Shown here one piece after another: positions 1 through 64,000 of a DNA stretch of 64,000 nucleotides. Under the pieces are notes generated by a model, which worked only from the letters and a program-made list of their open reading frames with translations, ran no database searches and was not told the DNA's origin. The DNA is from Nibricoccus aquaticus. Lineage in GTDB: Bacteria > Verrucomicrobiota > Verrucomicrobiia > Opitutales > Opitutaceae. The stretch is from positions 3,241,501-3,305,500 of the forward strand of contig NZ_CP023344.1 of the NCBI RefSeq assembly GCF_002310495.1. Reading direction: 5' to 3'. Both the position numbers and the translations under genes were made by a program. Each line of letters starts with the position of its first letter. The stretch's first letter is position 1.

Positions 1-265
1 TGACGGAGCGGGGCGTGAGGACGAGATCTTTGGAGAAACCGAGCGCGCCCTGGAGCGGCTGGGTCGGCATGATCATGTTTGGGTCTTCGCCGGCCTCGGT
101 CTCGAGGTCTTCCATTTTAACGACGGGCTCGGAGGCTTCGGTGGCGGGAGCCGGAGTGGTGGCCTGCGCAAAAGCGGCAGAGCTGCCGGTGAGGCAGCAG
201 AGGGCGGCGAACAGCAGGCGCGCGCGGCGCCGGCGATGGATGTCTTGGATGCGTGTTAGGTTCAT
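1..265 (-). CDS. TonB-dependent receptor-like protein, N-terminal fragment
   Basis: This is a partial gene: it starts with ATG at 265 and runs off the left edge with no stop. The 88 visible residues begin with an Arg-rich n-region, a hydrophobic core (LLFAALCCLTGSSAAFA) and a likely signal-peptidase site near residue 35. A short linker and the sequence PLQGALGFSKDLVLTPRSV follow, resembling the start of a TonB plug domain in verrucomicrobial receptors. The family call rests on this short stretch and on the tonB/exbBD operon just to its right on the same strand. It has its own start, about 190 bp beyond the operon terminator, so it is probably a separate unit. An outer-membrane location is inferred. 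Confidence 0.55.
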   Translation of the reverse strand, partial: MNLTRIQDIHRRRRARLLFAALCCLTGSSAAFAQATTPAPATEASEPVVKMEDLETEAGEDPNMIMPTQPLQGALGFSKDLVLTPRSV

Positions 266-450
266 TCGTGTGTGGTGTGGGCCTGAGGGTGGTTCAGGAG
301 GCGAATGACCATTAGCGCGATGGGTGCCAGCACGTGCGCCGTGACGGCGGCTTTTGAAAAATTCATCACCGGCTGGCGGGTGTAGATTATTTTTCAATGT
401 GAGCGGCCTATAGCGGGACGATGAAATGAGTACGTAGTTGAGATACGGGC

Positions 451-482
451 ACAAAAAATCCCGCTCGGTAAGGAGCGGGATT
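451..482 (-). terminator. Rho-independent terminator of the tonB operon
   Basis: A perfect 10-bp stem (AATCCCGCTC / GAGCGGGATT, 457-466 and 473-482) with a 6-nt loop is followed, read on the minus strand, by a run of six T. It lies 26 bp past the stop of the last coiled-coil gene, the right place to end the exbB-to-coiled-coil transcript. Confidence 0.85.
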
Positions 483-508
483 GTGACTGTGTTGGGAGTG
501 GCCTGAGA

Positions 509-1018
509 TCAGGGAACGGAGGCGATGGAGGTGCTGGCGGCTTTGCGGGCGACCATCTCGGTGAGGCGCTGGATTTCCATCTCGGCGGCGCGTTTGGCGA
601 TGCGGTGGCTCTCGATTTCGCGGGTCATGGCGAAGGACTTGGCGGCGATGGCGTCCTTGGCGGAGCGGGCGGTGGCGAGCTCGGCTTCGAGGGATTTGAG
701 GGCGGCGGCGTTCTTGGTGGCGAGTTCCTGGTTGGCGGCGATCTCCGCAGAGATGCGGTCGCCGGCTTCTTTCCACTTGGCGCGTTTCTCGGCTTCTTTC
801 TGCTGCTCTTCGGCGAGGCGGGCTGCGGCGCGTTTCTCGGCGTCGGCCTTGGCCTTGTCGATGGCTTCCTGCTTCTTGGCCTCGGCCTCGGCTTTGAACT
901 GCTCTATGCGGGCGGCCTCGGCTTTGGCTTCGATCGCGGAGGATTTGGAGTGCTGCCAGAAGACAACTCCGAAGAGGGTCATCAGGACGATCGGTGTGAT
1001 GATGTAGAAACGATTCAT
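509..1018 (-). CDS. membrane-anchored coiled-coil protein, copy 2
   Basis: This 169-residue protein has one N-terminal membrane segment (about residues 5-22). A long Ala/Glu/Lys-rich helix follows (about 28-150) with the heptad character of a coiled coil. No catalytic motif is visible. It is the last gene of the tonB operon, 12 bp after a paralogue of the same design (1031-1567), and is followed by a terminator. The layout resembles the periplasmic helical region of TolA or an accessory scaffold for the ExbBD/TonB motor. That role is inferred from position only, and I do not recognise a named family. The helix composition makes homology searches prone to false hits. Confidence 0.75.
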   Translation of the reverse strand: MNRFYIITPIVLMTLFGVVFWQHSKSSAIEAKAEAARIEQFKAEAEAKKQEAIDKAKADAEKRAAARLAEEQQKEAEKRAKWKEAGDRISAEIAANQELATKNAAALKSLEAELATARSAKDAIAAKSFAMTREIESHRIAKRAAEMEIQRLTEMVARKAASTSIASVP

Positions 1019-1030
1019 GAGGAAAGGCGA

Positions 1031-1567
1031 TCAGGAGGTTTTTTTGGTGGCGGCGGCAGCGGCGGCGGCGGCGCGTGAAGTCTCGGCGGCGGCGATCTGG
1101 GTGATGAGCGTTTCGAGGGTTTTGATGTTCTCGCGCGCTTTGGTGATGAAGCCCTGGAGGAAAGACTGTTCGGCCTCGATGAAGGCGATGCCCTCCTGGA
1201 TTTTGGCGGTGGCGGCCTTCTCGGTTTCGATTTCTTTTTTCAAGCGGTCCATCTGTTTCGCGAGTTTGTCCTGCTCGCGGAAAGTTTTGTCGCGGAGATC
1301 GAGGGCGGCCTGGCGTTCTTCTTTTTCGGCGAGGTCGCGGGCGTCTTTTTCGGCGCGTTCTTTTTTGCGGAGTTCCTGGGCTTTCATCGCGTCGGCGAAG
1401 GCCTTGGTCTTGGCCTCGGCCTCGGCTTTGAGTTTGTCGGCTTTTTCCTGTTTTTCTTTTTTCTCAACGATGGCCTGACGCTCTTTGGCACCGCTTTGAT
1501 AGGTCATGAAGACCCCGGTGAAGACGAGCATCGCGAGGAGAGGAGCGGCGAAGTAGAGTTTGTTCAT
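1031..1567 (-). CDS. membrane-anchored coiled-coil protein, copy 1
   Basis: This 178-residue protein has an N-terminal membrane anchor (about residues 4-22). A highly charged Lys/Glu/Ala helix covers most of the rest, and the C-terminus is Ala-rich. It is a paralogue in architecture of the next gene, and the two starts are alike (MNKLYF and MNRFYI). It lies 12 bp after the TPR gene in the tonB operon, so co-expression with the energy-transduction proteins is very likely. A structural or bridging role in the periplasm is plausible but unproven. No Shine-Dalgarno is visible; the leader is pyrimidine-rich (CTCCTCCT), as for several starts in this window. Confidence 0.75.
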   Translation of the reverse strand: MNKLYFAAPLLAMLVFTGVFMTYQSGAKERQAIVEKKEKQEKADKLKAEAEAKTKAFADAMKAQELRKKERAEKDARDLAEKEERQAALDLRDKTFREQDKLAKQMDRLKKEIETEKAATAKIQEGIAFIEAEQSFLQGFITKARENIKTLETLITQIAAAETSRAAAAAAAATKKTS

Positions 1568-1579
1568 AGGAGGAGATTT

Positions 1580-2971
1580 TCAGGCTTTGGAGGGAGCGAG
1601 GAGTTCTTCGCGCTCTTTGAGCGCGTCGGTGATGGCGCGTTTGATGGGAGCGACGTCGGTGGGTTTGATGTCGGCTTGCTGGGAGGCTTGCTCGGTCCAG
1701 CGGGCGGCTTCTTCGAGTTTGCCGAGTTCGTAGCCGAGATAGGCGAGGTAGAGGTAGGTCTGGCCGGGCTTGTCGAGCTGGCCCTTGTCGCTGGCCTTGA
1801 GCGTGTGCGTGTAGGCGTCGGCGACGCGGCCCTGGGTGTAGTAGAGCTGGCCCATGAGAAATTCGAGCTGGCCGTCCTGCGGGAAGGCGGTGGTGGCGCG
1901 TTTGAGGGCGTCGAGGGCGCGGTCCTCGTGTTTCATTTGTTGATACGCGCTGGAGAGGAGCTCCCAGTTTTTCTTCTGGTTCTCGATGGCGCCGCTCTTG
2001 AGGCCTTTTTCGAGGAGCTCGGAGGCTCGGGCGAATTGCTGGATGCTGAAGTAGAGCGCGACCAGGGTGTAATTCTCGGCGGGGCTGGAGAGGAGTCCGT
2101 GGGACTGGGCGCGCTCAATGGAGATGATGGCGCGGAGATTGCAGGTCTGAACGGCGGCCTCGTCTTTGGCGGAGGCGGCGAGGTTCATGTAAGTGGCGAC
2201 GAGCGTCTGCCAATTCTGAGTGTTCTCGGGTTTCTCGAGAAGCATGAGCTCAAGGATCTCCGCGGCGGATTCGAGTTCGCCGAGCTGCTGATAGGACGAG
2301 AGGAGAAACTGGTAGAGCTGCTCAGGTGGTTTGACGACGAGGTAGAGGCCCTTGCGGGCTTCGGCGATGGCTTGGCGGAATTTGGCGGTGTCGGATGAGC
2401 CGCTGAGCGATGCCTGGTTGTAGAGCAGCGAGGCGGAGAAAATCTGGAGATCGACGCTGGGCTTGGGAGCAAGCGGGATGGCCTTCTGGAGATAGGCGTA
2501 GGATTTCTCGAAGGCGGCCTTTTGAGTGGCGGAGTCTTTGGACTCGGCGGCCTGTTGATAGAAGATCTGGGAGAGCAGGTAGTACTGATCGTAGTACGCG
2601 GTGGCGGGGAGGAAGTCGTACTTCTGGGCGACACCGAGTGATTGTTCGAGCGGGGCGGCGGCCTTGTTCATTTCTCCCGTGGTTAGGAGAATCTGGGACT
2701 TCATCTGCGAGAGCAGGACGAAATCGTAGGACTCGGTTTTTACGCCGCCGAGAGTGGCGTCGATGAGGGTGAGCGCCTCGGGAAAGTTCTTCGCTTCGAT
2801 GAGCGGGCGGAGTTTGGCGAACTCTTCGCTGACCTTTTCGGAGACCTCTTTGGCGGGCGGCTCGGCGCCTTGTTGCGCGTGGACCGGCAGGGCGTGGAGA
2901 GCCGTTGCGAGGAGGACTGCGTGAAGGAGGCGGCGGGAAAGGCGGTAGGGCACGGCGGATGCGTGGGTCAT
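1580..2971 (-). CDS. periplasmic TPR-repeat protein of the tonB operon
   Basis: This is a 463-residue protein with a signal peptide (hydrophobic core about residues 14-32, cleavage near VHAQ). It consists almost wholly of tetratricopeptide-type helix pairs, for example the repeats around residues 60-130, 210-260 and 330-420. TPR proteins in tonB/exbBD operons are known from other Gram-negative bacteria and are thought to organise the periplasmic side of the machinery. Here the gene overlaps the tonB stop by 4 bp, which indicates translational coupling. It has no enzyme motif. The partner is inferred to be TonB, or the two coiled-coil proteins encoded just downstream. Confidence 0.85.
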   Translation of the reverse strand: MTHASAVPYRLSRRLLHAVLLATALHALPVHAQQGAEPPAKEVSEKVSEEFAKLRPLIEAKNFPEALTLIDATLGGVKTESYDFVLLSQMKSQILLTTGEMNKAAAPLEQSLGVAQKYDFLPATAYYDQYYLLSQIFYQQAAESKDSATQKAAFEKSYAYLQKAIPLAPKPSVDLQIFSASLLYNQASLSGSSDTAKFRQAIAEARKGLYLVVKPPEQLYQFLLSSYQQLGELESAAEILELMLLEKPENTQNWQTLVATYMNLAASAKDEAAVQTCNLRAIISIERAQSHGLLSSPAENYTLVALYFSIQQFARASELLEKGLKSGAIENQKKNWELLSSAYQQMKHEDRALDALKRATTAFPQDGQLEFLMGQLYYTQGRVADAYTHTLKASDKGQLDKPGQTYLYLAYLGYELGKLEEAARWTEQASQQADIKPTDVAPIKRAITDALKEREELLAPSKA

Positions 2972-3642
2972 GATTTGGCGGCGTTGAAGACCATGGTTTG
3001 CTGCATGCGGGTGTTCACAGCGTTGCCGGATTTTTTGCCCGGGCGGAACTTGGCCTTGAGGATGGCCTTGAGGGCTTCGGGCTCGAATTCGCGGTGGGAG
3101 GAGTTGACGACCTGCGGGTCGCGGACCTCGCCGTTGGAATCGACGATGAAGAGGAGTGTCACCTGGCCGCTGATACGGGCGCGCTTTAACTCGAAGGGGA
3201 AGTTGGGGCGCGGCTGGATGGTGGCGACGGGTTTCTGGTCGAGGCTGGCGAGGTCGAAGACGTTCTTCATACCGCCGCCGCCGGTGCCGGTGGCGGGACG
3301 ACCGGCGGGAATGGTGATGACGCCGGCGGGGCGGTTCACGCCGGGAGGAGGCGGAGGCTGGATTTGTTGAACGAAAGGAGAGTCGAGCGAGACGGAGGGC
3401 GTGTCGGCCTGCATCGGTGGGGCCATGTCGGCGGGTTCGGAGGAAGCCTCGGCGTCGCTGGGTTGTTCGGTGACCTCTGGTGGCTCGGGTTCGAGCGTCG
3501 GCATCTGGGCCAGCTCGATAGTCGGTACGGCTTCTTGGGGGGCGGCGACGACTTCGTTTTCTTTGAAGAGGTAGCCGGACATGGCGAGGCCGCCGTGGAT
3601 GAAGGTAGAACCGAGGATGGCGTAGATGATGTGTCGGCGCAT
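2968..3642 (-). CDS. tonB: TonB energy-transducing protein
   Basis: This 224-residue protein has the classical TonB order. A short cytoplasmic start is followed by one N-terminal membrane anchor (about 7-24) and a Pro/Glu-rich spacer (about 35-125). The C-terminal TonB domain (about 145-220) contains RISGQVTLLFIVDSNGEV and the FEPEALKAI helix, and ends in a YxxR-like strand region. It passes proton-motive force from ExbBD to outer-membrane receptors. It lies 3 bp after exbD copy 2 and overlaps the TPR gene by 4 bp. A poly-Pro run and a Gly-rich patch break the spacer. TonB rather than TolA is favoured by the C-terminal domain. Confidence 0.9.
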   Translation of the reverse strand: MRRHIIYAILGSTFIHGGLAMSGYLFKENEVVAAPQEAVPTIELAQMPTLEPEPPEVTEQPSDAEASSEPADMAPPMQADTPSVSLDSPFVQQIQPPPPPGVNRPAGVITIPAGRPATGTGGGGMKNVFDLASLDQKPVATIQPRPNFPFELKRARISGQVTLLFIVDSNGEVRDPQVVNSSHREFEPEALKAILKAKFRPGKKSGNAVNTRMQQTMVFNAAKS

Positions 3643-3645
3643 GAA

Positions 3646-4080
3646 TCAGCGTCCGGAAGGACGGTAAGTGGTTTCGATGGAGACCTGGGTGACGCCAGCT
3701 TTGCGGACCTCGTCGAAGGCCTGGACGGCGGCTCCGTAGCGGGCTTTGTCGTCACCGGTGATGAGCACGCGGGGATTGAGGTTGGCCTGCAGGGCGGCGC
3801 GCAGACGGCCCTCGATCTCGGCGTAGGCGATGGACTCTTTGTTCCAGAAGGCGGTGCCAGGCTCGGAGAGCTGGATCACGATCATGTCGTCTTCCTGGCT
3901 TTTACTGGCCGAAGGCTGGGCCTGGGGCAGGTCGACCGGGAGCGACTGGATGCGGTTAAGCGAGAGCGTGAAGAGGACGAAGGTGGCGAGGAGGAAAAAG
4001 ATCACATCAATCAATGGGATGATTTCGATGCGGGCTTTTTTAACGCCGTCTGCGGATTGTCCGCCTGTGGAAACAGACAT
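3646..4080 (-). CDS. exbD: ExbD/TolR-family protein, copy 2
   Basis: This 144-residue biopolymer transport protein has a short cytoplasmic N-terminus with basic residues. One membrane helix follows (IEIIPLIDVIFFLLATFVLF, about 22-42), carrying the Asp (PLIDVIFFLL) that ExbD uses for proton passage. A periplasmic domain ends in the RITGDD-like strand and a final helix (FDEVRKAGVTQVSIET). It is one of two consecutive exbD genes, 41 bp apart. The two share the membrane helix almost residue for residue but differ in the periplasmic domain, which suggests a hetero-ExbD motor. Confidence 0.92.
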   Translation of the reverse strand: MSVSTGGQSADGVKKARIEIIPLIDVIFFLLATFVLFTLSLNRIQSLPVDLPQAQPSASKSQEDDMIVIQLSEPGTAFWNKESIAYAEIEGRLRAALQANLNPRVLITGDDKARYGAAVQAFDEVRKAGVTQVSIETTYRPSGR

Positions 4081-4121
4081 GGTGGATGGGTGAGTTTGAC
4101 GGGTGTTAGGTTGGCGCTGAC

Positions 4122-4556
4122 TTAGGAATCCGTGGACCTGATACGGGTCTCGAGGAGCACCTTGGTGATGCCGGCCTTGCGGATTTCATCGATGACGTAG
4201 CGGCTCTGGGAGAACATCGCTGTTTCGTCGCCGTTGATCAGGATGCGGGGATCGGGCTCGGTCTGTTTGTAGGCCTGCAGGCGAGTGATAAATTCATCGA
4301 GCGTGATGAGGTCTTTATCCCAGCCGATGGAGCCCTCTGCCGTGAACGAGATCGTGACAGCGCCCTGGGAGTTTCTCGATTCGCTGGTGAGGCTGGCCGG
4401 CAGGATCACTGGCAGGCCTCCCGAGCGGTTGAGCGAGAGCGTGAAGAGGACGAAGGTCGCGAGGAGGAAGAAGATGACATCGATCAGCGGGATGATCTCG
4501 ATGCGTGCCTTCTTCGCCGGTGCGGTGGAGGAGAAACCTGTGCTGGTGCCGCTCAT
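4122..4556 (-). CDS. exbD: ExbD/TolR-family protein, copy 1
   Basis: This is a 144-residue ExbD homologue of the same length as copy 2. The membrane helix with its essential Asp (PLIDVIFFLLATFVLF) is conserved. The periplasmic part ends in RILINGDETAMF and IRKAGITKVLLETR. It lies 12 bp downstream of exbB on the minus strand and should form the proton-driven motor with it. Tandem exbD genes are known in several phyla, where the copies are not redundant. Which copy contacts TonB here cannot be told. Confidence 0.92.
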   Translation of the reverse strand: MSGTSTGFSSTAPAKKARIEIIPLIDVIFFLLATFVLFTLSLNRSGGLPVILPASLTSESRNSQGAVTISFTAEGSIGWDKDLITLDEFITRLQAYKQTEPDPRILINGDETAMFSQSRYVIDEIRKAGITKVLLETRIRSTDS

Positions 4557-4568
4557 GTGATAGGCAGG

Positions 4569-5237
4569 TTAACGGGCCGCGAGGGCTGATCTCTTTTCGA
4601 GCTTCTTGGTGGCGACATCGAGCGCGTTGGACGCGTCGGAGATATCGTGACGGGCTTTTTCGATGCGGGCGTTGAGCACGTTGAAGGGGAGGAGGCCGAT
4701 GATGGCGATGACCAGACCGCAGGCGGTGGCGATGAGGGCTTCGCCGACACCACCGGTGATCTTACCGGCGCTGGCGCCGATGTCGCCTTCGCCAAGTGCG
4801 CCGAAGGTGGCCATCATGCCGGCGACAGTGCCGAGCAATCCGAGGAGCGGGGCTGCGGTGATGCAGGTATCCAGAATTGGGAGGCCCTGCTGGAAGCGCT
4901 GCATCTCGATGTTGGCGGCGCGGGCGAAGGAGCTGGAGCGGGCGTCCTCGGGCTGGCTCAGGGTGTAGACGAGGATGCGGGCGACGTAGTCCTGGCTAGG
5001 GGTGCCGAGGCCGAGGGCGGCGTCGATTTTACCTTCCTCGACAAGCTCAAGCATCTTGGCGGCGAGCTCCGGTTCGCGGGTGCTGTTCTCCTTGAAGAGA
5101 AAGGCGACGCGCTCAAGCACGACGGTGACGGCCACGAACGAGACGAGCAGGATGGGCCACATGATGGGACCGCCGTGGACGAACAGTTCGATGGGGGACT
5201 GGCCCATGAGGAATGCGATAGGTTGGTGTGCGAGCAT
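4569..5237 (-). CDS. exbB: MotA/TolQ/ExbB proton channel
   Basis: This 222-residue protein has the three membrane helices of the ExbB/TolQ family: about 22-44, 128-150 (TAAPLLGLLGTVAGMM) and 168-190 (EALIATACGLVIAIIGLLPF). The conserved Thr and Gly-rich motifs of the second helix and the Glu-Ala-Leu start of the third are present. It is the first gene of the operon, so the promoter should lie in 5238-5531. ExbB is preferred over TolQ because tonB and two exbD genes follow and there is no tolA, tolB or pal nearby. Confidence 0.92.
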   Translation of the reverse strand: MLAHQPIAFLMGQSPIELFVHGGPIMWPILLVSFVAVTVVLERVAFLFKENSTREPELAAKMLELVEEGKIDAALGLGTPSQDYVARILVYTLSQPEDARSSSFARAANIEMQRFQQGLPILDTCITAAPLLGLLGTVAGMMATFGALGEGDIGASAGKITGGVGEALIATACGLVIAIIGLLPFNVLNARIEKARHDISDASNALDVATKKLEKRSALAAR

Positions 5238-5531
5238 TGTAGGTGATATTAAGATACTGAGCGATTATGGTCTGTCTGCTATGTGAGCTCCTGGCTGTGG
5301 AAGGAGAATCCTTCGTGTGGCTGCGGGAGTTGTTTCTATGGCCCCGTGTCTGGTTGGTACGGGTCCAGCGAATCGCAGCTTTAGCACGTGATATGCCGAG
5401 GCCGTGCCAATCCGGGGAGGGGGTGGGTGATTAAAAACTATTCAACCCATTCATGGCCGGGTTGCGTATTTCTCAACTCAGGCGGTTCGGCCGGGGGCGG
5501 CTTGGGGACTGCTGACTGCGGTCTCCCTCTC

Positions 5532-6977
5532 ATGGTCCCACTGTTTACCTTACACAGGAAGCGTCTGCCGGTTTCGCGAAGCGGCTCCTCGTATCGAGTT
5601 CTGATTTTCCTGGCCGGTGCTTTTTCCCTCACGGGTTGCGCGGTGCATAAGGTAGATCTCGCGCCACGACCGCTGGTAGGAGCAGCGCCGCAGGGTAGCG
5701 GGGCCGAGAAAAAGGATGAGGCTAAAAAAGCGCAGCAGGGCTGGTGGCTGAGTTTCCAGTCGGCGGAGTTGAATGCGCTCACGTTGGATGCGCTGGAAAA
5801 AAATTTCGACGTGGTGGCGGCGGGTGAGCGGCTGAACCAGGCGCTGGCGGTGTACCGGCGTGCGGGAGGAGTTTTGAAGCCGCAGCTAAATTTGACGGGG
5901 GCGTTTGACAGCGATCTCGCGGCGAAAGGGCGCGAGCTGCGCGATGATGGCTGGGAGGCCGGGGCGGAGATCACGTGGGAGGTGGATTTTTTCAAACGCC
6001 TCGGCAGTGCGCGGCTTGCGCGCGCGGCGGATGTGCGGGCGCGGGAAAGTCTCAGAGAAGTGGTGAGGCTCTCGCTCAGTGTGAGCATCGCGGAGAGTTA
6101 TTTTGGTATTATCGAGCAGCGGCAGTTGCTGGCGTTGCTGGCGAAGCAGCAGCAGACCTCGCGCGATCTGCTGCGCATTATTGAGCGGCGTTATGAGCAG
6201 GGACTGGTTTCGCGGCTCGATGTTTTGCAGCAGCAGGCGCAAGTGGCTGAAGTGGATAGCCAGATACCGACGGTGGAGGCGTTGTTGATGGATCTTCAGA
6301 ATCAACTGGGAGCGTTGCTCAGTGGAATGCCCGGGGCGCGGGAGCTGGGGACGATCGGAGCGCAGGCGGTTTTTCCCACGCTGCCAGAGCTGGAGATGCT
6401 GGGGAGGCCGGATGATCTGTTGAGGATGCGGCCAGATCTGCGCGCGGCGCAGGCGGACCTGGTGTCGGCGGATGCGGAGACGGCGCGGGCGCTCGCGGAG
6501 CGATTGCCGCGACTGACGCTATCGGCCGAGGGTGTTCTCATCGAGGGGCGAGGAGCGTCGGGGAGTCTGGTGACGTTTGCGGCAGATCTGGTGCAACCGT
6601 TGCTCGACTGGGGGCAGAGGCGGCAGGAATGGGTGCGCACGAAGGCGGTTTACCGGGAACGGCTGGCCATTTTTTCGCAGGCGTATGTGCGTGCGGTTTG
6701 GAATCTGGATACGCTGGTGCGGACCGAGGCGAAGCAGCGGGAGCTGATGAAGCGATTGCAGGAGCGCAAGCAGCTGCTCGATGCGACACTGGGGCTGGCG
6801 ACGAACCGCTACACCTCGGGGCTCACGGATTATCTGCCGGTATTATCGGCGACGCAGCAGTTGTACGCGCTCGAGCAGCGCTTGATCCGCGAGCAGCGCC
6901 GGCTCACGAGTCTGCGCATCGCGCTGCATCAGGCATTAGGCGGGCCGGTGCCGGTGCTGGCGGAGAAAAGCGGTTGA
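5532..6977 (+). CDS. TolC/NodT-family outer-membrane efflux lipoprotein
   Basis: This is an outer-membrane channel protein of the RND/ABC efflux type. From ATG at 5532 it is 481 residues, with a lipoprotein signal (hydrophobic core, then LTGC with Cys36). I chose this start because the frame upstream has no leader character and the lipobox then sits at a normal distance. Two OEP repeats can be seen: the first contains AAGERLNQALAVYRRAGG and LSVSIAESYFGI, the second contains RPDLRAAQADLVSADAE and RYTSGLTDYLPVLSATQQ. No membrane-fusion or inner-membrane pump gene adjoins it, so the export partner is encoded elsewhere. It is divergent from exbB and convergent with the next gene. Confidence 0.85.
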   Translation: MVPLFTLHRKRLPVSRSGSSYRVLIFLAGAFSLTGCAVHKVDLAPRPLVGAAPQGSGAEKKDEAKKAQQGWWLSFQSAELNALTLDALEKNFDVVAAGERLNQALAVYRRAGGVLKPQLNLTGAFDSDLAAKGRELRDDGWEAGAEITWEVDFFKRLGSARLARAADVRARESLREVVRLSLSVSIAESYFGIIEQRQLLALLAKQQQTSRDLLRIIERRYEQGLVSRLDVLQQQAQVAEVDSQIPTVEALLMDLQNQLGALLSGMPGARELGTIGAQAVFPTLPELEMLGRPDDLLRMRPDLRAAQADLVSADAETARALAERLPRLTLSAEGVLIEGRGASGSLVTFAADLVQPLLDWGQRRQEWVRTKAVYRERLAIFSQAYVRAVWNLDTLVRTEAKQRELMKRLQERKQLLDATLGLATNRYTSGLTDYLPVLSATQQLYALEQRLIREQRRLTSLRIALHQALGGPVPVLAEKSG

Positions 6978-7011
6978 TGTGCGGAGCGCGAGCGGTGCGG
7001 GTGGGGGCGTT

Positions 7012-7965
7012 TCAAGCGGCCCGCGGATAGAGGCGGTCGATCTCACCGACGATGTCGAGGTGGCGTTCGCCTGCGCCGAGTGAGGCACGGCAAGCTTGCT
7101 CGATGAAGCGAGCGCCTTGGGCATCGACGCCGATCTGACCGCGAGGATTTTCAAAGCGAATGGATAAGTGGTCGGGTTTTCCTTCGAGGGATTGAGCGAG
7201 GAGGGCCGCCCGATGTTCGTCGCTCGTGAGGACGAAGGGATTTTGCGCGAGAACCAGGGACCACACGGTTTCGCGATTAGCGGGATGGGCGCAGAACTCA
7301 CATGCGCGGCGAAGGGCGCGGGCGAGCGGTGCGACCAAGGCCGGGCGGTCTTTGGCGAATTCAGTTCGCAGGGCCACGACGCCACCCGGGTGGACGGGCG
7401 AGATGGCTCCGCTGGAACTGACCACGACGCCGTCGGCGCTCAAATGGGCGAGGACTGGAAGTGGATCGAGTCCACAGAACCCATCGATCAACCCTTCTTC
7501 GAAAAAGTAGAGCAGCTGGCTGGCGGCGAGGGAGACGTAAACGGGATCTTCTTTCACGCCAACGGTCTCGGATTGAAGCCAGCGCCTGACCAGGTGGCAG
7601 GCCGGACTGCTGTGGCCGAGGACACCGATTTTCAGGACGCCGGAAGAGGCGCGAGCATGTTTCTCCGGGGCGGCGGCTTTACTGTTGAGCACGATCGCGA
7701 GATCCTGGCTGGAGGTGAGCAGCACGGGCGTCATGGGCACACGCGAGACACCGGCGCCAAGCGAGAGAAGCACGGGCATCTGCGCGGGAAGGCAGGCTCC
7801 GTCGATACGTTGGTCGCTGAGGCGGCCGCAGATGGCGGCGACGCCGAGTTCGCAGGAGAGCTCCACGTCGAGGCCTTCCTCGGTGAAAAAGCCCTGGGAC
7901 TGGGCGGCGAGCAAAGGCGCGGACTCAAGAAGGCCCAGATGGCCGATTCGTATCGTGGATTTCAT
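7012..7965 (-). CDS. NrtA/NasS-like nitrate-type binding protein, cytoplasmic
   Basis: This 317-residue protein resembles the CmpA/NrtA group of substrate-binding proteins that bind nitrate, bicarbonate and related anions. Features are RIGHLGLLESAPLLAAQSQG at the start, GFFTEEGLDVEL, the DGACLPAQMPVLLSLG segment and the later GFCGLDPLPVLAHL. Family members that serve transporters have a Tat or Sec signal; this one begins directly with the first beta strand and has none. That is typical of NasS-type cytosolic sensors. No ABC permease, ATPase or NasT antiterminator is adjacent. It is transcribed divergently from a LysR regulator 80 bp away, so regulation by that protein is likely. Confidence 0.75.
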   Translation of the reverse strand: MKSTIRIGHLGLLESAPLLAAQSQGFFTEEGLDVELSCELGVAAICGRLSDQRIDGACLPAQMPVLLSLGAGVSRVPMTPVLLTSSQDLAIVLNSKAAAPEKHARASSGVLKIGVLGHSSPACHLVRRWLQSETVGVKEDPVYVSLAASQLLYFFEEGLIDGFCGLDPLPVLAHLSADGVVVSSSGAISPVHPGGVVALRTEFAKDRPALVAPLARALRRACEFCAHPANRETVWSLVLAQNPFVLTSDEHRAALLAQSLEGKPDHLSIRFENPRGQIGVDAQGARFIEQACRASLGAGERHLDIVGEIDRLYPRAA

Positions 7966-8045
7966 TACGTCAGAGCGACAGTTGAGCGGAATTGGATGGC
8001 ACTTGTTCTGCTGAGCACGGCCTGTACCAGACCCGCATACTTGCC
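7966..8045. promoter_or_regulatory. Divergent control region between the NrtA-like and lysR genes
   Basis: The 80 bp between the two start codons must hold both promoters and, by the usual LysR arrangement, the regulator's binding site. I see no confident -35/-10 pair or T-N11-A dyad, so the call rests on gene layout only. Confidence 0.45.
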
Positions 8046-9023
8046 GTGAACGATCCTATCGACAGCCGTCAGCTCCAGATATTCCTGTGCCTCGCCACCA
8101 AGGGCAGCCTCAAGGCTGCTGCGGCTGAGCTGTTTCTGACGAGTTCAGCCATCAGCCACTCGATCACTAATCTGGAGGCATCGCTGGGTGTGCCGCTTTT
8201 TCACCGCTCGGGCAAAGGACTGGTGCTGACGCCTAAGGGGGAGTTTTTACGGCGAAAATCGATCCCACTGATTGCACAGATGAATAATATTCGTTCTGCG
8301 CTGACGGGTGACAGCCTGGCGGACCGGGCTTCGTTGCGGGTGGCTGCTGGCTATAATTTTCTCACTTATAAGGCGCCGGACATCGTGCGGGAATTCAACG
8401 AGTGTTTTCCTCGCGGCAGCCTGACTATCCGGGCGGCGGAGCGGGACAAGTGCCTGAAATTGCTCCTGGACCGGGAGGTGGATGCGGTGGTGCTGGTTGA
8501 TCCGCCGGAGGACGGCCCGGATTTTAGCTACACGCGGCTTTTTGAGGATGAGCTCATGCTGCTGATGCACGGTCGCAATCCGCTTGCGGGACTCGAGATC
8601 GTGCCGGTGGCGGATTTGAACAACAAGTCCTTGGTGGTTTCCCGTCTGCAAAGTTACACGACGAATCACATCGTCGAGCAGGCGAAGCGTAAGGGCGTGG
8701 TCTTCCGGGAGTGCTTTGAGGTCGGCAACACTGCCGCCATCTATGAGATGGTCAAAATGGGGCAGGGCCTGGCGCTGCTACCCAACTGGATCGTGAAGCT
8801 GGAGGAGCCTTCATCGCTGGTCGTGGCCCGGCCGGTATCGGGTATCCGCCTTTCCCGTACTTGGGCTTATGTGGAGCCGACCTGGAAAGCACCGAATCTG
8901 GCAGGCCGCACGTTTAAGCGGTTGTGTCTGCAAGCGGCCTATGCGGCGGCGGGCGGTAAGGGGGCTCTGACTCACCATCACGCGAGTTCGGCGCCGTTTG
9001 CTTCAGGCGCGGCAGGCAGGTGA
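8046..9023 (+). CDS. LysR-family transcriptional regulator
   Basis: From the GTG at 8046 this is 325 residues. An N-terminal winged HTH (DSRQLQIFLCLATKGSLKAA, then SSAISHSITNLEASLGVPLF and LTPKGEFL) is followed by a periplasmic-binding-like effector domain (about 90-300). A longer start at 7992 adds 18 residues that do not look like LysR sequence, so GTG is preferred. It is divergent from the NrtA-like binding protein and probably controls it, with a small anion or nitrogen signal as possible effector. The C-terminus is a low-complexity Ala/Gly/His tail. It is the last chromosomal gene before the island boundary at 9141. Confidence 0.88.
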   Translation: MNDPIDSRQLQIFLCLATKGSLKAAAAELFLTSSAISHSITNLEASLGVPLFHRSGKGLVLTPKGEFLRRKSIPLIAQMNNIRSALTGDSLADRASLRVAAGYNFLTYKAPDIVREFNECFPRGSLTIRAAERDKCLKLLLDREVDAVVLVDPPEDGPDFSYTRLFEDELMLLMHGRNPLAGLEIVPVADLNNKSLVVSRLQSYTTNHIVEQAKRKGVVFRECFEVGNTAAIYEMVKMGQGLALLPNWIVKLEEPSSLVVARPVSGIRLSRTWAYVEPTWKAPNLAGRTFKRLCLQAAYAAAGGKGALTHHHASSAPFASGAAGR

Positions 9024-9140
9024 CGCGGTACGGACCTGAGGCACTGTTTATTAAGTGGCAGCGATAGTGTTTAGCTGCGAGCTGTCGGATGGTGCTACTG
9101 GCTCATTGAGTCCCCGAAACCACATGGATTTCTTGTTAGG

Positions 9141-9188
9141 GATGGCTGCCCGGGTAGGGATCGAACCTACGACCAAGTGATTAACAGT
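9141..9188. repeat. attL: Left attachment repeat (truncated tRNA-Asn copy)
   Basis: These 48 bases are identical to 30011-30058, where they form the 3' part of the tRNA-Asn gene from the anticodon loop to CCA plus two bases. Here the 5' half of the tRNA is missing, so this is a displaced tRNA end and not a gene. With the integrase 98 bp further in, it marks the left end of the island. Confidence 0.93.
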
Positions 9189-9285
9189 TTGTTGCTTTAG
9201 GTATTTTCGTTTGTCTGCAACTGTCGTTTTCTGTCGGCACTTAAATGCTTGTTTTCATAGGTAATAATCTGCGTAAGTTCACGAC

Positions 9286-10668
9286 ATGATCAGACAGGAG
9301 GAAGTAGTTGAGGATGTCAAAAGTGGCCAAGAAGTGGCCAAGCAAAGTGGCCAAGCAAGCCAATCTCGCTTCCATGTGGATTACTGGAAAGTACGGCTTT
9401 ACCGGAAGACCTTCACACGCGATGGCGTCCGTAGCGAAGTGCCCGAGTGGTCCGTGCGATTGCAGCATTTGGGGCGGCGGGAGGCTTTCGCCTTGGGAAG
9501 CACCAATGCCCAAGTGGCGTCGGCCAAGGCGAAGCAGATAGCTACTTTTCTGGATGCTAACGGCTGGGAATCGACTCTCGCCAAATTCAAACCTGGAATG
9601 ACCCCGAAGGTGGAGGTCTGCTCGTTGGGGGAATTTCTCGCTGACGTGGCGATGCGCAGCCATCTGAAGCCAATCACTATTCGGCGCTACGCAGTGAAGC
9701 TGCGTAAAATCATATCTGATGTTACCAAAGCGGATGCAGGAGCCAAAGGAAAAGCCAAGCGCTCCAAGTACGACTATGTTAACGGTGGGCTAAAGGCGTG
9801 GCTCGCGAAGGTAGATTCTCAATCGCTCGACGTGCTTACTCCTGAGGTGATCACGACCTGGCGCAACGAGTATGTCGCTCGTGCTGGAGCGGATCCGATC
9901 AAACGAAAATCAGCCGAGCGCTCGGCCGCTTCGTACATGCGGGGCGCACGTTCGCTATTCACCGCGGACGTGCTTGCGACCTTAAAAGTGAAACTCTTGG
10001 GAAATCCATTCAGCGGCGTAAAACTGAAGGATCCAGGACCGCAGCGTTACCGTTCTGAAGTCAGTGCTGAATGGCTGCTCGCCTGTGCTCAGAGCGAGCT
10101 TCGAATCGAGCATCCGCAGCAATTTCTAGCGCTATTCCTGTGCTTATGGGCGGGTCTGCGTCGGAAGGAAGCCGATCTTCTGATGTGGGACCAAGTCGAT
10201 TTCCAGAAGGGTCAGATTCAAATACGCCGCACGATCTACTTTGAACCCAAGACCGAAGAAAGTCAGCGTGTCGTCGACTTGCCCGATGAGGCTCTGAACG
10301 TACTTCGGTTATTTAGAAAGGAATCTAAGTCGGAGTTCTTACTTGAGGGTAGCGATCCGAATCCAGCGGCGACCTACGAATACTATCGTTGCGACAGTAC
10401 ATGGAGAGATCTTCACCAATGGCTGCGCGGGAAAGGTATTCTGCAAAAAAAGGCGATTCACTCTCTACGCAAAGAAAGTGGTTCACTTATCGCCTCAGCG
10501 CATGGGATAGAAGCTGCACGTCAGCATCTGGGCCATCGAGACATCCGCACCACGTCTTCTCACTACGTGGATAAAAAGAAGCGCATTGAAGTGCATCTTC
10601 CGCTCGGTAACTGGCCGGACAATGCCACCGTGGTTTCAAGTTATGGGTTTGGGGCGGCTAAACTCTAG
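9286..10668 (+). CDS. int: Tyrosine-type site-specific integrase
   Basis: This 460-residue recombinase should catalyse integration and excision at tRNA-Asn. The catalytic set is visible in order: Arg292 in WAGLRRKEADLL, His392-x-x-Arg395 (HSLRK), His417 in QHLGHRD, and nucleophile Tyr427 in SSHYVDKK. The N-terminal 110 residues (DYWKVRLYRKTF, FALGSTNAQVASAKA) look like the arm-binding region of integrases from Verrucomicrobia, followed by a SAM-like core-binding domain. It is the first gene inside the left att repeat. Its first 25 codons overlap three direct repeats that also occur at the right end (9321-9356). Confidence 0.93.
   Translation: MIRQEEVVEDVKSGQEVAKQSGQASQSRFHVDYWKVRLYRKTFTRDGVRSEVPEWSVRLQHLGRREAFALGSTNAQVASAKAKQIATFLDANGWESTLAKFKPGMTPKVEVCSLGEFLADVAMRSHLKPITIRRYAVKLRKIISDVTKADAGAKGKAKRSKYDYVNGGLKAWLAKVDSQSLDVLTPEVITTWRNEYVARAGADPIKRKSAERSAASYMRGARSLFTADVLATLKVKLLGNPFSGVKLKDPGPQRYRSEVSAEWLLACAQSELRIEHPQQFLALFLCLWAGLRRKEADLLMWDQVDFQKGQIQIRRTIYFEPKTEESQRVVDLPDEALNVLRLFRKESKSEFLLEGSDPNPAATYEYYRCDSTWRDLHQWLRGKGILQKKAIHSLRKESGSLIASAHGIEAARQHLGHRDIRTTSSHYVDKKKRIEVHLPLGNWPDNATVVSSYGFGAAKL
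9319..9356. repeat. Left cluster of integrase-type direct repeats
   Basis: Three copies of AAGTGGCCAAG start at 9321, 9332 and 9345. A 26-bp stretch (9319-9344) is repeated exactly at 29942-29967 near the other end of the island. The same short repeat near both att sites is the pattern of arm-type integrase sites. The cluster lies within the 5' coding part of int, which constrains both functions. Confidence 0.65.
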
Positions 10669-10697
10669 GCTGGTATTGTCGAATTTAATGCCATAGA

Positions 10698-10763
10698 TAA
10701 AGACTATTAAATTAGTCTTTAATTCGACATTTACCGAAATAAAGGCTATTTTAATAGCACTTA
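10698..10763. promoter_or_regulatory. Twin operator sites upstream of hipB
   Basis: Two related 24-bp palindromic sites lie in an AT-rich leader. The first (10698-10721) has perfect 9-bp arms TAAAGACTA/TAGTCTTTA around a 6-bp centre. The second (10740-10763) starts TAAAGGCTATT and ends 3 bp before the hipB ATG, with the core GCTATT-TT-AATAGC. Their centres are 42 bp apart, four helical turns. HipB proteins repress their own operon through such repeats, so these are probable HipB operators. Confidence 0.72.
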
Positions 10764-10766
10764 AAA

Positions 10767-11096
10767 ATGAGCCAATCGTCCGCAAATTTTTCAGAAAAAG
10801 CTGCAGCTAGATCGCTTTTAAACCGGATCAAGGCGCAGCGTCTGGCTAGGAATTGGACTCAGCGGGAGATGGCCAAGCGGTCCGGAATTTCTTTCGCCAC
10901 CTACAAAAACTTCGAGCAGGGGATGGGAAACATCACTTTGCTCAATCTACTCAAGATCCTTGGCATCCTCAACAGCCTGGATCGCTTGGCTGAACTCGTG
11001 CCGCCTACAGTCCCGGCAGAGAAGGAAACATTGGAGACACTGGAGCGCTCACCTCGGCAACGCGCATCTCTGAAACGCTCGTCGATGTCGCTATGA
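10767..11096 (+). CDS. hipB: HipB-like XRE antitoxin
   Basis: This 109-residue protein has a helix-turn-helix of the XRE type at about residues 18-72 (IKAQRLARNWTQREMAKRSG, then FATYKNFEQG). A charged tail follows. It overlaps the next gene, a HipA homologue, by 4 bp (ATGA), the usual antitoxin-first order. It should bind the two palindromes directly upstream and neutralise the HipA kinase. The tail past residue 80 (PAEKETLETLERSPRQRAS) is longer than in E. coli HipB. Confidence 0.85.
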   Translation: MSQSSANFSEKAAARSLLNRIKAQRLARNWTQREMAKRSGISFATYKNFEQGMGNITLLNLLKILGILNSLDRLAELVPPTVPAEKETLETLERSPRQRASLKRSSMSL

Positions 11097-12397
11097 GTTC
11101 TCCGGCGCCTTCTCTCGGTGTTAATTGGTATAACGGCCTGCAGGTCGGCAGAGTAGTTGTACCCGGTGAGCCGCGCTTCGGGTACCTGCCTGAATGGCTG
11201 AAGAACGGCTACAGTCTTTCGCCCATCAAAGTGCCCTTCGAGTTGTCGGTGCATCGCGTGAGGGCATGGGAGTTCGATCAGCTGCCCGGGTTTATTGCCG
11301 ACTGTATCCCTGATCAATGGGGCCGGAAAATTATGGCGGCCGATCTCGCCCGGCATGAACTCAAGCCGACGCCGCTTAATATGCTGGCTTGGGTGGGAGA
11401 GCGTGGGATTGGAGCGCTCAAGTTTTTGCCGCCCATCTCTGAAGATGGTTCTTCCGATAAATGGGAAGCGGTTGAGCCACTATTTTTGGCGCGTCAGGCA
11501 CAAGAGGTTGTGAAAAAATCACCGCCAGAGGCTTTCGAATTTTTGCTGAAAGCAGGCACGGCTGGCGGTGCATTCCCAAAAGCAAACGTCGCGATGCTGC
11601 CGGACAAAAACCTGCTTTGCGGTGGGAATATCACGCACGAACTTCAGAAGAACTATGTAGGCGCTCGTCTCGGAATTCTTAAAATTGACAGTGAGGATGA
11701 CCCTGCACGAACAAGCACGGACGGAAGGCTCGAATGCGCTTATATGGAAATGGCGCGTGCGGCCGGTATCCGTACGGCGAATGCGGAGGTTTTATCAGAT
11801 GCGGCTGGCAATCGTGTCCGGAACCATCTCTTCGTTGAGCGATTCGACGTCTCTGCTAGCCACGATCACCGTCTGCACTTGGTTTCGCTCGCGGGTTTGC
11901 TCGAATCTTTTAGTCTCACCTACGCAGAGCTTTTCTCAGCCTGTAGACAGCTGACTGAGAATCGGGAAGAACTCTTGGAAGCGGTGAAACGGATGGTGTT
12001 TAACGCCCGCGCGGGAAACGCCGACGATCACGGAAAGAATCACTCGTTCGTTTTCGATGATCGTGATCTGCGGTGGCGTCTTTCCCCCGCTTACGATCTC
12101 ACGCTTAATTACTCTGATGATCGGACCTTCAATGGTCTGCTTCATCAGACATTTGGTGCGACCCCGAGGCTCGCTCAACTTCGGAGCCAAGCTGATCAAT
12201 TCGCCGTAACCGCTGCCGAGTTCGATTCCATCGATGCAGCCGTTAAAACATCAATCACTGCGTGGCCGACGTTCGCGAAAAAAGCGGGACTTGATCAAGC
12301 CGAAGTCGACCGCGTGTCAGAGCTGCACCGCAGAATTGAAGATCAAATGAGCACTGATGGATCTCGTTCAGTGCGCAAACGGCCTCGTTTGTTTTAG
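11093..12397 (+). CDS. hipA: HipA-family Ser/Thr kinase toxin
   Basis: This 434-residue kinase starts with a HipA N-terminal subdomain (YNGLQVGRVVVPGEPRFGYL, about 12-60). A Gly-rich ATP loop follows (KAGTAGGAFPKANV, about 149-162), then the catalytic block NADDHGKN (309-316) and the metal-binding SPAYDLT (Asp335). HipA of E. coli phosphorylates glutamyl-tRNA synthetase and causes growth arrest; related kinases use other targets, so the substrate here is unknown. With hipB it probably acts as an addiction module that stabilises the island, and possibly as an abortive defence gene. Its 3' end converges with the six-gene defence operon, 21 bp away. Confidence 0.87.
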   Translation: MSSPAPSLGVNWYNGLQVGRVVVPGEPRFGYLPEWLKNGYSLSPIKVPFELSVHRVRAWEFDQLPGFIADCIPDQWGRKIMAADLARHELKPTPLNMLAWVGERGIGALKFLPPISEDGSSDKWEAVEPLFLARQAQEVVKKSPPEAFEFLLKAGTAGGAFPKANVAMLPDKNLLCGGNITHELQKNYVGARLGILKIDSEDDPARTSTDGRLECAYMEMARAAGIRTANAEVLSDAAGNRVRNHLFVERFDVSASHDHRLHLVSLAGLLESFSLTYAELFSACRQLTENREELLEAVKRMVFNARAGNADDHGKNHSFVFDDRDLRWRLSPAYDLTLNYSDDRTFNGLLHQTFGATPRLAQLRSQADQFAVTAAEFDSIDAAVKTSITAWPTFAKKAGLDQAEVDRVSELHRRIEDQMSTDGSRSVRKRPRLF

Positions 12398-12418
12398 GTC
12401 GAACGGACAGCAAGAACT

Positions 12419-13723
12419 TCACTGCAACCGTGTAGGCTCATGCGGGAGATTGTGTGTTTTCAAAAACGCGATCATGTGCTCAAAAAACGCGTCAGGTTGA
12501 GCGACCCTGCTCTCTTGTGGATAAAGTGCATAGTCTTCTGGATGCCAATCATGGCAGCGCCGATGAAGTTTGGGAGACTCGAAAATCTCGTGCAGAAATA
12601 GCTGATTATCTTCCATCTTTTCGGCGATCTCCAGCGGCACTTCGCATCCTTGGCAGGAAATATTCTTCGTTATGAAGAGTAGCCTCGCCCAAGCACGAAG
12701 TTGGACTGCGGTCCGCCCTTCGTCCCAATAATATGGCATGAAGTCACTCACGTAGCGAAAAATGATCGTTTCGTTGCTCAATCGCGCAAGTGGTACTCGT
12801 ACGATTACGAAGACTCTGTTTTGACCCTTTCGTTTCCAATCCTTACCGCTTCCATACCGTACAAATAATGCTTCCGGACTTGCCGGGATTTCGTCGTAGA
12901 TCAGCGAGTCGACATACTGACTAATTTCTTTGAGGAAAAGCGCCGGACGTTTGTCATAATCGCACCAGTCGAAGATTTGGCTATCCTCGCCATCGATCCA
13001 CTCTCGTCGAACTCCAAAGGTTTGGGCTACCCAAGCGGTTTTTGATTCATCTAACCATCGCAGGAATACGGCGTCATTCTGCTGATCGGCAAAGGTGATG
13101 GTGAAGGGGGCTTTTCGCGCGGAGAAGAATCGAGCTAGATGTCCGGGCTGTAAACCGTGGCCTGAAAGGATGCGGCGAACGCGCTGTGCCAAAGCGAGAA
13201 GTTGAGGTTCTGTGACAGCTCCCGAGGTGGTTGCTGTGTTCTTTTCAACTCGGCTGAGGATCCAGTCAGTAAGCTGCTGTCCACTGAGCTTTTTTTTCAC
13301 GCCGTCCAAGCGCACGAAACAACCATGGCCGCCAGTGTAGAACGGTTTTGAGGAATTACCTGCCGGCACCTCCAATTCGACTACCGTGGAATTGACCTCG
13401 CCGTTGATTACGGGATGTAGCGTGAGTTTGAAGCGACCTGGATCCAGCTGCGGCTGAATCTCGGAAAGTTTGCCGACCACCACTTCGCGTAAACGTTCGC
13501 GTTCGGATGCTGATAGCTCCACTCCTACCACGACTCTGTCAGTGTTGCGGATGCCCCAGTAGATGCGACCACCCTCCGAGTTGAGGAATGCTACTGCGTA
13601 TTCGTCGGCAGCATTTGAAATAGAGCCGAATGGGTTTGGTCCCTTGACTTCCTTGAACTCCACATGGCGCGTTTCCTCGCATTTTAGTGCCTCCCCTAAT
13701 ACAAACTGCGGAGGCGCTTTCAT
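12419..13723 (-). CDS. AlbA_2 (Schlafen-type) domain protein
   Basis: This 434-residue protein has an N-terminal AlbA_2 domain (about residues 12-130). Diagnostic features are ETRHVEFKEVKG, then AFLNSEGGRIYWGIRNTDRV and VVGVELS. The middle and C-terminal 300 residues are of unknown type (QIFDWCDYDKRPALFLKEI and others). AlbA_2 domains are related to the Schlafen core and are found in nucleic-acid-binding regulators and in some RNA-cleaving defence proteins. Whether the acidic residues here form a nuclease site cannot be judged. It is the last gene of the operon that starts with hsdR and overlaps the preceding gene by 4 bp. Confidence 0.75.
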   Translation of the reverse strand: MKAPPQFVLGEALKCEETRHVEFKEVKGPNPFGSISNAADEYAVAFLNSEGGRIYWGIRNTDRVVVGVELSASERERLREVVVGKLSEIQPQLDPGRFKLTLHPVINGEVNSTVVELEVPAGNSSKPFYTGGHGCFVRLDGVKKKLSGQQLTDWILSRVEKNTATTSGAVTEPQLLALAQRVRRILSGHGLQPGHLARFFSARKAPFTITFADQQNDAVFLRWLDESKTAWVAQTFGVRREWIDGEDSQIFDWCDYDKRPALFLKEISQYVDSLIYDEIPASPEALFVRYGSGKDWKRKGQNRVFVIVRVPLARLSNETIIFRYVSDFMPYYWDEGRTAVQLRAWARLLFITKNISCQGCEVPLEIAEKMEDNQLFLHEIFESPKLHRRCHDWHPEDYALYPQESRVAQPDAFFEHMIAFLKTHNLPHEPTRLQ

Positions 13724-14595
13724 CGTGTCGAAGAAGGGGGGATCGCCGGCATCGCTAAAATAAGTTCGGCGTCAATCCGCGTACGAACCGTTCTGGCAAT
13801 TCTTTGTAGCCGACTGTGGAACTCATTTTTTTCGCCCTCCCTTAAAAAACCGCGAGGCGAATTTTCCCGCTTAGGATAAAATTTAGCGCGCGTATTCATT
13901 CCCTCATCGCGGGCCTCACCGCTAGTCACCGTGGCAATAGAACTCTCCAATTCATTCAACCAACGAGCTGGTTCAGTCGGAGCCAGACCTGTTAGCATCT
14001 CGCGAATTCGGACTGCCACCTCTTTGAATCTCAGGCGTTGTTGAAACGGAAGAGGTGTTGATTGGAGTACGCTTATGGTGGGCGCGTTTTCATAGGCGAT
14101 CCGATGTGGCTCACGAGTTAGCGGAGCCGATGGATCAAAGCCGCTCAACGCAAACCACTCGGATTCGTCATGAACACGCTGTGTCAGATAGTACTGATCT
14201 AGTTCTTCAGTAGTGTGAAACCGTGGTGTGACATAGAAAACGCTCAACGGATTTTCCCTCTCTAGGTCCATCAATTGTTCATGTTGTGTCATCCCTGAAG
14301 AGTTTACCCGTTCGGTTCGTAGATGCATCCGAAAGTAGGGCGTATTGAAACCGGGAGGCATACCTTTTGGCCCACCACTCCGGCGGCGCATGATCTGAGG
14401 GATTTTGAATTGAAGGAAAAACGGCCATGCCACGAAATTTAAGGCTACGTCGAATCCTCCACCCGCGGAACCTTCTTCGAGAAGCGAGATGAATCGCGGT
14501 GCTCCGGCAAGGCCGCCGCAACTGCCACTGCGAGCGAGATTGTCCACTAAGGCGTAGCCGTAGCTGAATTCGGAAAAATCGGGATATTCGGCCAT
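13720..14595 (-). CDS. PD-(D/E)xK nuclease-like protein of the defence operon
   Basis: This 291-residue protein is of no family I can name. Its N-terminal third reads like a restriction-endonuclease fold. EFSYGYALVDNL is a likely first helix, then comes FISLLEEGSAGGGFDVAL with Glu40/41 and Asp49. PFFLQFKIPQIM follows, carrying Gln62-x-Lys64. The spacing E-x8-D-x12-QxK is compatible with a PD-(D/E)xK active site in which Gln replaces the second acid. It lies 6 bp after the ATPase gene and overlaps the AlbA_2 gene by 4 bp, so the three are tightly coupled. A nuclease effector licensed by the ATPase is a reasonable inference. Confidence 0.65.
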   Translation of the reverse strand: MAEYPDFSEFSYGYALVDNLARSGSCGGLAGAPRFISLLEEGSAGGGFDVALNFVAWPFFLQFKIPQIMRRRSGGPKGMPPGFNTPYFRMHLRTERVNSSGMTQHEQLMDLERENPLSVFYVTPRFHTTEELDQYYLTQRVHDESEWFALSGFDPSAPLTREPHRIAYENAPTISVLQSTPLPFQQRLRFKEVAVRIREMLTGLAPTEPARWLNELESSIATVTSGEARDEGMNTRAKFYPKRENSPRGFLREGEKNEFHSRLQRIARTVRTRIDAELILAMPAIPPSSTR

Positions 14596-14601
14596 GGATA
14601 G

Positions 14602-16614
14602 CTAGAAGTTTTCTCCGAGAAGTTTGCCGTTTGGAGCCGAGGCATCGAGTATCGGGTCGATCAGCCACGGTGACCGCAGTAAGCTGTCGGGTGGCGGCTC
14701 AGTGGTGGTGACGATATACTGGAATGCTGGTGCTCGTTGTCCGAAAGCCTCTTCTAACGCGTGAATAGTTGAGAAGATATTTCGGTAGATACTGGCGTCC
14801 ATGTCCGCTTCCCGAGGGCCATCATGTAGGTGGAAAAGCGGGTGAGCGCCACGCCCTTCTACACCGCTTACCAATGCGGCTAGATCGAAGCAGATGATTT
14901 TGAGCGTCTCCAAGGCAGCGCTTGTGAGATCGATTTCATTGTTCAGCCCTGGATTGATTTTTCGGCCGCGAAAGCGGATTTCGCCACGCACGTTCTCTTC
15001 ATCGAAAATCGTCCGCGAAACGCGGCCGAAGGTCTCTGAAAATGCACTGAGAGCGGCGGTGTTTTTATCGCGCAGCATGGCCTGAAGCTCCTGGGATCTG
15101 CGGATCTTCTGCTCTAGGTCTGCCACGGATTTTTCCAAGCGATCTGACTCTGTTTTATCCGATCGTGCGCGTTCGGCTTCGTTTGCTATACTTTCTTCGT
15201 TCACGAACTGACGGGAGAGTGCAGCGCGGGCTTCGTCGTAAATAGCTGTCTCTTTTCGCAAGGCTTGCTCGCTATCCTTCAATCCCTGTCGGCGCGTACT
15301 AAGTAATAGGCGCACGCGTTGGAGCTGCGTTTCTGCAAGGGTCTTTTCGGCGCTCACTTTTTCGATGGTTGGTCCGGTATCGAGCGCAGCTTTTTTGTGT
15401 TCGATTGGAAGTGTGCGGCCGAGAGCAAGCGGACATTCGTGCTCAATGGCAGCCGCGAGTGTGTGTCCGCACAAGAGACCGGCGTCAGGGTCGTTTTCTC
15501 TGATCCACTTTGCGAGGTCGGCGGCTGATTGCTCGCCGCGAAGTTGCCGCAGCTGCTGTTCGAAATAGCGGATTTTGCCCTGTACGCTCTTTTCCTGGCC
15601 TTCCGTCACATCGAAGGCGCTGCGTGCGATTACGAAATTGTCGCGCGCTGTTTTGAGCGCAGGTGTAGGTTCGAAGTTCTTTAGCAGGGCCTCCGTGGCT
15701 TTGGCACGGCTTCTCCATTCCGTCACAACTGCTTGGAGAAAATCTGCGCCCGCAACGTCGGTTCGGAAATCCGGGAACTGCGCTCTCAAGCGATCGTAAA
15801 CCGAGTCGCCCCGGAAACGCAGAAGCGGCGCATCACGCTCGGCTTCGTTTTTTCGCTTGAGCAGGCCTTTGTTATTTTCGAGCTCGGACTGCTCCGCAGT
15901 GTCGATGAGGCCGAGGACCGCACGAAAGAGAAAGTGGCGATCTTCAGCGACCATATCGGGCGCGTGAGAATCGCTGTCGGAATGGCGCAGTTCGGCGAGG
16001 CCTGAGAACCGGCATTCCTGATCACGTGTCAGCCATTGCAGTACGTGTGGCCATTCAATGGGCGTGGGTGCAGTGGCGAAAGTCGCGACGGGAAGAGGCT
16101 CCGCCAGCACACCGGTTAACTCACTTTCGTAGGTCTTGAAATTCTCGCGTCCCTCGTCGCTAGCAAAGAGTGTATCGATGGTTCGGTTGCGGTAGGCATA
16201 GGAAGCGGGGCCGACCTTGAAAGGGCGACACACCAGCCATGGCGTGCCATCGAGGATGACTTCGCCCACGACCCAGCCCTCGGGAAAAGTGTCTCGAAGG
16301 CGGGCGCGTTGCTCGTCGTTGCCAAAGGAGCCCTCGCCCAGGACATAGCGGATGAATCGACAAAAAGTGGTTTTCCCGGTGCCATGGCCGGATACGCCAC
16401 CTGTATAACCTTGGCCATTGGCTGCGCGTTGGCGCGGCTTCGCCCAGAGAATGTTCAGGCCTCGTCGCAGCCGGATGCCGCGCAGGAGATTGGATGTGCC
16501 CGGTGCGAGTACGCGGTAGATGCGCAGCTCGCGCACCCAGATCCGGGGCTCTTGCAACGATTCGGAAGGTTTGAAGCCGGTGGTTCGTGCGAAGAGTTCG
16601 GTTTGGGTGGGCAT
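14602..16614 (-). CDS. SMC/Rad50-like ABC ATPase with hook-like Cys/His motif
   Basis: This 670-residue protein has a split ABC ATPase head. The N-terminal half has Walker A SGHGTGKTT (75-83). The C-terminal half has a signature-like LTSAALETLKI (563-573) and a Walker-B-like PLFHLHDGPREADMD (592-606). Between them lie two long helices (about 300-370 and 415-520), as in SMC and Rad50 proteins. At the turn between the helices is CGH...HEC (Cys382, His384, His392, Cys394), reminiscent of a zinc hook but with 11 residues between the cysteines. It starts 10 bp after hsdS. Related ATPases drive Lamassu and ABC-3C type defence systems; assignment to either is not established. Confidence 0.78.
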   Translation of the reverse strand: MPTQTELFARTTGFKPSESLQEPRIWVRELRIYRVLAPGTSNLLRGIRLRRGLNILWAKPRQRAANGQGYTGGVSGHGTGKTTFCRFIRYVLGEGSFGNDEQRARLRDTFPEGWVVGEVILDGTPWLVCRPFKVGPASYAYRNRTIDTLFASDEGRENFKTYESELTGVLAEPLPVATFATAPTPIEWPHVLQWLTRDQECRFSGLAELRHSDSDSHAPDMVAEDRHFLFRAVLGLIDTAEQSELENNKGLLKRKNEAERDAPLLRFRGDSVYDRLRAQFPDFRTDVAGADFLQAVVTEWRSRAKATEALLKNFEPTPALKTARDNFVIARSAFDVTEGQEKSVQGKIRYFEQQLRQLRGEQSAADLAKWIRENDPDAGLLCGHTLAAAIEHECPLALGRTLPIEHKKAALDTGPTIEKVSAEKTLAETQLQRVRLLLSTRRQGLKDSEQALRKETAIYDEARAALSRQFVNEESIANEAERARSDKTESDRLEKSVADLEQKIRRSQELQAMLRDKNTAALSAFSETFGRVSRTIFDEENVRGEIRFRGRKINPGLNNEIDLTSAALETLKIICFDLAALVSGVEGRGAHPLFHLHDGPREADMDASIYRNIFSTIHALEEAFGQRAPAFQYIVTTTEPPPDSLLRSPWLIDPILDASAPNGKLLGENF

Positions 16615-16624
16615 GGAAGAAAAA

Positions 16625-18469
16625 CTACACGACGCTCAGCACCGCCTCTTGCACCTGCGCCGTTTGCAGGCGGGCGAGGCTCGGTGCCACTCGTTCGGAA
16701 GGCACTGAGGAAATTAGGGCCGAGAGGTGGCGGGCGTCTGCGTCGATCTCGGGCGAAATCGGTGGCAGCTTAGGGCCGAGGCTCAGGGTGATGAGACCTT
16801 GGCGGTTGGTGGAGTGAACCAGTGTTTTCGTACGCTTCAGCGCGTTGATCGCGGCCAAGAACGCGCCGTCTTCGTGAATATGCGCGAAGCCCGTGAAGTG
16901 GGCGCGGGCTTTAGCGCCGCCGATTTTTTCGATCAAGGGTAACAGATCGCCGGGAGGAAGAAACAAAAGCGCTACGATGGCATTGAGACGGTCCAGTGCT
17001 AACGGTTGTTGAGCCGCACGAAGGAGGGCTGGAATAAATTGGATGAGATAGAGCTGAGTTTTGATCGGTGACGATTGGGCCACCTTGGCCGAAGTTGAGA
17101 TAGATGCGCCTTCGTTAGGATGCTGTGGCACGAGGCCACCGGAGAAGGCGCGGGCGAGGAGGGATTGATCGAGGTGATCCAGATTGGCCACCGCTGTCGC
17201 ATGCGCCGCCGCGGCGGCGTTCAAACGCAAAAATGCCCCGTTCAGCCGACGGACGATCTCGTGTTGTTCGGCAACAGGCGGCAGCGAGATGTGCAGCGCT
17301 TTTAACTCTGGATAATAGATCGTAGTGTGAGTGCTACCACGACCGAAGCTCAAGAGGTGCTCTCCCTCGGCCAAGAAAGCCATCATGAGAAACTGGGGCA
17401 CTAGCGCTTCTGAGCATAGCCAGTTCGCAAAGTCCTGACTGGTGGCCATCGGCTTACCCATGACAGTGACGTAGCCAACGGAGGCGGTTCGAGACAGGCA
17501 GACGGTTCCCGCTGGAAGAAGACGAGCTGCACTGTTTTCCAGCCCCAGCGCATTCGTGAATGAAGCGGTTGATTCGATCGTTTGGCCATGCGCGCGACGT
17601 GCATCCGGAATCGAAATCCACGGAACATCCCCGCCCCAATACTCGGGGTGTTCGCGCGAAGGTGTATGGCCCGATTCCAAACGTGCCACTGAGAGTAATG
17701 GCAGTTTTAACCACCCATTCGGAGCCGGTGGCCCAATGTCACCCACAGACAGTCCCGCGACTCCGGGGATTTTTTCGTCTGATGCGGATCTGCCAGTGCG
17801 GCTGGATTCAAATCTCACGCGTTGGAGCGTCGTTTCCAAAGTCTGAATCTCGGGATTTGCCTTCCGCCAATCGGCCGTGAGGCCGCCCCTGAAGGCGGTG
17901 GCAAGGAGAGACAGGCGGGCTTGAGCGAGCTGGGCAGGGACTTCTGCTAACTTCGCTCGCGCTCGTCGGCTTCGCACTTCCAAAGCTTCCAGTTGCGCGA
18001 CGATCCGGCGTTGCTCGGAGAGCGGAGGGAGAGGAAATGCCCGCTCGAAGGTCGCCTTGGTTTTTACAAAGGGCTGTGCGGAGCCTCCTTTAACCCAAAA
18101 GTTCTCGTTGTTGAGAACCCGCCACAGATATCGCGCGTCGATTGTGTCTCCAGGCCATACGATATGGGTATTCGCAATGGCGGACCAACGACCTTCGGCG
18201 AAAAACGCCTTTCCGCAGCGCGCTCCCACGGCCGAGACGATTATCGCCGTGCCTTCATTTTCTGGATTTGCGGCCCAGACATCTTGGCCCGACGCGCTGA
18301 ACGCAGGGAATAGTCCTGTTGCTGGATGGTTGCTCAGACGGCCTTTGATAAGTTTACCGTTCCCGCTTTTGTGACGGGTATGGTCGCTTAGCGTCGTCAT
18401 TCGCCAACCCGGCGGCAGATTTTCTGGCGACGCAGGGAAAGTAGCCGCACCCAATGGCTCGTAGCTCAT
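16625..18469 (-). CDS. hsdS: Type I restriction-modification specificity subunit
   Basis: This 614-residue DNA-recognition subunit has two target-recognition domains (about 15-150 and 245-400). Each is followed by a conserved helical spacer (LPPLSEQRRIVAQLEALEVR and LPPVAEQHEIVRRLNGAFLR). The recognised bipartite sequence cannot be predicted. It overlaps hsdM by 4 bp. The usual C-terminal end (LLARAFSGGLVPQHP, about residue 455) is followed by some 155 further residues with helical, Leu-rich character that are not part of a standard HsdS. A fused small domain or a contact surface for the downstream genes is possible. Confidence 0.92.
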   Translation of the reverse strand: MSYEPLGAATFPASPENLPPGWRMTTLSDHTRHKSGNGKLIKGRLSNHPATGLFPAFSASGQDVWAANPENEGTAIIVSAVGARCGKAFFAEGRWSAIANTHIVWPGDTIDARYLWRVLNNENFWVKGGSAQPFVKTKATFERAFPLPPLSEQRRIVAQLEALEVRSRRARAKLAEVPAQLAQARLSLLATAFRGGLTADWRKANPEIQTLETTLQRVRFESSRTGRSASDEKIPGVAGLSVGDIGPPAPNGWLKLPLLSVARLESGHTPSREHPEYWGGDVPWISIPDARRAHGQTIESTASFTNALGLENSAARLLPAGTVCLSRTASVGYVTVMGKPMATSQDFANWLCSEALVPQFLMMAFLAEGEHLLSFGRGSTHTTIYYPELKALHISLPPVAEQHEIVRRLNGAFLRLNAAAAAHATAVANLDHLDQSLLARAFSGGLVPQHPNEGASISTSAKVAQSSPIKTQLYLIQFIPALLRAAQQPLALDRLNAIVALLFLPPGDLLPLIEKIGGAKARAHFTGFAHIHEDGAFLAAINALKRTKTLVHSTNRQGLITLSLGPKLPPISPEIDADARHLSALISSVPSERVAPSLARLQTAQVQEAVLSVV

Positions 18470-19911
18470 GGCACCAACTCCCTCTCCAAGTCCTGCAACT
18501 CGTCCATCGCGTCGCGGAGATTTTCCAACGCACCAGCCACCAAAACCTCTGGCGCAGGAAGATCGTCGTGGTGGGTGGCGTTGTCATCACGCAACCAGCT
18601 GAGGTCGAGATTTTCGCCGCGTTTGCGAATCTCCTCGCGGGTGAAACGGCGGAAGCGGCCTGTTTCGCCGGTGTCTTTTCGTTTGGCGCGGCCATGGGCG
18701 TCGTCACCGTAAACGGTTTCGAACGCGGCGAAGTGTTCGCGTGTTAGCGGCGTGCGTTTGCCAAAGGCGGGCATGTTGGTGCGCAGATCGTAGACCCAAA
18801 CTTCCTGCGTGCCGCCGGTTTCGGCGGAGTGGCGTTCGAAGAAGAGTACGTTGGTCTTAACACCCTGCGCGTAGAAAATGCCGGTGGGGAGTCGGAGGAT
18901 GGTGTGAAGACGGCACTTGTCCATGAGGTCGGCGCGGATCTGCGCACCGGTATTGTCCTCGAATAACACGTTGTCGGGGAGAACGACAGCGGCGCGACCG
19001 CCATGAGCTTTTTTCGCGCTGGGTTTGCGGAGGCTGCGGTAGATGTGCTGGAGAAAAGCGAGCTGCTTGTTGCTGGTGGGAAAGGTAAAGTCGTCGCGGG
19101 AAGGGAGTCCGCCACCTTTCTTGGTGCCGAAGGGCGGGTTGGACAGCACGAGGTCGGCGTCGTGAAGTTGTTTGCCGACATTGCCCAGAGTGTCGCCGAG
19201 GATGATAGGGCTGTGCATGTCGTGCAGCAGACCGTTCATGAGGGCGAGGCGGTGAGTGTCGGGCACCAGCTCCATACCTTGGAAGGCGGTGTCGCGTTGG
19301 AACTCTTGCTGGGCGGTGGTGAGGTCGAAAAGGTTATCGGTCCGCTCTTTGATGTAGCGGTCGGCCATGATGAGAAAGCCGATGGTGCCGCACGCTGGAT
19401 CTTGGATAACCTCTCCGGCCTGCGGGCGCATGACGGAAACGATGCTCTCGATGAGCGGGCGAGGCGTGAAATATTGGCCCGCACCCGATTTGGTCTCGGT
19501 CGCATTTTTCTCCAGTAGGCCTTCATAAAGATCCCCGAGACCTTCCTGACGGGCGGAATACCAATCGAGCGCGTTAATGTCGGTGACGAGCTTGTGGAGG
19601 TGACGCGGCTCGCGGATGGAGGTTGAGGCGTTGTTGAAAATGGCCTGAACGCGCTCTGCGCCGTGGCTGCCAAGATAGATGAGAAGGAGACGATAGTGTT
19701 CGAGCAGTGGCGCACCTTCGCGGGATGTGAGGTCGGCCCAACGATAGCCGGAAGGGATCTGTTTCTCGGTCTTCGTCTCCTGCGCCATTTTTAGGAACAG
19801 GAGATAGGTGAGCTCGTTGACGTATTGGTGATACGTGACCCCGTCGTCCTTGAGGACGTTGCAGAGGTTCCAGAGCTTGGCTACGATGTCTTGGGTCTTA
19901 GAAGCGGCCAT
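18466..19911 (-). CDS. hsdM: Type I restriction-modification DNA methyltransferase
   Basis: This 481-residue N6-adenine methyltransferase has an N-terminal helical HsdM domain (about 5-135). The SAM-binding motif DPACGTIGFLIMADRYI (about 169-185) and the catalytic NPPFGTKKGGG (about 258) follow. With HsdS it methylates the target sites and protects host DNA; with HsdR it forms the restriction complex. The SAM motif has Ile where most N6A enzymes have Gly or Ala, a minor departure. It lies 21 bp after hsdR. The C-terminal 80 residues are charged and probably contact HsdS. Confidence 0.95.
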   Translation of the reverse strand: MAASKTQDIVAKLWNLCNVLKDDGVTYHQYVNELTYLLFLKMAQETKTEKQIPSGYRWADLTSREGAPLLEHYRLLLIYLGSHGAERVQAIFNNASTSIREPRHLHKLVTDINALDWYSARQEGLGDLYEGLLEKNATETKSGAGQYFTPRPLIESIVSVMRPQAGEVIQDPACGTIGFLIMADRYIKERTDNLFDLTTAQQEFQRDTAFQGMELVPDTHRLALMNGLLHDMHSPIILGDTLGNVGKQLHDADLVLSNPPFGTKKGGGLPSRDDFTFPTSNKQLAFLQHIYRSLRKPSAKKAHGGRAAVVLPDNVLFEDNTGAQIRADLMDKCRLHTILRLPTGIFYAQGVKTNVLFFERHSAETGGTQEVWVYDLRTNMPAFGKRTPLTREHFAAFETVYGDDAHGRAKRKDTGETGRFRRFTREEIRKRGENLDLSWLRDDNATHHDDLPAPEVLVAGALENLRDAMDELQDLERELVP

Positions 19912-19932
19912 GAAAAGGGCGGATCGTAGGAG

Positions 19933-22900
19933 TTACGCGGTGTCGCGCCAGACTTCTGCCTGTAAATCTCCGAGGAGTGATTCCAGCTTGCCGTCAAAGA
20001 CGCGGTTGGCGGCGTCGAAGCCGCCAATGTCACGCCAGCGGCCTTCGTTGAAGGCGTCGCGGTCGATAACGCTTTCCTTGTGAAGCTGCTTACCAATCCG
20101 TTCGAGCCACTTTCGCTGCGGTGCGGTCCAGTAATAGCGTTTGCCATGAGTGATAGCCTGAAGAGCACGGTCCACGCGTTCGGCGTAGGGAATTAGAGGC
20201 GAACCCAATGACTGGGCGCGGATGTAGCCGATAATGCCTGCCGCAATATCCTCAGACCGGGCCTCCCGCCAAGCGGTGCGCAGGTAAGTCTCTGAGAAAC
20301 CGGCGCTATCGAGAGCGAGAGCCAGTTCTTTAAGCTGAGCGCGCGTCAGATCGCGCGGACGCTGGGTGACGAGGATGAGGGCTGGGAGCGTGGCGATATT
20401 TTCTTTGAGCCAGGCACCGAAGCTTTCGAGGTAGTCTTCGGGCCTCTGCGCATTCCCGTAACCTGGTTCGACGCGGAGTAGTTCGTCTGGGTGATGAGAA
20501 ATGGGAATGCCTGCCCGTGACCCAGATCTGCGAAGGCTGTCGATGTAATCGGCGAGTGCTGGCTTGGCGGTGAAGAGCGAGATGCTGGCGGCGGCGCCCC
20601 CTGTAGCGAGATGCTGCAACAAGGCATCGGCGCCAAAGCCCGAGCGATAGGTGAGCCCCTCGTCATGCTGGCGAAGTAGGGATCGTTTGCGTTGAAGCCG
20701 TGCGACGACGGCGTCGTGAAAATAAGGACGAGATGCCGCGGTGGCCGATGTGGAAAGGAGGGCATCCACGAGTTGCCGGAGAGTGAGCGCGGGATCGCTC
20801 ACGACAGGCTTCATGTCTGTGAAATCGCGTAGCGTGGCGTAGAGATCGACGGCATCGTAGATATGGAAAACCTCTTTGTCCTCCCCGGGTCCGAAGAGAT
20901 CGGGGCAGAGGCGGGTAGCGCGGCCGAGCATCTGTTCGTACAAGATGCGGCTCTTTACGCGGCGGATGAAGACGAGATTGATGATGGCGGGGACGTCGAT
21001 TCCCGTGGTCAGCAGGTCGACGGTGACGCCAATCTTGGGAAGCTCCTCGTTTTTGTAGCGTCGGATGAGTCTGCCGGGTTTGTCGGATTTGCCGGTGATC
21101 TTTGCGACCGTGTCATGATGGACGCCGCCGTAACGTTCGCCGAGAGCTTGTGAGAGCAGATCGACGACCATGTCAGCATGGGCGTCGTTGGCGCAGAAGA
21201 TGAGTGTCTTGCCCGGTAGCGTAGGATCGATGTGGCGGGCAAGCTCGGTGCAAACAGTGCGGTTGAAAGGCTCAGTGATAACGCCGCTGTTGAACTTATC
21301 GACGTCCATATCGATCTCGTCGGGGGCCTGAGTGAGATCTACGGTGCCAGCGGTCGGATCGAGCAAATGAAGCGGTTCACCCAGGCTCCAGTGGATTCCC
21401 TTCTCGGCGAGATCGGTCACGATGCGTACGGGCGGTTCGTGATCGATGAGGTAGCCATCAATAACAGCCTTCCGGTAACTATAGGTGAAAACGGGTTTGC
21501 CGAAAATCTCGCTGGTGTGAAGGGCTGGAGTAGCAGTAAGTCCGATACGAACTGCATCGAAGTGCTCCAAAACGCGACGGTATTTCGAAATGTAGTCCTT
21601 CTCGTCAAGAAAGCCGATCTCGTCGTCAGAGAGTTCGCGATCGAGGGTGTAGCCGCGGTGGCACTCATCAATGATGATGCAGTCGTAGGTATCGACAGGA
21701 AACGGCTCCTGCGTGTCGGATGGATAAAGCAGTCGTTTCACCATGCCCTGCACCGTGGCGAGATGGACGCGGGTTTCCTCGTCGGGACGGGCATCGCCGA
21801 TTTCCTTTACGTCATAGATTTGGGAGAAACTTTGGAGGTTTTCTAATTTCACTCCAGTGAACGCCTCACCGGCCTGGGTGCCGAGTTCAGTGCGATCCAC
21901 GAGGAAAAGAATACGGCGGAAACGCTTCGCGCGGATGAGTCGGTAGAGCAGAGAAACGCAAGTGCGCGTCTTGCCAGTACCGGTGGCCATAGCGAGTAGC
22001 AGGTCGCGCTGACCAAGGGCGATGCACTCCTCGACTTTGGCAATGGCATCACGCTGATACGGGCGGAGGCCAGGGAGATTGTTGGGTGTGTGGTGAAGAT
22101 TAGCGTCTGCAATACCGCGGTTGATGTTGAGTTCGGCGATTAGCCCGGAGGGAGAATACCAACCGTTGAGCGGGCGATGGAGATTAGTTTTAACCCGTGC
22201 ATCTAAAAACCAAATACCACTAAAAGTTCGAAGTTGTTGCAGGTAAGGACGGCCATTGGTGGCGAAGAGAAAGGGCGCATGGTGATCGTCCCAAGGGGCT
22301 CCTGGTGCGTATTCGCCAGCGTCATTGAGCTTAAAATCGCGAGAGTAGCGCTTGGTCTGGGTGAGGACGCCAGGCACGTCCTTAGATTGCTTCTTGGCTT
22401 CGATAAGGCCGATCAGAGTCTTTCCGTAAAATAGCGCGTAGTCGACAGGACCTGAAGACGTAGGCCACTCTGCGATCGCGCGATAATGGTTGGTCTCGGG
22501 ACGAGTGCCTCTGGAGTAGCGCAACTCTTGGGTGTCGGCTTCCCATCCAGCGGTGCGAAGCTGAGCGTCGATGAGCAGGCGCGTCTGCGATTCGTCTAGT
22601 TCGTCGGCAAGCGCAGTGTTGGCCTGCTGCGCTTGTTTGACGGTATTATCAATGGCAGCGGCGACCGGCTTCGGGGTTGCTTCTAGCTTAAGAATGAAAC
22701 GGGACTGGTCGCCTTTGAGTTTGTTCTCGGCGTCTTCTGCCAAGTTGATCGCGGCTTCGAGATCCTCATAAGCCTTGCGGGCTTTGGTTTCTGCCTCTTC
22801 CCGACGAGCTTTCTCCTCCGCAGCAGTAGATGCAGCGCTAGCTGCTGAGGCTTGGGCGTGTGCGAGTTGCTCACGGAGCTGCTTCAATTCTTCCGAAAGA

Positions 22901-23379
22901 CCCACACTGGCGTGGCCGGGCTCCGGGGGTGGGATAAAGATCGGATTCTTGAACTTTGAATCGCCGAGGGTGCGATGAAACCAAACGGCGGCGCGCTGGG
23001 CTAAACGGAGAGCGTGTAGAGCATCACTGCGGCTGCCCTGATTCTCGTGGACAGCGCGATTTCCGACACGTCGTAGATGGTGGAAAACCTGCGCGGTATC
23101 GAGGCCCATAGCCCCCTTCGATTCGATCAGTTGGATGGTCTCTGAAAGATCTCGATGTTGGGCTTCGGAGGGGGAATTGCCAAGGGCAGCGACAACCTGA
23201 AGAGCCATCGACTCCGTGAGTTGCCGCAAACGAATCAGACAAATGGAGGGATCGGAAAAACAGAATCGTTCCGCGTTTGTGGCTAGCTCCAGCAGAATCG
23301 GATCATAGCGATCCAAGAAGCTGAAATTAGGTGAACGCGGCGTTCGTTTTGAGCGCGAAACTTCCTCCGAGGGGGGCAT
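19933..23379 (-). CDS. hsdR: Type I restriction endonuclease/translocase subunit
   Basis: This 1148-residue motor subunit begins with a DUF4145-like helical domain (about 15-130) and a coiled coil (about 160-230). The HsdR nuclease domain carries VDYALFYGKTLIGLIEAKK (about 308-327), with the D and ExK residues of PD-(D/E)xK enzymes. An SF2 helicase then follows, with Walker A MATGTGKT (about 463) and DECH (about 571). The C-terminal region contacts HsdM/HsdS. It translocates DNA and cuts at unmethylated sites. It is the first gene of the six-gene operon, so the promoter should lie in 23380-23763. Reading frame and length are intact. Confidence 0.95.
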   Translation of the reverse strand: MPPSEEVSRSKRTPRSPNFSFLDRYDPILLELATNAERFCFSDPSICLIRLRQLTESMALQVVAALGNSPSEAQHRDLSETIQLIESKGAMGLDTAQVFHHLRRVGNRAVHENQGSRSDALHALRLAQRAAVWFHRTLGDSKFKNPIFIPPPEPGHASVGLSEELKQLREQLAHAQASAASAASTAAEEKARREEAETKARKAYEDLEAAINLAEDAENKLKGDQSRFILKLEATPKPVAAAIDNTVKQAQQANTALADELDESQTRLLIDAQLRTAGWEADTQELRYSRGTRPETNHYRAIAEWPTSSGPVDYALFYGKTLIGLIEAKKQSKDVPGVLTQTKRYSRDFKLNDAGEYAPGAPWDDHHAPFLFATNGRPYLQQLRTFSGIWFLDARVKTNLHRPLNGWYSPSGLIAELNINRGIADANLHHTPNNLPGLRPYQRDAIAKVEECIALGQRDLLLAMATGTGKTRTCVSLLYRLIRAKRFRRILFLVDRTELGTQAGEAFTGVKLENLQSFSQIYDVKEIGDARPDEETRVHLATVQGMVKRLLYPSDTQEPFPVDTYDCIIIDECHRGYTLDRELSDDEIGFLDEKDYISKYRRVLEHFDAVRIGLTATPALHTSEIFGKPVFTYSYRKAVIDGYLIDHEPPVRIVTDLAEKGIHWSLGEPLHLLDPTAGTVDLTQAPDEIDMDVDKFNSGVITEPFNRTVCTELARHIDPTLPGKTLIFCANDAHADMVVDLLSQALGERYGGVHHDTVAKITGKSDKPGRLIRRYKNEELPKIGVTVDLLTTGIDVPAIINLVFIRRVKSRILYEQMLGRATRLCPDLFGPGEDKEVFHIYDAVDLYATLRDFTDMKPVVSDPALTLRQLVDALLSTSATAASRPYFHDAVVARLQRKRSLLRQHDEGLTYRSGFGADALLQHLATGGAAASISLFTAKPALADYIDSLRRSGSRAGIPISHHPDELLRVEPGYGNAQRPEDYLESFGAWLKENIATLPALILVTQRPRDLTRAQLKELALALDSAGFSETYLRTAWREARSEDIAAGIIGYIRAQSLGSPLIPYAERVDRALQAITHGKRYYWTAPQRKWLERIGKQLHKESVIDRDAFNEGRWRDIGGFDAANRVFDGKLESLLGDLQAEVWRDTA

Positions 23380-23763
23380 TAGCTGGAGCCGAAAATCAGT
23401 GGATCAATCGGGTTTTAGGCAACGCCATTTCTTTCCCCACTCATGTTACATTCTGGAAGAAGACTTCAGAAGATGATGCCAGGATTTTGCCTCGCTTGGT
23501 TTGATGAGAGGTGGTTTCGGCGAAATTCACGTTGATCGACGATGCATTTTTGCGCTACTAACAACCTATTGCGGGAGTCGCGCTTGCGGCAAAAGTGCAG
23601 CCATAATGAAGACATCGGTTTCGGCGATTCTCTTTCCAGGTCCTCAAATAAAAGCCTCTAACGCCACTTAAAGTCTCCTCGATTTATCGGTCGCCCGATC
23701 CTGAATTCATCCGAAGTTCCGACTGTGTGCGACGGAACTTTGTCAGAGGAAATTTCATACCCC
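23380..23763. promoter_or_regulatory. Divergent AT-richer region between hsdR and the nuclease-like gene
   Basis: These 384 bases separate two divergent starts and hold no credible gene. Composition is clearly lower in GC than the neighbouring coding DNA. Both the defence operon promoter and that of the gene at 23764 must lie here. I see no strong inverted repeat or unambiguous promoter pair, so nothing finer is claimed. Confidence 0.4.
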
Positions 23764-25533
23764 ATGCCTACCTCGATTAAAGCGCAGAGTTCTCAATTGC
23801 TTATCTCCCCAGCCGCGAAATTTTTTGCCCTACCAAAAGAGCTTTCGGCTAGTTTTGTACGCGTTTCGCTCAAGGAAATACTTGAGGCTGTGAACGCAAA
23901 GCGGGTGGGAGCCATGGAAGTGCGCGTTAAAAAAAATTTTAACGGCAATTCGGTTTATCATTCGTACGTGTGCTTTAAATACAATCCGCCCGTTACATTT
24001 TTGCGCCATGGGGCGCTACAGGAAACCCGTTACGGATTTGTCCTGATGATAGAGTTCCGTGGCTTTTTGGGTCTTTTTACACGGGGCGTATCTGGTGTTG
24101 AAGCGGCGATTAAGTCGAAGATTAAGCCAATTTCCCGAGACAAGCTTACGCACTTGTGGGGTGATACCGCACGTTATCAAAAGCTCTCAACTAAGAGAAT
24201 GACACTTGGAACAACCGATCTACGGGGAGTTCGCTTTGAAGCTGACGATCTGCAGACTTCTATGCCTGCCGCCGGAGCAGGTCGGTCTATCCCAACAGCC
24301 TTCCAATTAGTGGTCCCGGGTGAACCTACGCGATCCATAACGCCCAGTACGGGGCGTGTTCAAAAAGGCGGAGACCGATGCGGAGTATCCGATCTAGTCG
24401 AGTTCATGGACGAGTTAATCGATGAGATATCCTCCGGACATTCCTCGCCTTTTCTCAGTGCGTTTTCGCTCCCGATCGCGATCTCGGATTTACCTGCCAA
24501 CGTTTACCCAACCGGACTTTTATTGGATTTGGCAAAGCTGGAAGAGTGTATCGAAGAAAAAGATCTCACTCTCGAGCATGCGACCGATAAGCAAGCCGAT
24601 CTCGAGCAGCGTCTTTCTGTTGTGTTTGAGCTGAATCCGGATGCGACCAATCTCAAGCGATGGATAGCAGAAGGCCAGGGAGCCCTGCACGTTCAACTTA
24701 AGCGGCTAACTAATAGGTTTGGTACTACTGTTGATAGTGCGTCTGGCTGGAATTTGGTCGATCCATCCGATAATACGCGACGTCCTTTGTCTTCTTGGTT
24801 CGGAAGTGAAGACGCATTCAGTGTCAGTTTTTCCGATCCGCAATTCTTCTACGCGACGGGGAGTTTGTATCGGCGTTCAAGCTTTCTGCAGGATGCTGCT
24901 CTTGTGCAGCGGCTATTGCATGCACACGCGCCACTTGATCATGCAACCTCCGAAAAGGGCCCAGTAGAAACATACACGAATGCGACCACTAAGTTTGATC
25001 CAACATCAATATTTGGAATAGTTGAAGACAGTTTGGCGGCAAATTATAGCCATTTTGTCTGCACGGATCTTAATGATGAGTGGGCCGACTACCTCGGAAT
25101 ATCTCCTAACCAAGTAACGTTTTTCCACTGCAAACATGGAGATGCTACTACGGGTGCGTCGGCATTTCATGTCGCAGTAGCTCAAGCATTGAAGAATTTA
25201 TCGCGCGTGAAATTCGAACCCCAGCAAATTGCTGATAAGCTTCTTTCCTATAAAACGGCTCCAAACTGGCAGGAAAACAAAGGAATCCAGCGTTTAGTGC
25301 GAGGGGCTGACTGGTCTACGGCTATTTCTGACGCTCAAGCTGCAGCCGCAAATCCAACGGCTGTATGGCAAGTCGCGCTCGTGGCCACAGCGCTTTCCCT
25401 ATCGGGATTCGAATCCGCTATGAAAAAGCCGGTTCTAAGCCCTTACTTCATCCAGTTAGTTTGGCTATTATCTTCTTTCGCATCGGCCTGTAAGGAACGG
25501 GACGCGCAACCTGCGATCTACTGCTGCTCTTGA
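23764..25533 (+). CDS. Orphan protein with nuclease-like C-terminal domain
   Basis: From ATG at 23764 this is 589 residues; a GTG 39 bp upstream would add residues of no clear value. The N-terminal 420 residues match nothing I recognise. Near the C-terminus lies CTDLNDEWADYLGI (Asp435, Glu439, Asp442), then VTFFHCKHG (His455-Cys-Lys457) and ASAFHVAVAQALKNLSRV. The pattern E-x2-D-x12-HxK followed by an amphipathic helix is like predicted PD-(D/E)xK nuclease modules attached to defence proteins. It stands alone between the defence operon and the relaxase, and its GC content is the lowest of the island genes. It could be a single-gene defence effector; that is inference. Confidence 0.6.
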   Translation: MPTSIKAQSSQLLISPAAKFFALPKELSASFVRVSLKEILEAVNAKRVGAMEVRVKKNFNGNSVYHSYVCFKYNPPVTFLRHGALQETRYGFVLMIEFRGFLGLFTRGVSGVEAAIKSKIKPISRDKLTHLWGDTARYQKLSTKRMTLGTTDLRGVRFEADDLQTSMPAAGAGRSIPTAFQLVVPGEPTRSITPSTGRVQKGGDRCGVSDLVEFMDELIDEISSGHSSPFLSAFSLPIAISDLPANVYPTGLLLDLAKLEECIEEKDLTLEHATDKQADLEQRLSVVFELNPDATNLKRWIAEGQGALHVQLKRLTNRFGTTVDSASGWNLVDPSDNTRRPLSSWFGSEDAFSVSFSDPQFFYATGSLYRRSSFLQDAALVQRLLHAHAPLDHATSEKGPVETYTNATTKFDPTSIFGIVEDSLAANYSHFVCTDLNDEWADYLGISPNQVTFFHCKHGDATTGASAFHVAVAQALKNLSRVKFEPQQIADKLLSYKTAPNWQENKGIQRLVRGADWSTAISDAQAAAANPTAVWQVALVATALSLSGFESAMKKPVLSPYFIQLVWLLSSFASACKERDAQPAIYCCS

Positions 25534-25924
25534 AAAATAACTGGTAGTTGAGGCTGATGAATTATGCGGGATAAACGGTCTTTTTGTTTAAGAAGTGCAC
25601 CGAAATTTAACCGAAACTGATCACGAAATTCAAGTGCCACTGACTGCACTTGAAGGAATTTGCGTGGTTTTTCGTCATTGGATTGAGCGAGAACTGTGAA
25701 AGAGCGGAGCGGTGTGTTTGCGTGTTTGCACGCATGAATTTCGAACGCCTGCACGTCCTACGTCTCCGTAGGGTATTGCGTCTCTGTAACCAAGAAATAA
25801 TGACGAGCTCTGCAGGCCTCTGAGCTCGTCGAAGCCAGCGACCCCGGCGGAACGATGCGCCTACCCTTTTTTCGGTAGGAGCAGTCCATTGTGTGGGTGA
25901 TCGTGCTCCGGCCTTCTGTTGGGC
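25534..25924. other. oriT: Candidate oriT region upstream of the relaxase gene
   Basis: This 391-bp stretch without a gene lies before the MobF gene and holds strong inverted repeats. CCTACG-TCTC-CGTAGG is at 25757-25772, and a perfect 9-bp pair GACGAGCTC/GAGCTCGTC at 25802-25810 and 25822-25830. The palindromic stretch CTACC-N9-GGTAG is at 25861-25879. Transfer origins usually lie next to the relaxase and carry such hairpins beside the nick site. The exact nick cannot be assigned. Confidence 0.5.
25861..25879. repeat. 19-bp repeat, copy 1 (flanks the mob genes)
   Basis: The sequence CTACCCTTTTTTCGGTAGG occurs here and again, without mismatch, at 28999-29017, so the relaxase and its downstream partner gene lie between two copies. 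Each copy is itself an inverted repeat (CTACC/GGTAG). The second copy codes for the last residues of a protein (LPFFR and stop). This copy could be the relic of a similar gene end or a protein-binding site. Confidence 0.6.
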
Positions 25925-28639
25925 ATGATCACACCGGGTGTCATTCATAACGGGAGGAATTACCTTACGCACCATCTTCGGAAGAACGACTACTGGGCTG
26001 AAGGCGAGCGGGAGGTGCAGGGCGAATGGATCGGTCTGGCTGCGGAAGCGCTGGGACTATCGGGAACGGTCACCGATGATCCTTTCGACGCCTTGCGCGA
26101 GAACCGACATCCGCAGACGGGTGAGCAGTTGACCGCGCGTGAACGAAAGCACCGCGTGGCGTTTTCGGACATCCAACTTTCCGCGCCGAAAGATGTGAGT
26201 GTACTGGCGATGGTCGGAAACGACGAGCGCGTGCGCGAGGCGTTCATCGAGTCCGTGAAGATGGTGCTGGGCGAGATGGAGCGCTATGCAGCGGTTCGTG
26301 AGCGGCGTGGTAACGCGGCGACTACCGAAGCGTTTCGACTAACTGGCAATTTTGTCGGCGGGCTTTTCATTCATGACGCGAGCCGGGCTTTGGATCCTCA
26401 GTTGCACGCGCATGCCGTGCTCGCGAACGCGACATGGGATGCGGAGCGCAATGCGTGGTTCGCGCTGCAGCCGGCGGAGATGATCCGCGCTTCGCCGTAT
26501 TTGCGGCAGGTGCTCTATCGTGAACTCGCCGGTCGGATCCGTGCGCTTGGTTACGAGCCGTATGATATGAGTTCGACCGGGTTCTCGGTTCGCGGTGTCG
26601 AGCACCTGCGCGAGCGTTTCTCGAAACGCTCTAACCAGGTTAATAAACTAGCCGAAGAACTTTCGGCGAAAAAGGGGCGCAAAGCATCGAAGGGTGAAGT
26701 CGAAGTGCTCGTGCGGGAATCTCGTGGCGACAAACTGACCGAAGCGAGCACTGAGGCTGTCCGCATGAGTCAGCGCGCGGAGCTCACCAAAAGCGAAGCG
26801 CGCGGATTGGATGACCTCGTGCGCGCCGCGCGTGCCGAGCCTTTGCGTGAGCAATGGTCGCACGGCCAAGCGCGCGTCGTCCTAGATGCGGCGCTGCGAC
26901 ACGTCTACGAGCGATCCAGCGTAGCGCGCGAAGGAGTCGTGTTAAGCGCCGCGCTGGAATTCCATCCGGACTTCTTTCACTGGCGCGAGCTTCGCGAAGC
27001 GCTGGCAACCCATCCGGATGTCATCCGCAAGGAAGGGGAGATGACGTTGCGATCGATCTGCCGTGAAGAGGCGCTTACGGTGCAACGCGTCGTTAACGGA
27101 AAGAATCAACGCTTCGGAATAGGCGGTGCCGGCGATCTGCCGGAGACACTAACCGTCGGGCAGAGAAATGCCGCTAAAGCGATTCTCCGAAGTCGTGACT
27201 TTGTGAGCGTCCTGGTCGGTGACGCGGGTACCGGCAAGACGACCGTTCTCACAGCCATTGAGCAATCCCACCTGAAGTCAGGCGGGCAGCGCTTCATGCC
27301 GCTGGCACCGACAACGAAGGCGCGCGATGCACTGGTGAAAAGCGGTTTTGAAAGTGCAGATACCGTTCAGCAGTTCCTCGTGAGCCAAGGTCTCCAATCG
27401 CAAGCGGTCGGCCGTGTCGTGTTGGTGGACGAAGCTGGTCTGCTGTCCACGCGGCAACTCGATCAACTCACGCAGATCACGTATAATCTTCGCGCTCGTC
27501 TGCTCCTCGTTGGTGACACGAAACAGCATTACAGTGTGGAGCGGGGTGACGCGTTGCGGAATGTAATCATCAATTCGCAGACGCCGGTGGCGCGACTCGC
27601 GGAGGTGTTGCGCCAACGCAATGAAGAGGATCGTCAGTTCAGTCGCTTGCTCGCGTCGGGCGAAGTCGCCGACGCCTTTGAGTACGCCGATAGGCGAGGG
27701 CTTATCCGTGAAGCGGAAACGGACGATGCACTGTTCGCGAAAGCGGCTGAGCATTACGTCGCGAATCAAGTGAAGGGAATCGAAACGCTGGTCGTGATTC
27801 CGTTCTGGGACGAGATCGATCGCTTCAACGCGCAGGCACGTCCGGCACTACGCGACGCTGGCCTCCTCGGTGAAACTGAAGTGGTCCGCGAAGCCGTGAA
27901 GCCGCTAACTTGGACGCTACAGCAGAGGGCGCATTGGAATCAGTACCAGGTAGGCGACCGGTTGCTCTTCGCGCGCGACACGCGATTTTTTAAACGCGGT
28001 GCCGCTGCCGAAGTGGTGGCGATATTGCGGAACGGGCTCATCGCGAAAGGCGCAGACGGTCGTGAAGCCAAGATCACGCGAAAGCAAAGCACGGCGTTCA
28101 ACGTTGGGCGCGTGCAGGCTTTGTCTGTCGCGAAGGGTGATAAAATTTTGATCCGCGGTCATCATCCTCAAAGCGGGCTCGCGAACGGAGATTTCAAAGA
28201 GGTCGCGCTCGTGGAGCCGGAAACCTGCAGGGTCGTTTTCACGGACGGAAAGGAACTGCCGACTGATTTCGCGGCGTGGACTTACGGTCACGCGCTCACG
28301 TCCTATCGTTCTCAAGGCACCACTTCGGAAGAATCGTTGCTCGTGCTGGGCGAAGTCGCGACACGTGCGCTTGCACGTCGCCAGTTCTACGTCGGCAACA
28401 CTCGGTTTCGAGGCGCGCATGCGATCTACGTTTCTCAAAAGGAGGAGATTTTCCGCCGCCTCTCCCAGCCTGACCGCGGTCGTGAGTTAGCGACTGAATT
28501 TGTTGAGCGGCGCAGACTCGCGGAGCGCGAGCAGATGACTTCTCGCGTGCAACAAAATCTCAGCGATCTCGTTCGCAGGGCACAGCTGAGCGACGCGATG
28601 AGAGAAGAACAGTCTAAGGGACAGCGTTATTCTCTATGA
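25925..28639 (+). CDS. MobF-type relaxase/helicase (TrwC/TraI-like)
   Basis: From ATG at 25925 this is 904 residues. The TrwC relaxase domain (about 1-290) has Tyr residues near the start (GRNYLTHHLRKNDYW), the GEWIGLAAEALGLSG block and the metal-binding LHAHAVLANAT (His161, His163). The SF1 helicase part (about 410-850) has Walker A GDAGTGKTT (432-440) and DEAG (502-505). It should nick and unwind the island for conjugative transfer. The usual paired Tyr-Tyr is here Tyr-Leu, so fewer catalytic tyrosines may be used. Neither a coupling ATPase nor a type IV secretion gene is present. Confidence 0.92.
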   Translation: MITPGVIHNGRNYLTHHLRKNDYWAEGEREVQGEWIGLAAEALGLSGTVTDDPFDALRENRHPQTGEQLTARERKHRVAFSDIQLSAPKDVSVLAMVGNDERVREAFIESVKMVLGEMERYAAVRERRGNAATTEAFRLTGNFVGGLFIHDASRALDPQLHAHAVLANATWDAERNAWFALQPAEMIRASPYLRQVLYRELAGRIRALGYEPYDMSSTGFSVRGVEHLRERFSKRSNQVNKLAEELSAKKGRKASKGEVEVLVRESRGDKLTEASTEAVRMSQRAELTKSEARGLDDLVRAARAEPLREQWSHGQARVVLDAALRHVYERSSVAREGVVLSAALEFHPDFFHWRELREALATHPDVIRKEGEMTLRSICREEALTVQRVVNGKNQRFGIGGAGDLPETLTVGQRNAAKAILRSRDFVSVLVGDAGTGKTTVLTAIEQSHLKSGGQRFMPLAPTTKARDALVKSGFESADTVQQFLVSQGLQSQAVGRVVLVDEAGLLSTRQLDQLTQITYNLRARLLLVGDTKQHYSVERGDALRNVIINSQTPVARLAEVLRQRNEEDRQFSRLLASGEVADAFEYADRRGLIREAETDDALFAKAAEHYVANQVKGIETLVVIPFWDEIDRFNAQARPALRDAGLLGETEVVREAVKPLTWTLQQRAHWNQYQVGDRLLFARDTRFFKRGAAAEVVAILRNGLIAKGADGREAKITRKQSTAFNVGRVQALSVAKGDKILIRGHHPQSGLANGDFKEVALVEPETCRVVFTDGKELPTDFAAWTYGHALTSYRSQGTTSEESLLVLGEVATRALARRQFYVGNTRFRGAHAIYVSQKEEIFRRLSQPDRGRELATEFVERRRLAEREQMTSRVQQNLSDLVRRAQLSDAMREEQSKGQRYSL

Positions 28640-29016
28640 TCAACGACCCTGTCATCAGGAGGCCAAAGCATCATTTCGAAACGGCCAATCAACCGTCCGG
28701 CGTTACATTCGACGATGGCGATGCCCGTACGCATTTCCCGTGGTCGCATTTCACACTGATGCGCTACAGCTATTCCGAACCCGATGTGATCAAGATCATG
28801 ATAGGGGAGTGGCTCGTGACGGTACGGGGGCACAACCTCGAACCACTCATTGAGGCTATCGAGAAACGTTCGCTGGCAAAACTGCGAGCCCAGCCCGAGC
28901 TCATGAATGATCGCAAATACGAGATCGATTCGTTCGCCACCGGAATTCGTCTACAGCCCAAAGCGCGCGGGGCTGACGGCCAGCCAGCGCAAAGCGAACT
29001 ACCCTTTTTTCGGTAG
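28636..29016 (+). CDS. Small protein coupled to the relaxase
   Basis: This 126-residue protein overlaps the relaxase stop by 4 bp (ATGA), so it is translationally coupled to it. The core (FPWSHFTLMRYSYSEPDVI, then IMIGEWLVTVRGHNLEPLI and EAIEKRSLAKLRAQPE) looks like a compact alpha/beta fold with no catalytic motif. It ends in ELPFFR, encoded within the second copy of the 19-bp repeat. I do not recognise the family. An accessory role in mobilization, or in control of relaxase, is suggested by the coupling only. Confidence 0.7.
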   Translation: MINDPVIRRPKHHFETANQPSGVTFDDGDARTHFPWSHFTLMRYSYSEPDVIKIMIGEWLVTVRGHNLEPLIEAIEKRSLAKLRAQPELMNDRKYEIDSFATGIRLQPKARGADGQPAQSELPFFR

Positions 29017-29045
29017 GTGACGTACCACTTTTTCGGTAGATGCGC
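28999..29045. repeat. 19-bp repeat copy 2 and a degenerate third copy
   Basis: CTACCCTTTTTTCGGTAGG (28999-29017) is identical to 25861-25879 and overlaps the stop codon of the preceding gene. A degenerate copy, GTACCACTTTTTCGGTAG, follows at about 29020-29039. The three copies with the same centre and arms suggest a binding site or a recombination scar around the mob genes. Confidence 0.5.
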
Positions 29046-29084
29046 GCACTTGGACGTTAGCGGTTTCGTCGAAAAATCTAGTCC

Positions 29085-29321
29085 ATGATCACAACGAAAA
29101 CACTTCCGCGTCAGGCTGAGGCAACGGACGGACTTACGGGCCGCAAATTCAGCAAAGCAAAGATCATCGCCGGGCGGCTCGGCGTCTGCACTCGAACGAT
29201 TTTCCGTTGGGCTGATGACGGCAAAATCGCCCGGCATAAAATCAATGCGCGGGTAGTGCTCTTCGATGAAACAGAGGTGATGGAGTTAATCCGGTCGGCG
29301 AGGGTGGGTGGTGTACTCTGA
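29085..29321 (+). CDS. Excisionase-like HTH protein
   Basis: This 78-residue protein is dominated by a MerR/Xis-type helix-turn-helix (KIIAGRLGVCTRTIFRWADD, then GKIARHKINARVVLFDETEV). Small proteins of this kind act as recombination directionality factors and bend DNA next to the att site. It sits about 700 bp from the right att repeat, on the side opposite int. Excisionase is therefore the best guess; a transcriptional repressor of the element is the alternative. Confidence 0.7.
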   Translation: MITTKTLPRQAEATDGLTGRKFSKAKIIAGRLGVCTRTIFRWADDGKIARHKINARVVLFDETEVMELIRSARVGGVL

Positions 29322-29417
29322 TCCGTAGGCTGCGTCTTCGTATCGCGGGCCAATCGCTCGGCGACTTAGTCGTTTTGATCTTCGCCTCATAACGCATGCG
29401 ATCATCATGAAGCCTGC

Positions 29418-29840
29418 ATGCAGGCACGCCCCTCATCCTTGAAAGAAATCGCAGAGTTGTCCGAATCGATTTCCGATTTTGGGTGGTATCTCCGCGACTG
29501 GTTACATGAGCTGCGAAAAGTTTCTTCGCGTGGGCAGGCGGCAGCGACTATAGTCAGTGAACCGGAGAGATTGCGGGAGAAGTTTACCCAAGGGGACATT
29601 GCTGATGCTTGGCTTGCGGCTTACGCTGAACACCTGGCAAGCAGCGTTGGGATTGCTCCTCCGCCTTGGGCTTCTGCTCCGTGGCGAATTTTGAATGAGC
29701 CCAGTTTTGATGAGGGAGCGACTGCGGCACTACGCGAACACGCGCTCTTAGGTTCGCCACCGGCTTTTAGGAGTAGGAATATTTTCACGCCGTCGGTTGA
29801 TCTGCCGCTGCCGTCTTCGTTGCGAATAGAAGGACGGTAG
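29418..29840 (+). CDS. Hypothetical protein at the right end of the island
   Basis: This 140-residue protein has an N-terminal helical part (SLKEIAELSESISDFGWYLR). The segment DIADAWLAAYAEHLASSVGI, then PPPWASAPWRILNEPSF, has the style of a domain seen at the C-terminus of some HTH antitoxin-like proteins, although I cannot name it. The ATG at 29418 is used because the one 11 bp upstream leads to an early stop. It lies next to the excisionase-like gene and 100 bp before the right integrase repeats. Confidence 0.6.
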   Translation: MQARPSSLKEIAELSESISDFGWYLRDWLHELRKVSSRGQAAATIVSEPERLREKFTQGDIADAWLAAYAEHLASSVGIAPPPWASAPWRILNEPSFDEGATAALREHALLGSPPAFRSRNIFTPSVDLPLPSSLRIEGR

Positions 29841-29941
29841 CTAATCCGCGAAAACGGAGGGTTAATGCTGTCAGCCACTACCTTTCGTTAGGAGTTCGGC
29901 GCAAAATCGACTGTGGTAAAAACCGCGCCCCGGAGGATCAA

Positions 29942-29967
29942 AAAAGTGGCCAAGAAGTGGCCAAGCA
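29942..29967. repeat. Right cluster of integrase-type direct repeats
   Basis: These 26 bases match 9319-9344 exactly and hold two copies of AAGTGGCCAAG 11 bp apart. They lie 43 bp inside the right att repeat, whereas the left cluster lies about 130 bp inside the left one. Arm-type integrase sites have this unequal, both-ended arrangement. Confidence 0.65.
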
Positions 29968-30010
29968 TCTTTTCAGAAATTTCTTAGAAGTTGCGCATCT
30001 CATTGATGGA

Positions 30011-30058
30011 GATGGCTGCCCGGGTAGGGATCGAACCTACGACCAAGTGATTAACAGT
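30011..30058. repeat. attR: Right attachment repeat (inside tRNA-Asn)
   Basis: These 48 bases are identical to 9141-9188. They cover the CCA end, acceptor strand, T-arm, variable region and anticodon arm of the tRNA gene on the minus strand. Recombination here leaves the tRNA intact. Confidence 0.93.
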
Positions 30059-30087
30059 CACCTGCTCTGCCACTGAGCTACCAGGCA
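30013..30087 (-). tRNA. tRNA-Asn (anticodon GTT)
   Basis: Read on the minus strand, the gene folds into a full cloverleaf. The acceptor stem is TGCCTGG/CCGGGCA with discriminator G, and the D-stem is GCTC/GAGC. The anticodon stem GGTGA/TCACT carries the loop CTGTTAA, and the T-arm is GTAGG/CCTAC around TTCGATC. CCA is encoded. Its 3' part is the integration target of the island. Confidence 0.97.
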
Positions 30088-30279
30088 ATAAACCAACCTA
30101 AAGAGGGGCGAAAGGACAGGCGGCGAAGCGGGCTTGTCAACGATAGTTTTAGTTCATCCCGTGAAATTCTCTACCTCATCCAAAGTTTTGTTTGCTTCGC
30201 CGGGCGTGGGCCTGTTCTTTCGCCGCCCTTTTCCACTACGCCTGCCCTCGATTCCCGGGGTGACAGGGGGAACGAAACC

Positions 30280-31038
30280 ATGAGCAAACAACAGTTCAAA
30301 CTAAACGTCATTCCTCGCGCTAGCACGGGCCGCTCTGCTTCCCGCCGTCTGCGCAAGGCCAACCAAGTTCCTGCGATCCTCTACGGAAAGCACACCAGCC
30401 CCGAGACTCTCGCGGTAGATGGTCCGGAGTTCACCCGCCTCCTTAAGGCCATCGCCGGTTCCGCTGCGCTTGTCGAATTGCAGCGCAAGGACGGCAAGGC
30501 CTCCGGCGCTCTCTCCTTCCTTCAGGAAGTGCAGCGCGACCCGATCACCGACAAGTATCTTCACGTCGATCTTCAAGAAGTGAAGGCTGACGAGAAGATG
30601 GAGATCCGCGTCCGCCTCCAGCTCGTTGGCGAATCCTTTGGTGTCAAAAACCAGAGCGGCGTTCTCGAAACGCCATCGCAGTATCTGCGCATCCGCTGTT
30701 TCCCCAAAGATCTTCCTCCATACATCGCGATCGATGTTACCGAGCTGAAAGTCGGCGAGACCCTTCACATCGGCGAACTCAAGGCCATCGAAGGCGTTGA
30801 TTTCCTCGACGATAAAGCCCAGTCCGTCGTCTCGTGCGTTGAGCCTGTTGCCGAAGAGGCTGCCGCTGTCGCCACGCCTGCCGCTGGTGCTGCTCCCGCC
30901 GCTGGTGCCGCCGCCGCTCCCGCTGCTGGTGCCACGCCTGCCGCCGGTGCCGCTGTTCCCGCCGCTGGCGCGAAGCCCGCTGCTGGTGCCGCTGCCAAGC
31001 CAGCCGCCGCTGCTGCGAAGCCCGCCGCCAAGAAGTAA
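30280..31038 (+). CDS. rplY: 50S ribosomal protein L25 (CTC form) with Ala-rich tail
   Basis: This 252-residue protein binds 5S rRNA. The N-terminal L25 domain (about 6-95, RASTGRSASRRLRKANQVPA and AILYGKHTS) is followed by the beta-rich CTC domain (about 100-190), as in general-stress protein CTC. The last 60 residues are an Ala/Pro/Gly/Lys repeat tail built from AAGA and PAAG units, ending in PAAKK. It is the first of a run of translation genes: pth starts 60 bp later. Confidence 0.93.
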   Translation: MSKQQFKLNVIPRASTGRSASRRLRKANQVPAILYGKHTSPETLAVDGPEFTRLLKAIAGSAALVELQRKDGKASGALSFLQEVQRDPITDKYLHVDLQEVKADEKMEIRVRLQLVGESFGVKNQSGVLETPSQYLRIRCFPKDLPPYIAIDVTELKVGETLHIGELKAIEGVDFLDDKAQSVVSCVEPVAEEAAAVATPAAGAAPAAGAAAAPAAGATPAAGAAVPAAGAKPAAGAAAKPAAAAAKPAAKK

Positions 31039-31098
31039 GTTTCCCGCCTGGGCCGCTTCGCTTGACCGCGAACGGCCCGGACGATTGTTCTTTGAGTC

Positions 31099-31692
31099 AT
31101 GTCCATTTCGCTCGTTGCCGGTCTCGGCAACCCCGGGCGCGAGTACGAGGCCACCCGCCACAACGCGGGTTTTCTCGTCCTCGATGCTCTGGCCCGTCGC
31201 CAAGGTCTCGCGTGGCAAAAGCAACGCGCCTACGACGCCGAGACCGTTCGCTGGGACCGCGCTCCCGGGCAGAGTATTCTGCTCGTGAAACCGCTGACCT
31301 ATATGAACGACAGCGGCCGCTCGCTCCAGAGCCTCGGAAGTTTTTACCGCATTCCGCCCAAATCGATGGTCGTCCTATACGACGATCTGAACATCGATCT
31401 GGGCCTGGTGAAAATCTCCCTTACCGGCAGCGCGGGCGGTCACAACGGTGTCGCCAGTCTGCTCCAGCATCTTGGCGATGGCTTCATCCGCTACCGTCTC
31501 GGTGTCGGTCCGAAGCAGCCTCCGCAAATGGACCTCAAGGACTTCGTCCTCGGCAAATTTACCCCCGACCAACAAACGATCATCGATCAATCACTCGACC
31601 ATTACCTATCCGGCCTCCAACTCCTCCTCGAACAAGGAACTGAGCGGGCCATGAACACACTTAACAGAAGAGAAAAAAATGAGCCAAAATAA
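31099..31692 (+). CDS. pth: Peptidyl-tRNA hydrolase
   Basis: This 197-residue enzyme releases peptides from dropped-off peptidyl-tRNA in the cytoplasm. Conserved features are GLGNPGREYEATRHNAGF with the catalytic His, the substrate-binding Asn of KPLTYMNDSG, and the VLYDDLNIDLG acid. GSAGGHNGVASL and the RLGVG region are also present. It overlaps the next gene, rpsF, by 14 bp in another frame, so the two are probably co-translated. The rplY-pth order is common in bacteria. Confidence 0.95.
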   Translation: MSISLVAGLGNPGREYEATRHNAGFLVLDALARRQGLAWQKQRAYDAETVRWDRAPGQSILLVKPLTYMNDSGRSLQSLGSFYRIPPKSMVVLYDDLNIDLGLVKISLTGSAGGHNGVASLLQHLGDGFIRYRLGVGPKQPPQMDLKDFVLGKFTPDQQTIIDQSLDHYLSGLQLLLEQGTERAMNTLNRREKNEPK

Positions 31693-31975
31693 ACGTACCT
31701 ACCGCGCGACCTTCATCCTCGATAACCGCGGCAAAGAAGACACCGTCGAACAAATCATCGACGGTGTTAAAACTGACATCGCCGCCGTCCAAGGCGAAGT
31801 CACCGCCGTGGAGAATCTCGGCAAGCGCGACTTCATTCGCGTCACCGACAAGAAACTCACCGCCGCGACCTACGTGCAGGTGGATTTCGCCGCTCCTCCC
31901 GCCGGTCCGGCCCAGCTCAAAGAGCGCCTGCGCCTCAACAACAGCGTCCACATCTCCTTCGTCCAATCCCGCTAA
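31679..31975 (+). CDS. rpsF: 30S ribosomal protein S6
   Basis: This 98-residue primary rRNA-binding protein of the small subunit has the S6 ferredoxin-like pattern: TYRATFILDNRGKEDTVEQ, then VTAVENLGKRDFIR and the final HISFVQ. The ATG lies inside the end of pth. It is followed 25 bp later by ssb, the order seen in many rpsF-ssb operons; the usual third member rplI is found 3.7 kb downstream instead. Confidence 0.93.
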   Translation: MSQNKRTYRATFILDNRGKEDTVEQIIDGVKTDIAAVQGEVTAVENLGKRDFIRVTDKKLTAATYVQVDFAAPPAGPAQLKERLRLNNSVHISFVQSR

Positions 31976-32000
31976 GCACGACTGCGTGCGCTAAAGCCCC

Positions 32001-32486
32001 ATGGCCTCTTTCAACCAAGTCATCCTCGTTGGCAACCTGACGCGCGATCCGGAACTCCGGGTCACGCCAAAGGGCACCGCCATCTGCCAGTTCGGCCTCG
32101 CCGTGAACCGCCAGTTCAAGGACGAGTCGGGCCAGACCCGCGATGAGACGACGTTCGTTGATATCGAGGCGTGGGGTAAGCAGGGCGAACTGGTTGCCAA
32201 GTATCTCACCAAGGGCAGCCCGGCGCTCGTTCAAGGGCGTCTCAAGCTCGATCAGTGGGAAGACAAGCAGACCCAGCAGAAGCGCAGCAAATTGAAGGTT
32301 GTTCTGGAGAACGTACAGTTCCTCTCCAGCCGTGGTGCGGGTGGTCCTGGCGCTGGTGGTCAGGGCGGTCCTGATGAAGGCATCGACCAGACTGCGCCTG
32401 TCGAGCGGCACACGCCGCCGCCGCGCACGAACTCGCGTCCGACGCCTCCTCCGCAGGAGAATATCGACGAAGACGTGCCGTTCTAA
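32001..32486 (+). CDS. ssb: Single-stranded DNA-binding protein
   Basis: This 161-residue protein has an OB-fold domain (about 1-110: FNQVILVGNLTRDPELRVTP, CQFGLAVNR, FVDIEAWGKQGELV). A Gly/Pro/Thr-rich linker follows, and the conserved acidic tip DEDVPF that binds DNA-repair and replication partners. It protects single strands during replication and recombination and sits after rpsF in the expected operon. A terminator begins 27 bp after the stop. Confidence 0.95.
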   Translation: MASFNQVILVGNLTRDPELRVTPKGTAICQFGLAVNRQFKDESGQTRDETTFVDIEAWGKQGELVAKYLTKGSPALVQGRLKLDQWEDKQTQQKRSKLKVVLENVQFLSSRGAGGPGAGGQGGPDEGIDQTAPVERHTPPPRTNSRPTPPPQENIDEDVPF

Positions 32487-32512
32487 GGATGGCGCGATTC
32501 GATTTTAGATAA

Positions 32513-32547
32513 CAAAAGGCCCCCGCATTTCCGGGGGCTTTTTTATT
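32513..32547 (+). terminator. Rho-independent terminator after ssb
   Basis: The stem GCCCCCG/CGGGGGC (32519-32525 and 32532-32538) has a 6-nt loop and is followed by a run of T. An A-run on the other side means it can also serve the convergent minus-strand operon that ends at 32593. Confidence 0.9.
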
Positions 32548-32592
32548 GGAGGCTGACTGGCGCTGATCGCAGTCGGCAGGGCCGGAGTGCGA

Positions 32593-33006
32593 TCATGGAG
32601 TGGAGGCGGTCAGGGAGATGGCAGCGCGGACGGAGGCGTTATCTGCGGAGGCGGGGATAGGGAATGCGAGGATGTTGGAGTTTTCGTTGTGAGCGGAGCC
32701 GATGGGAGGAAACGGCACGGCGGGTCGGTGGCGCGTGGAGGGATTTTTCAGATGCACAATCCCGTGCATGACAGAGGAGGCGGCGGGCGAGGCGAAGGCT
32801 TCGAGCACCTGGATCGAGTCGAGCGCGCGCCAGCGTTCGAGGCCGCCGGGCACGGGCTCATCGTTTTCCAGACGCACGTGGCGGCCCGAAGGCGTGACTT
32901 CAGCGATGCGGGTGCGGTGGAAGTGTTCGCCGTCGGAGGTGACGAGGACGAGGCAGCCTTTCAGGTGCTGGCGGAGTTCGTCGCTCATGGGAGTGCGGGG
33001 GCTCAC
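32593..33006 (-). CDS. Hypothetical protein, end of the two-component operon
   Basis: This 137-residue protein has a conserved-looking first half (DELRQHLKGCLVLVTSDGEH, then ARL-like VRLENDEPVPGGLERW), which reads like a small beta-barrel. The second half looks disordered. It overlaps the preceding receiver-only gene by 4 bp and is the last gene of the unit. I do not recognise the family; a role in the same signalling pathway is inferred from coupling. Confidence 0.6.
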   Translation of the reverse strand: MSPRTPMSDELRQHLKGCLVLVTSDGEHFHRTRIAEVTPSGRHVRLENDEPVPGGLERWRALDSIQVLEAFASPAASSVMHGIVHLKNPSTRHRPAVPFPPIGSAHNENSNILAFPIPASADNASVRAAISLTASTP

Positions 33007-33533
33007 AGGGCGGTGAAATCGACGGTGGTGGCGGCGCGCTCGGCGGGGGTGGCGTGGCCGGGCGCGTAGGCGTAGCGGACGACGCAGCCGGAGAGGAAAA
33101 CTTTCCCTGCGAGCACGGCTTCGACGGCGTCGCGGAGGTCGGTGGTCATGCCGTCTTTGACGACGTAGCCCATGGCGCCCATTTCGAAGCCGATGCGGGC
33201 GGTCTCGTAGTCGTCGTCGCTGGTGAGGAGGATGACTCGGGTGCCGGCGTGGCGGCGGAGGATCTCGCGGGTGGCCTGGAGTCCGTTCATGCGCGGCATG
33301 TGGATGTCGGTGACGATGAGGTCGTGCGGGTGGAGCGTCGCGCAGGCGACGAGTTCCTCGCCATCGGCGGCGGTGGCGACGACCTCGCAGCCATCGCGAG
33401 TGAGGATGAGGCGGACGCAGTGCCGCATGAAGTCATTGTCGTCGGCCACCAAAATACGGATACGCCGCTGGTCGCCTGTTTTCCGCCGGCCCGCCGTTTG
33501 CGCATCCCCGTCCCGCTGTGTATGTCGATTCAT
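33003..33533 (-). CDS. Receiver-only response regulator
   Basis: This 176-residue protein is one REC domain (about 25-145). It has the acidic pair (ILVADDND), phospho-acceptor Asp in LIVTDIHMPRMNG, Thr/Ser in VILLTSDDD and the switch Lys in GYVVKDGM. There is no DNA-binding output domain. It lies 48 bp after a NarL-type regulator and is coupled to a small hypothetical gene. It may act as a phosphate sink or bind a partner protein. Confidence 0.88.
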   Translation of the reverse strand: MNRHTQRDGDAQTAGRRKTGDQRRIRILVADDNDFMRHCVRLILTRDGCEVVATAADGEELVACATLHPHDLIVTDIHMPRMNGLQATREILRRHAGTRVILLTSDDDYETARIGFEMGAMGYVVKDGMTTDLRDAVEAVLAGKVFLSGCVVRYAYAPGHATPAERAATTVDFTAL

Positions 33534-33581
33534 GGTGCGGCCAGTTTATCGCGCGCGCGCGCGGGTGTGAATGCGCACAAG

Positions 33582-34289
33582 TTACGCGCGGGGATTGGCA
33601 AAAATACGGATGGGCTCGGGAGAGGCCGCCAGGTGCGGCATGGTGGGGTGAGAAGCGAGGACGTGGGTGCGCAGGCCGTATTGGATCAGTTCGGCGAGGG
33701 TGCGCAGGCCTAGGTGTTCCATCATCTGGTATTTGTGGGCCTCGGCGGTGCGTTTGGAGATGTCGAGGGCGGCGGCGACCTCTTTCATGGTGAGGCCTTG
33801 TGCGATGAGACGCAAAACCTCGGCCTGGCGCGGGGTGATGGCGGGGCGCGTGTGCGAGTCTTGAGAGGATGGGTGGAGGCATAGGCCGAGCATTTCTTTT
33901 GAGATGCGGGGGGTGATGTACACACGGCCGGCGAGGACTTCTTTGATGGCGTTGAGCAGCTCGGTGACGGCGGAGTGTTTAAGGATGTAGCCGGAGGCGC
34001 CGGCGCGGAAGACGTTCACGGCGGTGTCCATGTCGGCGAGCATGGTGAGGTAGATGACTTTGGGCGTGATGCCTTCACGTTTGAGCTGGGCGATGGCGTC
34101 TGGGCCGGTGCGGCCCGGCATGTCGATGTCGGTGACGATGAGGTCGGGGCGGGTCTTGCGGCCGAGGGTGAGGAGTTCGCGGCCGTCGCAGGCGAGGCCG
34201 ACGAGGTTATACTCGGGGGTGAGCAGCTGGCGGAGACCTTCGAGGAGGATTTGATGATCGTCGGCGATGAGGACGTGGGGGCGTTTCAT
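33582..34289 (-). CDS. NarL/FixJ-type response regulator
   Basis: This 235-residue protein has a receiver domain (about 3-120, acidic HVLIADDHQ, phospho-acceptor in LIVTDIDMPG, Lys in GYILKHSAV). A LuxR-type HTH follows (about 150-210, ITPRQAEVLRLIAQGLTMKEVA and LDISKRTAEAHKYQMMEHLG). A 25-residue tail follows the HTH. It overlaps the histidine kinase gene by 4 bp and should be its DNA-binding partner. Target genes are unknown. Confidence 0.93.
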   Translation of the reverse strand: MKRPHVLIADDHQILLEGLRQLLTPEYNLVGLACDGRELLTLGRKTRPDLIVTDIDMPGRTGPDAIAQLKREGITPKVIYLTMLADMDTAVNVFRAGASGYILKHSAVTELLNAIKEVLAGRVYITPRISKEMLGLCLHPSSQDSHTRPAITPRQAEVLRLIAQGLTMKEVAAALDISKRTAEAHKYQMMEHLGLRTLAELIQYGLRTHVLASHPTMPHLAASPEPIRIFANPRA

Positions 34290-35341
34290 GGTGCGGTGAG
34301 TAGGGTGGGGATGCGCACGGTGAGGGTGGTGCCGCGGCCGCGGGGACCATCGATGCGGAGGCGGCCGTTGAGCAGGCGGACGCGTTCCTCGATGCTGGTA
34401 AGGCCGAGGCCTTTGGGGGTGGAGCGGGTATCGGCGGTGAAGCCGATGCCGTCGTCCTCGATGACGAGGTGCAGGTGGTGCGCGGTGAAGCGCAGTTTGA
34501 TATGGACGCTGGTGGCGTGGGCGTGGCGCTCGATGTTGCGAATCGCTTCCTGGGCGATGCGGTAAGTGGCGATGGCGACGAGGCCGGGCAGAGGTGCGGG
34601 GGAATTTTGAATATCGGGGACGAGGCGAAGGCCGGACCAGTCGCAGAATTCGGAGGCGAAGGCGCGCAGCGCGCCGGAGAGGCCGAGGCGTTCGAGCAGG
34701 ACGGGGTGGAGCTCGTGGGAGACCATGCGGATGGATTCGCCGAGCTCGACGGCGTCGTTTTCGAGAGCGAGGAGTCGTTCCTTCAGCGAGGTGGGGTTGT
34801 TGGTGAGGTGTTGTTTGAGATTGCCGATGGCGAGGGCGTGGGCGGCGAGGCGCTGGCCGAGGTCGTCGTGGAGCTCGCGGGCGATTTTTTTGCGTTCAAC
34901 CTCCTGCGCGTGCATGAGGCGTGAGGTGAGATCGCAGATTTGCGCGCGGCTGGCGGTAAGGGCGCGGGAGGGCCTTTTACCGGTGCCTGCCGTGGCGTCG
35001 GCCTCGGGAGCCCAGACGAGGGTGATGCCGCCTGTATCGTTGAGGGGAGTGACGATCAGGCCGATGTCTGAGGGGCGAGCGGAGGCGTCGTAGTCGCTGT
35101 TCAGAGACGGAGGATCGTTCCAGGCGATGACCAGACCGCTGGCATCGAGGAGCGCGGCGCGGCCCGGTAGCAAGGCGAGGAGGGTGCGGGCGAGATCAAC
35201 CGGGATCGGGGAGGCTTTTATCATGCCGTGGCCGGAGTTAAAGGAGGCAAGGGTGGGGGGATTCCGTTGGTTCCTTAGCGGTGCGGGCGATACGGATACG
35301 CGGTGGTGGACGATCTGCGACTGCTGGATGGTCGGCTGCAT
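34286..35341 (-). CDS. NarX/DegS-type sensor histidine kinase
   Basis: This 351-residue kinase begins with an unstructured stretch and a PAS-like sensor segment (about 40-135). A HisKA_3 domain follows with the phospho-acceptor His (EVERKKIARELHDDLGQRLA), then a HATPase (about 220-345, VIEDDGIGF and GLGLTSIEERVRLL). No membrane segment is visible, so it probably senses a cytoplasmic signal. The start at 35341 has a good ribosome site (GGGAG, 7 bases upstream), one of the few clear ones in the window, and is preferred to Met40 (35224). It forms an operon with two response regulators. Confidence 0.9.
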   Translation of the reverse strand: MQPTIQQSQIVHHRVSVSPAPLRNQRNPPTLASFNSGHGMIKASPIPVDLARTLLALLPGRAALLDASGLVIAWNDPPSLNSDYDASARPSDIGLIVTPLNDTGGITLVWAPEADATAGTGKRPSRALTASRAQICDLTSRLMHAQEVERKKIARELHDDLGQRLAAHALAIGNLKQHLTNNPTSLKERLLALENDAVELGESIRMVSHELHPVLLERLGLSGALRAFASEFCDWSGLRLVPDIQNSPAPLPGLVAIATYRIAQEAIRNIERHAHATSVHIKLRFTAHHLHLVIEDDGIGFTADTRSTPKGLGLTSIEERVRLLNGRLRIDGPRGRGTTLTVRIPTLLTAP

Positions 35342-35725
35342 GATTTCTCCCGGGTTGAAGTGGCGAGTAATTGGCGCTGCTGGAGCGGCGTCTTTTACGA
35401 GGATTTTATATTAGCGCCGGTTTCCCTGCCCCGACATCCGTAGATGTTCCGATTTTGGCTGAGGATAAGTACACAGCTGCTCGGAGTTTACTGCCCGGCC
35501 GGTTGGAGGGTGGCTTCAGGCTGGTGATCTGAAGGGGAGTGGGTGAGTGCTTCAGCGTTTCCTGTTTGGAGAAGGGAAAACGGGCATTGACAGAGGTGGA
35601 GGCGTCTGAGAATCCACTCCGCTTCGCGTAAAATTTTCACCGCATCCTAACCGTTGACCTGTGCCTTCCGGCGTTTGTTGGCGGCCCGATTTACAACTCA
35701 AACATCAACCTAACTCCTTAACATC
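35342..35725. promoter_or_regulatory. Divergent region between the histidine kinase gene and rplI
   Basis: These 384 bases hold no gene. They must contain the promoters of the kinase operon (leftward) and rplI (rightward). A TTGACA hexamer at 35587-35592 is a possible -35 element for rplI, but no convincing -10 lies at the right distance. Confidence 0.4.
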
Positions 35726-36259
35726 ATGGCACACAGCGAAATTTTGCTGCTCAAACCAGTCGAAGGCCTCGGCGCCGAAGGCGATCAAGTCAAAGTCCGC
35801 GCAGGCTACGCCCGCAACTTTCTCCTCCCCCGCAAGATTGCGGCTCCAGTCACCCTCGCCAATCGCAAGCAGGTCGAGTCGCTGAAGAAGCGCCGCGCTG
35901 AGCGCGAGTCCCAAGAAATCCAGGGCGCGCAGGAACTCGCCAAGAAGCTGGAGAAGACCTCGATCGCTTTCGCCGTGAAGACGGGCGAAGGCGGCAAGAT
36001 GTTTGGCGCGATCACCGCGACGGATCTCCACGAGAAGCTCGTCCAAGCGGGCATCGAGATCGAAAAGAAGAAGATCCTCCTCCACACGCCAGTGAAGACC
36101 TTGGGCAAGCACGAGGTGACGATCAAACTTCACGCCGATCTCTCGGTCACCATCAGCTTCGACGTCGTGTCGGAAAACCCAATCGTCCCGACCGCTGAAG
36201 AAGTCGCCGCAGCCGCTCCCAAGTCCGAGAAAAAATCCTACCGCAAGAAGTCGGAGTAA
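35726..36259 (+). CDS. rplI: 50S ribosomal protein L9
   Basis: This 177-residue ribosomal protein has the N-terminal L9 motif (EILLLKPVEGLGAEGDQVKV, RAGYARNFLLPRKIAAPVT), a long connecting helix, and a C-terminal domain. The tail is extended (AAAAPKSEKKSYRKKSE) compared with the usual 150 residues. It is transcribed alone, ends in a strong terminator, and precedes dnaB, a neighbour commonly found beside rplI. Confidence 0.95.
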   Translation: MAHSEILLLKPVEGLGAEGDQVKVRAGYARNFLLPRKIAAPVTLANRKQVESLKKRRAERESQEIQGAQELAKKLEKTSIAFAVKTGEGGKMFGAITATDLHEKLVQAGIEIEKKKILLHTPVKTLGKHEVTIKLHADLSVTISFDVVSENPIVPTAEEVAAAAPKSEKKSYRKKSE

Positions 36260-36296
36260 GCTTAAACAAGCTTCCCGGTTCTAACTGCGCCATTTG

Positions 36297-36329
36297 AAGC
36301 CGCGCCCTTTTAGGCGCGGCTTTTTTTTG
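36297..36329 (+). terminator. Rho-independent terminator after rplI
   Basis: A perfect 9-bp stem AGCCGCGCC/GGCGCGGCT (36298-36306 and 36313-36321) has a 6-nt loop and is followed by eight T. It lies 38 bp after the rplI stop. Confidence 0.92.
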
Positions 36330-36437
36330 ACCCGTTCAGACGGCACAGGCGCTGCGAATTTCGTGTGAGCAACTAAGATTAACCTGCCGTTGCAATTCGT
36401 GTCGCAGCCCCTTCGCTCCACCGCCTGATTTTTCCCG

Positions 36438-37853
36438 ATGGCTGACGACGCGCCACGATTCAAAAAACGCTTTCGCGACAACGGTGATTCTGCCGATGGA
36501 GCACACGCGCCCAGCCTCATGGGACGTTCACCGCCGCACAGCATCGAGGCCGAGGAGTACCTGCTCTCGTGCTGTTTGATCGACGGCAATGACACCATCG
36601 CGCGATGTCTCGAAGGCAAACTGGGGGCGGCTGCGTTTTACGCGCCAGCAAACCGAGTCATCTTCGAAAAACTCGTCGATCTCTACAATCGCGGAGCGCC
36701 CATTGATCTCGCGGTGTTGTCGGAGGATCTCAAGACGACTCAGCAGCTGGAGCAGGTCGGTGGTTACGCTTATCTCACGCAGATCAGCGGACGCATCCCG
36801 ACGACGGCGCAGGCACCATATTTCATCGAAAAGATCCGCGAACTTTTTCTCCTGCGCGAGTTGATCAAGGTCGCTTCCACGGCTGTCGAAAATTGCTATA
36901 ATTACCAAGGAGGCCTTGAGGAATTCATCGACAAGACCGAGCAGGAGCTGTTCGCCGTCACGCAGGATCGCATTTCTGACGCGGCGAAATCCATGAAGGG
37001 GCCGGTTACTGAAGCGATGGGCGTCATCACGAAGATGATGATGAAGAAGGGCGAACTCACGGGCGTGAGCTCGGGCTTCAAGGATCTCGACGAGTATACC
37101 TTCGGCTTTCAGCGGCAGGAAATGATCATCCTCGCGGCGCGTCCCTCGATGGGCAAAACCTCGCTCGCACTGAACTTCGCTGAGGCCGCCGCCATGCCGA
37201 AACGCGGCACGGGAGTGACCACACTGGTGTTCAGTCTCGAAATGAGCGCGGCCCAGCTCGCGCTCCGTATGCTATGTTCACGTGCCCGCGTGAATATGAA
37301 GCTCCTGCGCGACGGCTTGCTTTCCAAACATGGCGACGAACAGCAGCGCCTTTTGCAGGTCGCCGATGAATTCACCAAGTCGCCCATCTACTTGGATGAT
37401 TCCAGCCATCTCTCGATCATGGAGCTCCGTGCCAAGGCCCGGCGTCTCCATGCACGTTCGCCGCTCGGGTTCATCGTGGTGGACTACTTGCAGTTGCTTG
37501 CCCCGACCGACTCGAAAACGCCGCGCGAACAGCAGGTCGCCGAAATGTCCCGCGGACTTAAAGCACTTGCGAAGGAACTCAACGTGCCGGTGCTTGTATT
37601 AAGTCAGCTCAACCGCTCGGCCGAAAAAGAGAACCGCACCCCGAAACTCTCGGACTTGCGCGAATCCGGATCGATCGAGCAAGACGCAGACGTAGTCCTC
37701 ATGCTGGCCCGCCCCAAAGACGCTGACGAAAAATTCCAAGTAGCCTCCGACTCCGCCGAGTTAATAGTTGCAAAGCAACGAAACGGACCGGTAGGAGAAC
37801 TCAAACTTACCTTCCTCCGAGACATTACCCGCTTTGAAAACTTCACTCAGTAG
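36438..37853 (+). CDS. dnaB: Replicative DNA helicase DnaB
   Basis: This 471-residue hexameric helicase unwinds the fork during chromosome replication. The N-terminal domain (about 30-140, PPHSIEAEEYLLSCCLID) is followed by the RecA-like core with Walker A ARPSMGKTSLALNFA, Walker B FIVVDYLQLL, and the LSQLNRSAEKE and DLRESGSIEQDADVV motifs. Length is normal and no intein interrupts the core. The stop lies 20 bp inside bamA, an unusual close pairing of a replication gene with an envelope gene. Confidence 0.96.
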   Translation: MADDAPRFKKRFRDNGDSADGAHAPSLMGRSPPHSIEAEEYLLSCCLIDGNDTIARCLEGKLGAAAFYAPANRVIFEKLVDLYNRGAPIDLAVLSEDLKTTQQLEQVGGYAYLTQISGRIPTTAQAPYFIEKIRELFLLRELIKVASTAVENCYNYQGGLEEFIDKTEQELFAVTQDRISDAAKSMKGPVTEAMGVITKMMMKKGELTGVSSGFKDLDEYTFGFQRQEMIILAARPSMGKTSLALNFAEAAAMPKRGTGVTTLVFSLEMSAAQLALRMLCSRARVNMKLLRDGLLSKHGDEQQRLLQVADEFTKSPIYLDDSSHLSIMELRAKARRLHARSPLGFIVVDYLQLLAPTDSKTPREQQVAEMSRGLKALAKELNVPVLVLSQLNRSAEKENRTPKLSDLRESGSIEQDADVVLMLARPKDADEKFQVASDSAELIVAKQRNGPVGELKLTFLRDITRFENFTQ

Positions 37854-40182
37854 CCCTGCTGCCGGGGCCGTCAGGTTCCTTGTTGTCTTTATTTTTGCCG
37901 TTTTCGCCGGTTTGCGGCTGGCAGCCCAAGTCCCGGGAGAAGCCGAAAGTCGTCCGTATAAAGTAGGTTCCATCACGGTCCGCTTTGTGGGCACGGCCAA
38001 CGTCAACGAGCAGGTTGTCCGTGCCAATATGCAGGCCCGCGAAGGTTCTGAGCTCGATGACACGATGATCGATCGTGACATCCAGTCGCTCTACCGCACC
38101 GGCCTTTTCGAGTTCATCGAAGTGAAGCGCGAGGTGCTGGATGCCCGCGTGATCAACCTGGTGGTCGAGGTTACGCCGAAGTACCGCGTGTTGATGATTC
38201 GTTTCGAAGGCAACGAGCGTGTCAAAAGCCGCCGCCTCGAAAAAGACATCAAGACCAAGCCCAACGCCTCGCTTGATGAGCGCCAGGTGAAGGAAGACGC
38301 CGAGAAGATCCGCGAGTATTACCAGAAGACCGGTTACAACCAGATCTCGGTCAATTACTCCATTGATCGCGACCGCGCCACGGGCTACGGCACCGTTATT
38401 TTCAACATCAAGGAAGGCCCCAAGGTTAAGATTTCCGACATCCGCTTCATCGGCAACGAACACGTCAAAGCCCGCGCCCTGCGCAAAGCGATCGAGACGA
38501 AGCGCTGGTGGATGTTCTCCTGGCTCACCGGCAGCGGCCGTTACAAGGACGAGCAGTTTGAGGACGACCTCGACAAACTCCGCGATTACTACCGCGAGCA
38601 GGGGTATCTCGACGTCGAAGTCCCTCAGGAAAAAGTCATCTACGACTACCCGAAACCCGGTAAACTCTTGCTCACCATCCAGGTCACCGAGGGTCGCCAG
38701 TATCGCATCGGTACAGTCACCTTCTCGGGAAATAAACTTTACCCTTCACGCTTGCTAGCCCTGCTTGCCCAGCAGGGCTCGGGCATGATCTTCGCTCCCT
38801 CAAAACTCGATAAAGACGTCGAGACGCTGGAGGAATTTTATGGCAAGGACGGCTATCTCGAGACCCGCGTGCGCATCGTCCGCAAGCCTAACATCGCCAC
38901 CGGCAACATCGACGTCGAATACCAGATCACCGAGAGCGAACAGTTCTTCGTCGAGTCGGTGAAGATCGAGGGCAACACCAAGAGCAAAAGCATCGTGATC
39001 ATCCGTGAGCTCACGCTCGGGCCCGGCGAGATCTTCGATCTCATCAGCATGAAGCGCAGTAAACTCCGTCTGGATAACACGCGCTTCTTCGACGACGTGA
39101 ACATCACACACGAATCGACCAACATCCCCGGCCGCCGCAATCTCAAGGTCGCCGTGAAGGAAGGTCGCACGGGTAATCTCCAGTTCGGCGCCGGTTTCAG
39201 CTCGCTCGAAAAAGCCGTCTTCTTCGCCGAGCTCTCGCAGTCCAATTTCGACCTCTTCAACCGCAAGGGATTCTTCCAGGGCGACGGCCAGAAATTCCGC
39301 ATCCGCCTCCAGATCGGCTCCGTTTCCAGCGAAGCGATGCTCTCGTTTGAAGAGCCTTGGTTCTTGGAGAAAGAACTCGCGCTCGGCTTCTCGATCTACC
39401 GCACGAGCCAGAACTACGACAATTCGTACTACGAGCGCGTCGATACCGGCGGCGAAATCTACACGCGCAAACGCCTCTTCGAACTCGTCGTGGGCCGTCT
39501 CTCGTACAATTACACCGAGACCAAGATTCAGGATATCGACGAGGTTGCCTTTCTCTATGGTGCGCGTGAGGGCAAAACCAACGTCTCCAAAGTCGGCTTC
39601 CAGCTGGAGCGCGATACGCGCGACAAGATCGTCAACACGACCGATGGCGGACGCGTTGAGCTCAATCTCGATGTCGCTGGCGGCGTGCTCGGTGGCGACT
39701 ACGACTACTACCGCGTCGAAGCCCGCACCTCGCAGTTCTTCCCCATCTTCCGCGCGCAAGAGCAGGTCATCGGCGTGATCGGCCGTTTCGGCGTGCTCGA
39801 TAGCTACAGCGATTCTGAAGTGCCCTACTACGAGCTCTTCACCCTCGGCGGGCCCTACACGCTCCGCGGCTTCGAGCAGCGCGATGTCGGGCCTCGCCAA
39901 CAAGGCTACGTCATCGGTGGCAAAAGCTACGGTATGCTCAGCATTGAGTACTCGGTGGACATCGTCAGCCCGGTCCGTTTTGCGATCTTCTACGACGCCG
40001 GTTTCGTGAATTCACGTTCCTACGATTTCAATCCGGCCTACTACAACGACAACTTCGGCTTCGGCCTCCGCCTCTTCGTTGCCGGCGCGCCGCTCAGTCT
40101 CGATTTCGGCATTCCCCTCACGACCGACAAAGAGAACGACAAAGGAAATCAATTTAACTTTTCCTTTGGCACCCGGTTCTGA
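37834..40182 (+). CDS. bamA: Outer-membrane protein assembly factor BamA
   Basis: This 782-residue beta-barrel insertase has a signal peptide (cleavage near LRLAAQ). Five POTRA domains span about 40-430 (for example ITVRFVGTANVNEQVVRANM and KISDIRFIGNEHVKARALRK). The C-terminal barrel carries the conserved loop motif LRGFEQRDVGP and ends in Phe. It inserts outer-membrane proteins and is essential. Its start overlaps dnaB by 20 bp; the next gene encodes an OmpH/Skp chaperone, then lpxD, the classical bamA-skp-lpxD order. Confidence 0.96.
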   Translation: MKTSLSSPAAGAVRFLVVFIFAVFAGLRLAAQVPGEAESRPYKVGSITVRFVGTANVNEQVVRANMQAREGSELDDTMIDRDIQSLYRTGLFEFIEVKREVLDARVINLVVEVTPKYRVLMIRFEGNERVKSRRLEKDIKTKPNASLDERQVKEDAEKIREYYQKTGYNQISVNYSIDRDRATGYGTVIFNIKEGPKVKISDIRFIGNEHVKARALRKAIETKRWWMFSWLTGSGRYKDEQFEDDLDKLRDYYREQGYLDVEVPQEKVIYDYPKPGKLLLTIQVTEGRQYRIGTVTFSGNKLYPSRLLALLAQQGSGMIFAPSKLDKDVETLEEFYGKDGYLETRVRIVRKPNIATGNIDVEYQITESEQFFVESVKIEGNTKSKSIVIIRELTLGPGEIFDLISMKRSKLRLDNTRFFDDVNITHESTNIPGRRNLKVAVKEGRTGNLQFGAGFSSLEKAVFFAELSQSNFDLFNRKGFFQGDGQKFRIRLQIGSVSSEAMLSFEEPWFLEKELALGFSIYRTSQNYDNSYYERVDTGGEIYTRKRLFELVVGRLSYNYTETKIQDIDEVAFLYGAREGKTNVSKVGFQLERDTRDKIVNTTDGGRVELNLDVAGGVLGGDYDYYRVEARTSQFFPIFRAQEQVIGVIGRFGVLDSYSDSEVPYYELFTLGGPYTLRGFEQRDVGPRQQGYVIGGKSYGMLSIEYSVDIVSPVRFAIFYDAGFVNSRSYDFNPAYYNDNFGFGLRLFVAGAPLSLDFGIPLTTDKENDKGNQFNFSFGTRF

Positions 40183-40221
40183 TTTCTACACAGCTCTTTC
40201 TTTTCCAAAAACACCCACACC

Positions 40222-40866
40222 ATGAAGACCTCCCTCAAGACCCTGTTTGCCGCCACCGCGCTGAGCGTTTCCGCGCTCTTCGCCTCTGCGCAGACGGCCC
40301 CAAAAATCGCTGTCATCGACCTGGCCAAGGTTTTTGACGGTCATTACAGCACCCAGCAGCAGCAGGAAAAACTCAAGGGTCAGGAAGCCAAGATCAACGA
40401 GGAGATCCAGAAGATCGTCAAAGACGGGCAAGCCCTCGCTGAGAAGTACAAGGAGCTCGTCGAGCAGACCAAGAATCCCGTGCTGACCGCCGACGCCCGC
40501 ACGGCCGCTGAAGGCGATGCCATGAAGCAGCTTGAAGAGGTCCGTAAAAAAGAAGCGCAGTTCAACGAGTACCGCAACGATGCGAATCGTATGGTCCAGC
40601 AGCAGATCGGCGCCTTCCGCCAGATGCTGATCGAAGAAATCTCCAAGATCGCCACGGACATCGCCAAGAAAGAAGGCGCGACCCTCCTCGTCGAAAAAGC
40701 CGCCACCCTTTACGCTGATCCTTCCTACGACATCACCGATAAAGTGATGGCCGAGATCAACAAGACCCGCCCCGCCGGGCTCCCCGCTCCAGCCGCCGCC
40801 GCTCCAGCTCCCGCTGCCAAGCCAGGCGAGACCCCGTCCGTCCTCTTCCCCGGTACCAAGAAGTAA
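40222..40866 (+). CDS. OmpH/Skp-family periplasmic chaperone
   Basis: This 214-residue protein has a signal peptide (cleavage near FASAQ). A short beta strand (PKIAVIDLAKVFDGHY) and long amphipathic helices with Gln/Glu/Lys heptads (about 45-160) form the tentacles of Skp-like trimers. It delivers unfolded outer-membrane proteins to BamA, encoded 39 bp upstream. The end is an Ala/Pro-rich tail (about 185-214), an extension that many homologues lack. Confidence 0.9.
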   Translation: MKTSLKTLFAATALSVSALFASAQTAPKIAVIDLAKVFDGHYSTQQQQEKLKGQEAKINEEIQKIVKDGQALAEKYKELVEQTKNPVLTADARTAAEGDAMKQLEEVRKKEAQFNEYRNDANRMVQQQIGAFRQMLIEEISKIATDIAKKEGATLLVEKAATLYADPSYDITDKVMAEINKTRPAGLPAPAAAAPAPAAKPGETPSVLFPGTKK

Positions 40867-40891
40867 TCACGCTTCGATCCGGTTAATATTT

Positions 40892-40921
40892 GCCCCGCTC
40901 TTCGATGAGCGGGGCTTTTCA
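40892..40921 (+). terminator. Rho-independent terminator after the ompH/skp gene
   Basis: A perfect 9-bp stem GCCCCGCTC/GAGCGGGGC (40892-40900 and 40907-40915) has a 6-nt loop and is followed by TTTTC. It separates bamA-ompH from lpxD. Confidence 0.82.
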
Positions 40922-40975
40922 TTTTAACCCTCCGCGATTGCCTCGCTTTATCTCCCCTGCACGCTGCATCCGACC

Positions 40976-42025
40976 ATGGAGCTCAACTTCACTCCGGCTG
41001 AAATCGCCGACATCGTCCAGGCCCACGCCACACGCGGAAACACGCACGAGATCGTTCGCGGCATCGCCTCGCTGAGCACCGCGCGCACCGGGGATCTATC
41101 CTTTCTCGGCAACCCCAAGTACAAACCCGAAGTCGCCACCACCGCCGCCTCCGTGGTCTTGCTCCCGGCGGATTACGTTGGTGAACCCAATCCCGGCCAG
41201 CTTTTCCTCCTCGTCGACAAACCTTCCGTCGCACTCGTCCGCCTGTGTACCCGCGTCGAACGTCTCCTGTGGCCCACACCAGCGCCCGGCATTCACGCCA
41301 CTGCCGTGATCGCACCCGACGTGAAAATCCCGGCCTCCGCCACCATCGGTCCTCTGTGCATCATCGAAAGCGGAGCGCGCATCGGTGAACGCACTCATCT
41401 TCAGGCCCGTGCCTTCGTCGGTCGCACCGCGCAGATTGGCGACGACTGCTGGCTCATGCCCGGTGTCACGGTCACTGCCGAATGCGTCCTCAAAAACCGC
41501 GTGCGGCTCCAGGCCGGTGTCGTGATCGGGTCCGATGGCTTCGGCTACGAATTTATCGCCGGCCGCCACGAAAAAGTCCCCCAGCTGGGCAACGTCATCA
41601 TCGAGGACGACGTCGAGATCGGTGCCAACTCCACCCTCGACCGCGCCCGCTTCAGCCAAACCGTGATCGGGGCTGGCACCAAAATAGATAATCTCGTCCA
41701 GATCGCCCACAATGTCGTCATCGGTCAGCACTGCCTGATCTGCGCTCAGGCCGGCATCTCCGGCAGCACCACGGTCGAAGATTTTGTCGTCGTTGGCGGT
41801 CAGGCTGGCCTCGCGGGGCATCTCACGGTCGGCAAAGGTGCCAAAATCGATGGCCAGACCGGCGTTAACTCCGATCTCGATCCGGGAAGTTTCGTCAAAG
41901 GCTCTCCCTGCCTGCCTTACAACCTGGAGCAACGCATCAATGTCCTCCGCAAACGCCTCCCGGACCTCTTCCGCCGCGTGGACGAAATTGAGAGTCGGCT
42001 AGAAAAGCCTTCCGCCCCGGTCTAA
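40976..42025 (+). CDS. lpxD: UDP-3-O-acylglucosamine N-acyltransferase
   Basis: This 349-residue lipid A enzyme transfers the second hydroxyacyl chain to UDP-3-O-acylglucosamine. It has an N-terminal substrate-binding domain (about 1-100, [18 protein letters not shown]). A left-handed beta helix of hexapeptide repeats (about 105-310) includes [16 protein letters not shown]-type sequence with the catalytic His. The C-terminal helix closes the trimer. It is placed after bamA and ompH/skp as in many Gram-negatives; lpxA is found 16 kb away. Confidence 0.95.
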
Positions 42026-42052
42026 CACTTCGCAACCTCTCCGTCACATCGC

Positions 42053-43003
42053 ATGAGCAACAAGCCCGGGCTTAAAATCTTCACAGGTAACTCGAATCGC
42101 CCTCTCGCCGAGGAGATCTGCCGCCACATCGGCATTCCGCTGGGCGAGGCCACCGTCACCAGCTTCCCCGACGGCGAGTCGTTCGTGAAAATCAACGAGA
42201 ACGTCCGCGGCCACGACGTCTTCCTCATCCAGTCCACCTGCCCGCCGACGAACCATCACCTGATGGAGCTGCTCATCATGATCGATGCGGCCAAGCGCGC
42301 ATCGGCCCACCGCATCACCGCCGTGTTGCCGTTTTACGGATACGCCCGCCAGGATCGCAAAGACCAGCCCCGCGTGCCCATCACCGCCAAGCTCGTCGCC
42401 AATCTGCTCACCTCCGCCGGCGCGAACCGCGTGCTCACGATGGATCTGCACAGCCAGCAGATCCAGGGCTTCTTCGACATCCCCGTCGATCACCTCTACG
42501 CCTCGCCCGTCTTCTTCAATTATCTTTCGACCATCAACAAGGAGAAGCTCGTCGTCTGCTCGCCTGATGTCGGTGGCATCAAAATGGCCGCCGCCTACGC
42601 CGACATGATTGGAGCCGGCCTCGGCCTCGTCGCCAAGAAGCGCACCAACGCCACCACCGTCGAAGCGATCAACGTCGTCGGCGAAGTGAAGGACTGCGAC
42701 ATCCTCCTCGTGGACGACATCACCGAGACCGCCGGAACGCTCACCGCCGCTGCGAAAATCCTTCGCGAACACGGTGCCCGCAGTATCCGCGCTGCCGTCA
42801 GTCACTGCGTGCTCAACGACATCGCCTACGACCGTCTTCGCTCCGGCCTGATCGATGAGCTCATCACGACCAACTCGATCCCGCTCGATCCGAAAGGACT
42901 GCCCATCACTGTACTCAGTGTCGCCAGCATCCTCGGCGAAGCGATCAAACGCATCAGTAACAACGAGAGCGTGACCAGCCTGTTTAAGATCAAAGGATTT
43001 TAA
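42053..43003 (+). CDS. prs: Ribose-phosphate pyrophosphokinase
   Basis: This 316-residue PRPP synthetase supplies PRPP for nucleotide, histidine and tryptophan synthesis. Visible are the ribose/ATP-binding YGYARQDRKDQPRVPITAKL and DLHSQQIQGFFDIPVDHL, and the PRPP loop ILLVDDITETAGTLTAA. Length is typical. It starts 27 bp after lpxD and is followed by a terminator. The divergent-convergent gene pyrE further on uses PRPP as substrate. Confidence 0.96.
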   Translation: MSNKPGLKIFTGNSNRPLAEEICRHIGIPLGEATVTSFPDGESFVKINENVRGHDVFLIQSTCPPTNHHLMELLIMIDAAKRASAHRITAVLPFYGYARQDRKDQPRVPITAKLVANLLTSAGANRVLTMDLHSQQIQGFFDIPVDHLYASPVFFNYLSTINKEKLVVCSPDVGGIKMAAAYADMIGAGLGLVAKKRTNATTVEAINVVGEVKDCDILLVDDITETAGTLTAAAKILREHGARSIRAAVSHCVLNDIAYDRLRSGLIDELITTNSIPLDPKGLPITVLSVASILGEAIKRISNNESVTSLFKIKGF

Positions 43004-43036
43004 TCCCACCGGGCACGCGATTCAGCTGCCCGCGTC

Positions 43037-43085
43037 AACGCCGCCTGCTCCCGCGCTTAAACGTGGCAGCTGCGGCGTTTTTCTT
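43037..43085 (+). terminator. Terminator after prs
   Basis: AACGCCGC (43037-43044) pairs with GCGGCGTT (43072-43079), with a further CTGC/GCAG pair inside, and a T-run follows. It also lies downstream of pyrE, which ends at 43132 on the other strand. Confidence 0.75.
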
Positions 43086-43131
43086 TCTCCGCCGTTAACC
43101 CCGCGTCTTAAGTGACGCGGCTACGCACCGC

Positions 43132-43701
43132 TCAGCTGCCTGGTTTGCTTGCCGGGATTTTCGCGAGGGCTTCGGGGATTTGATCCGCCGGGTAAGTCGG
43201 AAAACTAAGTTCGAGCAGCGAGATCGCGGGGACATCGAAGCGTGCAACGCCGGCGCTGCGATCGACGAGCATCGCGACTGCGACAGGCGTGCCGCCCGCT
43301 TTGCGGACGATGTCGAGACACTCCACCACGCGGCCGCCGCGTGTGACGACGTCTTCGACGATGAGGACTTTTTCTCCCGGTTGCAGAGTGAAGCCGCGGC
43401 GCATCACGAGGACGTTATTTTCCTTTTCGGCGAAGATGTAGCGCGAGCCGGTCTGGCGGGCGACTTCCTGGCCGAGCACGAGGCCGCCCATCGCGGGAGC
43501 CAGCACGGTCGTGAACTTCAGGTCCGCGAGTTTGCCGATCAGCAGCTCGGATAGGCGTGTGACGGCAGCCATGTCCTGACAGACCTGGGCGCATTGAAAA
43601 AAGTGGCCGCTATGCAGTCCGGAACGGAGCACGAAGTGCCCTTCGAGGAGGGCGCGTGTGCGTTTGAAGATGTCGAGGACTTCCTGTTGCTGCTGATCCA
43701 T
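43132..43701 (-). CDS. pyrE: Orotate phosphoribosyltransferase
   Basis: From ATG at 43701 this is 189 residues. It joins orotate to PRPP to give OMP in pyrimidine synthesis. Features are FVLRSGLHSGHFFQCAQVCQ at the start, the GGLVLGQEVARQ substrate region, RRGFTLQPGEKVLIVEDVVT and the PRPP-binding acidic pair. A longer frame starting at 43845 overlaps the neighbouring gene's promoter and has no family match, so the internal Met is preferred. Confidence 0.93.
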   Translation of the reverse strand: MDQQQQEVLDIFKRTRALLEGHFVLRSGLHSGHFFQCAQVCQDMAAVTRLSELLIGKLADLKFTTVLAPAMGGLVLGQEVARQTGSRYIFAEKENNVLVMRRGFTLQPGEKVLIVEDVVTRGGRVVECLDIVRKAGGTPVAVAMLVDRSAGVARFDVPAISLLELSFPTYPADQIPEALAKIPASKPGS

Positions 43702-43779
43702 GCGCCCGACGGTGGGAGGGCGCGGGAAAAAAACAAAAACTTTTTTGCTACTGCTGCGCGTGGCCGCCAAGGTGACCGC

Positions 43780-44631
43780 GTGGTCATCGAGTACGCACCT
43801 TTGGAAGACGAGCTGGGCGATGTGCTGGAAAAAGCCATGCGCCACTGCGGCGTTTCCGAGCAGGCGCTGGCGGAGCGCGCGGGTGTGCCATTGGAAAAAA
43901 TCCGCGACGCTATCGACTACCGCTACGATTTTTCTCCCGAAGAGCTGCGTCAGCTGGCGAAGGCGCTCGCGTTAAATGAAGTCGGCCTGCTCGCGCTCGC
44001 GCAGCGCACGTACCCGCTGCCGGAGATTTCCGGACTGCCGTTTTGCGTGCATCCGCTGCGGATGTCGCACGGCATCGGCGTGGCCAACGCGTATATCATC
44101 GCCGAGTGCGGCAGTGGACACGGTCTGCTTTTCGACACTGGTCCCGACCACGCGCAGCTGCGCCGCTTCTGGCCGAAGGCGATTCAGTCGGTGGACGCGG
44201 TGTTCGTGACGCACGCCGAGACGGAGCACACGGGAGGGCTGGAGGTCTTGCGTAACGAGCACCCGCGCGTGCCGGTTTTCGGGCCCGCGTCGGTCGGCAA
44301 ACGTTTGCCCGGGCTCACGGCTCCGGCGGATGACGCATGCCTCGCGTTTGGAGATTTCGAAGTGCGCGTGTTGCGCACGCCAGGTCATGCGGAGGCGCAT
44401 AATTGTTATCTCATCCGCGTGCCGAAGCTGGCGCAGGCACCGTCGCTGTTGATCTCGGGCGATTTGATTTTCGCGGGCTCGGTGGGCGGGGCGTTTTATT
44501 GCCAGCGGCGGTTGGTGGAGAATTTCCGCCGCCTGATGTCGGAGCTGCCCGAGAACACCGTGATCGCCCCTGGCCACGGGCCGCTCACCACCATAAAAAA
44601 CGAACGACGTTTCAACCCGTTCGCTCCGTGA
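43780..44631 (+). CDS. HTH-metallo-beta-lactamase fold protein with altered metal site
   Basis: From GTG at 43780 (AAGGTG 6 bases upstream) this is 283 residues. The N-terminus (about 15-75, VSEQALAERAGVPLEKIRDA) resembles an XRE-type helix-turn-helix. The rest is an MBL-fold hydrolase. Where the family has HxHxDH this protein reads THAETEHTGG (His145, Glu147, Glu149, His150); the other ligands are present (His203, Asp228, His266). Loss of the second His and of the Asp suggests altered metal use or loss of activity. It runs divergently from pyrE, 78 bp away; no substrate can be named. Confidence 0.75.
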   Translation: MVIEYAPLEDELGDVLEKAMRHCGVSEQALAERAGVPLEKIRDAIDYRYDFSPEELRQLAKALALNEVGLLALAQRTYPLPEISGLPFCVHPLRMSHGIGVANAYIIAECGSGHGLLFDTGPDHAQLRRFWPKAIQSVDAVFVTHAETEHTGGLEVLRNEHPRVPVFGPASVGKRLPGLTAPADDACLAFGDFEVRVLRTPGHAEAHNCYLIRVPKLAQAPSLLISGDLIFAGSVGGAFYCQRRLVENFRRLMSELPENTVIAPGHGPLTTIKNERRFNPFAP

Positions 44632-44803
44632 CTTTTCGTGGCCGTACTCGCCGGCTGGCTGCGATGGACCGCAAGGCGTGAGCGAAGGCATCGCTTTCGC
44701 ACTTGTGGTTGATCGGATCTGTCGCTGCCGTCTGCGCCCCATTCCCGTACGTTGCAGGTGAGGTTGCTCGCTGGTGCACGCGGCGATTGCGGGCTGCACG
44801 ACC

Positions 44804-46081
44804 ATGAGCGATTTCATCTACGGCATCGATTTCGGCACCAGTAATTCGTCCATCGCGATCTGGGACGTGAAGAAGCGCGAGCTCGTGCGGGATACTCGCA
44901 TTGCTCGGGTGGAGTCGTCGTTCATGTACTTTCCGTACTCGGCGCGCGCGGAGCCTCCGGTGATCGGCGATGAAGCGAAGCGGCGGTATGTTTCGGACAA
45001 CATGCGCGGGCGTTTTTTTCAGGCGATCAAGACGATCCTGCCCAACGCGACTTTCACGGAGACGGTGTTCAATAATCACTCCTACACGATCGAAGAGCTG
45101 ATTGCGTTTCCGCTGCACCAGATGAAGCAGCGGGCCGATGACGTGACCGGTCAGGATGTGAAACGCGTGGTGATGGGGCGGCCCGCGGTGTTTTCCACCG
45201 ATCCGGCCGAGGATGCCCTGGCCGAACAACGACTGCATCGCGCCGCAAAGGCGGCGGGCTTCACGGAGATCCATTTCCAGTATGAGCCGATCGCGGCGGC
45301 CTTTGCCTACGAATCGCGTATTCAAAAACCTGAGCGCGTGCTGGTCGGCGATTTTGGCGGAGGCACGTCGGATTTTTGCGTCGTGCAGCTCGACCCGCAC
45401 CGGCAGGGATTGACGGATCGCATGAGCGACATCCTGGCGACGGGCGGCCTGCCGACGGCGGGCAACAAATACGACGGAGCGACGATGTGGCATAAACTGA
45501 CGCCTCTTTTTGGACGCGACGCCACGTACGAAAGCTGGGGAAAGCGTATCGAAGTTCCAAATGCCCTCCACCGCCGGATCTGCCAGTGGGACCAGATCGT
45601 CTTTCTGAACAACGCGCAGAATCTGGATCTGCTGTGGCGGCTGTCGCACTCGTCGGATGCCCCTGAGGCGTTCGAGCGCTTCATCGCGCTGGTGAAGGAG
45701 AATCAGGGTTTCGCACTTTTCCAGGTGATCGAAGCGGCGAAGATAGCGCTCGCATCGAAGATCGTCGCGCCACTCCAGTTCAACCATCCCCGCATCTTGA
45801 TCGACGAGCGCATGACGCTCAGTGAGTTCAATCGCATCTCAGCCGATATCACGGCGGGCATAGTTGGTTATCTGGACAAATTTCTCGCAGACGCTCGCAT
45901 CGAGCGCGGCAGCATCGAGACGGTCTTTTTAACAGGAGGCACTTCGCTGATTCGTAGTTTACGCGCAGAGTTCAAGCAGCGCTTCGGGGCAGAAAAAATC
46001 CGCGATGGCGAGGAGTTCACCAGTGTGGGCGACGGCCTGGCGTTGAGCGCTCCGTTGTTTTTCCCGGAACTGCATCGGTGA
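44804..46081 (+). CDS. Short Hsp70-family protein (YegD-like)
   Basis: From ATG at 44804 this is 425 residues. It has the actin-like ATPase of Hsp70: phosphate 1 YGIDFGTSNSSIAIWD, phosphate 2 VGDFGGGTSDFCVV and adenosine VFLTGGTSLIRSL. The substrate-binding domain and lid of DnaK are absent, which is typical of YegD-type proteins. It may act in protein quality control, but no DnaJ or GrpE gene is near. It is divergent in spacing from the upstream MBL gene by about 170 bp. Confidence 0.85.
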   Translation: MSDFIYGIDFGTSNSSIAIWDVKKRELVRDTRIARVESSFMYFPYSARAEPPVIGDEAKRRYVSDNMRGRFFQAIKTILPNATFTETVFNNHSYTIEELIAFPLHQMKQRADDVTGQDVKRVVMGRPAVFSTDPAEDALAEQRLHRAAKAAGFTEIHFQYEPIAAAFAYESRIQKPERVLVGDFGGGTSDFCVVQLDPHRQGLTDRMSDILATGGLPTAGNKYDGATMWHKLTPLFGRDATYESWGKRIEVPNALHRRICQWDQIVFLNNAQNLDLLWRLSHSSDAPEAFERFIALVKENQGFALFQVIEAAKIALASKIVAPLQFNHPRILIDERMTLSEFNRISADITAGIVGYLDKFLADARIERGSIETVFLTGGTSLIRSLRAEFKQRFGAEKIRDGEEFTSVGDGLALSAPLFFPELHR

Positions 46082-46175
46082 CCATGGAAATAGACTGACT
46101 AGAGGAGTGCTGCTAGGGCCTGCGAGCTGGGAAATCGGAAGCCGGCCAGCGGCCGGCGCTCCCGGGGGCGGGCGC

Positions 46176-46526
46176 TCAGTTGTTTCCGTAGAGGAAGCCG
46201 GCACCCTTGCCGCCACTGGCACCGACGAGTTCTTCTTCATTTTCGGCGACGGCTTCTTCTTCTGGGATTTCCTCGAGCGGGGCGAAGCGTTCGGAGGTGA
46301 AGCCGAGCTCTTGTTTACCGGCGTGGAAAGGGTCGGGCGGGTTGGTGAGTTCGACGAGGAGGAGGCCGACGGTGGCGGAGTCGCCGCCTTTGACGACTTT
46401 CTCGCGGCCGAGAAAGACCTCGCGGATCGTGTACGTGACGCCCTTGACCGGGAGCTGCTTGTAGATCGCGCGGATGAATTCGTTGAAGGTGTCGTTGATG
46501 CAGACGACGCGTTGGCCTTTGACCAT
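46176..46526 (-). CDS. Conserved-looking hypothetical protein
   Basis: This 116-residue protein of unrecognised family begins QRVVCINDTFNEFIRAIY and contains KGVTYTIREVFLGREKVV and VGLLLVELTNPPDP, then ELGFTSERFAPLEEI. The pattern of short strands suggests a small beta-barrel. The C-terminus is acidic. It is not obviously part of an operon: xylA is 160 bp away on the same strand and the 3' end faces the Hsp70-like gene. Repeated hairpins lie on both sides. Confidence 0.6.
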   Translation of the reverse strand: MVKGQRVVCINDTFNEFIRAIYKQLPVKGVTYTIREVFLGREKVVKGGDSATVGLLLVELTNPPDPFHAGKQELGFTSERFAPLEEIPEEEAVAENEEELVGASGGKGAGFLYGNN

Positions 46527-46610
46527 GATGGTGTGGAATGAAACGCGGATGGGCGCGGGGGCAACCTAGGAAAAGTGAAGGGCGAAGAGTGAAGAGTGAA
46601 AAGGGGGCAC

Positions 46611-46640
46611 GTAAAAGGCGCGTCGGTGAGGACGCGCCTT
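46611..46640 (-). terminator. Terminator after xylA
   Basis: A perfect 10-bp stem AAGGCGCGTC/GACGCGCCTT (46615-46624 and 46631-46640) with a 6-nt loop is followed on the minus strand by TTTTAC. It lies 48 bp past the xylA stop. Confidence 0.78.
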
Positions 46641-46688
46641 GGATTTCAAATACTCGCAATGCCGACGGGGATGTCGGTGCTCCCAGGG

Positions 46689-48029
46689 TTAGACGCCGTT
46701 GGCGACGTACTGGGCGAAGAGGTTTTCGAGGTACTCTTGTTTGCCGCTCTTGGGCGTGGGCTCGCCGAGCTTCGTGAGGACGAGTTTTTCGAGCTCTTTG
46801 AAACCGACTTTGCCCTTCTCGATGTCTTTGCCGTAGCCGGTGTCGAAGGAGCTGTAGCGGTCGTCGACGAACTTCTGGAGTTTGCCTTCGGCGATGATTT
46901 TGCGGGCGAGTTTGAAGGCGAGGGCGTAGGCGTCCATGCCGCCGATGTGGGCGTGGAAGAGGTCGTCGAGGTCGATGGACGGACGACGGAGTTTCGCATC
47001 GAAGTTGAAGCCGCCGGAGCCGAGGCCGCCGGCGTTGAGGATCGGGATCATGGCGAGGGTGAGCTCGCGGGCGTCGGTGTTGAACTGGTCGGTGTCCCAG
47101 CCGAGGAGCGGGTCGCCGGTGTTGGCGTCGATCGAGCCCAACATGCCGGCGGCGGCGGCGACCTCGATCTCGTGCTGGAACGAGTGGCCGGCGAGCGTGG
47201 CGTGGTTGGTCTCGATGTTGAATTTGAAGTGCTTGGCGAGGCCGTACGTCTTGAGGAAACCGATACAGGTGGCGCAGTCGAAATCGTACTGGTGCTTGGT
47301 CGGCTCCTTTGGCTTGGGCTCGATGAGGAACTGGCCTTTGAAGCCGATCTCTTTCGCGTAATCGACTGCCATGCCTAGGAAGCGCGCGAGGTGGTCTTGT
47401 TCGCGTTTGAGGTTGGTGTTGAGGAGTGTCTCGTAGCCTTCGCGGCCGCCCCAGAAGACGTAATTTTCGCCGCCGAGTTCGAGGGTGGCTTCCATGGCTT
47501 TCTTCACCTGAGCGGCGGCGTAGGCGAAGACGTGGGCGTCAGGATTGGTGGAGGCGCCGGCGAGGAAGCGCGGGTTGCTGAAGAGGTTGGCGGTGCCCCA
47601 GAGGAGTTTCACGCCGGTGGCTTTTTGGAGGTCTTTGGCGTGGGCGACGATGGCGTCGAGGTACTTGTTGGACTCGGCGAGCGTCTTGCCCTCGGGGGCG
47701 ATGTCGCGGTCGTGGAAGCACCAGAAGGGCGCGCGGATTTTTTGGAAGAACTCGAAGGCGGCGTCCATGCGTACCTTGGCGACGGATACGGGATCTTTGC
47801 CGGATTCCCAGGGGCGGACAATGGTGCCGGGGCCGAACGGGTCGGCGCCGGTGCCGCGGAAGGCGTGCCAGTAGGCGATGCCGAAGCGGAGGTGCTCGGA
47901 CATGGTTTTGCCGTCGATCACCTCGTCGGGGTTATAGTGCTTGAACGACAGGGCGTTTTCGCTGCGGGGGCCTTCGTAGGCGATCGTGTCGATGCCGGAG
48001 AAGTGGGATTTGGATTTCGATTTTTTCAT
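46689..48029 (-). CDS. xylA: Xylose isomerase
   Basis: From ATG at 48029 this is 446 residues. It interconverts D-xylose and D-xylulose (and glucose and fructose) with two divalent metals. Visible are [15 protein letters not shown], the catalytic His in [28 protein letters not shown], and the metal-binding [19 protein letters not shown]. The upstream frame from 48149 is Ser/Pro-rich and not part of the enzyme. A LacI regulator gene ends 92 bp upstream and likely governs it. No xylulokinase or transporter is in the window. Confidence 0.95.
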
Positions 48030-48120
48030 GGGAGGAAAGAGGAGTGAGGGAGAAGAAGAGGGGAGAGGATAGAGAGTGGAATGTAGGGGGGAAGAAGGCG
48101 GAGAGCGGGGGATGAGGGCG

Positions 48121-49170
48121 TCAGGCGGGCGGGGCGGCGAGGGTGGCACCGGGGATGACGGTGGTTTCGACGAGGATTTTGCGGAGGAGGGAACGGGGTT
48201 GAAGGAGGCGGCTCACGAGGCGGGCGACGGTGGATGCTCCGAGTTCTTCGTTGGGGACGCGGAGCGTGGCGAGGGCGGGGAGGCCAGGGGGTGGCTCGTT
48301 GCCGTCGAACCCGGTGATGGAGCAATCTTGCGGGACGCGGAGGCCGCGGGTGCGGAGGTCGGCGATGAGCTGGTAGGCCTGGTGATCGGCGGCGCAGACC
48401 CAGGCGGTGACTTTGTCGCGGCGGGTGGCGGTGGCGACGGCGTCGGCAAGGGCATCGGTCGTCGTGTAGCGCGGCTGGGAGGCGTGGAGGTTGAACGTCC
48501 AGCGAGGGTCGAGAGGGAGGCCGTGTTGGAAGAGAGCTTCGGCGTAGGCGGCGAAGCGGCGCGAGGCCCAGAGGCCGCCGGTGGGATAGGCCCAGGATAC
48601 GAAGCCGATGCGTTTGTGGCCGAGGGCGGTCAGGCGGGAGACGAGGTCACGAATGCCGCCGTGGTCCGTGTCGATGACGTCGAGCGGGGTGTCGTGGTAT
48701 TCGTTGAGGACGGAGACGACGGTGAGCTTGCGGGCGATCATCTTCACGACGTCGTGAGGAAACGGGTACACGAGGATGGCGCCGCGCCAGCCGGATTTGC
48801 GGATTTGGAGGAAGAGCTGGCGGCGACCGGTGTCGTTGTTGAGCTCAGCGGGATCGAGGGAGAGGACGTCGATCGCGAGGTGTTCGATGGCGGCGCGGTG
48901 GCGGATGCCTTGGAGGATCTGCGGGAAAGTGGCGCGGTCGGCGGCGACGAGGGGGGCGCCGATGAGGACGCCGACGGTGAGGGGCGTGGCGGCGCGGGGG
49001 CGGCGGATCGAGCGGGTGGGCGAGCGGTGGTAGCCGGACGCGGCGGCGGCGGCCAGGACGCGTTCGCGGGTGTCGGCGTTGATGGCGGGGTGATTGGAGA
49101 GGCTGCGCGAGACCGTGGTGCGGGACACTTTTAGCTGTCGGGCGAGGGCTTGCTGGTTGACGGAGCGCAT
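48121..49170 (-). CDS. LacI-family transcriptional regulator
   Basis: This 349-residue protein has a LacI HTH (about 3-55, [20 protein letters not shown] and [14 protein letters not shown]). A sugar-binding-type effector domain (about 65-340) follows, for example [11 protein letters not shown] and [20 protein letters not shown]. It is directly upstream of xylA on the same strand and is the natural candidate for a xylose-responsive repressor. Its own regulatory region, 49171-49655, holds two perfect palindromes. Confidence 0.9.
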
Positions 49171-49400
49171 CGGAGGCGGAGCGGCGGAGTCGGGCGGGAA
49201 ATGAAGCGCTCAGGGGAGTGCGTGGCGGGGCGGAGCGGCAAGCATGAAGTTATGCACATGTTGCGTGATTGTGAGGCGCTATTGGCTATTTTTAGCTATG
49301 GGAAGTGGGTGATCGGTGGCTATGCACCTATTTGTGGATTTTGGGGGCTGAAGAAGGGGCGACTTGAGGAAGCGGGGAGGGTGAGGTTGGCAGAGCGAAA

Positions 49401-49426
49401 CGGACGACACGGAGGTCGTCCCTCCA
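49401..49426. repeat. REP-like hairpin, copy 1
   Basis: A 26-bp sequence beginning CGGACGACACGGAGG is repeated exactly at 63057-63082. Its core, GGACGAC-ACGGAG-GTCGTCC, is a 7-bp perfect stem with a 6-nt loop. Two exact copies 13.6 kb apart, both intergenic, point to a dispersed repeat family. Confidence 0.7.
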
Positions 49427-49460
49427 CCGGAAAACAGAAGAAGGCCGCGCGCGGAGTGGG

Positions 49461-49487
49461 AAAGTGTCACGTAATACGTGACACTTT
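49461..49487. repeat. 27-bp perfect palindrome, copy 1
   Basis: AAAGTGTCACGT and ACGTGACACTTT flank a 3-bp centre (AAT). A second copy lies 70 bp further, at 49531-49555. It could be an operator half of a pair or a hairpin repeat. Confidence 0.75.
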
Positions 49488-49530
49488 TGGGGCGGGAGAG
49501 AGTGGGGATTCGCAAGGAAAGGTGGGAGGG

Positions 49531-49555
49531 AAGTGTCACGTAATACGTGACACTT
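49531..49555. repeat. 25-bp perfect palindrome, copy 2
   Basis: AAGTGTCACGT and ACGTGACACTT flank AAT, the same core as 49461-49487. The two centres are about 69 bp apart. Confidence 0.75.
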
Positions 49556-49655
49556 TTTCTGTGGCTTTTGGGTGGCGGGCGTGGGGGGCGCAAAAGGGTT
49601 TGTTGACCGGGACGGTGGGTCTGATTTTGCGGACTGTTCCTAACACTCATTTTTC

Positions 49656-51038
49656 ATGGAAAATCCCGCTGCTCCCGTTCCGAACCCGAAAATCGCCGAA
49701 GCCCTCGCATTTTTGCAGGCGGCGGAACAGTCGGCGGCGACGGGCGATCCGTCGCGGGCGGCGTGGACGGTGCAGCAGTTCGACGAGGGGCTGAGCCGGT
49801 TGCAGCCGTTCATCAAGGACGGGGGCGATCCATTGCGTTGGTTTTCGCTGGGGTTACTGGGGCGGGCGAATGTGCTGCGCTCGCGCGGTGAGGCGGGGCT
49901 GGCGGAGGCGTTGAAGAGTTACGACGGGGCGGTGAAGGTTTTGACGGCGGCATCGGCGACCGGGCCTTCGGAGGAATTCCGTCGGGACGATCTGGGAAAT
50001 GTGTGGATCAACCGCGGGCTAGCGTTGCTGGCGGCGGGGGCCCCGGAGCAGCTGGCGGAGGCGGTGAAAAATTTTGATGCGTGCATCGAGCTGCGCACGG
50101 GTTTGTCGGAGGGACCGAATCACCAGTTTCGTTTTGGGCTGGCAGCGGGGTGGATGAATCGGGCGGATGCGCTGACGCGGCTGGGTTCGCCGGAGAATCT
50201 GGCGGAGGCGCTGCGGAGTTATGATGCGGCGCTGCCGGTGATGCAGGCGCTGCCGATCAATGAGAATGACTGGTTCAGGCACCGTCTCGCGGTGGCCTGG
50301 ATGAATCGCGGCATCACGGCGCAGGCGATCGGTGGAGCGGAGAGCGTGGCGGAGGCGCTCAAGGGTTTTGATCGCGCGATCGAGCTGCTCGCTGGTCATC
50401 GCGTGCTGGAGCGACCGGAGGGGAAGCATTTGCTGGCGTGCGTGTGGTTGAATCGTGCAGGGCTTTTACTGGCTACTTCGCCGGAAAAAATGACTGAGGC
50501 GCGCGAGGCGGCGCTTGCGGCGAAAGAGACGATCGCGGGCATGGAGGAGCAGCAGCCGGGGATGGCGGATGTGGCGTTGAAGGCGCGTCACGCGATCTGC
50601 CGGGCGGCGGCGGCGCGTCTGGCCGAGGCGAAACCGGGCGACGATGTGAAGGAACTGATCGGTGAAGCGACGGATGCGGTGGACGAAGGGCTGGCGTTGT
50701 CGCGACTTTGGGAGGAGCGCGGGCTGGCGGCGTTCAAGCCGATGGAGGCGGAGCTGTTTCGTTTCGGGACGGAGATTTATTCGAAGCACCAGCCGCATTT
50801 TCTGGCGGAGTTTGTGTTGGAGAATCTCGATCCGGAGCGTTCGGCGGTGGCGAAGAAGGCGAGCGCGCCGATGATGCAGGCGGGCGTGGAGGCGGTGGCG
50901 AAGACGTTGCAGGGTTTGCAGGCGCGCGGGTTTGGCGAGCTGGGCAAACCGGGGATGGAGCGGCTCATCGAGGCCCTGGGCGATCTGCGTGCGGCGGATG
51001 AGCGGCTGCGGGCCGTGCGGATGCGCGTGCGGGCGTAG
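49656..51038 (+). CDS. TPR-like repeat protein
   Basis: This 460-residue protein is built from repeated helix pairs of about 45-50 residues: WINRGLALLAAGAPEQLAEA, GWMNRADALTRLGSPENLAE and AWMNRGITAQAIGGAESVAE occur at regular spacing (about 115-250). There is no signal peptide or membrane segment, so it is probably cytoplasmic. It probably acts as a scaffold; I see no catalytic motif. It is divergent from the LacI gene and stands alone. Confidence 0.75.
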   Translation: MENPAAPVPNPKIAEALAFLQAAEQSAATGDPSRAAWTVQQFDEGLSRLQPFIKDGGDPLRWFSLGLLGRANVLRSRGEAGLAEALKSYDGAVKVLTAASATGPSEEFRRDDLGNVWINRGLALLAAGAPEQLAEAVKNFDACIELRTGLSEGPNHQFRFGLAAGWMNRADALTRLGSPENLAEALRSYDAALPVMQALPINENDWFRHRLAVAWMNRGITAQAIGGAESVAEALKGFDRAIELLAGHRVLERPEGKHLLACVWLNRAGLLLATSPEKMTEAREAALAAKETIAGMEEQQPGMADVALKARHAICRAAAARLAEAKPGDDVKELIGEATDAVDEGLALSRLWEERGLAAFKPMEAELFRFGTEIYSKHQPHFLAEFVLENLDPERSAVAKKASAPMMQAGVEAVAKTLQGLQARGFGELGKPGMERLIEALGDLRAADERLRAVRMRVRA

Positions 51039-51268
51039 CGTGAGCGCGGTGGCGTATCGGCGTCTTTGTTGAGTCGCAAAGACGCGAAGGCGCTAAGGTC
51101 GGAGCGAAGCAGGCTTGGCCACAGAAGGCGCAGAAGACGCAAAAGGGCGGCTGGTTTTTGGCGTCAGTGCGTGGTGGCGAAATACGCAGTGAAGGTCGCG
51201 GCGTGAAGCCGCTCTTACAGTGGTGATGCAGAAGCGGGGTGAGGGCACCCCGCCTACATCGGGTAGGA
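51039..51268. repeat. Intergenic stretch with short dispersed-repeat remnants
   Basis: About 230 bp between the TPR gene and the PepSY gene hold no gene. They contain GTCGCAAAGACGCGAAGGC-type sequence at about 51074-51092 and a GGGGTG-AGGG-CACCCC hairpin at about 51236-51250, both of the kind scattered between genes in this phylum. Confidence 0.45.
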
Positions 51269-52546
51269 CTACTTGGCGGCGGTGCGGCGTTTGAAGAAGC
51301 GGCGGTAGGAGAGGGCGAAGCCGGTGTAGACGAGGAAGCAGCCGCCGAGGCAGGCGAGTCCGGCGATGAGCTGGCCGGGCCAGCCGAGAGCTTGTCCTGT
51401 GTGGAGGTACCGCGTCCACGAGCGGATCTGACGTGCGGTGCTGAGATCGGCATAACCTTCGCGTTTGAGGACTTCGCCGGTGAAGGGATTAAGCGTTAGC
51501 GTGGTGGTCGCGGTGCGCGGCAGGGAGTCGGACTCGCGGACGATGATCGTCACGGGTTGGGGCGCGGGGCGGGCGGGCGCAGCGGGGGGATTTTCGGTTG
51601 GGGCTGAGGCGGCGGGCGCGGATTGAGCGGGAGACGTGGCGGTTGTATTCGGGGCGCCAGCACGCTGGCCGCGTTGGGCGCCGCCGGTGCGGACGGTGAT
51701 TTGCTCCCAGCGGGGGAAATCTTTTTGGACAGAGGCGATGAGGGTGTCTTGCGGGAGCGGGCGGGCGTCGGGGGAGGGGCGGACGATTTCGAAGGCGGGG
51801 GTGGCGTTGGCGGGACCGCCGGGGCCGGCCTGGCCGGCGGCGGAGCGCAGGGGCGGTTCTTCTCCGGCGATTTTGTAGATGAGGTCGCCGCCCCAGCGGA
51901 AGGAGATGGGGACGGCGGTGAGGGTGAGGACGATGAGGATCGGAGCGGACCAGAAGCCGATGGCGTTGTGCCAGTTGAAATCGCGGGCGAGGCCGGAGGC
52001 TTTGAAGTTGAGGAAGGTGACGGCTTTGATGCCGCGCCAGGACCAGTTGCGGGGCATCCAGAGGTAGAGGCCGGTGACGGCGAGGGCGAAGAAGGCGATG
52101 TTGCAGATGCCGTTGATGAGTTTGCCCATCGGGCGTTGCTCGCCTTCGCGGCCGAGGAAGCGGTGCCAGTCGATCATGAGGTGCATGAAGTCGTGGACCT
52201 TGGTGGAGGCGGGTTGCTTGAATTCGCCGGTGTAAGGATTGGCGAATACGGCGCCGTCGCGGCCGGCGGTGAAGGTGACGACGGCGGCGGGGTCGTTGAG
52301 GAGGGTGAGGCCGGTGGCTCGGAAGTCTGGCTGGGTTTCGCGGAGTTTGCGCTGGAGGTCGGCGATGGAGAGGCGGGTGGTGTCGGCGGGGACGGCGACT
52401 TTGCGGGCGTCGCGTTCGGACCAGTCGGCGAGCTCGTGCTCGAAGGCGAGGATGGTGCCGGTGAAGCACATGATGCCGATGGACAGGCCCGAGATGAGGC
52501 CGGCGACGAGGTGGGACCAGAAGAGGATTTTGCGGAACGTTTTCAC
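51269..52546 (-). CDS. PepSY-associated membrane protein (PiuB-like)
   Basis: This 425-residue inner-membrane protein has a membrane helix at about 10-32 (LVAGLISGLSIGIMCFTGTI), later helices near 145-165, 195-215 and 395-415. Two periplasmic PepSY-type segments are present, the second interrupted by an Ala/Pro-rich insertion (about 275-330). Related proteins are found with siderophore receptors and may reduce ferric siderophores. It is the last gene of the iron cluster that begins at 55697. Confidence 0.83.
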   Translation of the reverse strand: MKTFRKILFWSHLVAGLISGLSIGIMCFTGTILAFEHELADWSERDARKVAVPADTTRLSIADLQRKLRETQPDFRATGLTLLNDPAAVVTFTAGRDGAVFANPYTGEFKQPASTKVHDFMHLMIDWHRFLGREGEQRPMGKLINGICNIAFFALAVTGLYLWMPRNWSWRGIKAVTFLNFKASGLARDFNWHNAIGFWSAPILIVLTLTAVPISFRWGGDLIYKIAGEEPPLRSAAGQAGPGGPANATPAFEIVRPSPDARPLPQDTLIASVQKDFPRWEQITVRTGGAQRGQRAGAPNTTATSPAQSAPAASAPTENPPAAPARPAPQPVTIIVRESDSLPRTATTTLTLNPFTGEVLKREGYADLSTARQIRSWTRYLHTGQALGWPGQLIAGLACLGGCFLVYTGFALSYRRFFKRRTAAK

Positions 52547-52665
52547 GGGAAAGTGGAGGCTAGAATGGAGGTGCGGTTTATTTCACCGCGGAGACACGGA
52601 GAGCGCGGAGAACGGAGGCGGAGGGAGAAAGATTGAGAGAACGAGGAAGGGGAAAGAGGCGGGGC

Positions 52666-53346
52666 TTACATTTCGGCCCACTGGCGGAGGAGGTTGTGGT
52701 AGACGCCGGTGAGCTGGGTGATCGAGGGGTGGCCGGGGTGATCGATGGTGAGACGCTGGATGGCGATGTCTTGCTCGAAGAGGAGGGCGCGTTTCGCGTC
52801 GTCGCGGATCATGCTTTGTATCCAGAAAAAGGAGCAGAGGCGGGTGCCGCGGGTTACCGGGGTGACGCGGTGGAGGCTGGTGCCGGGGTAGAGGATCATG
52901 TGGCCGGCGGGGAGTTTGACGGACTTGGGGCCGTAGGTGTCTTCGACAATGAGTTCGCCGCCGTCGTATTCGGAGGGTTCAGCGAAGAAGAGCGTGCAGG
53001 AGAGATCGGTGCGGAGGCGGTGGCCGGTGCCGGGGACGGTGCGGATGGAGGCGTCGATGTGGTTGCCGTAGTTTTGGCCGCCGGTGTAGCGATTGAACAT
53101 GGGCGGGAGGAAGTGCAGCGGGAGGGCTGCGGACATGAAGAGGGGATTCTGGGTGAGCGCGCGGACGATGGTTTCGCCGACCTGTTTGGCGACGGGGTGG
53201 GTCGCGGGGATTTGCATGTTGTCCTTCACCTTGACGGCCTGGTGGCCGGCGGTGGCGGCGCCGTCGGTCCAGTCGGCGGAGTCGAGGAGGCGGCTGGCGT
53301 CGGCGAGTTGCTGCGGGTTAAGGACGTTGGGAATGGCGAGGATCAT
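52666..53346 (-). CDS. PKHD-type Fe(II)/2-oxoglutarate hydroxylase (PiuC-like)
   Basis: This 226-residue dioxygenase has the His-x-Asp of [12 protein letters not shown], the distal His of [12 protein letters not shown], and a following Arg (RGTR) for 2-oxoglutarate. Proteins of this kind (PiuC/YbiX) are encoded beside catecholate-siderophore receptors; their substrate is not established. It lies 89 bp after the receptor gene and 119 bp before the PepSY gene. Iron control by Fur is likely. Confidence 0.9.
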
Positions 53347-53435
53347 GGCGGGCTTATGAAGCGGAAATGGCCGCTTCGCGCGGGAGGCGAAGCGGCCGTG
53401 AGAGAACTATGACGCCGGGGAGGGGCGTCAGGTTT

Positions 53436-55697
53436 TTAGAATTTTAGATCGGCGCTGAGGGTGTAGGAGCGGGGGGCGCCGACGTAGACGCGGCCGCCAC
53501 CGTTATTGAGGGCGCGGGCGTAGAGTTCGTCGGTGACGTTTTCCACGTTGAGGCGCAGGGTGATGTTCTTGGTGATTTCGTAGGACGCCATCAGGCTGCC
53601 GACCCAGTATTCGGGGAGGCGGGAGGCGTTGACGGCGGGGTTGGTGGTGAGCTGGCGGGCCACGGAATCGACGTACTGGATACCGCCGCCGATGACGAAG
53701 CTCGAGGGGAAGGCGTAGGTGGTCCAGAGGTTGCCGGAGTGTTTGGGCGTCCACTGGAGGTCGGCGTTGTTGGCGGTGGCGCTGAGGGGGTTGTTGTTCT
53801 GGGTGTCGAGGTAGGAGTAGCCGGCAAAGACGGCCCAGGCGGTGGTGATGTTGCCGGTGATGCCGAGTTCGAGGCCGTTGACCTCGGTGCTGCCGTAGGC
53901 GGCGGGGTCGCCGGTGGCGGCGTCGGTGGCGATGGAGACGTTTTTGTTTTTGCTCTTAAAGATGGCGGCGGTGGTGGAGAGCTTGCCCTGGAAGAAGTCC
54001 CACTTGGTGCCGAGCTCGATGATTTCGGCGCGTTGCTCCTTGGCTCCGGGGCTTTCGGCGCCGGTGTTGGTGGGCGTGCCTGCCGCGGCCGGGGAAAGGT
54101 TGTTGCTCATCGGCGGGCGGGCGGAGTTGCCGTAGGCGAGGTAGACGCTGCTGGCGGCGGTGGGCTTGTAGACGACGCCGAGTTTGCCGGAGGCGATGGT
54201 GCCGTCGCCGGATTTGTCGGTGATGCCGGAGGGGTTTGCGGTGGTGGGGGCGGCGACGTCCCAAGTGTGGGTCTCGTAGTTTTCGAGGCGGAGGCCGCCG
54301 GTGACCTGCCAGCGCTCGTTGAGCTTGGCGGTGTCGTAGAGGAAGAGGGCGGCGGTATCGACCTGGGCCTCGGCGGCGCCGTTGCGGACGGGGGAGAAGG
54401 CGGTGAGGGCGCGGTCGGGGTTGGGATTGATCGAGGTGGCGGGGGTCACGGTGCCCAGGCCGGTGAATTTTTTGGTGTAGGCCGTCTCGGTGGTGAACTC
54501 GATGCCGGTGGCGAGGGTGTGCTGGACGGAGCCGGTGGCGAATTCGGCGGAGAGGCTGGTGACGTTGGCCAGGACTTCGTTGGTGCGGAAGTTGGACTGG
54601 CGGGAGCCGTTGACCGGGGTGGTGATGACGGGGTTGGGCGGGGTGATGCTGTAGGCGCTGAAGGAGGTGTAGAGGGCTTCGCGCTCGGTGAAGCGGTAGA
54701 CGGTCTGGTTGCTCAGGCGGAGGTCGGAGCGGATGTCGTGCTCGACGCGAAGGGTGGCGGAGTCGGCGGTGACGTCGTCGAAGTCGGTGCGAAGGCCATA
54801 GAAGCTATCGGGGTCGATCTGCGAACCGAAGTCGGTGGCGATGACATCGGGAATGGCGGGAGAGGGAACGCCGAACTCGGGGAGGCGGTTTTGTTGGAAG
54901 TGTTCGTAGGCGAGGCTGACGCGGGTGGGCGTGCCGAGGCCGATGGCGAGGGAAGGAGCGATGGACCAGCGGTCGTTTTCGGCGATCTCGCGGCCGACGA
55001 CGCCGCCGTCCTGCCAGAGGGCGTTTACGCGGACGGCAGTGCCTTTGAAGGGGCTGTCGGGGAGTTGTTCGTTGACGTCGAGGGTGGCGCGGGAACGGGC
55101 GTCGGCGTCAGTTTCGTCGAAGCCGTAGCTGAGGGTGCCGCGTTGGAAGCTTTCAGCGACCGGGGTCTTGGTTTTGAGGTTGATGTAGCCGCCGGGGTTG
55201 GCGCGGCCGTTTTCGGTGGCGGGGCCTTTGGCGATTTCGACCTGCTCGATGTTGTAGGTGTCGCGGCTGTAGTTGCCGCTGTCGCGGACGCCGTCGATGA
55301 AGATGGCGTTGGAGCTATCGGCGCCGCGCATGAAGAAGCTGTCGCCGGTGGCGACGTTACCGTTTTCGCCGGCGGTGAAGGTGATGCCGGGGGTGTTGCG
55401 GAGGACGTCGGAGAGGTTGGTGGCGGCCTGTTGATTGAAAATCTCGGAGGAAATGACCGTGACGGTCTGGGGCGTGTCGACGAGGGGGGCGGTGAACTTG
55501 GGGGAGGAGATGGGTTTTTCGGTGGTGCCTTCGACGGAGAGTTTGTCGAGGTCGACGGCTTTTTCCTGCGCGAAGGCGGCGCCGGTCAGCATGAAGCTGT
55601 TGACCAGGGCGGCGATGGTAGCGGCGGGGGCCAGGCTTGTGGAGAAGCGTGGCGCGGTTTCGGTGGAAGTGGTGTTGGTGGTGATGCGGTCGGACAT
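53436..55697 (-). CDS. TonB-dependent siderophore receptor
   Basis: From ATG at 55697 this is 753 residues. A signal peptide (cleavage near AAFAQ) is followed by a TonB-box-like start, a plug domain (about 55-170, DVLRNTPGITFTAGENG) and a 22-strand barrel ending in Phe. The barrel end reads YVGAPRSYTLSADLKF. It should import ferric siderophores of the catecholate type (Fiu-like). It is the first gene of the iron cluster, and two TGAG-N7-CTCA sites upstream resemble Fur boxes. Confidence 0.92.
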   Translation of the reverse strand: MSDRITTNTTSTETAPRFSTSLAPAATIAALVNSFMLTGAAFAQEKAVDLDKLSVEGTTEKPISSPKFTAPLVDTPQTVTVISSEIFNQQAATNLSDVLRNTPGITFTAGENGNVATGDSFFMRGADSSNAIFIDGVRDSGNYSRDTYNIEQVEIAKGPATENGRANPGGYINLKTKTPVAESFQRGTLSYGFDETDADARSRATLDVNEQLPDSPFKGTAVRVNALWQDGGVVGREIAENDRWSIAPSLAIGLGTPTRVSLAYEHFQQNRLPEFGVPSPAIPDVIATDFGSQIDPDSFYGLRTDFDDVTADSATLRVEHDIRSDLRLSNQTVYRFTEREALYTSFSAYSITPPNPVITTPVNGSRQSNFRTNEVLANVTSLSAEFATGSVQHTLATGIEFTTETAYTKKFTGLGTVTPATSINPNPDRALTAFSPVRNGAAEAQVDTAALFLYDTAKLNERWQVTGGLRLENYETHTWDVAAPTTANPSGITDKSGDGTIASGKLGVVYKPTAASSVYLAYGNSARPPMSNNLSPAAAGTPTNTGAESPGAKEQRAEIIELGTKWDFFQGKLSTTAAIFKSKNKNVSIATDAATGDPAAYGSTEVNGLELGITGNITTAWAVFAGYSYLDTQNNNPLSATANNADLQWTPKHSGNLWTTYAFPSSFVIGGGIQYVDSVARQLTTNPAVNASRLPEYWVGSLMASYEITKNITLRLNVENVTDELYARALNNGGGRVYVGAPRSYTLSADLKF

Positions 55698-55910
55698 GAC
55701 GAAAAGTGGAAAATATTCCCGTCCGCCGCCGGCCTGGTGCCTGCCTCGATGAACAACAAACAATGACTTTAACTGACCTGTGAGTGAGGGGCTCCAGGGA
55801 ACGGACGGCGGCGGACGAAAAGTGAGGAAAGAGCGTGGTCGCGGATGCTTCTGGCCTGTGCGGCGTTAAGCGGAGCGACGTGGATATGGTGAAAACTGAA
55901 CGACGCGAAA

Positions 55911-55970
55911 TGAGACTGAGACGGATTCTCACGTCAATAAATTATTGAGACAAAAACTCAGTCTCAGTAA
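55911..55970. promoter_or_regulatory. Fur-like operator pair upstream of the siderophore receptor
   Basis: Two palindromic 15-bp sites of the form TGAG-N7-CTCA occur, at 55917-55931 (inner ACGGATT) and 55946-55960 (inner ACAAAAA). The outer halves TGAGACTGAG (55911-55920) and CTCAGTCTCA (55957-55966) form a larger inverted repeat. TGAG-centred palindromes of this size match the Fur-box variant TGAGAAT-N-ATTCTCA. The sites face the receptor gene on one side and aroB on the other. Confidence 0.6.
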
Positions 55971-56015
55971 AACGGTGCATTGACCCCGCTGATGGGCAGG
56001 ACTTTATGGCGCGTC

Positions 56016-57101
56016 ATGGTTGCAACCCTGACCGTAAATCTCAGTGAGCGGAGTTACCCGATCTTGTTTGGCGTCGATCTGGCGAAGCAGGTGCGGGCGA
56101 AGGTGAATGAACTCACGCAGGCGGGGCGGAAGGTCGTGGTGATCACGGATCGTCATCTGGCGCGGAAGCAGGCGGATGGGTTGCACGCGATGTTTGGCGA
56201 GGTGCCGATGCTGGTGCTGGAGCCGGGGGAGGAGACGAAGTCGCTGACGGAGTTGGGGCGGGTGCTGGATTTTTGCGCGGAGCACCGGGTGGACCGGGCG
56301 GGGGCGTTGTTTGCGGTGGGCGGCGGGGTGATCGGGGATTTGGGCGGGTTCGCGGCGGCGGCGTTTTTGCGGGGGATCGAGTTTTATCAGATCCCGACGA
56401 CGCTCCTCGCGATGGTGGACAGCTCGGTCGGGGGGAAGACGGGGATCAATTTGAAGGCGGGGAAGAATCTCGTGGGGGCGTTTCACCAGCCGCGCGGGGT
56501 GTTTGTGGCGACAGGATTACTGGCGACGCTGCCGGCGCGGGAATTTGCAGCGGGGATGGCGGAGGTGATCAAGTATGGGCTTCTTGGAGACGCGAATTTA
56601 CTGGAGCAGCTGGAGAAAAAACCGCTGACGGTGGAGAGCGAAGAGTTGGCGGCGGTGATCCATCGCTGCTGCGAGATCAAGGCTGGCGTGGTGGAGGCGG
56701 ATGAGCGCGAAACGGCGAAGGAAGGCGGGCGGGCGCTGCTCAATCTAGGGCACACGTTTGGGCATGCGATCGAGCAGGTCACGGGCTACGGCGTTTACTT
56801 GCACGGCGAGGCGGTCTCCATCGGGCTGGCAGCGGCGGCGCGGTTGTCGGCGAAGCTTGGGTACATCGGCGAGGCCGAAGTGACGCGTGTGGAGAAGGTG
56901 CTGGCGGCGCACGCGCTGCCGGTGCGGTTGCGCGCGGAGCTGCCGTTGAGCGGGCTGATGGCGGCGGCGGCGCGGGACAAGAAGGTGCGGGCCGGGATGC
57001 CGCGTTTCGTGGTCATGAAAACGCTCGGCGATGCGGCGACGCAGTCGGGGATCGAGCCGGCGCTGGTGGAGGCGTGTTTCCGCGAGGTGGGGGCGGTGTA
57101 G
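56016..57101 (+). CDS. aroB: 3-dehydroquinate synthase
   Basis: From ATG at 56016 this is 361 residues. It is the second enzyme of the shikimate pathway. It contains the NAD- and substrate-binding GGGVIGDLGGFAAAAFLRG, the DSSVGGKTGIN loop, and His in LLNLGHTFGHAIE. A TTG at 55980 would extend it by 12 residues without gain. It follows the Fur-like sites but probably has its own promoter. The following gene is 91 bp away. Confidence 0.95.
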   Translation: MVATLTVNLSERSYPILFGVDLAKQVRAKVNELTQAGRKVVVITDRHLARKQADGLHAMFGEVPMLVLEPGEETKSLTELGRVLDFCAEHRVDRAGALFAVGGGVIGDLGGFAAAAFLRGIEFYQIPTTLLAMVDSSVGGKTGINLKAGKNLVGAFHQPRGVFVATGLLATLPAREFAAGMAEVIKYGLLGDANLLEQLEKKPLTVESEELAAVIHRCCEIKAGVVEADERETAKEGGRALLNLGHTFGHAIEQVTGYGVYLHGEAVSIGLAAAARLSAKLGYIGEAEVTRVEKVLAAHALPVRLRAELPLSGLMAAAARDKKVRAGMPRFVVMKTLGDAATQSGIEPALVEACFREVGAV

Positions 57102-57192
57102 CCGGAAGATTTTCGATTGGGTGGCGCGAGTAATCGTGCGGTTGCCTGAAATCGAAAATCGAGAATCCTGAATCGAAAAGTTCCACCCAAGC

Positions 57193-57840
57193 ATGTCCGC
57201 CATCGATGAAGGTATCGTCCGCGAGTATTTTGAGCAGAACGGATTTCTGGTCCGGCAGCTGCGCAAGTACGACGTGCAGGCGCGCAAGAAGACGGGCGAC
57301 GAGGAAATCGATCTGATGGTGTACAATCCGTCGTATCAGCGCGATTCGCGGAAACCGGATTTTTTTCTCTTCTCGAACGAGCTTCCGCACATCCATCGCG
57401 CGATCGTGGTGGTGAAGGCGTGGCACACGGGGCGGTTCACACCGAAGATGTTGCAGAGCAGTCCGGAGATTTTCGGGTTTTTGCAGGACAATGTGCTGAA
57501 GGAAGTGCCGAAGCTTTTTCCGGCGGAGAGCACGGGCGCGGCGTCGGGTGAAGAGGGCGAGGCGTTGCCGACGAAGATCCTGGTGCTGCCGAGTCTGCCG
57601 ACGGCGGAGCCGTTTCGCTCGCAGAGTTTGCAGCTGCTCAAGGAGCGCGGGGTGGATGCGATCATCTCGTTTCGCGCGATGCTGCTCGATCTGATCGAGA
57701 AGATTGAGCCGAACCGGAGCTATGGGAAAAGCGACACGCTGCAGGTGATCCGGATTTTGAAGAACTACGATCTGCTCAGGGACGCGCAGCTGGATTTACC
57801 GGGCGCGGAGCGGACGGTGTCGCGCAAGCCGCGTGTGTGA
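57193..57840 (+). CDS. Hypothetical protein with degenerate nuclease-like N-terminus
   Basis: This 215-residue protein reads IDEGIVREYFEQNGFLVRQL at the start, then EEIDLMVYNPSY and a long strand AIVVVKAWHTGRF. The E-x-D ... VVK pattern faintly recalls a PD-(D/E)xK fold, but the second acid before Lys is missing. The rest (about 100-210) holds Leu-rich helices. Its place between aroB and lpxA, with normal codon use, suggests a core gene of the group, not an acquired one. Function unknown. Confidence 0.6.
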   Translation: MSAIDEGIVREYFEQNGFLVRQLRKYDVQARKKTGDEEIDLMVYNPSYQRDSRKPDFFLFSNELPHIHRAIVVVKAWHTGRFTPKMLQSSPEIFGFLQDNVLKEVPKLFPAESTGAASGEEGEALPTKILVLPSLPTAEPFRSQSLQLLKERGVDAIISFRAMLLDLIEKIEPNRSYGKSDTLQVIRILKNYDLLRDAQLDLPGAERTVSRKPRV

Positions 57841-57852
57841 TCTTCTACTTTT

Positions 57853-58614
57853 ATGATTCATCCGTCGGCCATTGTTGAAGAGGGCGCGCAGTTGGGCGCG
57901 GACTGCGAGATTCACGCTCATGCGATCATTCGGAGACATGCGATCCTGGGCGACCGTGTGGTGGTGCATCCGTTCGCGGTGATCGGGGGCGATCCGCAGT
58001 ATTTGAAGTTTGAGCGCGCGACGGAGAGTTTCGTGCGGGTGGGGAGCGGGACGGTATTGCGCGAGTATGTGACGATCAATCGCGCGATTCACGCGGGGCA
58101 GGCGACGACGGTGGGGGAGAATTGTTTTTTGATGTCGGGGGCGCATCTGGCGCATGACTGCGCGGTGGGAAATCATGTGGTACTGGCGAACAACGCGTTG
58201 CTGGCGGGGCATGTGAGCGTGGGTGATTTTGCGTTTATCGGCGGCGGGGCGGCGGCGCATCAGTTTACGCGGATCGGCGAGAGCGTGATGCTGGGCGGGC
58301 TGGCGCGGATCACGCGCGATCTGGCGCCATACACGATCGTGGCGGAGCGCGATGAGGTGTCGGGGCTGAACCTGATTGGGCTGAAGCGGCGCGGAGTTTC
58401 GCGCGAGGCGATCAGGGAGCTGAAGGAGGCGTTTCGCGCGGTGTATTCGGAAAGCGGCAACATCCGCGAACTGGCCAAGCGCGCGCTGGAGGGTGGTCAG
58501 TTTGCGACGGCGGAGGCGCGGAAGTTTCTGGAGTTTTTCACGAGCGGGAAGCGGAGTTTCGCGCGGCCGGTGCGGGTGGGGCGTGACGGTTCGGAGTCGG
58601 AGGCGGGCGAGTGA
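57853..58614 (+). CDS. lpxA: UDP-N-acetylglucosamine acyltransferase
   Basis: This 253-residue enzyme catalyses the first step of lipid A synthesis. The left-handed beta helix spans about 1-190, with the catalytic His in MSGAHLAHDCAVGNHV; hexapeptide turns are seen throughout (for example HASAIVEEGAQLGADCEIH-like start). A C-terminal helical part follows (ISREAIRELKEAFRAVY-like). The stop overlaps the pdxA start by one base. lpxD lies 16 kb away in another cluster. Confidence 0.95.
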   Translation: MIHPSAIVEEGAQLGADCEIHAHAIIRRHAILGDRVVVHPFAVIGGDPQYLKFERATESFVRVGSGTVLREYVTINRAIHAGQATTVGENCFLMSGAHLAHDCAVGNHVVLANNALLAGHVSVGDFAFIGGGAAAHQFTRIGESVMLGGLARITRDLAPYTIVAERDEVSGLNLIGLKRRGVSREAIRELKEAFRAVYSESGNIRELAKRALEGGQFATAEARKFLEFFTSGKRSFARPVRVGRDGSESEAGE

Positions 58615-59567
58615 TGGCGGCTGTGCGGATGAGTGCGAAGCTGGCATTGACGTGCGGCGATCCGGCGGGAGTGGGGCCGGAGATTATTGAGGCGTGGTTG
58701 AAGGCGCATCGGGCGGAGGCGCGGGAAGTGGCGGTGATCGGGCCGGCGCGGTGGGTGGAGTCGATTGATCTTTGCGGGGCGACGGCGGTGGCCGTGGCCG
58801 GAGATGGGGTGGATGCGGATTTTTCTGCGGTGTTAGGGCAGCCGAGTGTCGAGGGGGCGCGAGTGGCGCTGGCGGCGATGGAGCGGGCGGCGGCGGGGAC
58901 ATTGAGTGGGGAATTTTCAGGCGTGGTGACCGGGCCGGTGAGCAAGAGCTGGCTGCAGAAGGCGGGGTATGCGTTTCCGGGGCAGACGGAGTTTTTTGCG
59001 GCGAGGTGGGGAGGGGAGCCGACGATGGCGTTCTGTGGCGGGAAGCTGCGGGTGGTGTTGCTGACGTGGCATATTCCGCTGCGCGAGGTGGCGGGGCAGT
59101 TGACGGAGGCAAACATTGAGCGGGCGGTGCGAGCGGCAGATGAGCTGGCGCGGGCGGAGGGTGTGGCGGCTCCGAGGATCGGGGTGTGTGGGTTGAATCC
59201 GCACGCGGGCGAAGATGGACTGTTGGGATCGGAGGAGCGCGACGTGATTGATCCGGTGCTGGGGAGATTGCGCGGAGATTTTCCGGGGCTGTCGCGGTGC
59301 GAGGCGGGGGACACGTTGTTCGCGCGGTCGTTGCGGGGGGAGTTCGATGTGGTGATCGCGCTTTATCACGATCAGGGGCTGGCACCGCTCAAGACGGTGG
59401 ATTTTGACGAGGCGGTGAATGTGACGCTCGGGTTGCCACATGTGAGGACGAGCCCGGATCATGGGACGGCGTTTGGGATCGCGGGGAAAGGCGTGGCGAG
59501 TGCGACGAGTTTCGCGAATGCGGTGACGGTGGCGCGGCGCTTGATAAACGCGCGGGGTGGGCAATAG
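58614..59567 (+). CDS. pdxA: 4-hydroxythreonine-4-phosphate dehydrogenase
   Basis: This 317-residue enzyme of vitamin B6 synthesis has the motifs GDPAGVGPEIIEAW, VVTGPVSKSWL, the metal-binding His residues in TWHIPLREV, GLNPHAGEDG and LYHDQGLAPLK, and HVRTSPDHGTAF. The usual GHTEF loop reads GQTEFFA (Gln124), replacing a His that most members keep. It is coupled to lpxA by a one-base overlap. Whether the enzyme remains fully active is open. Confidence 0.93.
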   Translation: MAAVRMSAKLALTCGDPAGVGPEIIEAWLKAHRAEAREVAVIGPARWVESIDLCGATAVAVAGDGVDADFSAVLGQPSVEGARVALAAMERAAAGTLSGEFSGVVTGPVSKSWLQKAGYAFPGQTEFFAARWGGEPTMAFCGGKLRVVLLTWHIPLREVAGQLTEANIERAVRAADELARAEGVAAPRIGVCGLNPHAGEDGLLGSEERDVIDPVLGRLRGDFPGLSRCEAGDTLFARSLRGEFDVVIALYHDQGLAPLKTVDFDEAVNVTLGLPHVRTSPDHGTAFGIAGKGVASATSFANAVTVARRLINARGGQ

Positions 59568-59587
59568 TGCGCGATCCTTCCTTTTCC

Positions 59588-59998
59588 ATGTCTGCCGAAT
59601 CGAGTGTTTCCGTGTCCACGAATGTCTCCGCCGCGCCTGCGGTTGCGGCGGTGGTGTTGCGTGAAGGAAACGAGAATTTAGTGAAGTTGACCGAGCCGGC
59701 GGGGACCAAGGTCAATGCGTTGATCGCGCGGGAGAAGCAGGGGGATTATCTGCGGATCGCGATCACGGGCGGCGGCTGTAACGGGCTCAGTTACAAGATG
59801 CGCTTCACCGGCGATACCAAGAAGGGTGACATCCTTGTGCGAACAGGCGGGGCGAACGTGTTGGTCGATGCTAAGACGGCGCTCTATCTGAAGGGCACGG
59901 TGCTGGACTACTCGAACAAGATGGTTGGCGGGGGGTTCAAGTTCGCCAATCCCAATGCCAAGGCGAGCTGCTCGTGTGGCGAGAGCTTCAGTGTGTGA
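59588..59998 (+). CDS. erpA: A-type iron-sulfur carrier (IscA/ErpA-like)
   Basis: From ATG at 59588 this is 136 residues, including a Ser/Ala-rich leader of about 30 residues. The three ligand cysteines are present: Cys of GGGCNGLSYKM, and the CSC pair of ASCSCGESF near the end. It passes Fe-S clusters to target proteins. It starts 20 bp after pdxA. The long leader is unusual for the family; a shorter product from an internal start is possible. Confidence 0.88.
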   Translation: MSAESSVSVSTNVSAAPAVAAVVLREGNENLVKLTEPAGTKVNALIAREKQGDYLRIAITGGGCNGLSYKMRFTGDTKKGDILVRTGGANVLVDAKTALYLKGTVLDYSNKMVGGGFKFANPNAKASCSCGESFSV

Positions 59999-60079
59999 GC
60001 GTTGGGCAAAGTTAATTGTTGTCAGCCCGGCTGTGCCCGGTGAAAAGACAGCGACTTCGAAATCACCCAGAACTTATTG

Positions 60080-60763
60080 ATGGCAACCTCGTTTCCCTCC
60101 TCTGGCGGCAGTGGCCGCCCCGGTCAGTATCAGCGTCGTACAAACAACGACCCCTTTGCGGCGATTCGTCGCAATCATCGCATCAAGGTCCCGCAGATCC
60201 GCGTGATCAGCCCTGAAGGCAAACAGCTCGGCATCCTCGCCACTGATAAGGCGCTGGCGCTGGCGATTCAGGTCGGGCTCGACCTCGTGGAAGTTGCGCC
60301 GAACGCGACGCCGCCGGTGTGCCGCATCATGGATTTCGGCAAGTACGTGTACGAGGAGCAGAAGAAGGTTTCCCACGCGAAGGTGACGGCGAGCAAGATC
60401 AAGGAGATCGAGTTCTCGGCGCGTATCGCGGAGAACGATTTTCATACGAAGATCCGCCACGCGGAAGAATTCCTGAATCATGGCGCGAAGGTGAAGCTGC
60501 GCCTGAAGTTCCGCGGTCGCGAGATGGCGCATACGGAGATCGGCTTCGGCGTGATCACGAAGGCGCTGTCGGAGCTCGACGGCATGGGGCATCCGGATTC
60601 GCCGCCAAAGCTGATGGGCAAGCAGATCAACGTGATGTTGACGCCGCTGCCTACGAACAAGCGTAAGCCGAAGTACCTCAAGGAAGGCGAAGTCACTCAC
60701 GACGTTCCGTCGAAGCCAGGTGACGACGACGAGGACGACGATCACTCCGGGGCGAAAGCCTGA
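60080..60763 (+). CDS. infC: Translation initiation factor IF-3
   Basis: From ATG at 60080 this is 227 residues. The N-terminal domain (about 30-95, IRRNHRIKVPQIRVISPEGK and LDLVEVAPNATPPVCRIMDF) is followed by a linker helix. The C-terminal domain follows (about 105-195, KEIEFSARIAENDFHTKIRH). It prevents subunit joining and checks the start codon. The tail is acidic (DDDEDDDHS). Unlike many bacteria, the start is ATG, with TTG just before, and not the autoregulatory AUU. The ribosomal genes rpmI and rplT do not follow. Confidence 0.94.
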   Translation: MATSFPSSGGSGRPGQYQRRTNNDPFAAIRRNHRIKVPQIRVISPEGKQLGILATDKALALAIQVGLDLVEVAPNATPPVCRIMDFGKYVYEEQKKVSHAKVTASKIKEIEFSARIAENDFHTKIRHAEEFLNHGAKVKLRLKFRGREMAHTEIGFGVITKALSELDGMGHPDSPPKLMGKQINVMLTPLPTNKRKPKYLKEGEVTHDVPSKPGDDDEDDDHSGAKA

Positions 60764-60773
60764 GGACGCGGGT

Positions 60774-61847
60774 GTGTGGTGGCCTGCCTATAAAAAACTG
60801 CGGACGCTGGTCGCGATAGGCGGGCTGCTCGCGGTTTTGGGCGGGCAGGAGGTTTATGCGATCGCCCGGAGCACGCCCTCGCGGCCTGCGGCGGGCGGGG
60901 CGAGTGCGAGCAGCGCGGCGGGAGTCGTGAAGCTGGGCGGGATCGACTACGTGGATGCCGCGGCTTTCGGGAAGAAGGCCGGGCTGAAGGCGGTCTGGAT
61001 AAAAGCGGGCGAGCGGCTTTCGCTGCGGAGTGACACGACACGGGTGGATCTTGAGGTCGATTCGCGCGAGGTGATGGTGAATGGTGTGCGGGTTTTCATG
61101 GGCGAGGGGGCGCGGCTCCATAAAAAAACGGTGCGTATCAGTAAGATCGATGCGGAGCGGTTGCTCCTGCCGATCGTGCGGCCGGCGAGTGTGACGGCGG
61201 CGGTGCCGCAGCTGCGGGTGATCGCGCTGGATGCGGGACACGGCGGTCGCGATCCGGGCAAGGAGAACAAGAAGCTGCGTGTGAATGAAAAGACTTTCAC
61301 GCTCGATGTGGTGAAGCGTGCGGAGAAGTTACTCACGCAGCAGGGGTACAAGGTGGTGCTGACCCGGAAGAGTGACACTTACGCCGAGCTGGGTGACCGG
61401 CCGGCGGCGGCGGCGCGGGCGGGGGCGGATTTATTTATCAGCGTTCACTTCAACGCGGTAGCGGCGAATGTGGAGCGGGTGTCGGGGACGGAGACGTACA
61501 CGATGACGCCGCAGTACCAGCGTTCGGCGAGTGACAGCACCCGGGACTCGATGGATGCGATCGCGAATCCGGGGAACGTGAACGATCACTGGAATGCGCT
61601 GCTGGGATATCACATGCAGCGGGCGATGCTGGCGGATTTGAAGACGTCGGATCGCGGATTGAAGCGTGGGCGGCTGGCGGTGTTGCGGCTGGCGACTTGC
61701 CCGGCGGTGCTGGTGGAGGCGGGATTTTTATCGAACACGTCGGAGGCGAAAAAAATCGCGACGGCGGAGTACCGGCAGAAAATTGCCGATGCTATCGCGG
61801 ATGGCGTGAAGGCTTATGCGGCTGCGCTGGCGACGGCGCGGAAGTGA
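60774..61847 (+). CDS. N-acetylmuramoyl-L-alanine amidase, copy 1
   Basis: From GTG at 60774 (GAGG just upstream) this is 357 residues; an earlier start would overlap infC. A membrane or signal helix is at about 10-30 (LRTLVAIGGLLAVLGG). A short AMIN-like domain (about 45-135) precedes the zinc amidase (Amidase_3, about 145-350) with DAGHGGRDPG, Glu of KTFTLDV region, SVHFNAV and the catalytic Glu of VLVEAGFLSNT. It cuts the peptide from peptidoglycan glycan. A related gene follows 40 bp later. Confidence 0.92.
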   Translation: MWWPAYKKLRTLVAIGGLLAVLGGQEVYAIARSTPSRPAAGGASASSAAGVVKLGGIDYVDAAAFGKKAGLKAVWIKAGERLSLRSDTTRVDLEVDSREVMVNGVRVFMGEGARLHKKTVRISKIDAERLLLPIVRPASVTAAVPQLRVIALDAGHGGRDPGKENKKLRVNEKTFTLDVVKRAEKLLTQQGYKVVLTRKSDTYAELGDRPAAAARAGADLFISVHFNAVAANVERVSGTETYTMTPQYQRSASDSTRDSMDAIANPGNVNDHWNALLGYHMQRAMLADLKTSDRGLKRGRLAVLRLATCPAVLVEAGFLSNTSEAKKIATAEYRQKIADAIADGVKAYAAALATARK

Positions 61848-61886
61848 ACACGCCCTGAGCGCGGACGAATTTTTATCTCTTACCCC

Positions 61887-62978
61887 ATGTTTAAGCACGG
61901 ATTGGTTTTTTTGATGGCGGCGGCAAGTGGTGTTGTGGCCGATGTGTCGGCGAATCCGGTGCGTTCATCTCCTACGCGGCCGGCAACGGTGATCGATCAG
62001 CCGAAGCCGGTTCCGGCGGAGAAGGAGGAAACGAAGGCGGCGGCACCGGTGGCGAGAAAAAGTGCGGTCAAATATGTGGAGATCGCCGAGGTGTCGGCGC
62101 TGCACGGATTGGAGTTATCGTGGCCGGAGCCTCAGCGGCGGCTGGAACTTACAAACGCGGAGCACAGGATAGAGATCGAGGTGGGGTCGCGGAACATGCG
62201 CGTGGATGGGCTGCGGGTTTTCCTAGGTGATCCGGCGCGACTGGTGCAGGGGAAGGCGCAGGTGAGTCAGGTGGATGCGGAGCGGTTGTTCATGGGTTTG
62301 CTCGCGCCGGTTGCGATGGGCAAGGGGCGGGAGTTGAAGGTGGTGGCGATTGATCCGGGTCATGGAGGACCGGATACGGGGACGGAGAACAAGGCGCTGG
62401 GTTTGAGAGAGAAGATTTTTGCGCTCGATGTGTCGCTCCGGCTGAAGCGGGTGCTGGAGGCGAAAGGTTATCGCGTGGTGATGACGCGCGAGACGGACAT
62501 CGATGTGGGCAAGGGAGCGCGGGCGATCATCGCGAATCAGGCGGGCGCGGATGTGTTTGTGAGCGTGCATTTCAACTCGGTGTTGAATGACACGAAGACG
62601 CGGGGGGCGGAGGTGTTCACGTTTGCGCCGCAGTTTCAGCGTTCGACGAATGCGTGGGGGCCGGGGCAGCCGGACGACACGGAGGCGTTGCCGGCGCCGG
62701 TGAACCGGTTCGACGCGTTGAGCGTGGCGTGCGCGCACGCGATTCACGGGGCGTTGTTGAAGTCGCTCAAGGCCGAGGACCGCGGGCAGAAGGTCGGGCA
62801 TTGGGCGGTACTGCGGGCCTTGAATTGTCCCGGCGTGCTGATCGAGGCCGGGTTTTTATCCAACGAGGCGGAGGGAAAACTGATCGCTACGCCTGAGTAC
62901 CGGCGGCAGATCGCGGAGGCGATCGCGGAGGGTTTGGTGGCGTATGGGGCGAAGGTGGCGGGAGCGGAGAAAAAGTAG
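61887..62978 (+). CDS. N-acetylmuramoyl-L-alanine amidase, copy 2
   Basis: This 363-residue protein has a signal peptide (about 1-22) and a Pro/Glu/Ala linker. An AMIN-like part (about 65-145) precedes the Amidase_3 domain with DPGHGGPDTG, the SVHFNSV and VLIEAGFLSNEAEG motifs. It shares the overall design and many residues with copy 1, so the two arose by duplication. The linkers and the middle loop (QFQRSTNAWGPG versus QYQRSASDSTRD) differ. It is probably periplasmic. Confidence 0.92.
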   Translation: MFKHGLVFLMAAASGVVADVSANPVRSSPTRPATVIDQPKPVPAEKEETKAAAPVARKSAVKYVEIAEVSALHGLELSWPEPQRRLELTNAEHRIEIEVGSRNMRVDGLRVFLGDPARLVQGKAQVSQVDAERLFMGLLAPVAMGKGRELKVVAIDPGHGGPDTGTENKALGLREKIFALDVSLRLKRVLEAKGYRVVMTRETDIDVGKGARAIIANQAGADVFVSVHFNSVLNDTKTRGAEVFTFAPQFQRSTNAWGPGQPDDTEALPAPVNRFDALSVACAHAIHGALLKSLKAEDRGQKVGHWAVLRALNCPGVLIEAGFLSNEAEGKLIATPEYRRQIAEAIAEGLVAYGAKVAGAEKK

Positions 62979-63056
62979 ACGTGCGGGGGTGTGCATGTCG
63001 GGCGGTTGGGCTCTGCGACGGCAGTGAAAGGCGCGGGTTGTTTATTTCGCGACGTG

Positions 63057-63082
63057 CGGACGACACGGAGGTCGTCCCTCCA
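63057..63082. repeat. REP-like hairpin, copy 2
   Basis: These 26 bases are identical to 49401-49426 (GGACGAC-ACGGAG-GTCGTCC core). They lie between convergent genes, where a hairpin could also help end transcription. Confidence 0.7.
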
Positions 63083-63107
63083 TGGGTGAAGAGCCGAGGG
63101 CGCTTGG

Positions 63108-64000
63108 TTATTTCGCGCTCTTTGACTGGCGGGTGAGGAGTTGGGCGCGGAGGTAGGTGTCGGGCGGGGCTTCCTGCCAGGCGGTGAGCCAGAGGCTGCC
63201 GAGCATGTGGCCGGCGGATACGATCTGCGTTTCGAGGAAGGTTTTGCCTTCTTTGGATTCGGGGTTCTCGGATTTGAGTTTGCCGGCTTTTTCGAGGGCG
63301 TAGAGGGGCTCGACGAAGGCGAACTGGGCGACGAGGTAGTTCATCGCGTGATCGAAGATCGGGTCGCGTGCGGTGGGGCCGACGACGGTGGAGAGGCGGA
63401 GGGCGGGTTTCACCTGCTGTTCGAGTTGAGTGAGGTTGAGTCCGCCGGATTTGCCGAGAAAACCGCCGTCGATCCAGGAGTGGAATTTGCGATCGATGGT
63501 GAAGCCGTGGGGATTTTCGCCGAACCAGCCGTTGTAGTATTTGGTGGTGTGGAGTGGCTGGGCGCCGTCGCCGACGTAGTGGCCCATGACGCCCATGAGG
63601 TAGATGATGTTGGCGTGGGCGTTGGCGATTTCGTCGGGAGTGCCGCCGGCTTCTTCGTAGGCTTTGAGGTAGGAGAAGGCGGACTTCAGGCGGGCGTAGG
63701 ATTCGGCGATGGTCCAGGGGAGGTAGCCGATGAGCTCGCGGGTGCGGTCTTTGTTTTTCTCGGGGTCGATGGAAGGGAAGCGTTCGGGGTGCGCGGCGCG
63801 GGCGAGAAAAATCTGCGAGGTGAAGATGTAGCGGAGGTCGCTGACGGTGTCGGGAGTGAGGCCGAGCGGGGCGAAGTCTTCGAAGTCGATGAAGTGGTCG
63901 CCCGAGCCGGCGTGTTTGAGGGGGAGATCCTGGGGGACATTGCGCCAGCGGTCGGGTTCGCCGGCGAGGAAGGCGATGCGTTCGCGGGCGGCGGGGGCTT
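63108..64000 (-). CDS. S1/P1 nuclease- or phospholipase C-like protein, 3' part
   Basis: The gene enters from the right edge; the visible C-terminal part is 297 residues. It carries DHFIDFED, then HANIIYLMGVMGHYVGDGAQPLHTTKY-type sequence: the spacing of His, His, Asp and His (for example GHYVGDGAQPLH) is that of trinuclear-zinc enzymes, which include P1 nuclease and bacterial phospholipase C. An internal ATG at 63596 is not the start, since the frame stays open upstream with conserved-looking residues. The N-terminal signal and first zinc ligands lie outside the window. Confidence 0.75.
   Translation of the reverse strand, partial: APAARERIAFLAGEPDRWRNVPQDLPLKHAGSGDHFIDFEDFAPLGLTPDTVSDLRYIFTSQIFLARAAHPERFPSIDPEKNKDRTRELIGYLPWTIAESYARLKSAFSYLKAYEEAGGTPDEIANAHANIIYLMGVMGHYVGDGAQPLHTTKYYNGWFGENPHGFTIDRKFHSWIDGGFLGKSGGLNLTQLEQQVKPALRLSTVVGPTARDPIFDHAMNYLVAQFAFVEPLYALEKAGKLKSENPESKEGKTFLETQIVSAGHMLGSLWLTAWQEAPPDTYLRAQLLTRQSKSAK

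Follow-up and report, generated by a model that had tools for sequence, protein, structure and literature searches.

Why does an integrase gene begin with a row of short direct repeats, and why do the same repeats recur at the other end of the island in which the gene lies? This question was raised by int, a tyrosine integrase gene in a window of 64 kb from Nibricoccus aquaticus (the whole stretch of DNA that was analysed, 64,000 nucleotides). Two direct repeats of 48 bp (9141-9188 = 30011-30058) bound an island of ~20.9 kb in this window, and the right one spans the 3′ part of a tRNA-Asn gene (30013-30087, minus strand). These 48 bp are the longest match between both island ends, and the second longest is a piece of 26 bp (9319-9344 = 29942-29967). 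The cargo includes the tyrosine integrase, a HipBA pair, a Schlafen/AlbA-type protein, a type I restriction-modification set, a TrwC relaxase, and a small HTH_17-like protein. Among 14 of the island ORFs scanned against Pfam were int and the TrwC relaxase, which, like the 48-bp att repeats, would be expected of an integrative mobilizable element, and the relaxase suggests that the island is mobilizable. The sequence CCCTTTTTTCGGTAGG was found at 29000-29019, at the end of an ORF of 126 aa, and also near the far end of another island (L030) of the same genome. The main features of the island are as follows.

9141..9188, unstranded: left att core, displaced 3′ part of tRNA-Asn, 48 bp, direct repeat of 30011-30058
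9286..10668, plus strand: int, encoding a tyrosine integrase of 460 aa (Phage_integrase PF00589 above cutoff, E 2.6e-11)
25919..28639, plus strand: TrwC-type relaxase/helicase
29085..29321, plus strand: HTH_17-like protein of 78 aa, candidate excisionase (RDF), 26.8 bits, just below the 27-bit cutoff
30011..30058, unstranded: right att core, at the intact tRNA-Asn gene, direct repeat of 9141-9188
30013..30087, minus strand: tRNA-Asn (GTT), integration target

Short repeats distinct from the core flank the att core on both sides, in the window and also in related elements. The first-pass annotation had placed three copies of one repeat in int codons 12-24 and a recurring piece of 26 bp at 43 bp from the right att site, and both statements proved correct. 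With the int ATG at 9286, positions 9319-9356 correspond to codons 12-24, exact copies of AAGTGGCCAAG begin at 9321, 9332, and 9345, and the gap from 29967 to 30011 is 43 bp. Five sites of the arm type were predicted.

9321..9331, plus strand: predicted int-side arm-type site 1, AAGTGGCCAAG, exact match
9332..9342, plus strand: predicted int-side arm-type site 2, exact match, 11 bp beyond site 1
9345..9355, plus strand: predicted int-side arm-type site 3, exact match, 13 bp beyond site 2
29944..29954, plus strand: predicted tRNA-side arm-type site 1, exact AAGTGGCCAAG
29955..29965, plus strand: predicted tRNA-side arm-type site 2, exact AAGTGGCCAAG

Many further copies in the genome, which had been named as evidence against arm sites, were not found. 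The 11-mer AAGTGGCCAAG has 9 copies genome-wide (4.73 Mb), the five listed above and four scattered singles, against 5 for the reversed control pattern. Since five of the nine copies are here and the rest are scattered singles, their clustering at the island is not due to chance. About 10 bp ahead of the first repeat on each side (9311-9315 and 29934-29938), an AGGAC/AGGAT box with an A run was noticed; by eye, the box is present at the int-side end of most of the 12 tRNA-Asn elements and at about four to six of the ten tRNA-side ends, and it would, with the A run, explain the conserved D.K of the integrase tail.

The close relatives of the element were collected by a pattern-based scan with one genome per species, which gave 7. 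All 7 carried the same tRNA-Asn core ahead of int and direct repeats in the first int codons (two in L044, three in the others), and those with three copies retained the spacing of 11 and then 13 bp. The repeat sequence was divided by lineage among these close relatives, being AAGTGGCCAAG, AACCGGACAG, or AACGGGACAG, and CCGGACAG is the repeat motif of a sister element. The conservation of the repeat among related elements, a check proposed with the first-pass annotation, was therefore borne out for the architecture, while the motif sequence itself varies with the integrase. Wider sampling by order, phylum, and class yielded matches in 20 of 273, 9 of 387, and 39 of 384 genomes at 1e-20, 1e-60, and 1e-70, respectively, and added family members at other tRNAs with further different motifs.

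We scanned the 130 bp ahead of the N-terminal domain in the 59 loci with a domain hit, which include close relatives (L034/L036, L103/L104, L119-L121), and control windows were taken inside the same genes. Repeats with 9/10 identity or better and a spacing of exactly 11 bp were found in 41 of 59 loci, compared with 6 of 1180 dinucleotide shuffles and 0 of 59 control windows. At any spacing from 7 to 15, these numbers were 47 of 59 loci, 48 of 1180 shuffles, and 3 of 59 controls. By the scans used, no such repeat was present in 12 of 59 loci of this first set and in 10 of 49 loci of a new set. No relative of the window integrase was found in viral contigs, and the family profile found 7 distant ones there. 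Among these viral loci, L119-L121 (much alike) and L122 lacked a 9/10 repeat, and L123-L125 carried a repeat of 12 bp, so that the latter are counted in the 47 of 59 and stand outside the 41 of 59; the domain hit of L123 is doubtful (E 1.9). From the 59 loci, 50 arms were obtained: L113, L114, and L119-L125 were left out, L022 and L050 were typed by hand, and the search was widened for L101.

We compared the ends of 24 att-paired elements, whose second att was on the same contig in 19 and on another contig of the same genome in 5 (L012, L042, L043, L046, L054); for the elements outside these pairs, the far att was absent from the fetched stretches or the contig ended. Within the 200 bp ahead of the far att, the cognate motif was found at 17-22 of 22 positions in 23 of 24 elements, or in 22 of 23 without the L054/L070 pair, which was picked by motif since its genome has two left ends and is thus not independent. 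The motif was located 37-77 bp from the att match. The mean match of cognate pairs was 20.25/22 against 14.4 in permuted pairs, with a maximum of 16.6 in 20,000 permutations. In 20 of the 24 rows the cognate end came first, alone or in a tie, and the cognate ends of L042, L043, and L046 ranked second or third because other elements share their arm class. The element that failed (13/22, the chance level) was L030, the second family member in the genome of the window (G000:C1:1088275-1089516). This element carries a 9/10 repeat at 11 bp by int, and its far att lies ~15 kb downstream without a matching motif. Two other features of the ends were observed. In L044, L043, and L042, the DNA immediately to the left of the left att carries arm repeats of a different class, with two clear copies in L044, a single one in L043, and degenerate repeats in L042; this would be expected of tandem tRNA-Asn islands with neighbours of differing arm class. 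At the right ends of L061, L062, L060, L067, and L070, a hairpin was seen by eye between the tRNA-side arms and the tRNA, possibly a tRNA terminator that is apparently borne by the island.

The position of the int-side repeats was related to the core. The distance from the core end to the first repeat was 130-133 bp in all 12 tRNA-Asn elements and 114-151 bp in 11 other elements, where the core end was set by eye from the tRNA match. The first repeat, on the other hand, starts anywhere from 57 nt after to 62 nt before the int start codon in all measured elements; in the 12 tRNA-Asn elements it begins 23-57 nt past the start codon. The distance to the core is constant while the start codon floats. 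Thus, the core, and not the start codon, fixes the position of the sites.

Among the 50 loci, the repeats are coding of necessity in 14, which lack any later start, and in another 26, the window among them, provided that translation begins at the upstream start; for the window int, GTG codons at 9334, within the repeats, and at 9376, past them, are possible alternative starts. Three loci had no upstream start, and 7 had an in-frame stop between repeats and domain, so that a position inside codons is not essential. In two of these 7 (L106 and L117) the stop sits between repeat copies and could be a recent break. In codons for the same amino acid, the repeats showed silent differences at 3 of 66 and 0 of 60 positions, and the domain after them at 178 of 317 and at 170 of 294, counted in two arm classes of four sequences each, whose pairs are not independent. 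At the level of sequence, a constraint on the repeats as DNA is demonstrated, which runs through the codons of a predicted disordered tail: residues 1-24, mostly encoded by the repeats, had a pLDDT of about 41 in the AlphaFold model.

The tail is followed by the part of the protein that may read the repeats. Lambda integrase binds short repeats away from the core with its N-terminal domain, and its sites lie outside int. The corresponding features of the window integrase are as follows.

9361..9597, plus strand: predicted arm-binding domain, codons 26-104 (three strands and helices, pLDDT 95)
9457..9459, plus strand: codon of R58 (covariation with arm position 6)
9478..9480, plus strand: codon of R65 (covariation with arm positions 5 and 7)

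The predicted secondary structure fits the three strands and a helix of lambda-type arm-binding domains. The best structural matches of the N-terminal model in VIA-align included an AP2 domain (Z 4.4) and the integrase arm domains 3ju0 (4.2), 3rmp (4.1), and 2wcc (2.5), all of which were weak and stood beside unrelated rows of similar Z. The solved arm complex of lambda integrase is 2wcc, and the likeness of the window domain to the reader of the lambda P′ arm is weak by this measure. Foldseek gave no match to the N-terminal model at E 0.001 or better. In the remainder of the protein, R292, K322, H392, R395, H417, and Y427 were invariant in 20 of 20 aligned integrases; an RKHRH pentad is named in the accessible part of PMC8138268, and on our reading of that pentad these six would be the catalytic residues. 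The integrase frame of L045 stops early (333 aa from the ATG) and is likely a broken copy, yet this element has arm sites at both ends.

In partial Mantel tests (n=50), the arm motif was correlated with the N-terminal domain given the catalytic part (r=0.33, p=0.0005) and not with the catalytic part given the N-terminal domain (r=0.005, p=0.46), although kinship inflates both the Mantel and the mutual-information values and neither corrects for the tree. For covariation of single positions, the arms were registered by a weight matrix blind to the protein, and 47 of the 50 were used (L036 and L104 were dropped as near-duplicates and L117 for its unclear register). With redundancy cut at 75% (n=43, 657 tests), the family-wise 95% line was exceeded by the residue-position pairs 65-5, 65-7, 58-6, 58-5, and 41-9. 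With a cut of 55% (n=34), 58-6 and 65-5 passed and 65-7 fell just short (z 5.2 vs 5.34), and with a cut of 45% (n=25), 65-5, 65-7, and 58-6 passed. In the first set (n=43), R58 occurred with G6 in 32/32, K58 with T6 in 3/3, Q58 with T5 in 7/7, R65 with C7 in 27/30, and E or D65 with G7 in 8/9.

A new set was drawn from two more order samples. It comprised 49 further loci, 39 with a repeat and 32 of them nonredundant, and L163 was omitted, as its place matches that of L040. Here (n=32) R58 occurred with G6 in 17/17, K58 with T6 in 3/3, E65 with G7 in 4/4, and R65 with C7 in 24/28, while the rule for Q58 and T5 was weakened from 7/7 to 8/12. On a tree of the catalytic part (n=46, L045 excluded for its early frame end), residue 65 changes 12 times; in 6 supported independent pairs, position 7 changed in step with it in 5.4 and against it in 0.0 (median p 0.0625), on a tree built by a quick method in which 13 of 43 inner branches were starred and long branches meet. 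Arginine usually contacts guanine and acidic residues cytosine; R65 with C7, which faces G in the opposite strand, and E or D65 with G7 agree with this. Residues 58 and 65 covary with the arm motif, and the rules hold in most of the 32 new integrases.

The domain also seems to be mobile relative to the rest of the gene. L041 and L054 come from one genome and share the same tRNA core; the identity between them is 87% in the catalytic part and 49% in the N-terminal domain. The nucleotide identity of this pair jumps ~210 nt into the domain, from 0.43-0.60 to 0.7-0.9. The rise lies at the same place in L041/L043 and L040/L042 and is more gradual between the window int and L046. The domain and the sites thus appear to move together. 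In the circular form of the element, the far arm, the core, the near arm, and the domain codons would be adjacent, and one exchange could shift them all. We hypothesized, with a confidence just short of even, that a specificity cassette, contiguous within ~530 bp of the circle, is made up of both arm clusters, the core, and the codons for the domain that reads the arms, and that it is exchanged as a whole between integrases of similar catalytic part. Islands at the same tRNA would so obtain different arm addresses, keeping tandem neighbours from cross-acting, and with a binding site in every gene the residue-to-base code would be readable from many genomes.

The family-wide repeats of 11 bp, the same motif at both ends, the fixed distance to the core, and the covariation with the predicted arm-binding domain strongly support the arm-site reading of the first-pass annotation. 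The repeats in the window are very probably the arm-type sites of the island's integrase. That they are instead operators of another protein of the element, either the HTH_17 excisionase candidate or the HipB-like regulator beside int, we consider improbable. Excisionases do bind attachment sites, and homologues of the HTH_17 protein of the window (40-70% identity) were found in 7 related elements; the motif, however, follows the N-terminal domain of the integrase and two of its residues, as confirmed in the new loci. HipB is disfavoured as the binder: its homologue was found in one related element (L045, 40% identity) and homologues of HipA (about 30-33%) in four (L045, L041, L019, L036), many of the islands being only partly fetched.

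The identity of both window copies over 26 bp might suggest a functionless duplication, made by chance or by recombination, but dozens of elements at several tRNA targets have the same architecture with different sequences, and silent changes are suppressed in the repeats, which leaves this origin a negligible probability. Hardly more than a token chance is given to repeats that are kept for the peptide they encode: the frame is open across them with an upstream start in 40 of 50 family loci, but the spacings of 11 and 13 bp shift the frame between copies and so give no repeating peptide, the encoded tail is predicted to be disordered, and the repeats are also present at the far, tRNA-side end.

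We thus favour the arm sites of the island's own integrase. A lambda-like tyrosine integrase would bind two tRNA-side and three int-side sites, all in one orientation, and the int-side sites would be held ~131 bp from the core, presumably through the geometry of the recombination complex. The int gene would start within the attachment site, and its first codons, for a floppy tail, would therefore spell the sites. The three-stranded sheet of the domain (codons 26-104) would read them, with R58 matched to G6, R65 to C7, and E65 or D65 to G7. This account as a whole, with two and three own-integrase arm sites around the core, a position set by the core, first codons spelling the sites, and the domain of codons 26-104 as the reader, seems to us highly probable. 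The sequences show that the sites are conserved, that the two ends match, that the spacing is kept, that the DNA itself is constrained, and that residues covary with the motif; from this we infer that Int would bind the repeats, that these residues would contact these bases, and that int expression would be lower when Int occupies attL.

The last point concerns a feedback of the integrase on its own gene. The attL spans 9141-9355 and int starts at 9286, with the core ending 97 bp ahead of the start codon and the arms lying beyond it. One further stretch is needed here.

9189..9285, unstranded: stretch from the core to the int start, where the int promoter would lie if the gene has its own in this stretch

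A consensus scan of 9100-9420 for sigma-70-type promoters found none, other promoter types being outside the scan. In this stretch, TGTC/TTGTC words ~10 bp apart were seen in most of 12 aligned tRNA-Asn elements regardless of arm class, and they are candidates for binding by a protein that is indifferent to arm class, for example the HTH_17 excisionase. By the layout of attL, Int bound across the core and the arms would cover the expected promoter region of int. With a layout of this kind, the IntS proteins of KplE1 and ICEMlSymR7A repress their own genes, as given in the accessible parts of PMC2951348 and PMC11963761. Autoregulation of int of some kind is plausible, with precedents, and we lean somewhat towards it.

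It is a different and rather doubtful proposal that the arm sites were selected to lie inside the gene for autoregulation, where bound Int would form a roadblock and the intragenic position would matter in itself. In its favour, the repeats are necessarily in frame in 14 of 50 loci and in 26 more with the upstream start, and int genes with attL at their 5′ side are often predicted, and in some cases shown, to be autoregulated (PMC2951348 and PMC11963761, in the parts available). Against it, a stop separates the repeats from the domain in 7 of 50 loci and an upstream start is missing in 3, and the first repeat keeps its distance to the core but wanders across the start codon, so that the core sets the position. 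In KplE1, moreover, no single P′ mutation relieved repression in the accessible text of PMC2951348, where P′1, which overlaps the -10 box, could not be judged.

Known systems share parts of this arrangement, as far as the accessible portions of the respective papers describe them. IntS of the KplE1 prophage of E. coli resembles the window in its tRNA target, in attL at the 5′ side of int, and in its P′ arm-type sites; its attL overlaps the int promoter and negative autoregulation was shown, but its P′1 overlaps the -10 box of int, whereas the int-side sites of the present family lie within int codons in most members (PMC2951348). The putative arm sites in attP of the cluster K mycobacteriophages (CrimD, Pixie) are repeats of 11 bp as in the window, and in Pixie a pair on one side and three on the other are in direct orientation, again as in the window, with an inverted sixth in addition (PMC3203893). 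The site consensus varies between cluster K relatives, and the N-terminal residues 17 and 19 were named as candidates; in contrast to the present family, the available text covers a handful of phages, gives no statistical code, and does not place the sites inside int (PMC3203893). In cluster J mycobacteriophages, arm-like sequences overlap the int start codon, a resemblance to the window, and self-regulation was suggested, but they form an inverted pair away from an attP at the 3′ side of int, whereas the repeats of the window are one arm of an attachment site (PMC3706429). ICEMlSymR7A IntS has, like the window, int beside attL, and also five arm-type motifs and negative autoregulation; it differs in its motif of 10 bp with another sequence and in its wHTH excisionase, and the accessible text does not place its sites in codons (PMC11963761).

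For arm sites in or overlapping int, the papers on KplE1, cluster K, cluster J, and RdfS were the nearest in one open-access library, insofar as their text was accessible. By title and abstract, this library gave nothing closer on Verrucomicrobia islands, recognition specificity, chimeric integrases, or co-evolution. The site type is a variant of known integrase attachment sites; what is unusual is that the sites are embedded in codons across the family, that modules appear to have been swapped, and that a recognition code can be read.

To our knowledge, the sequence choice of arm-binding domains has been worked out one integrase at a time. In this family, most int genes are labelled with their own site, so that genome sequence is enough to assign a site to its domain. 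Most of the new cases follow two residue-base rules, which offers a direct and cheap test of a recognition code. Moreover, int alone could point to the far end of an island and to its att arms, and the family is a source of candidate orthogonal integrases for genetic tools.
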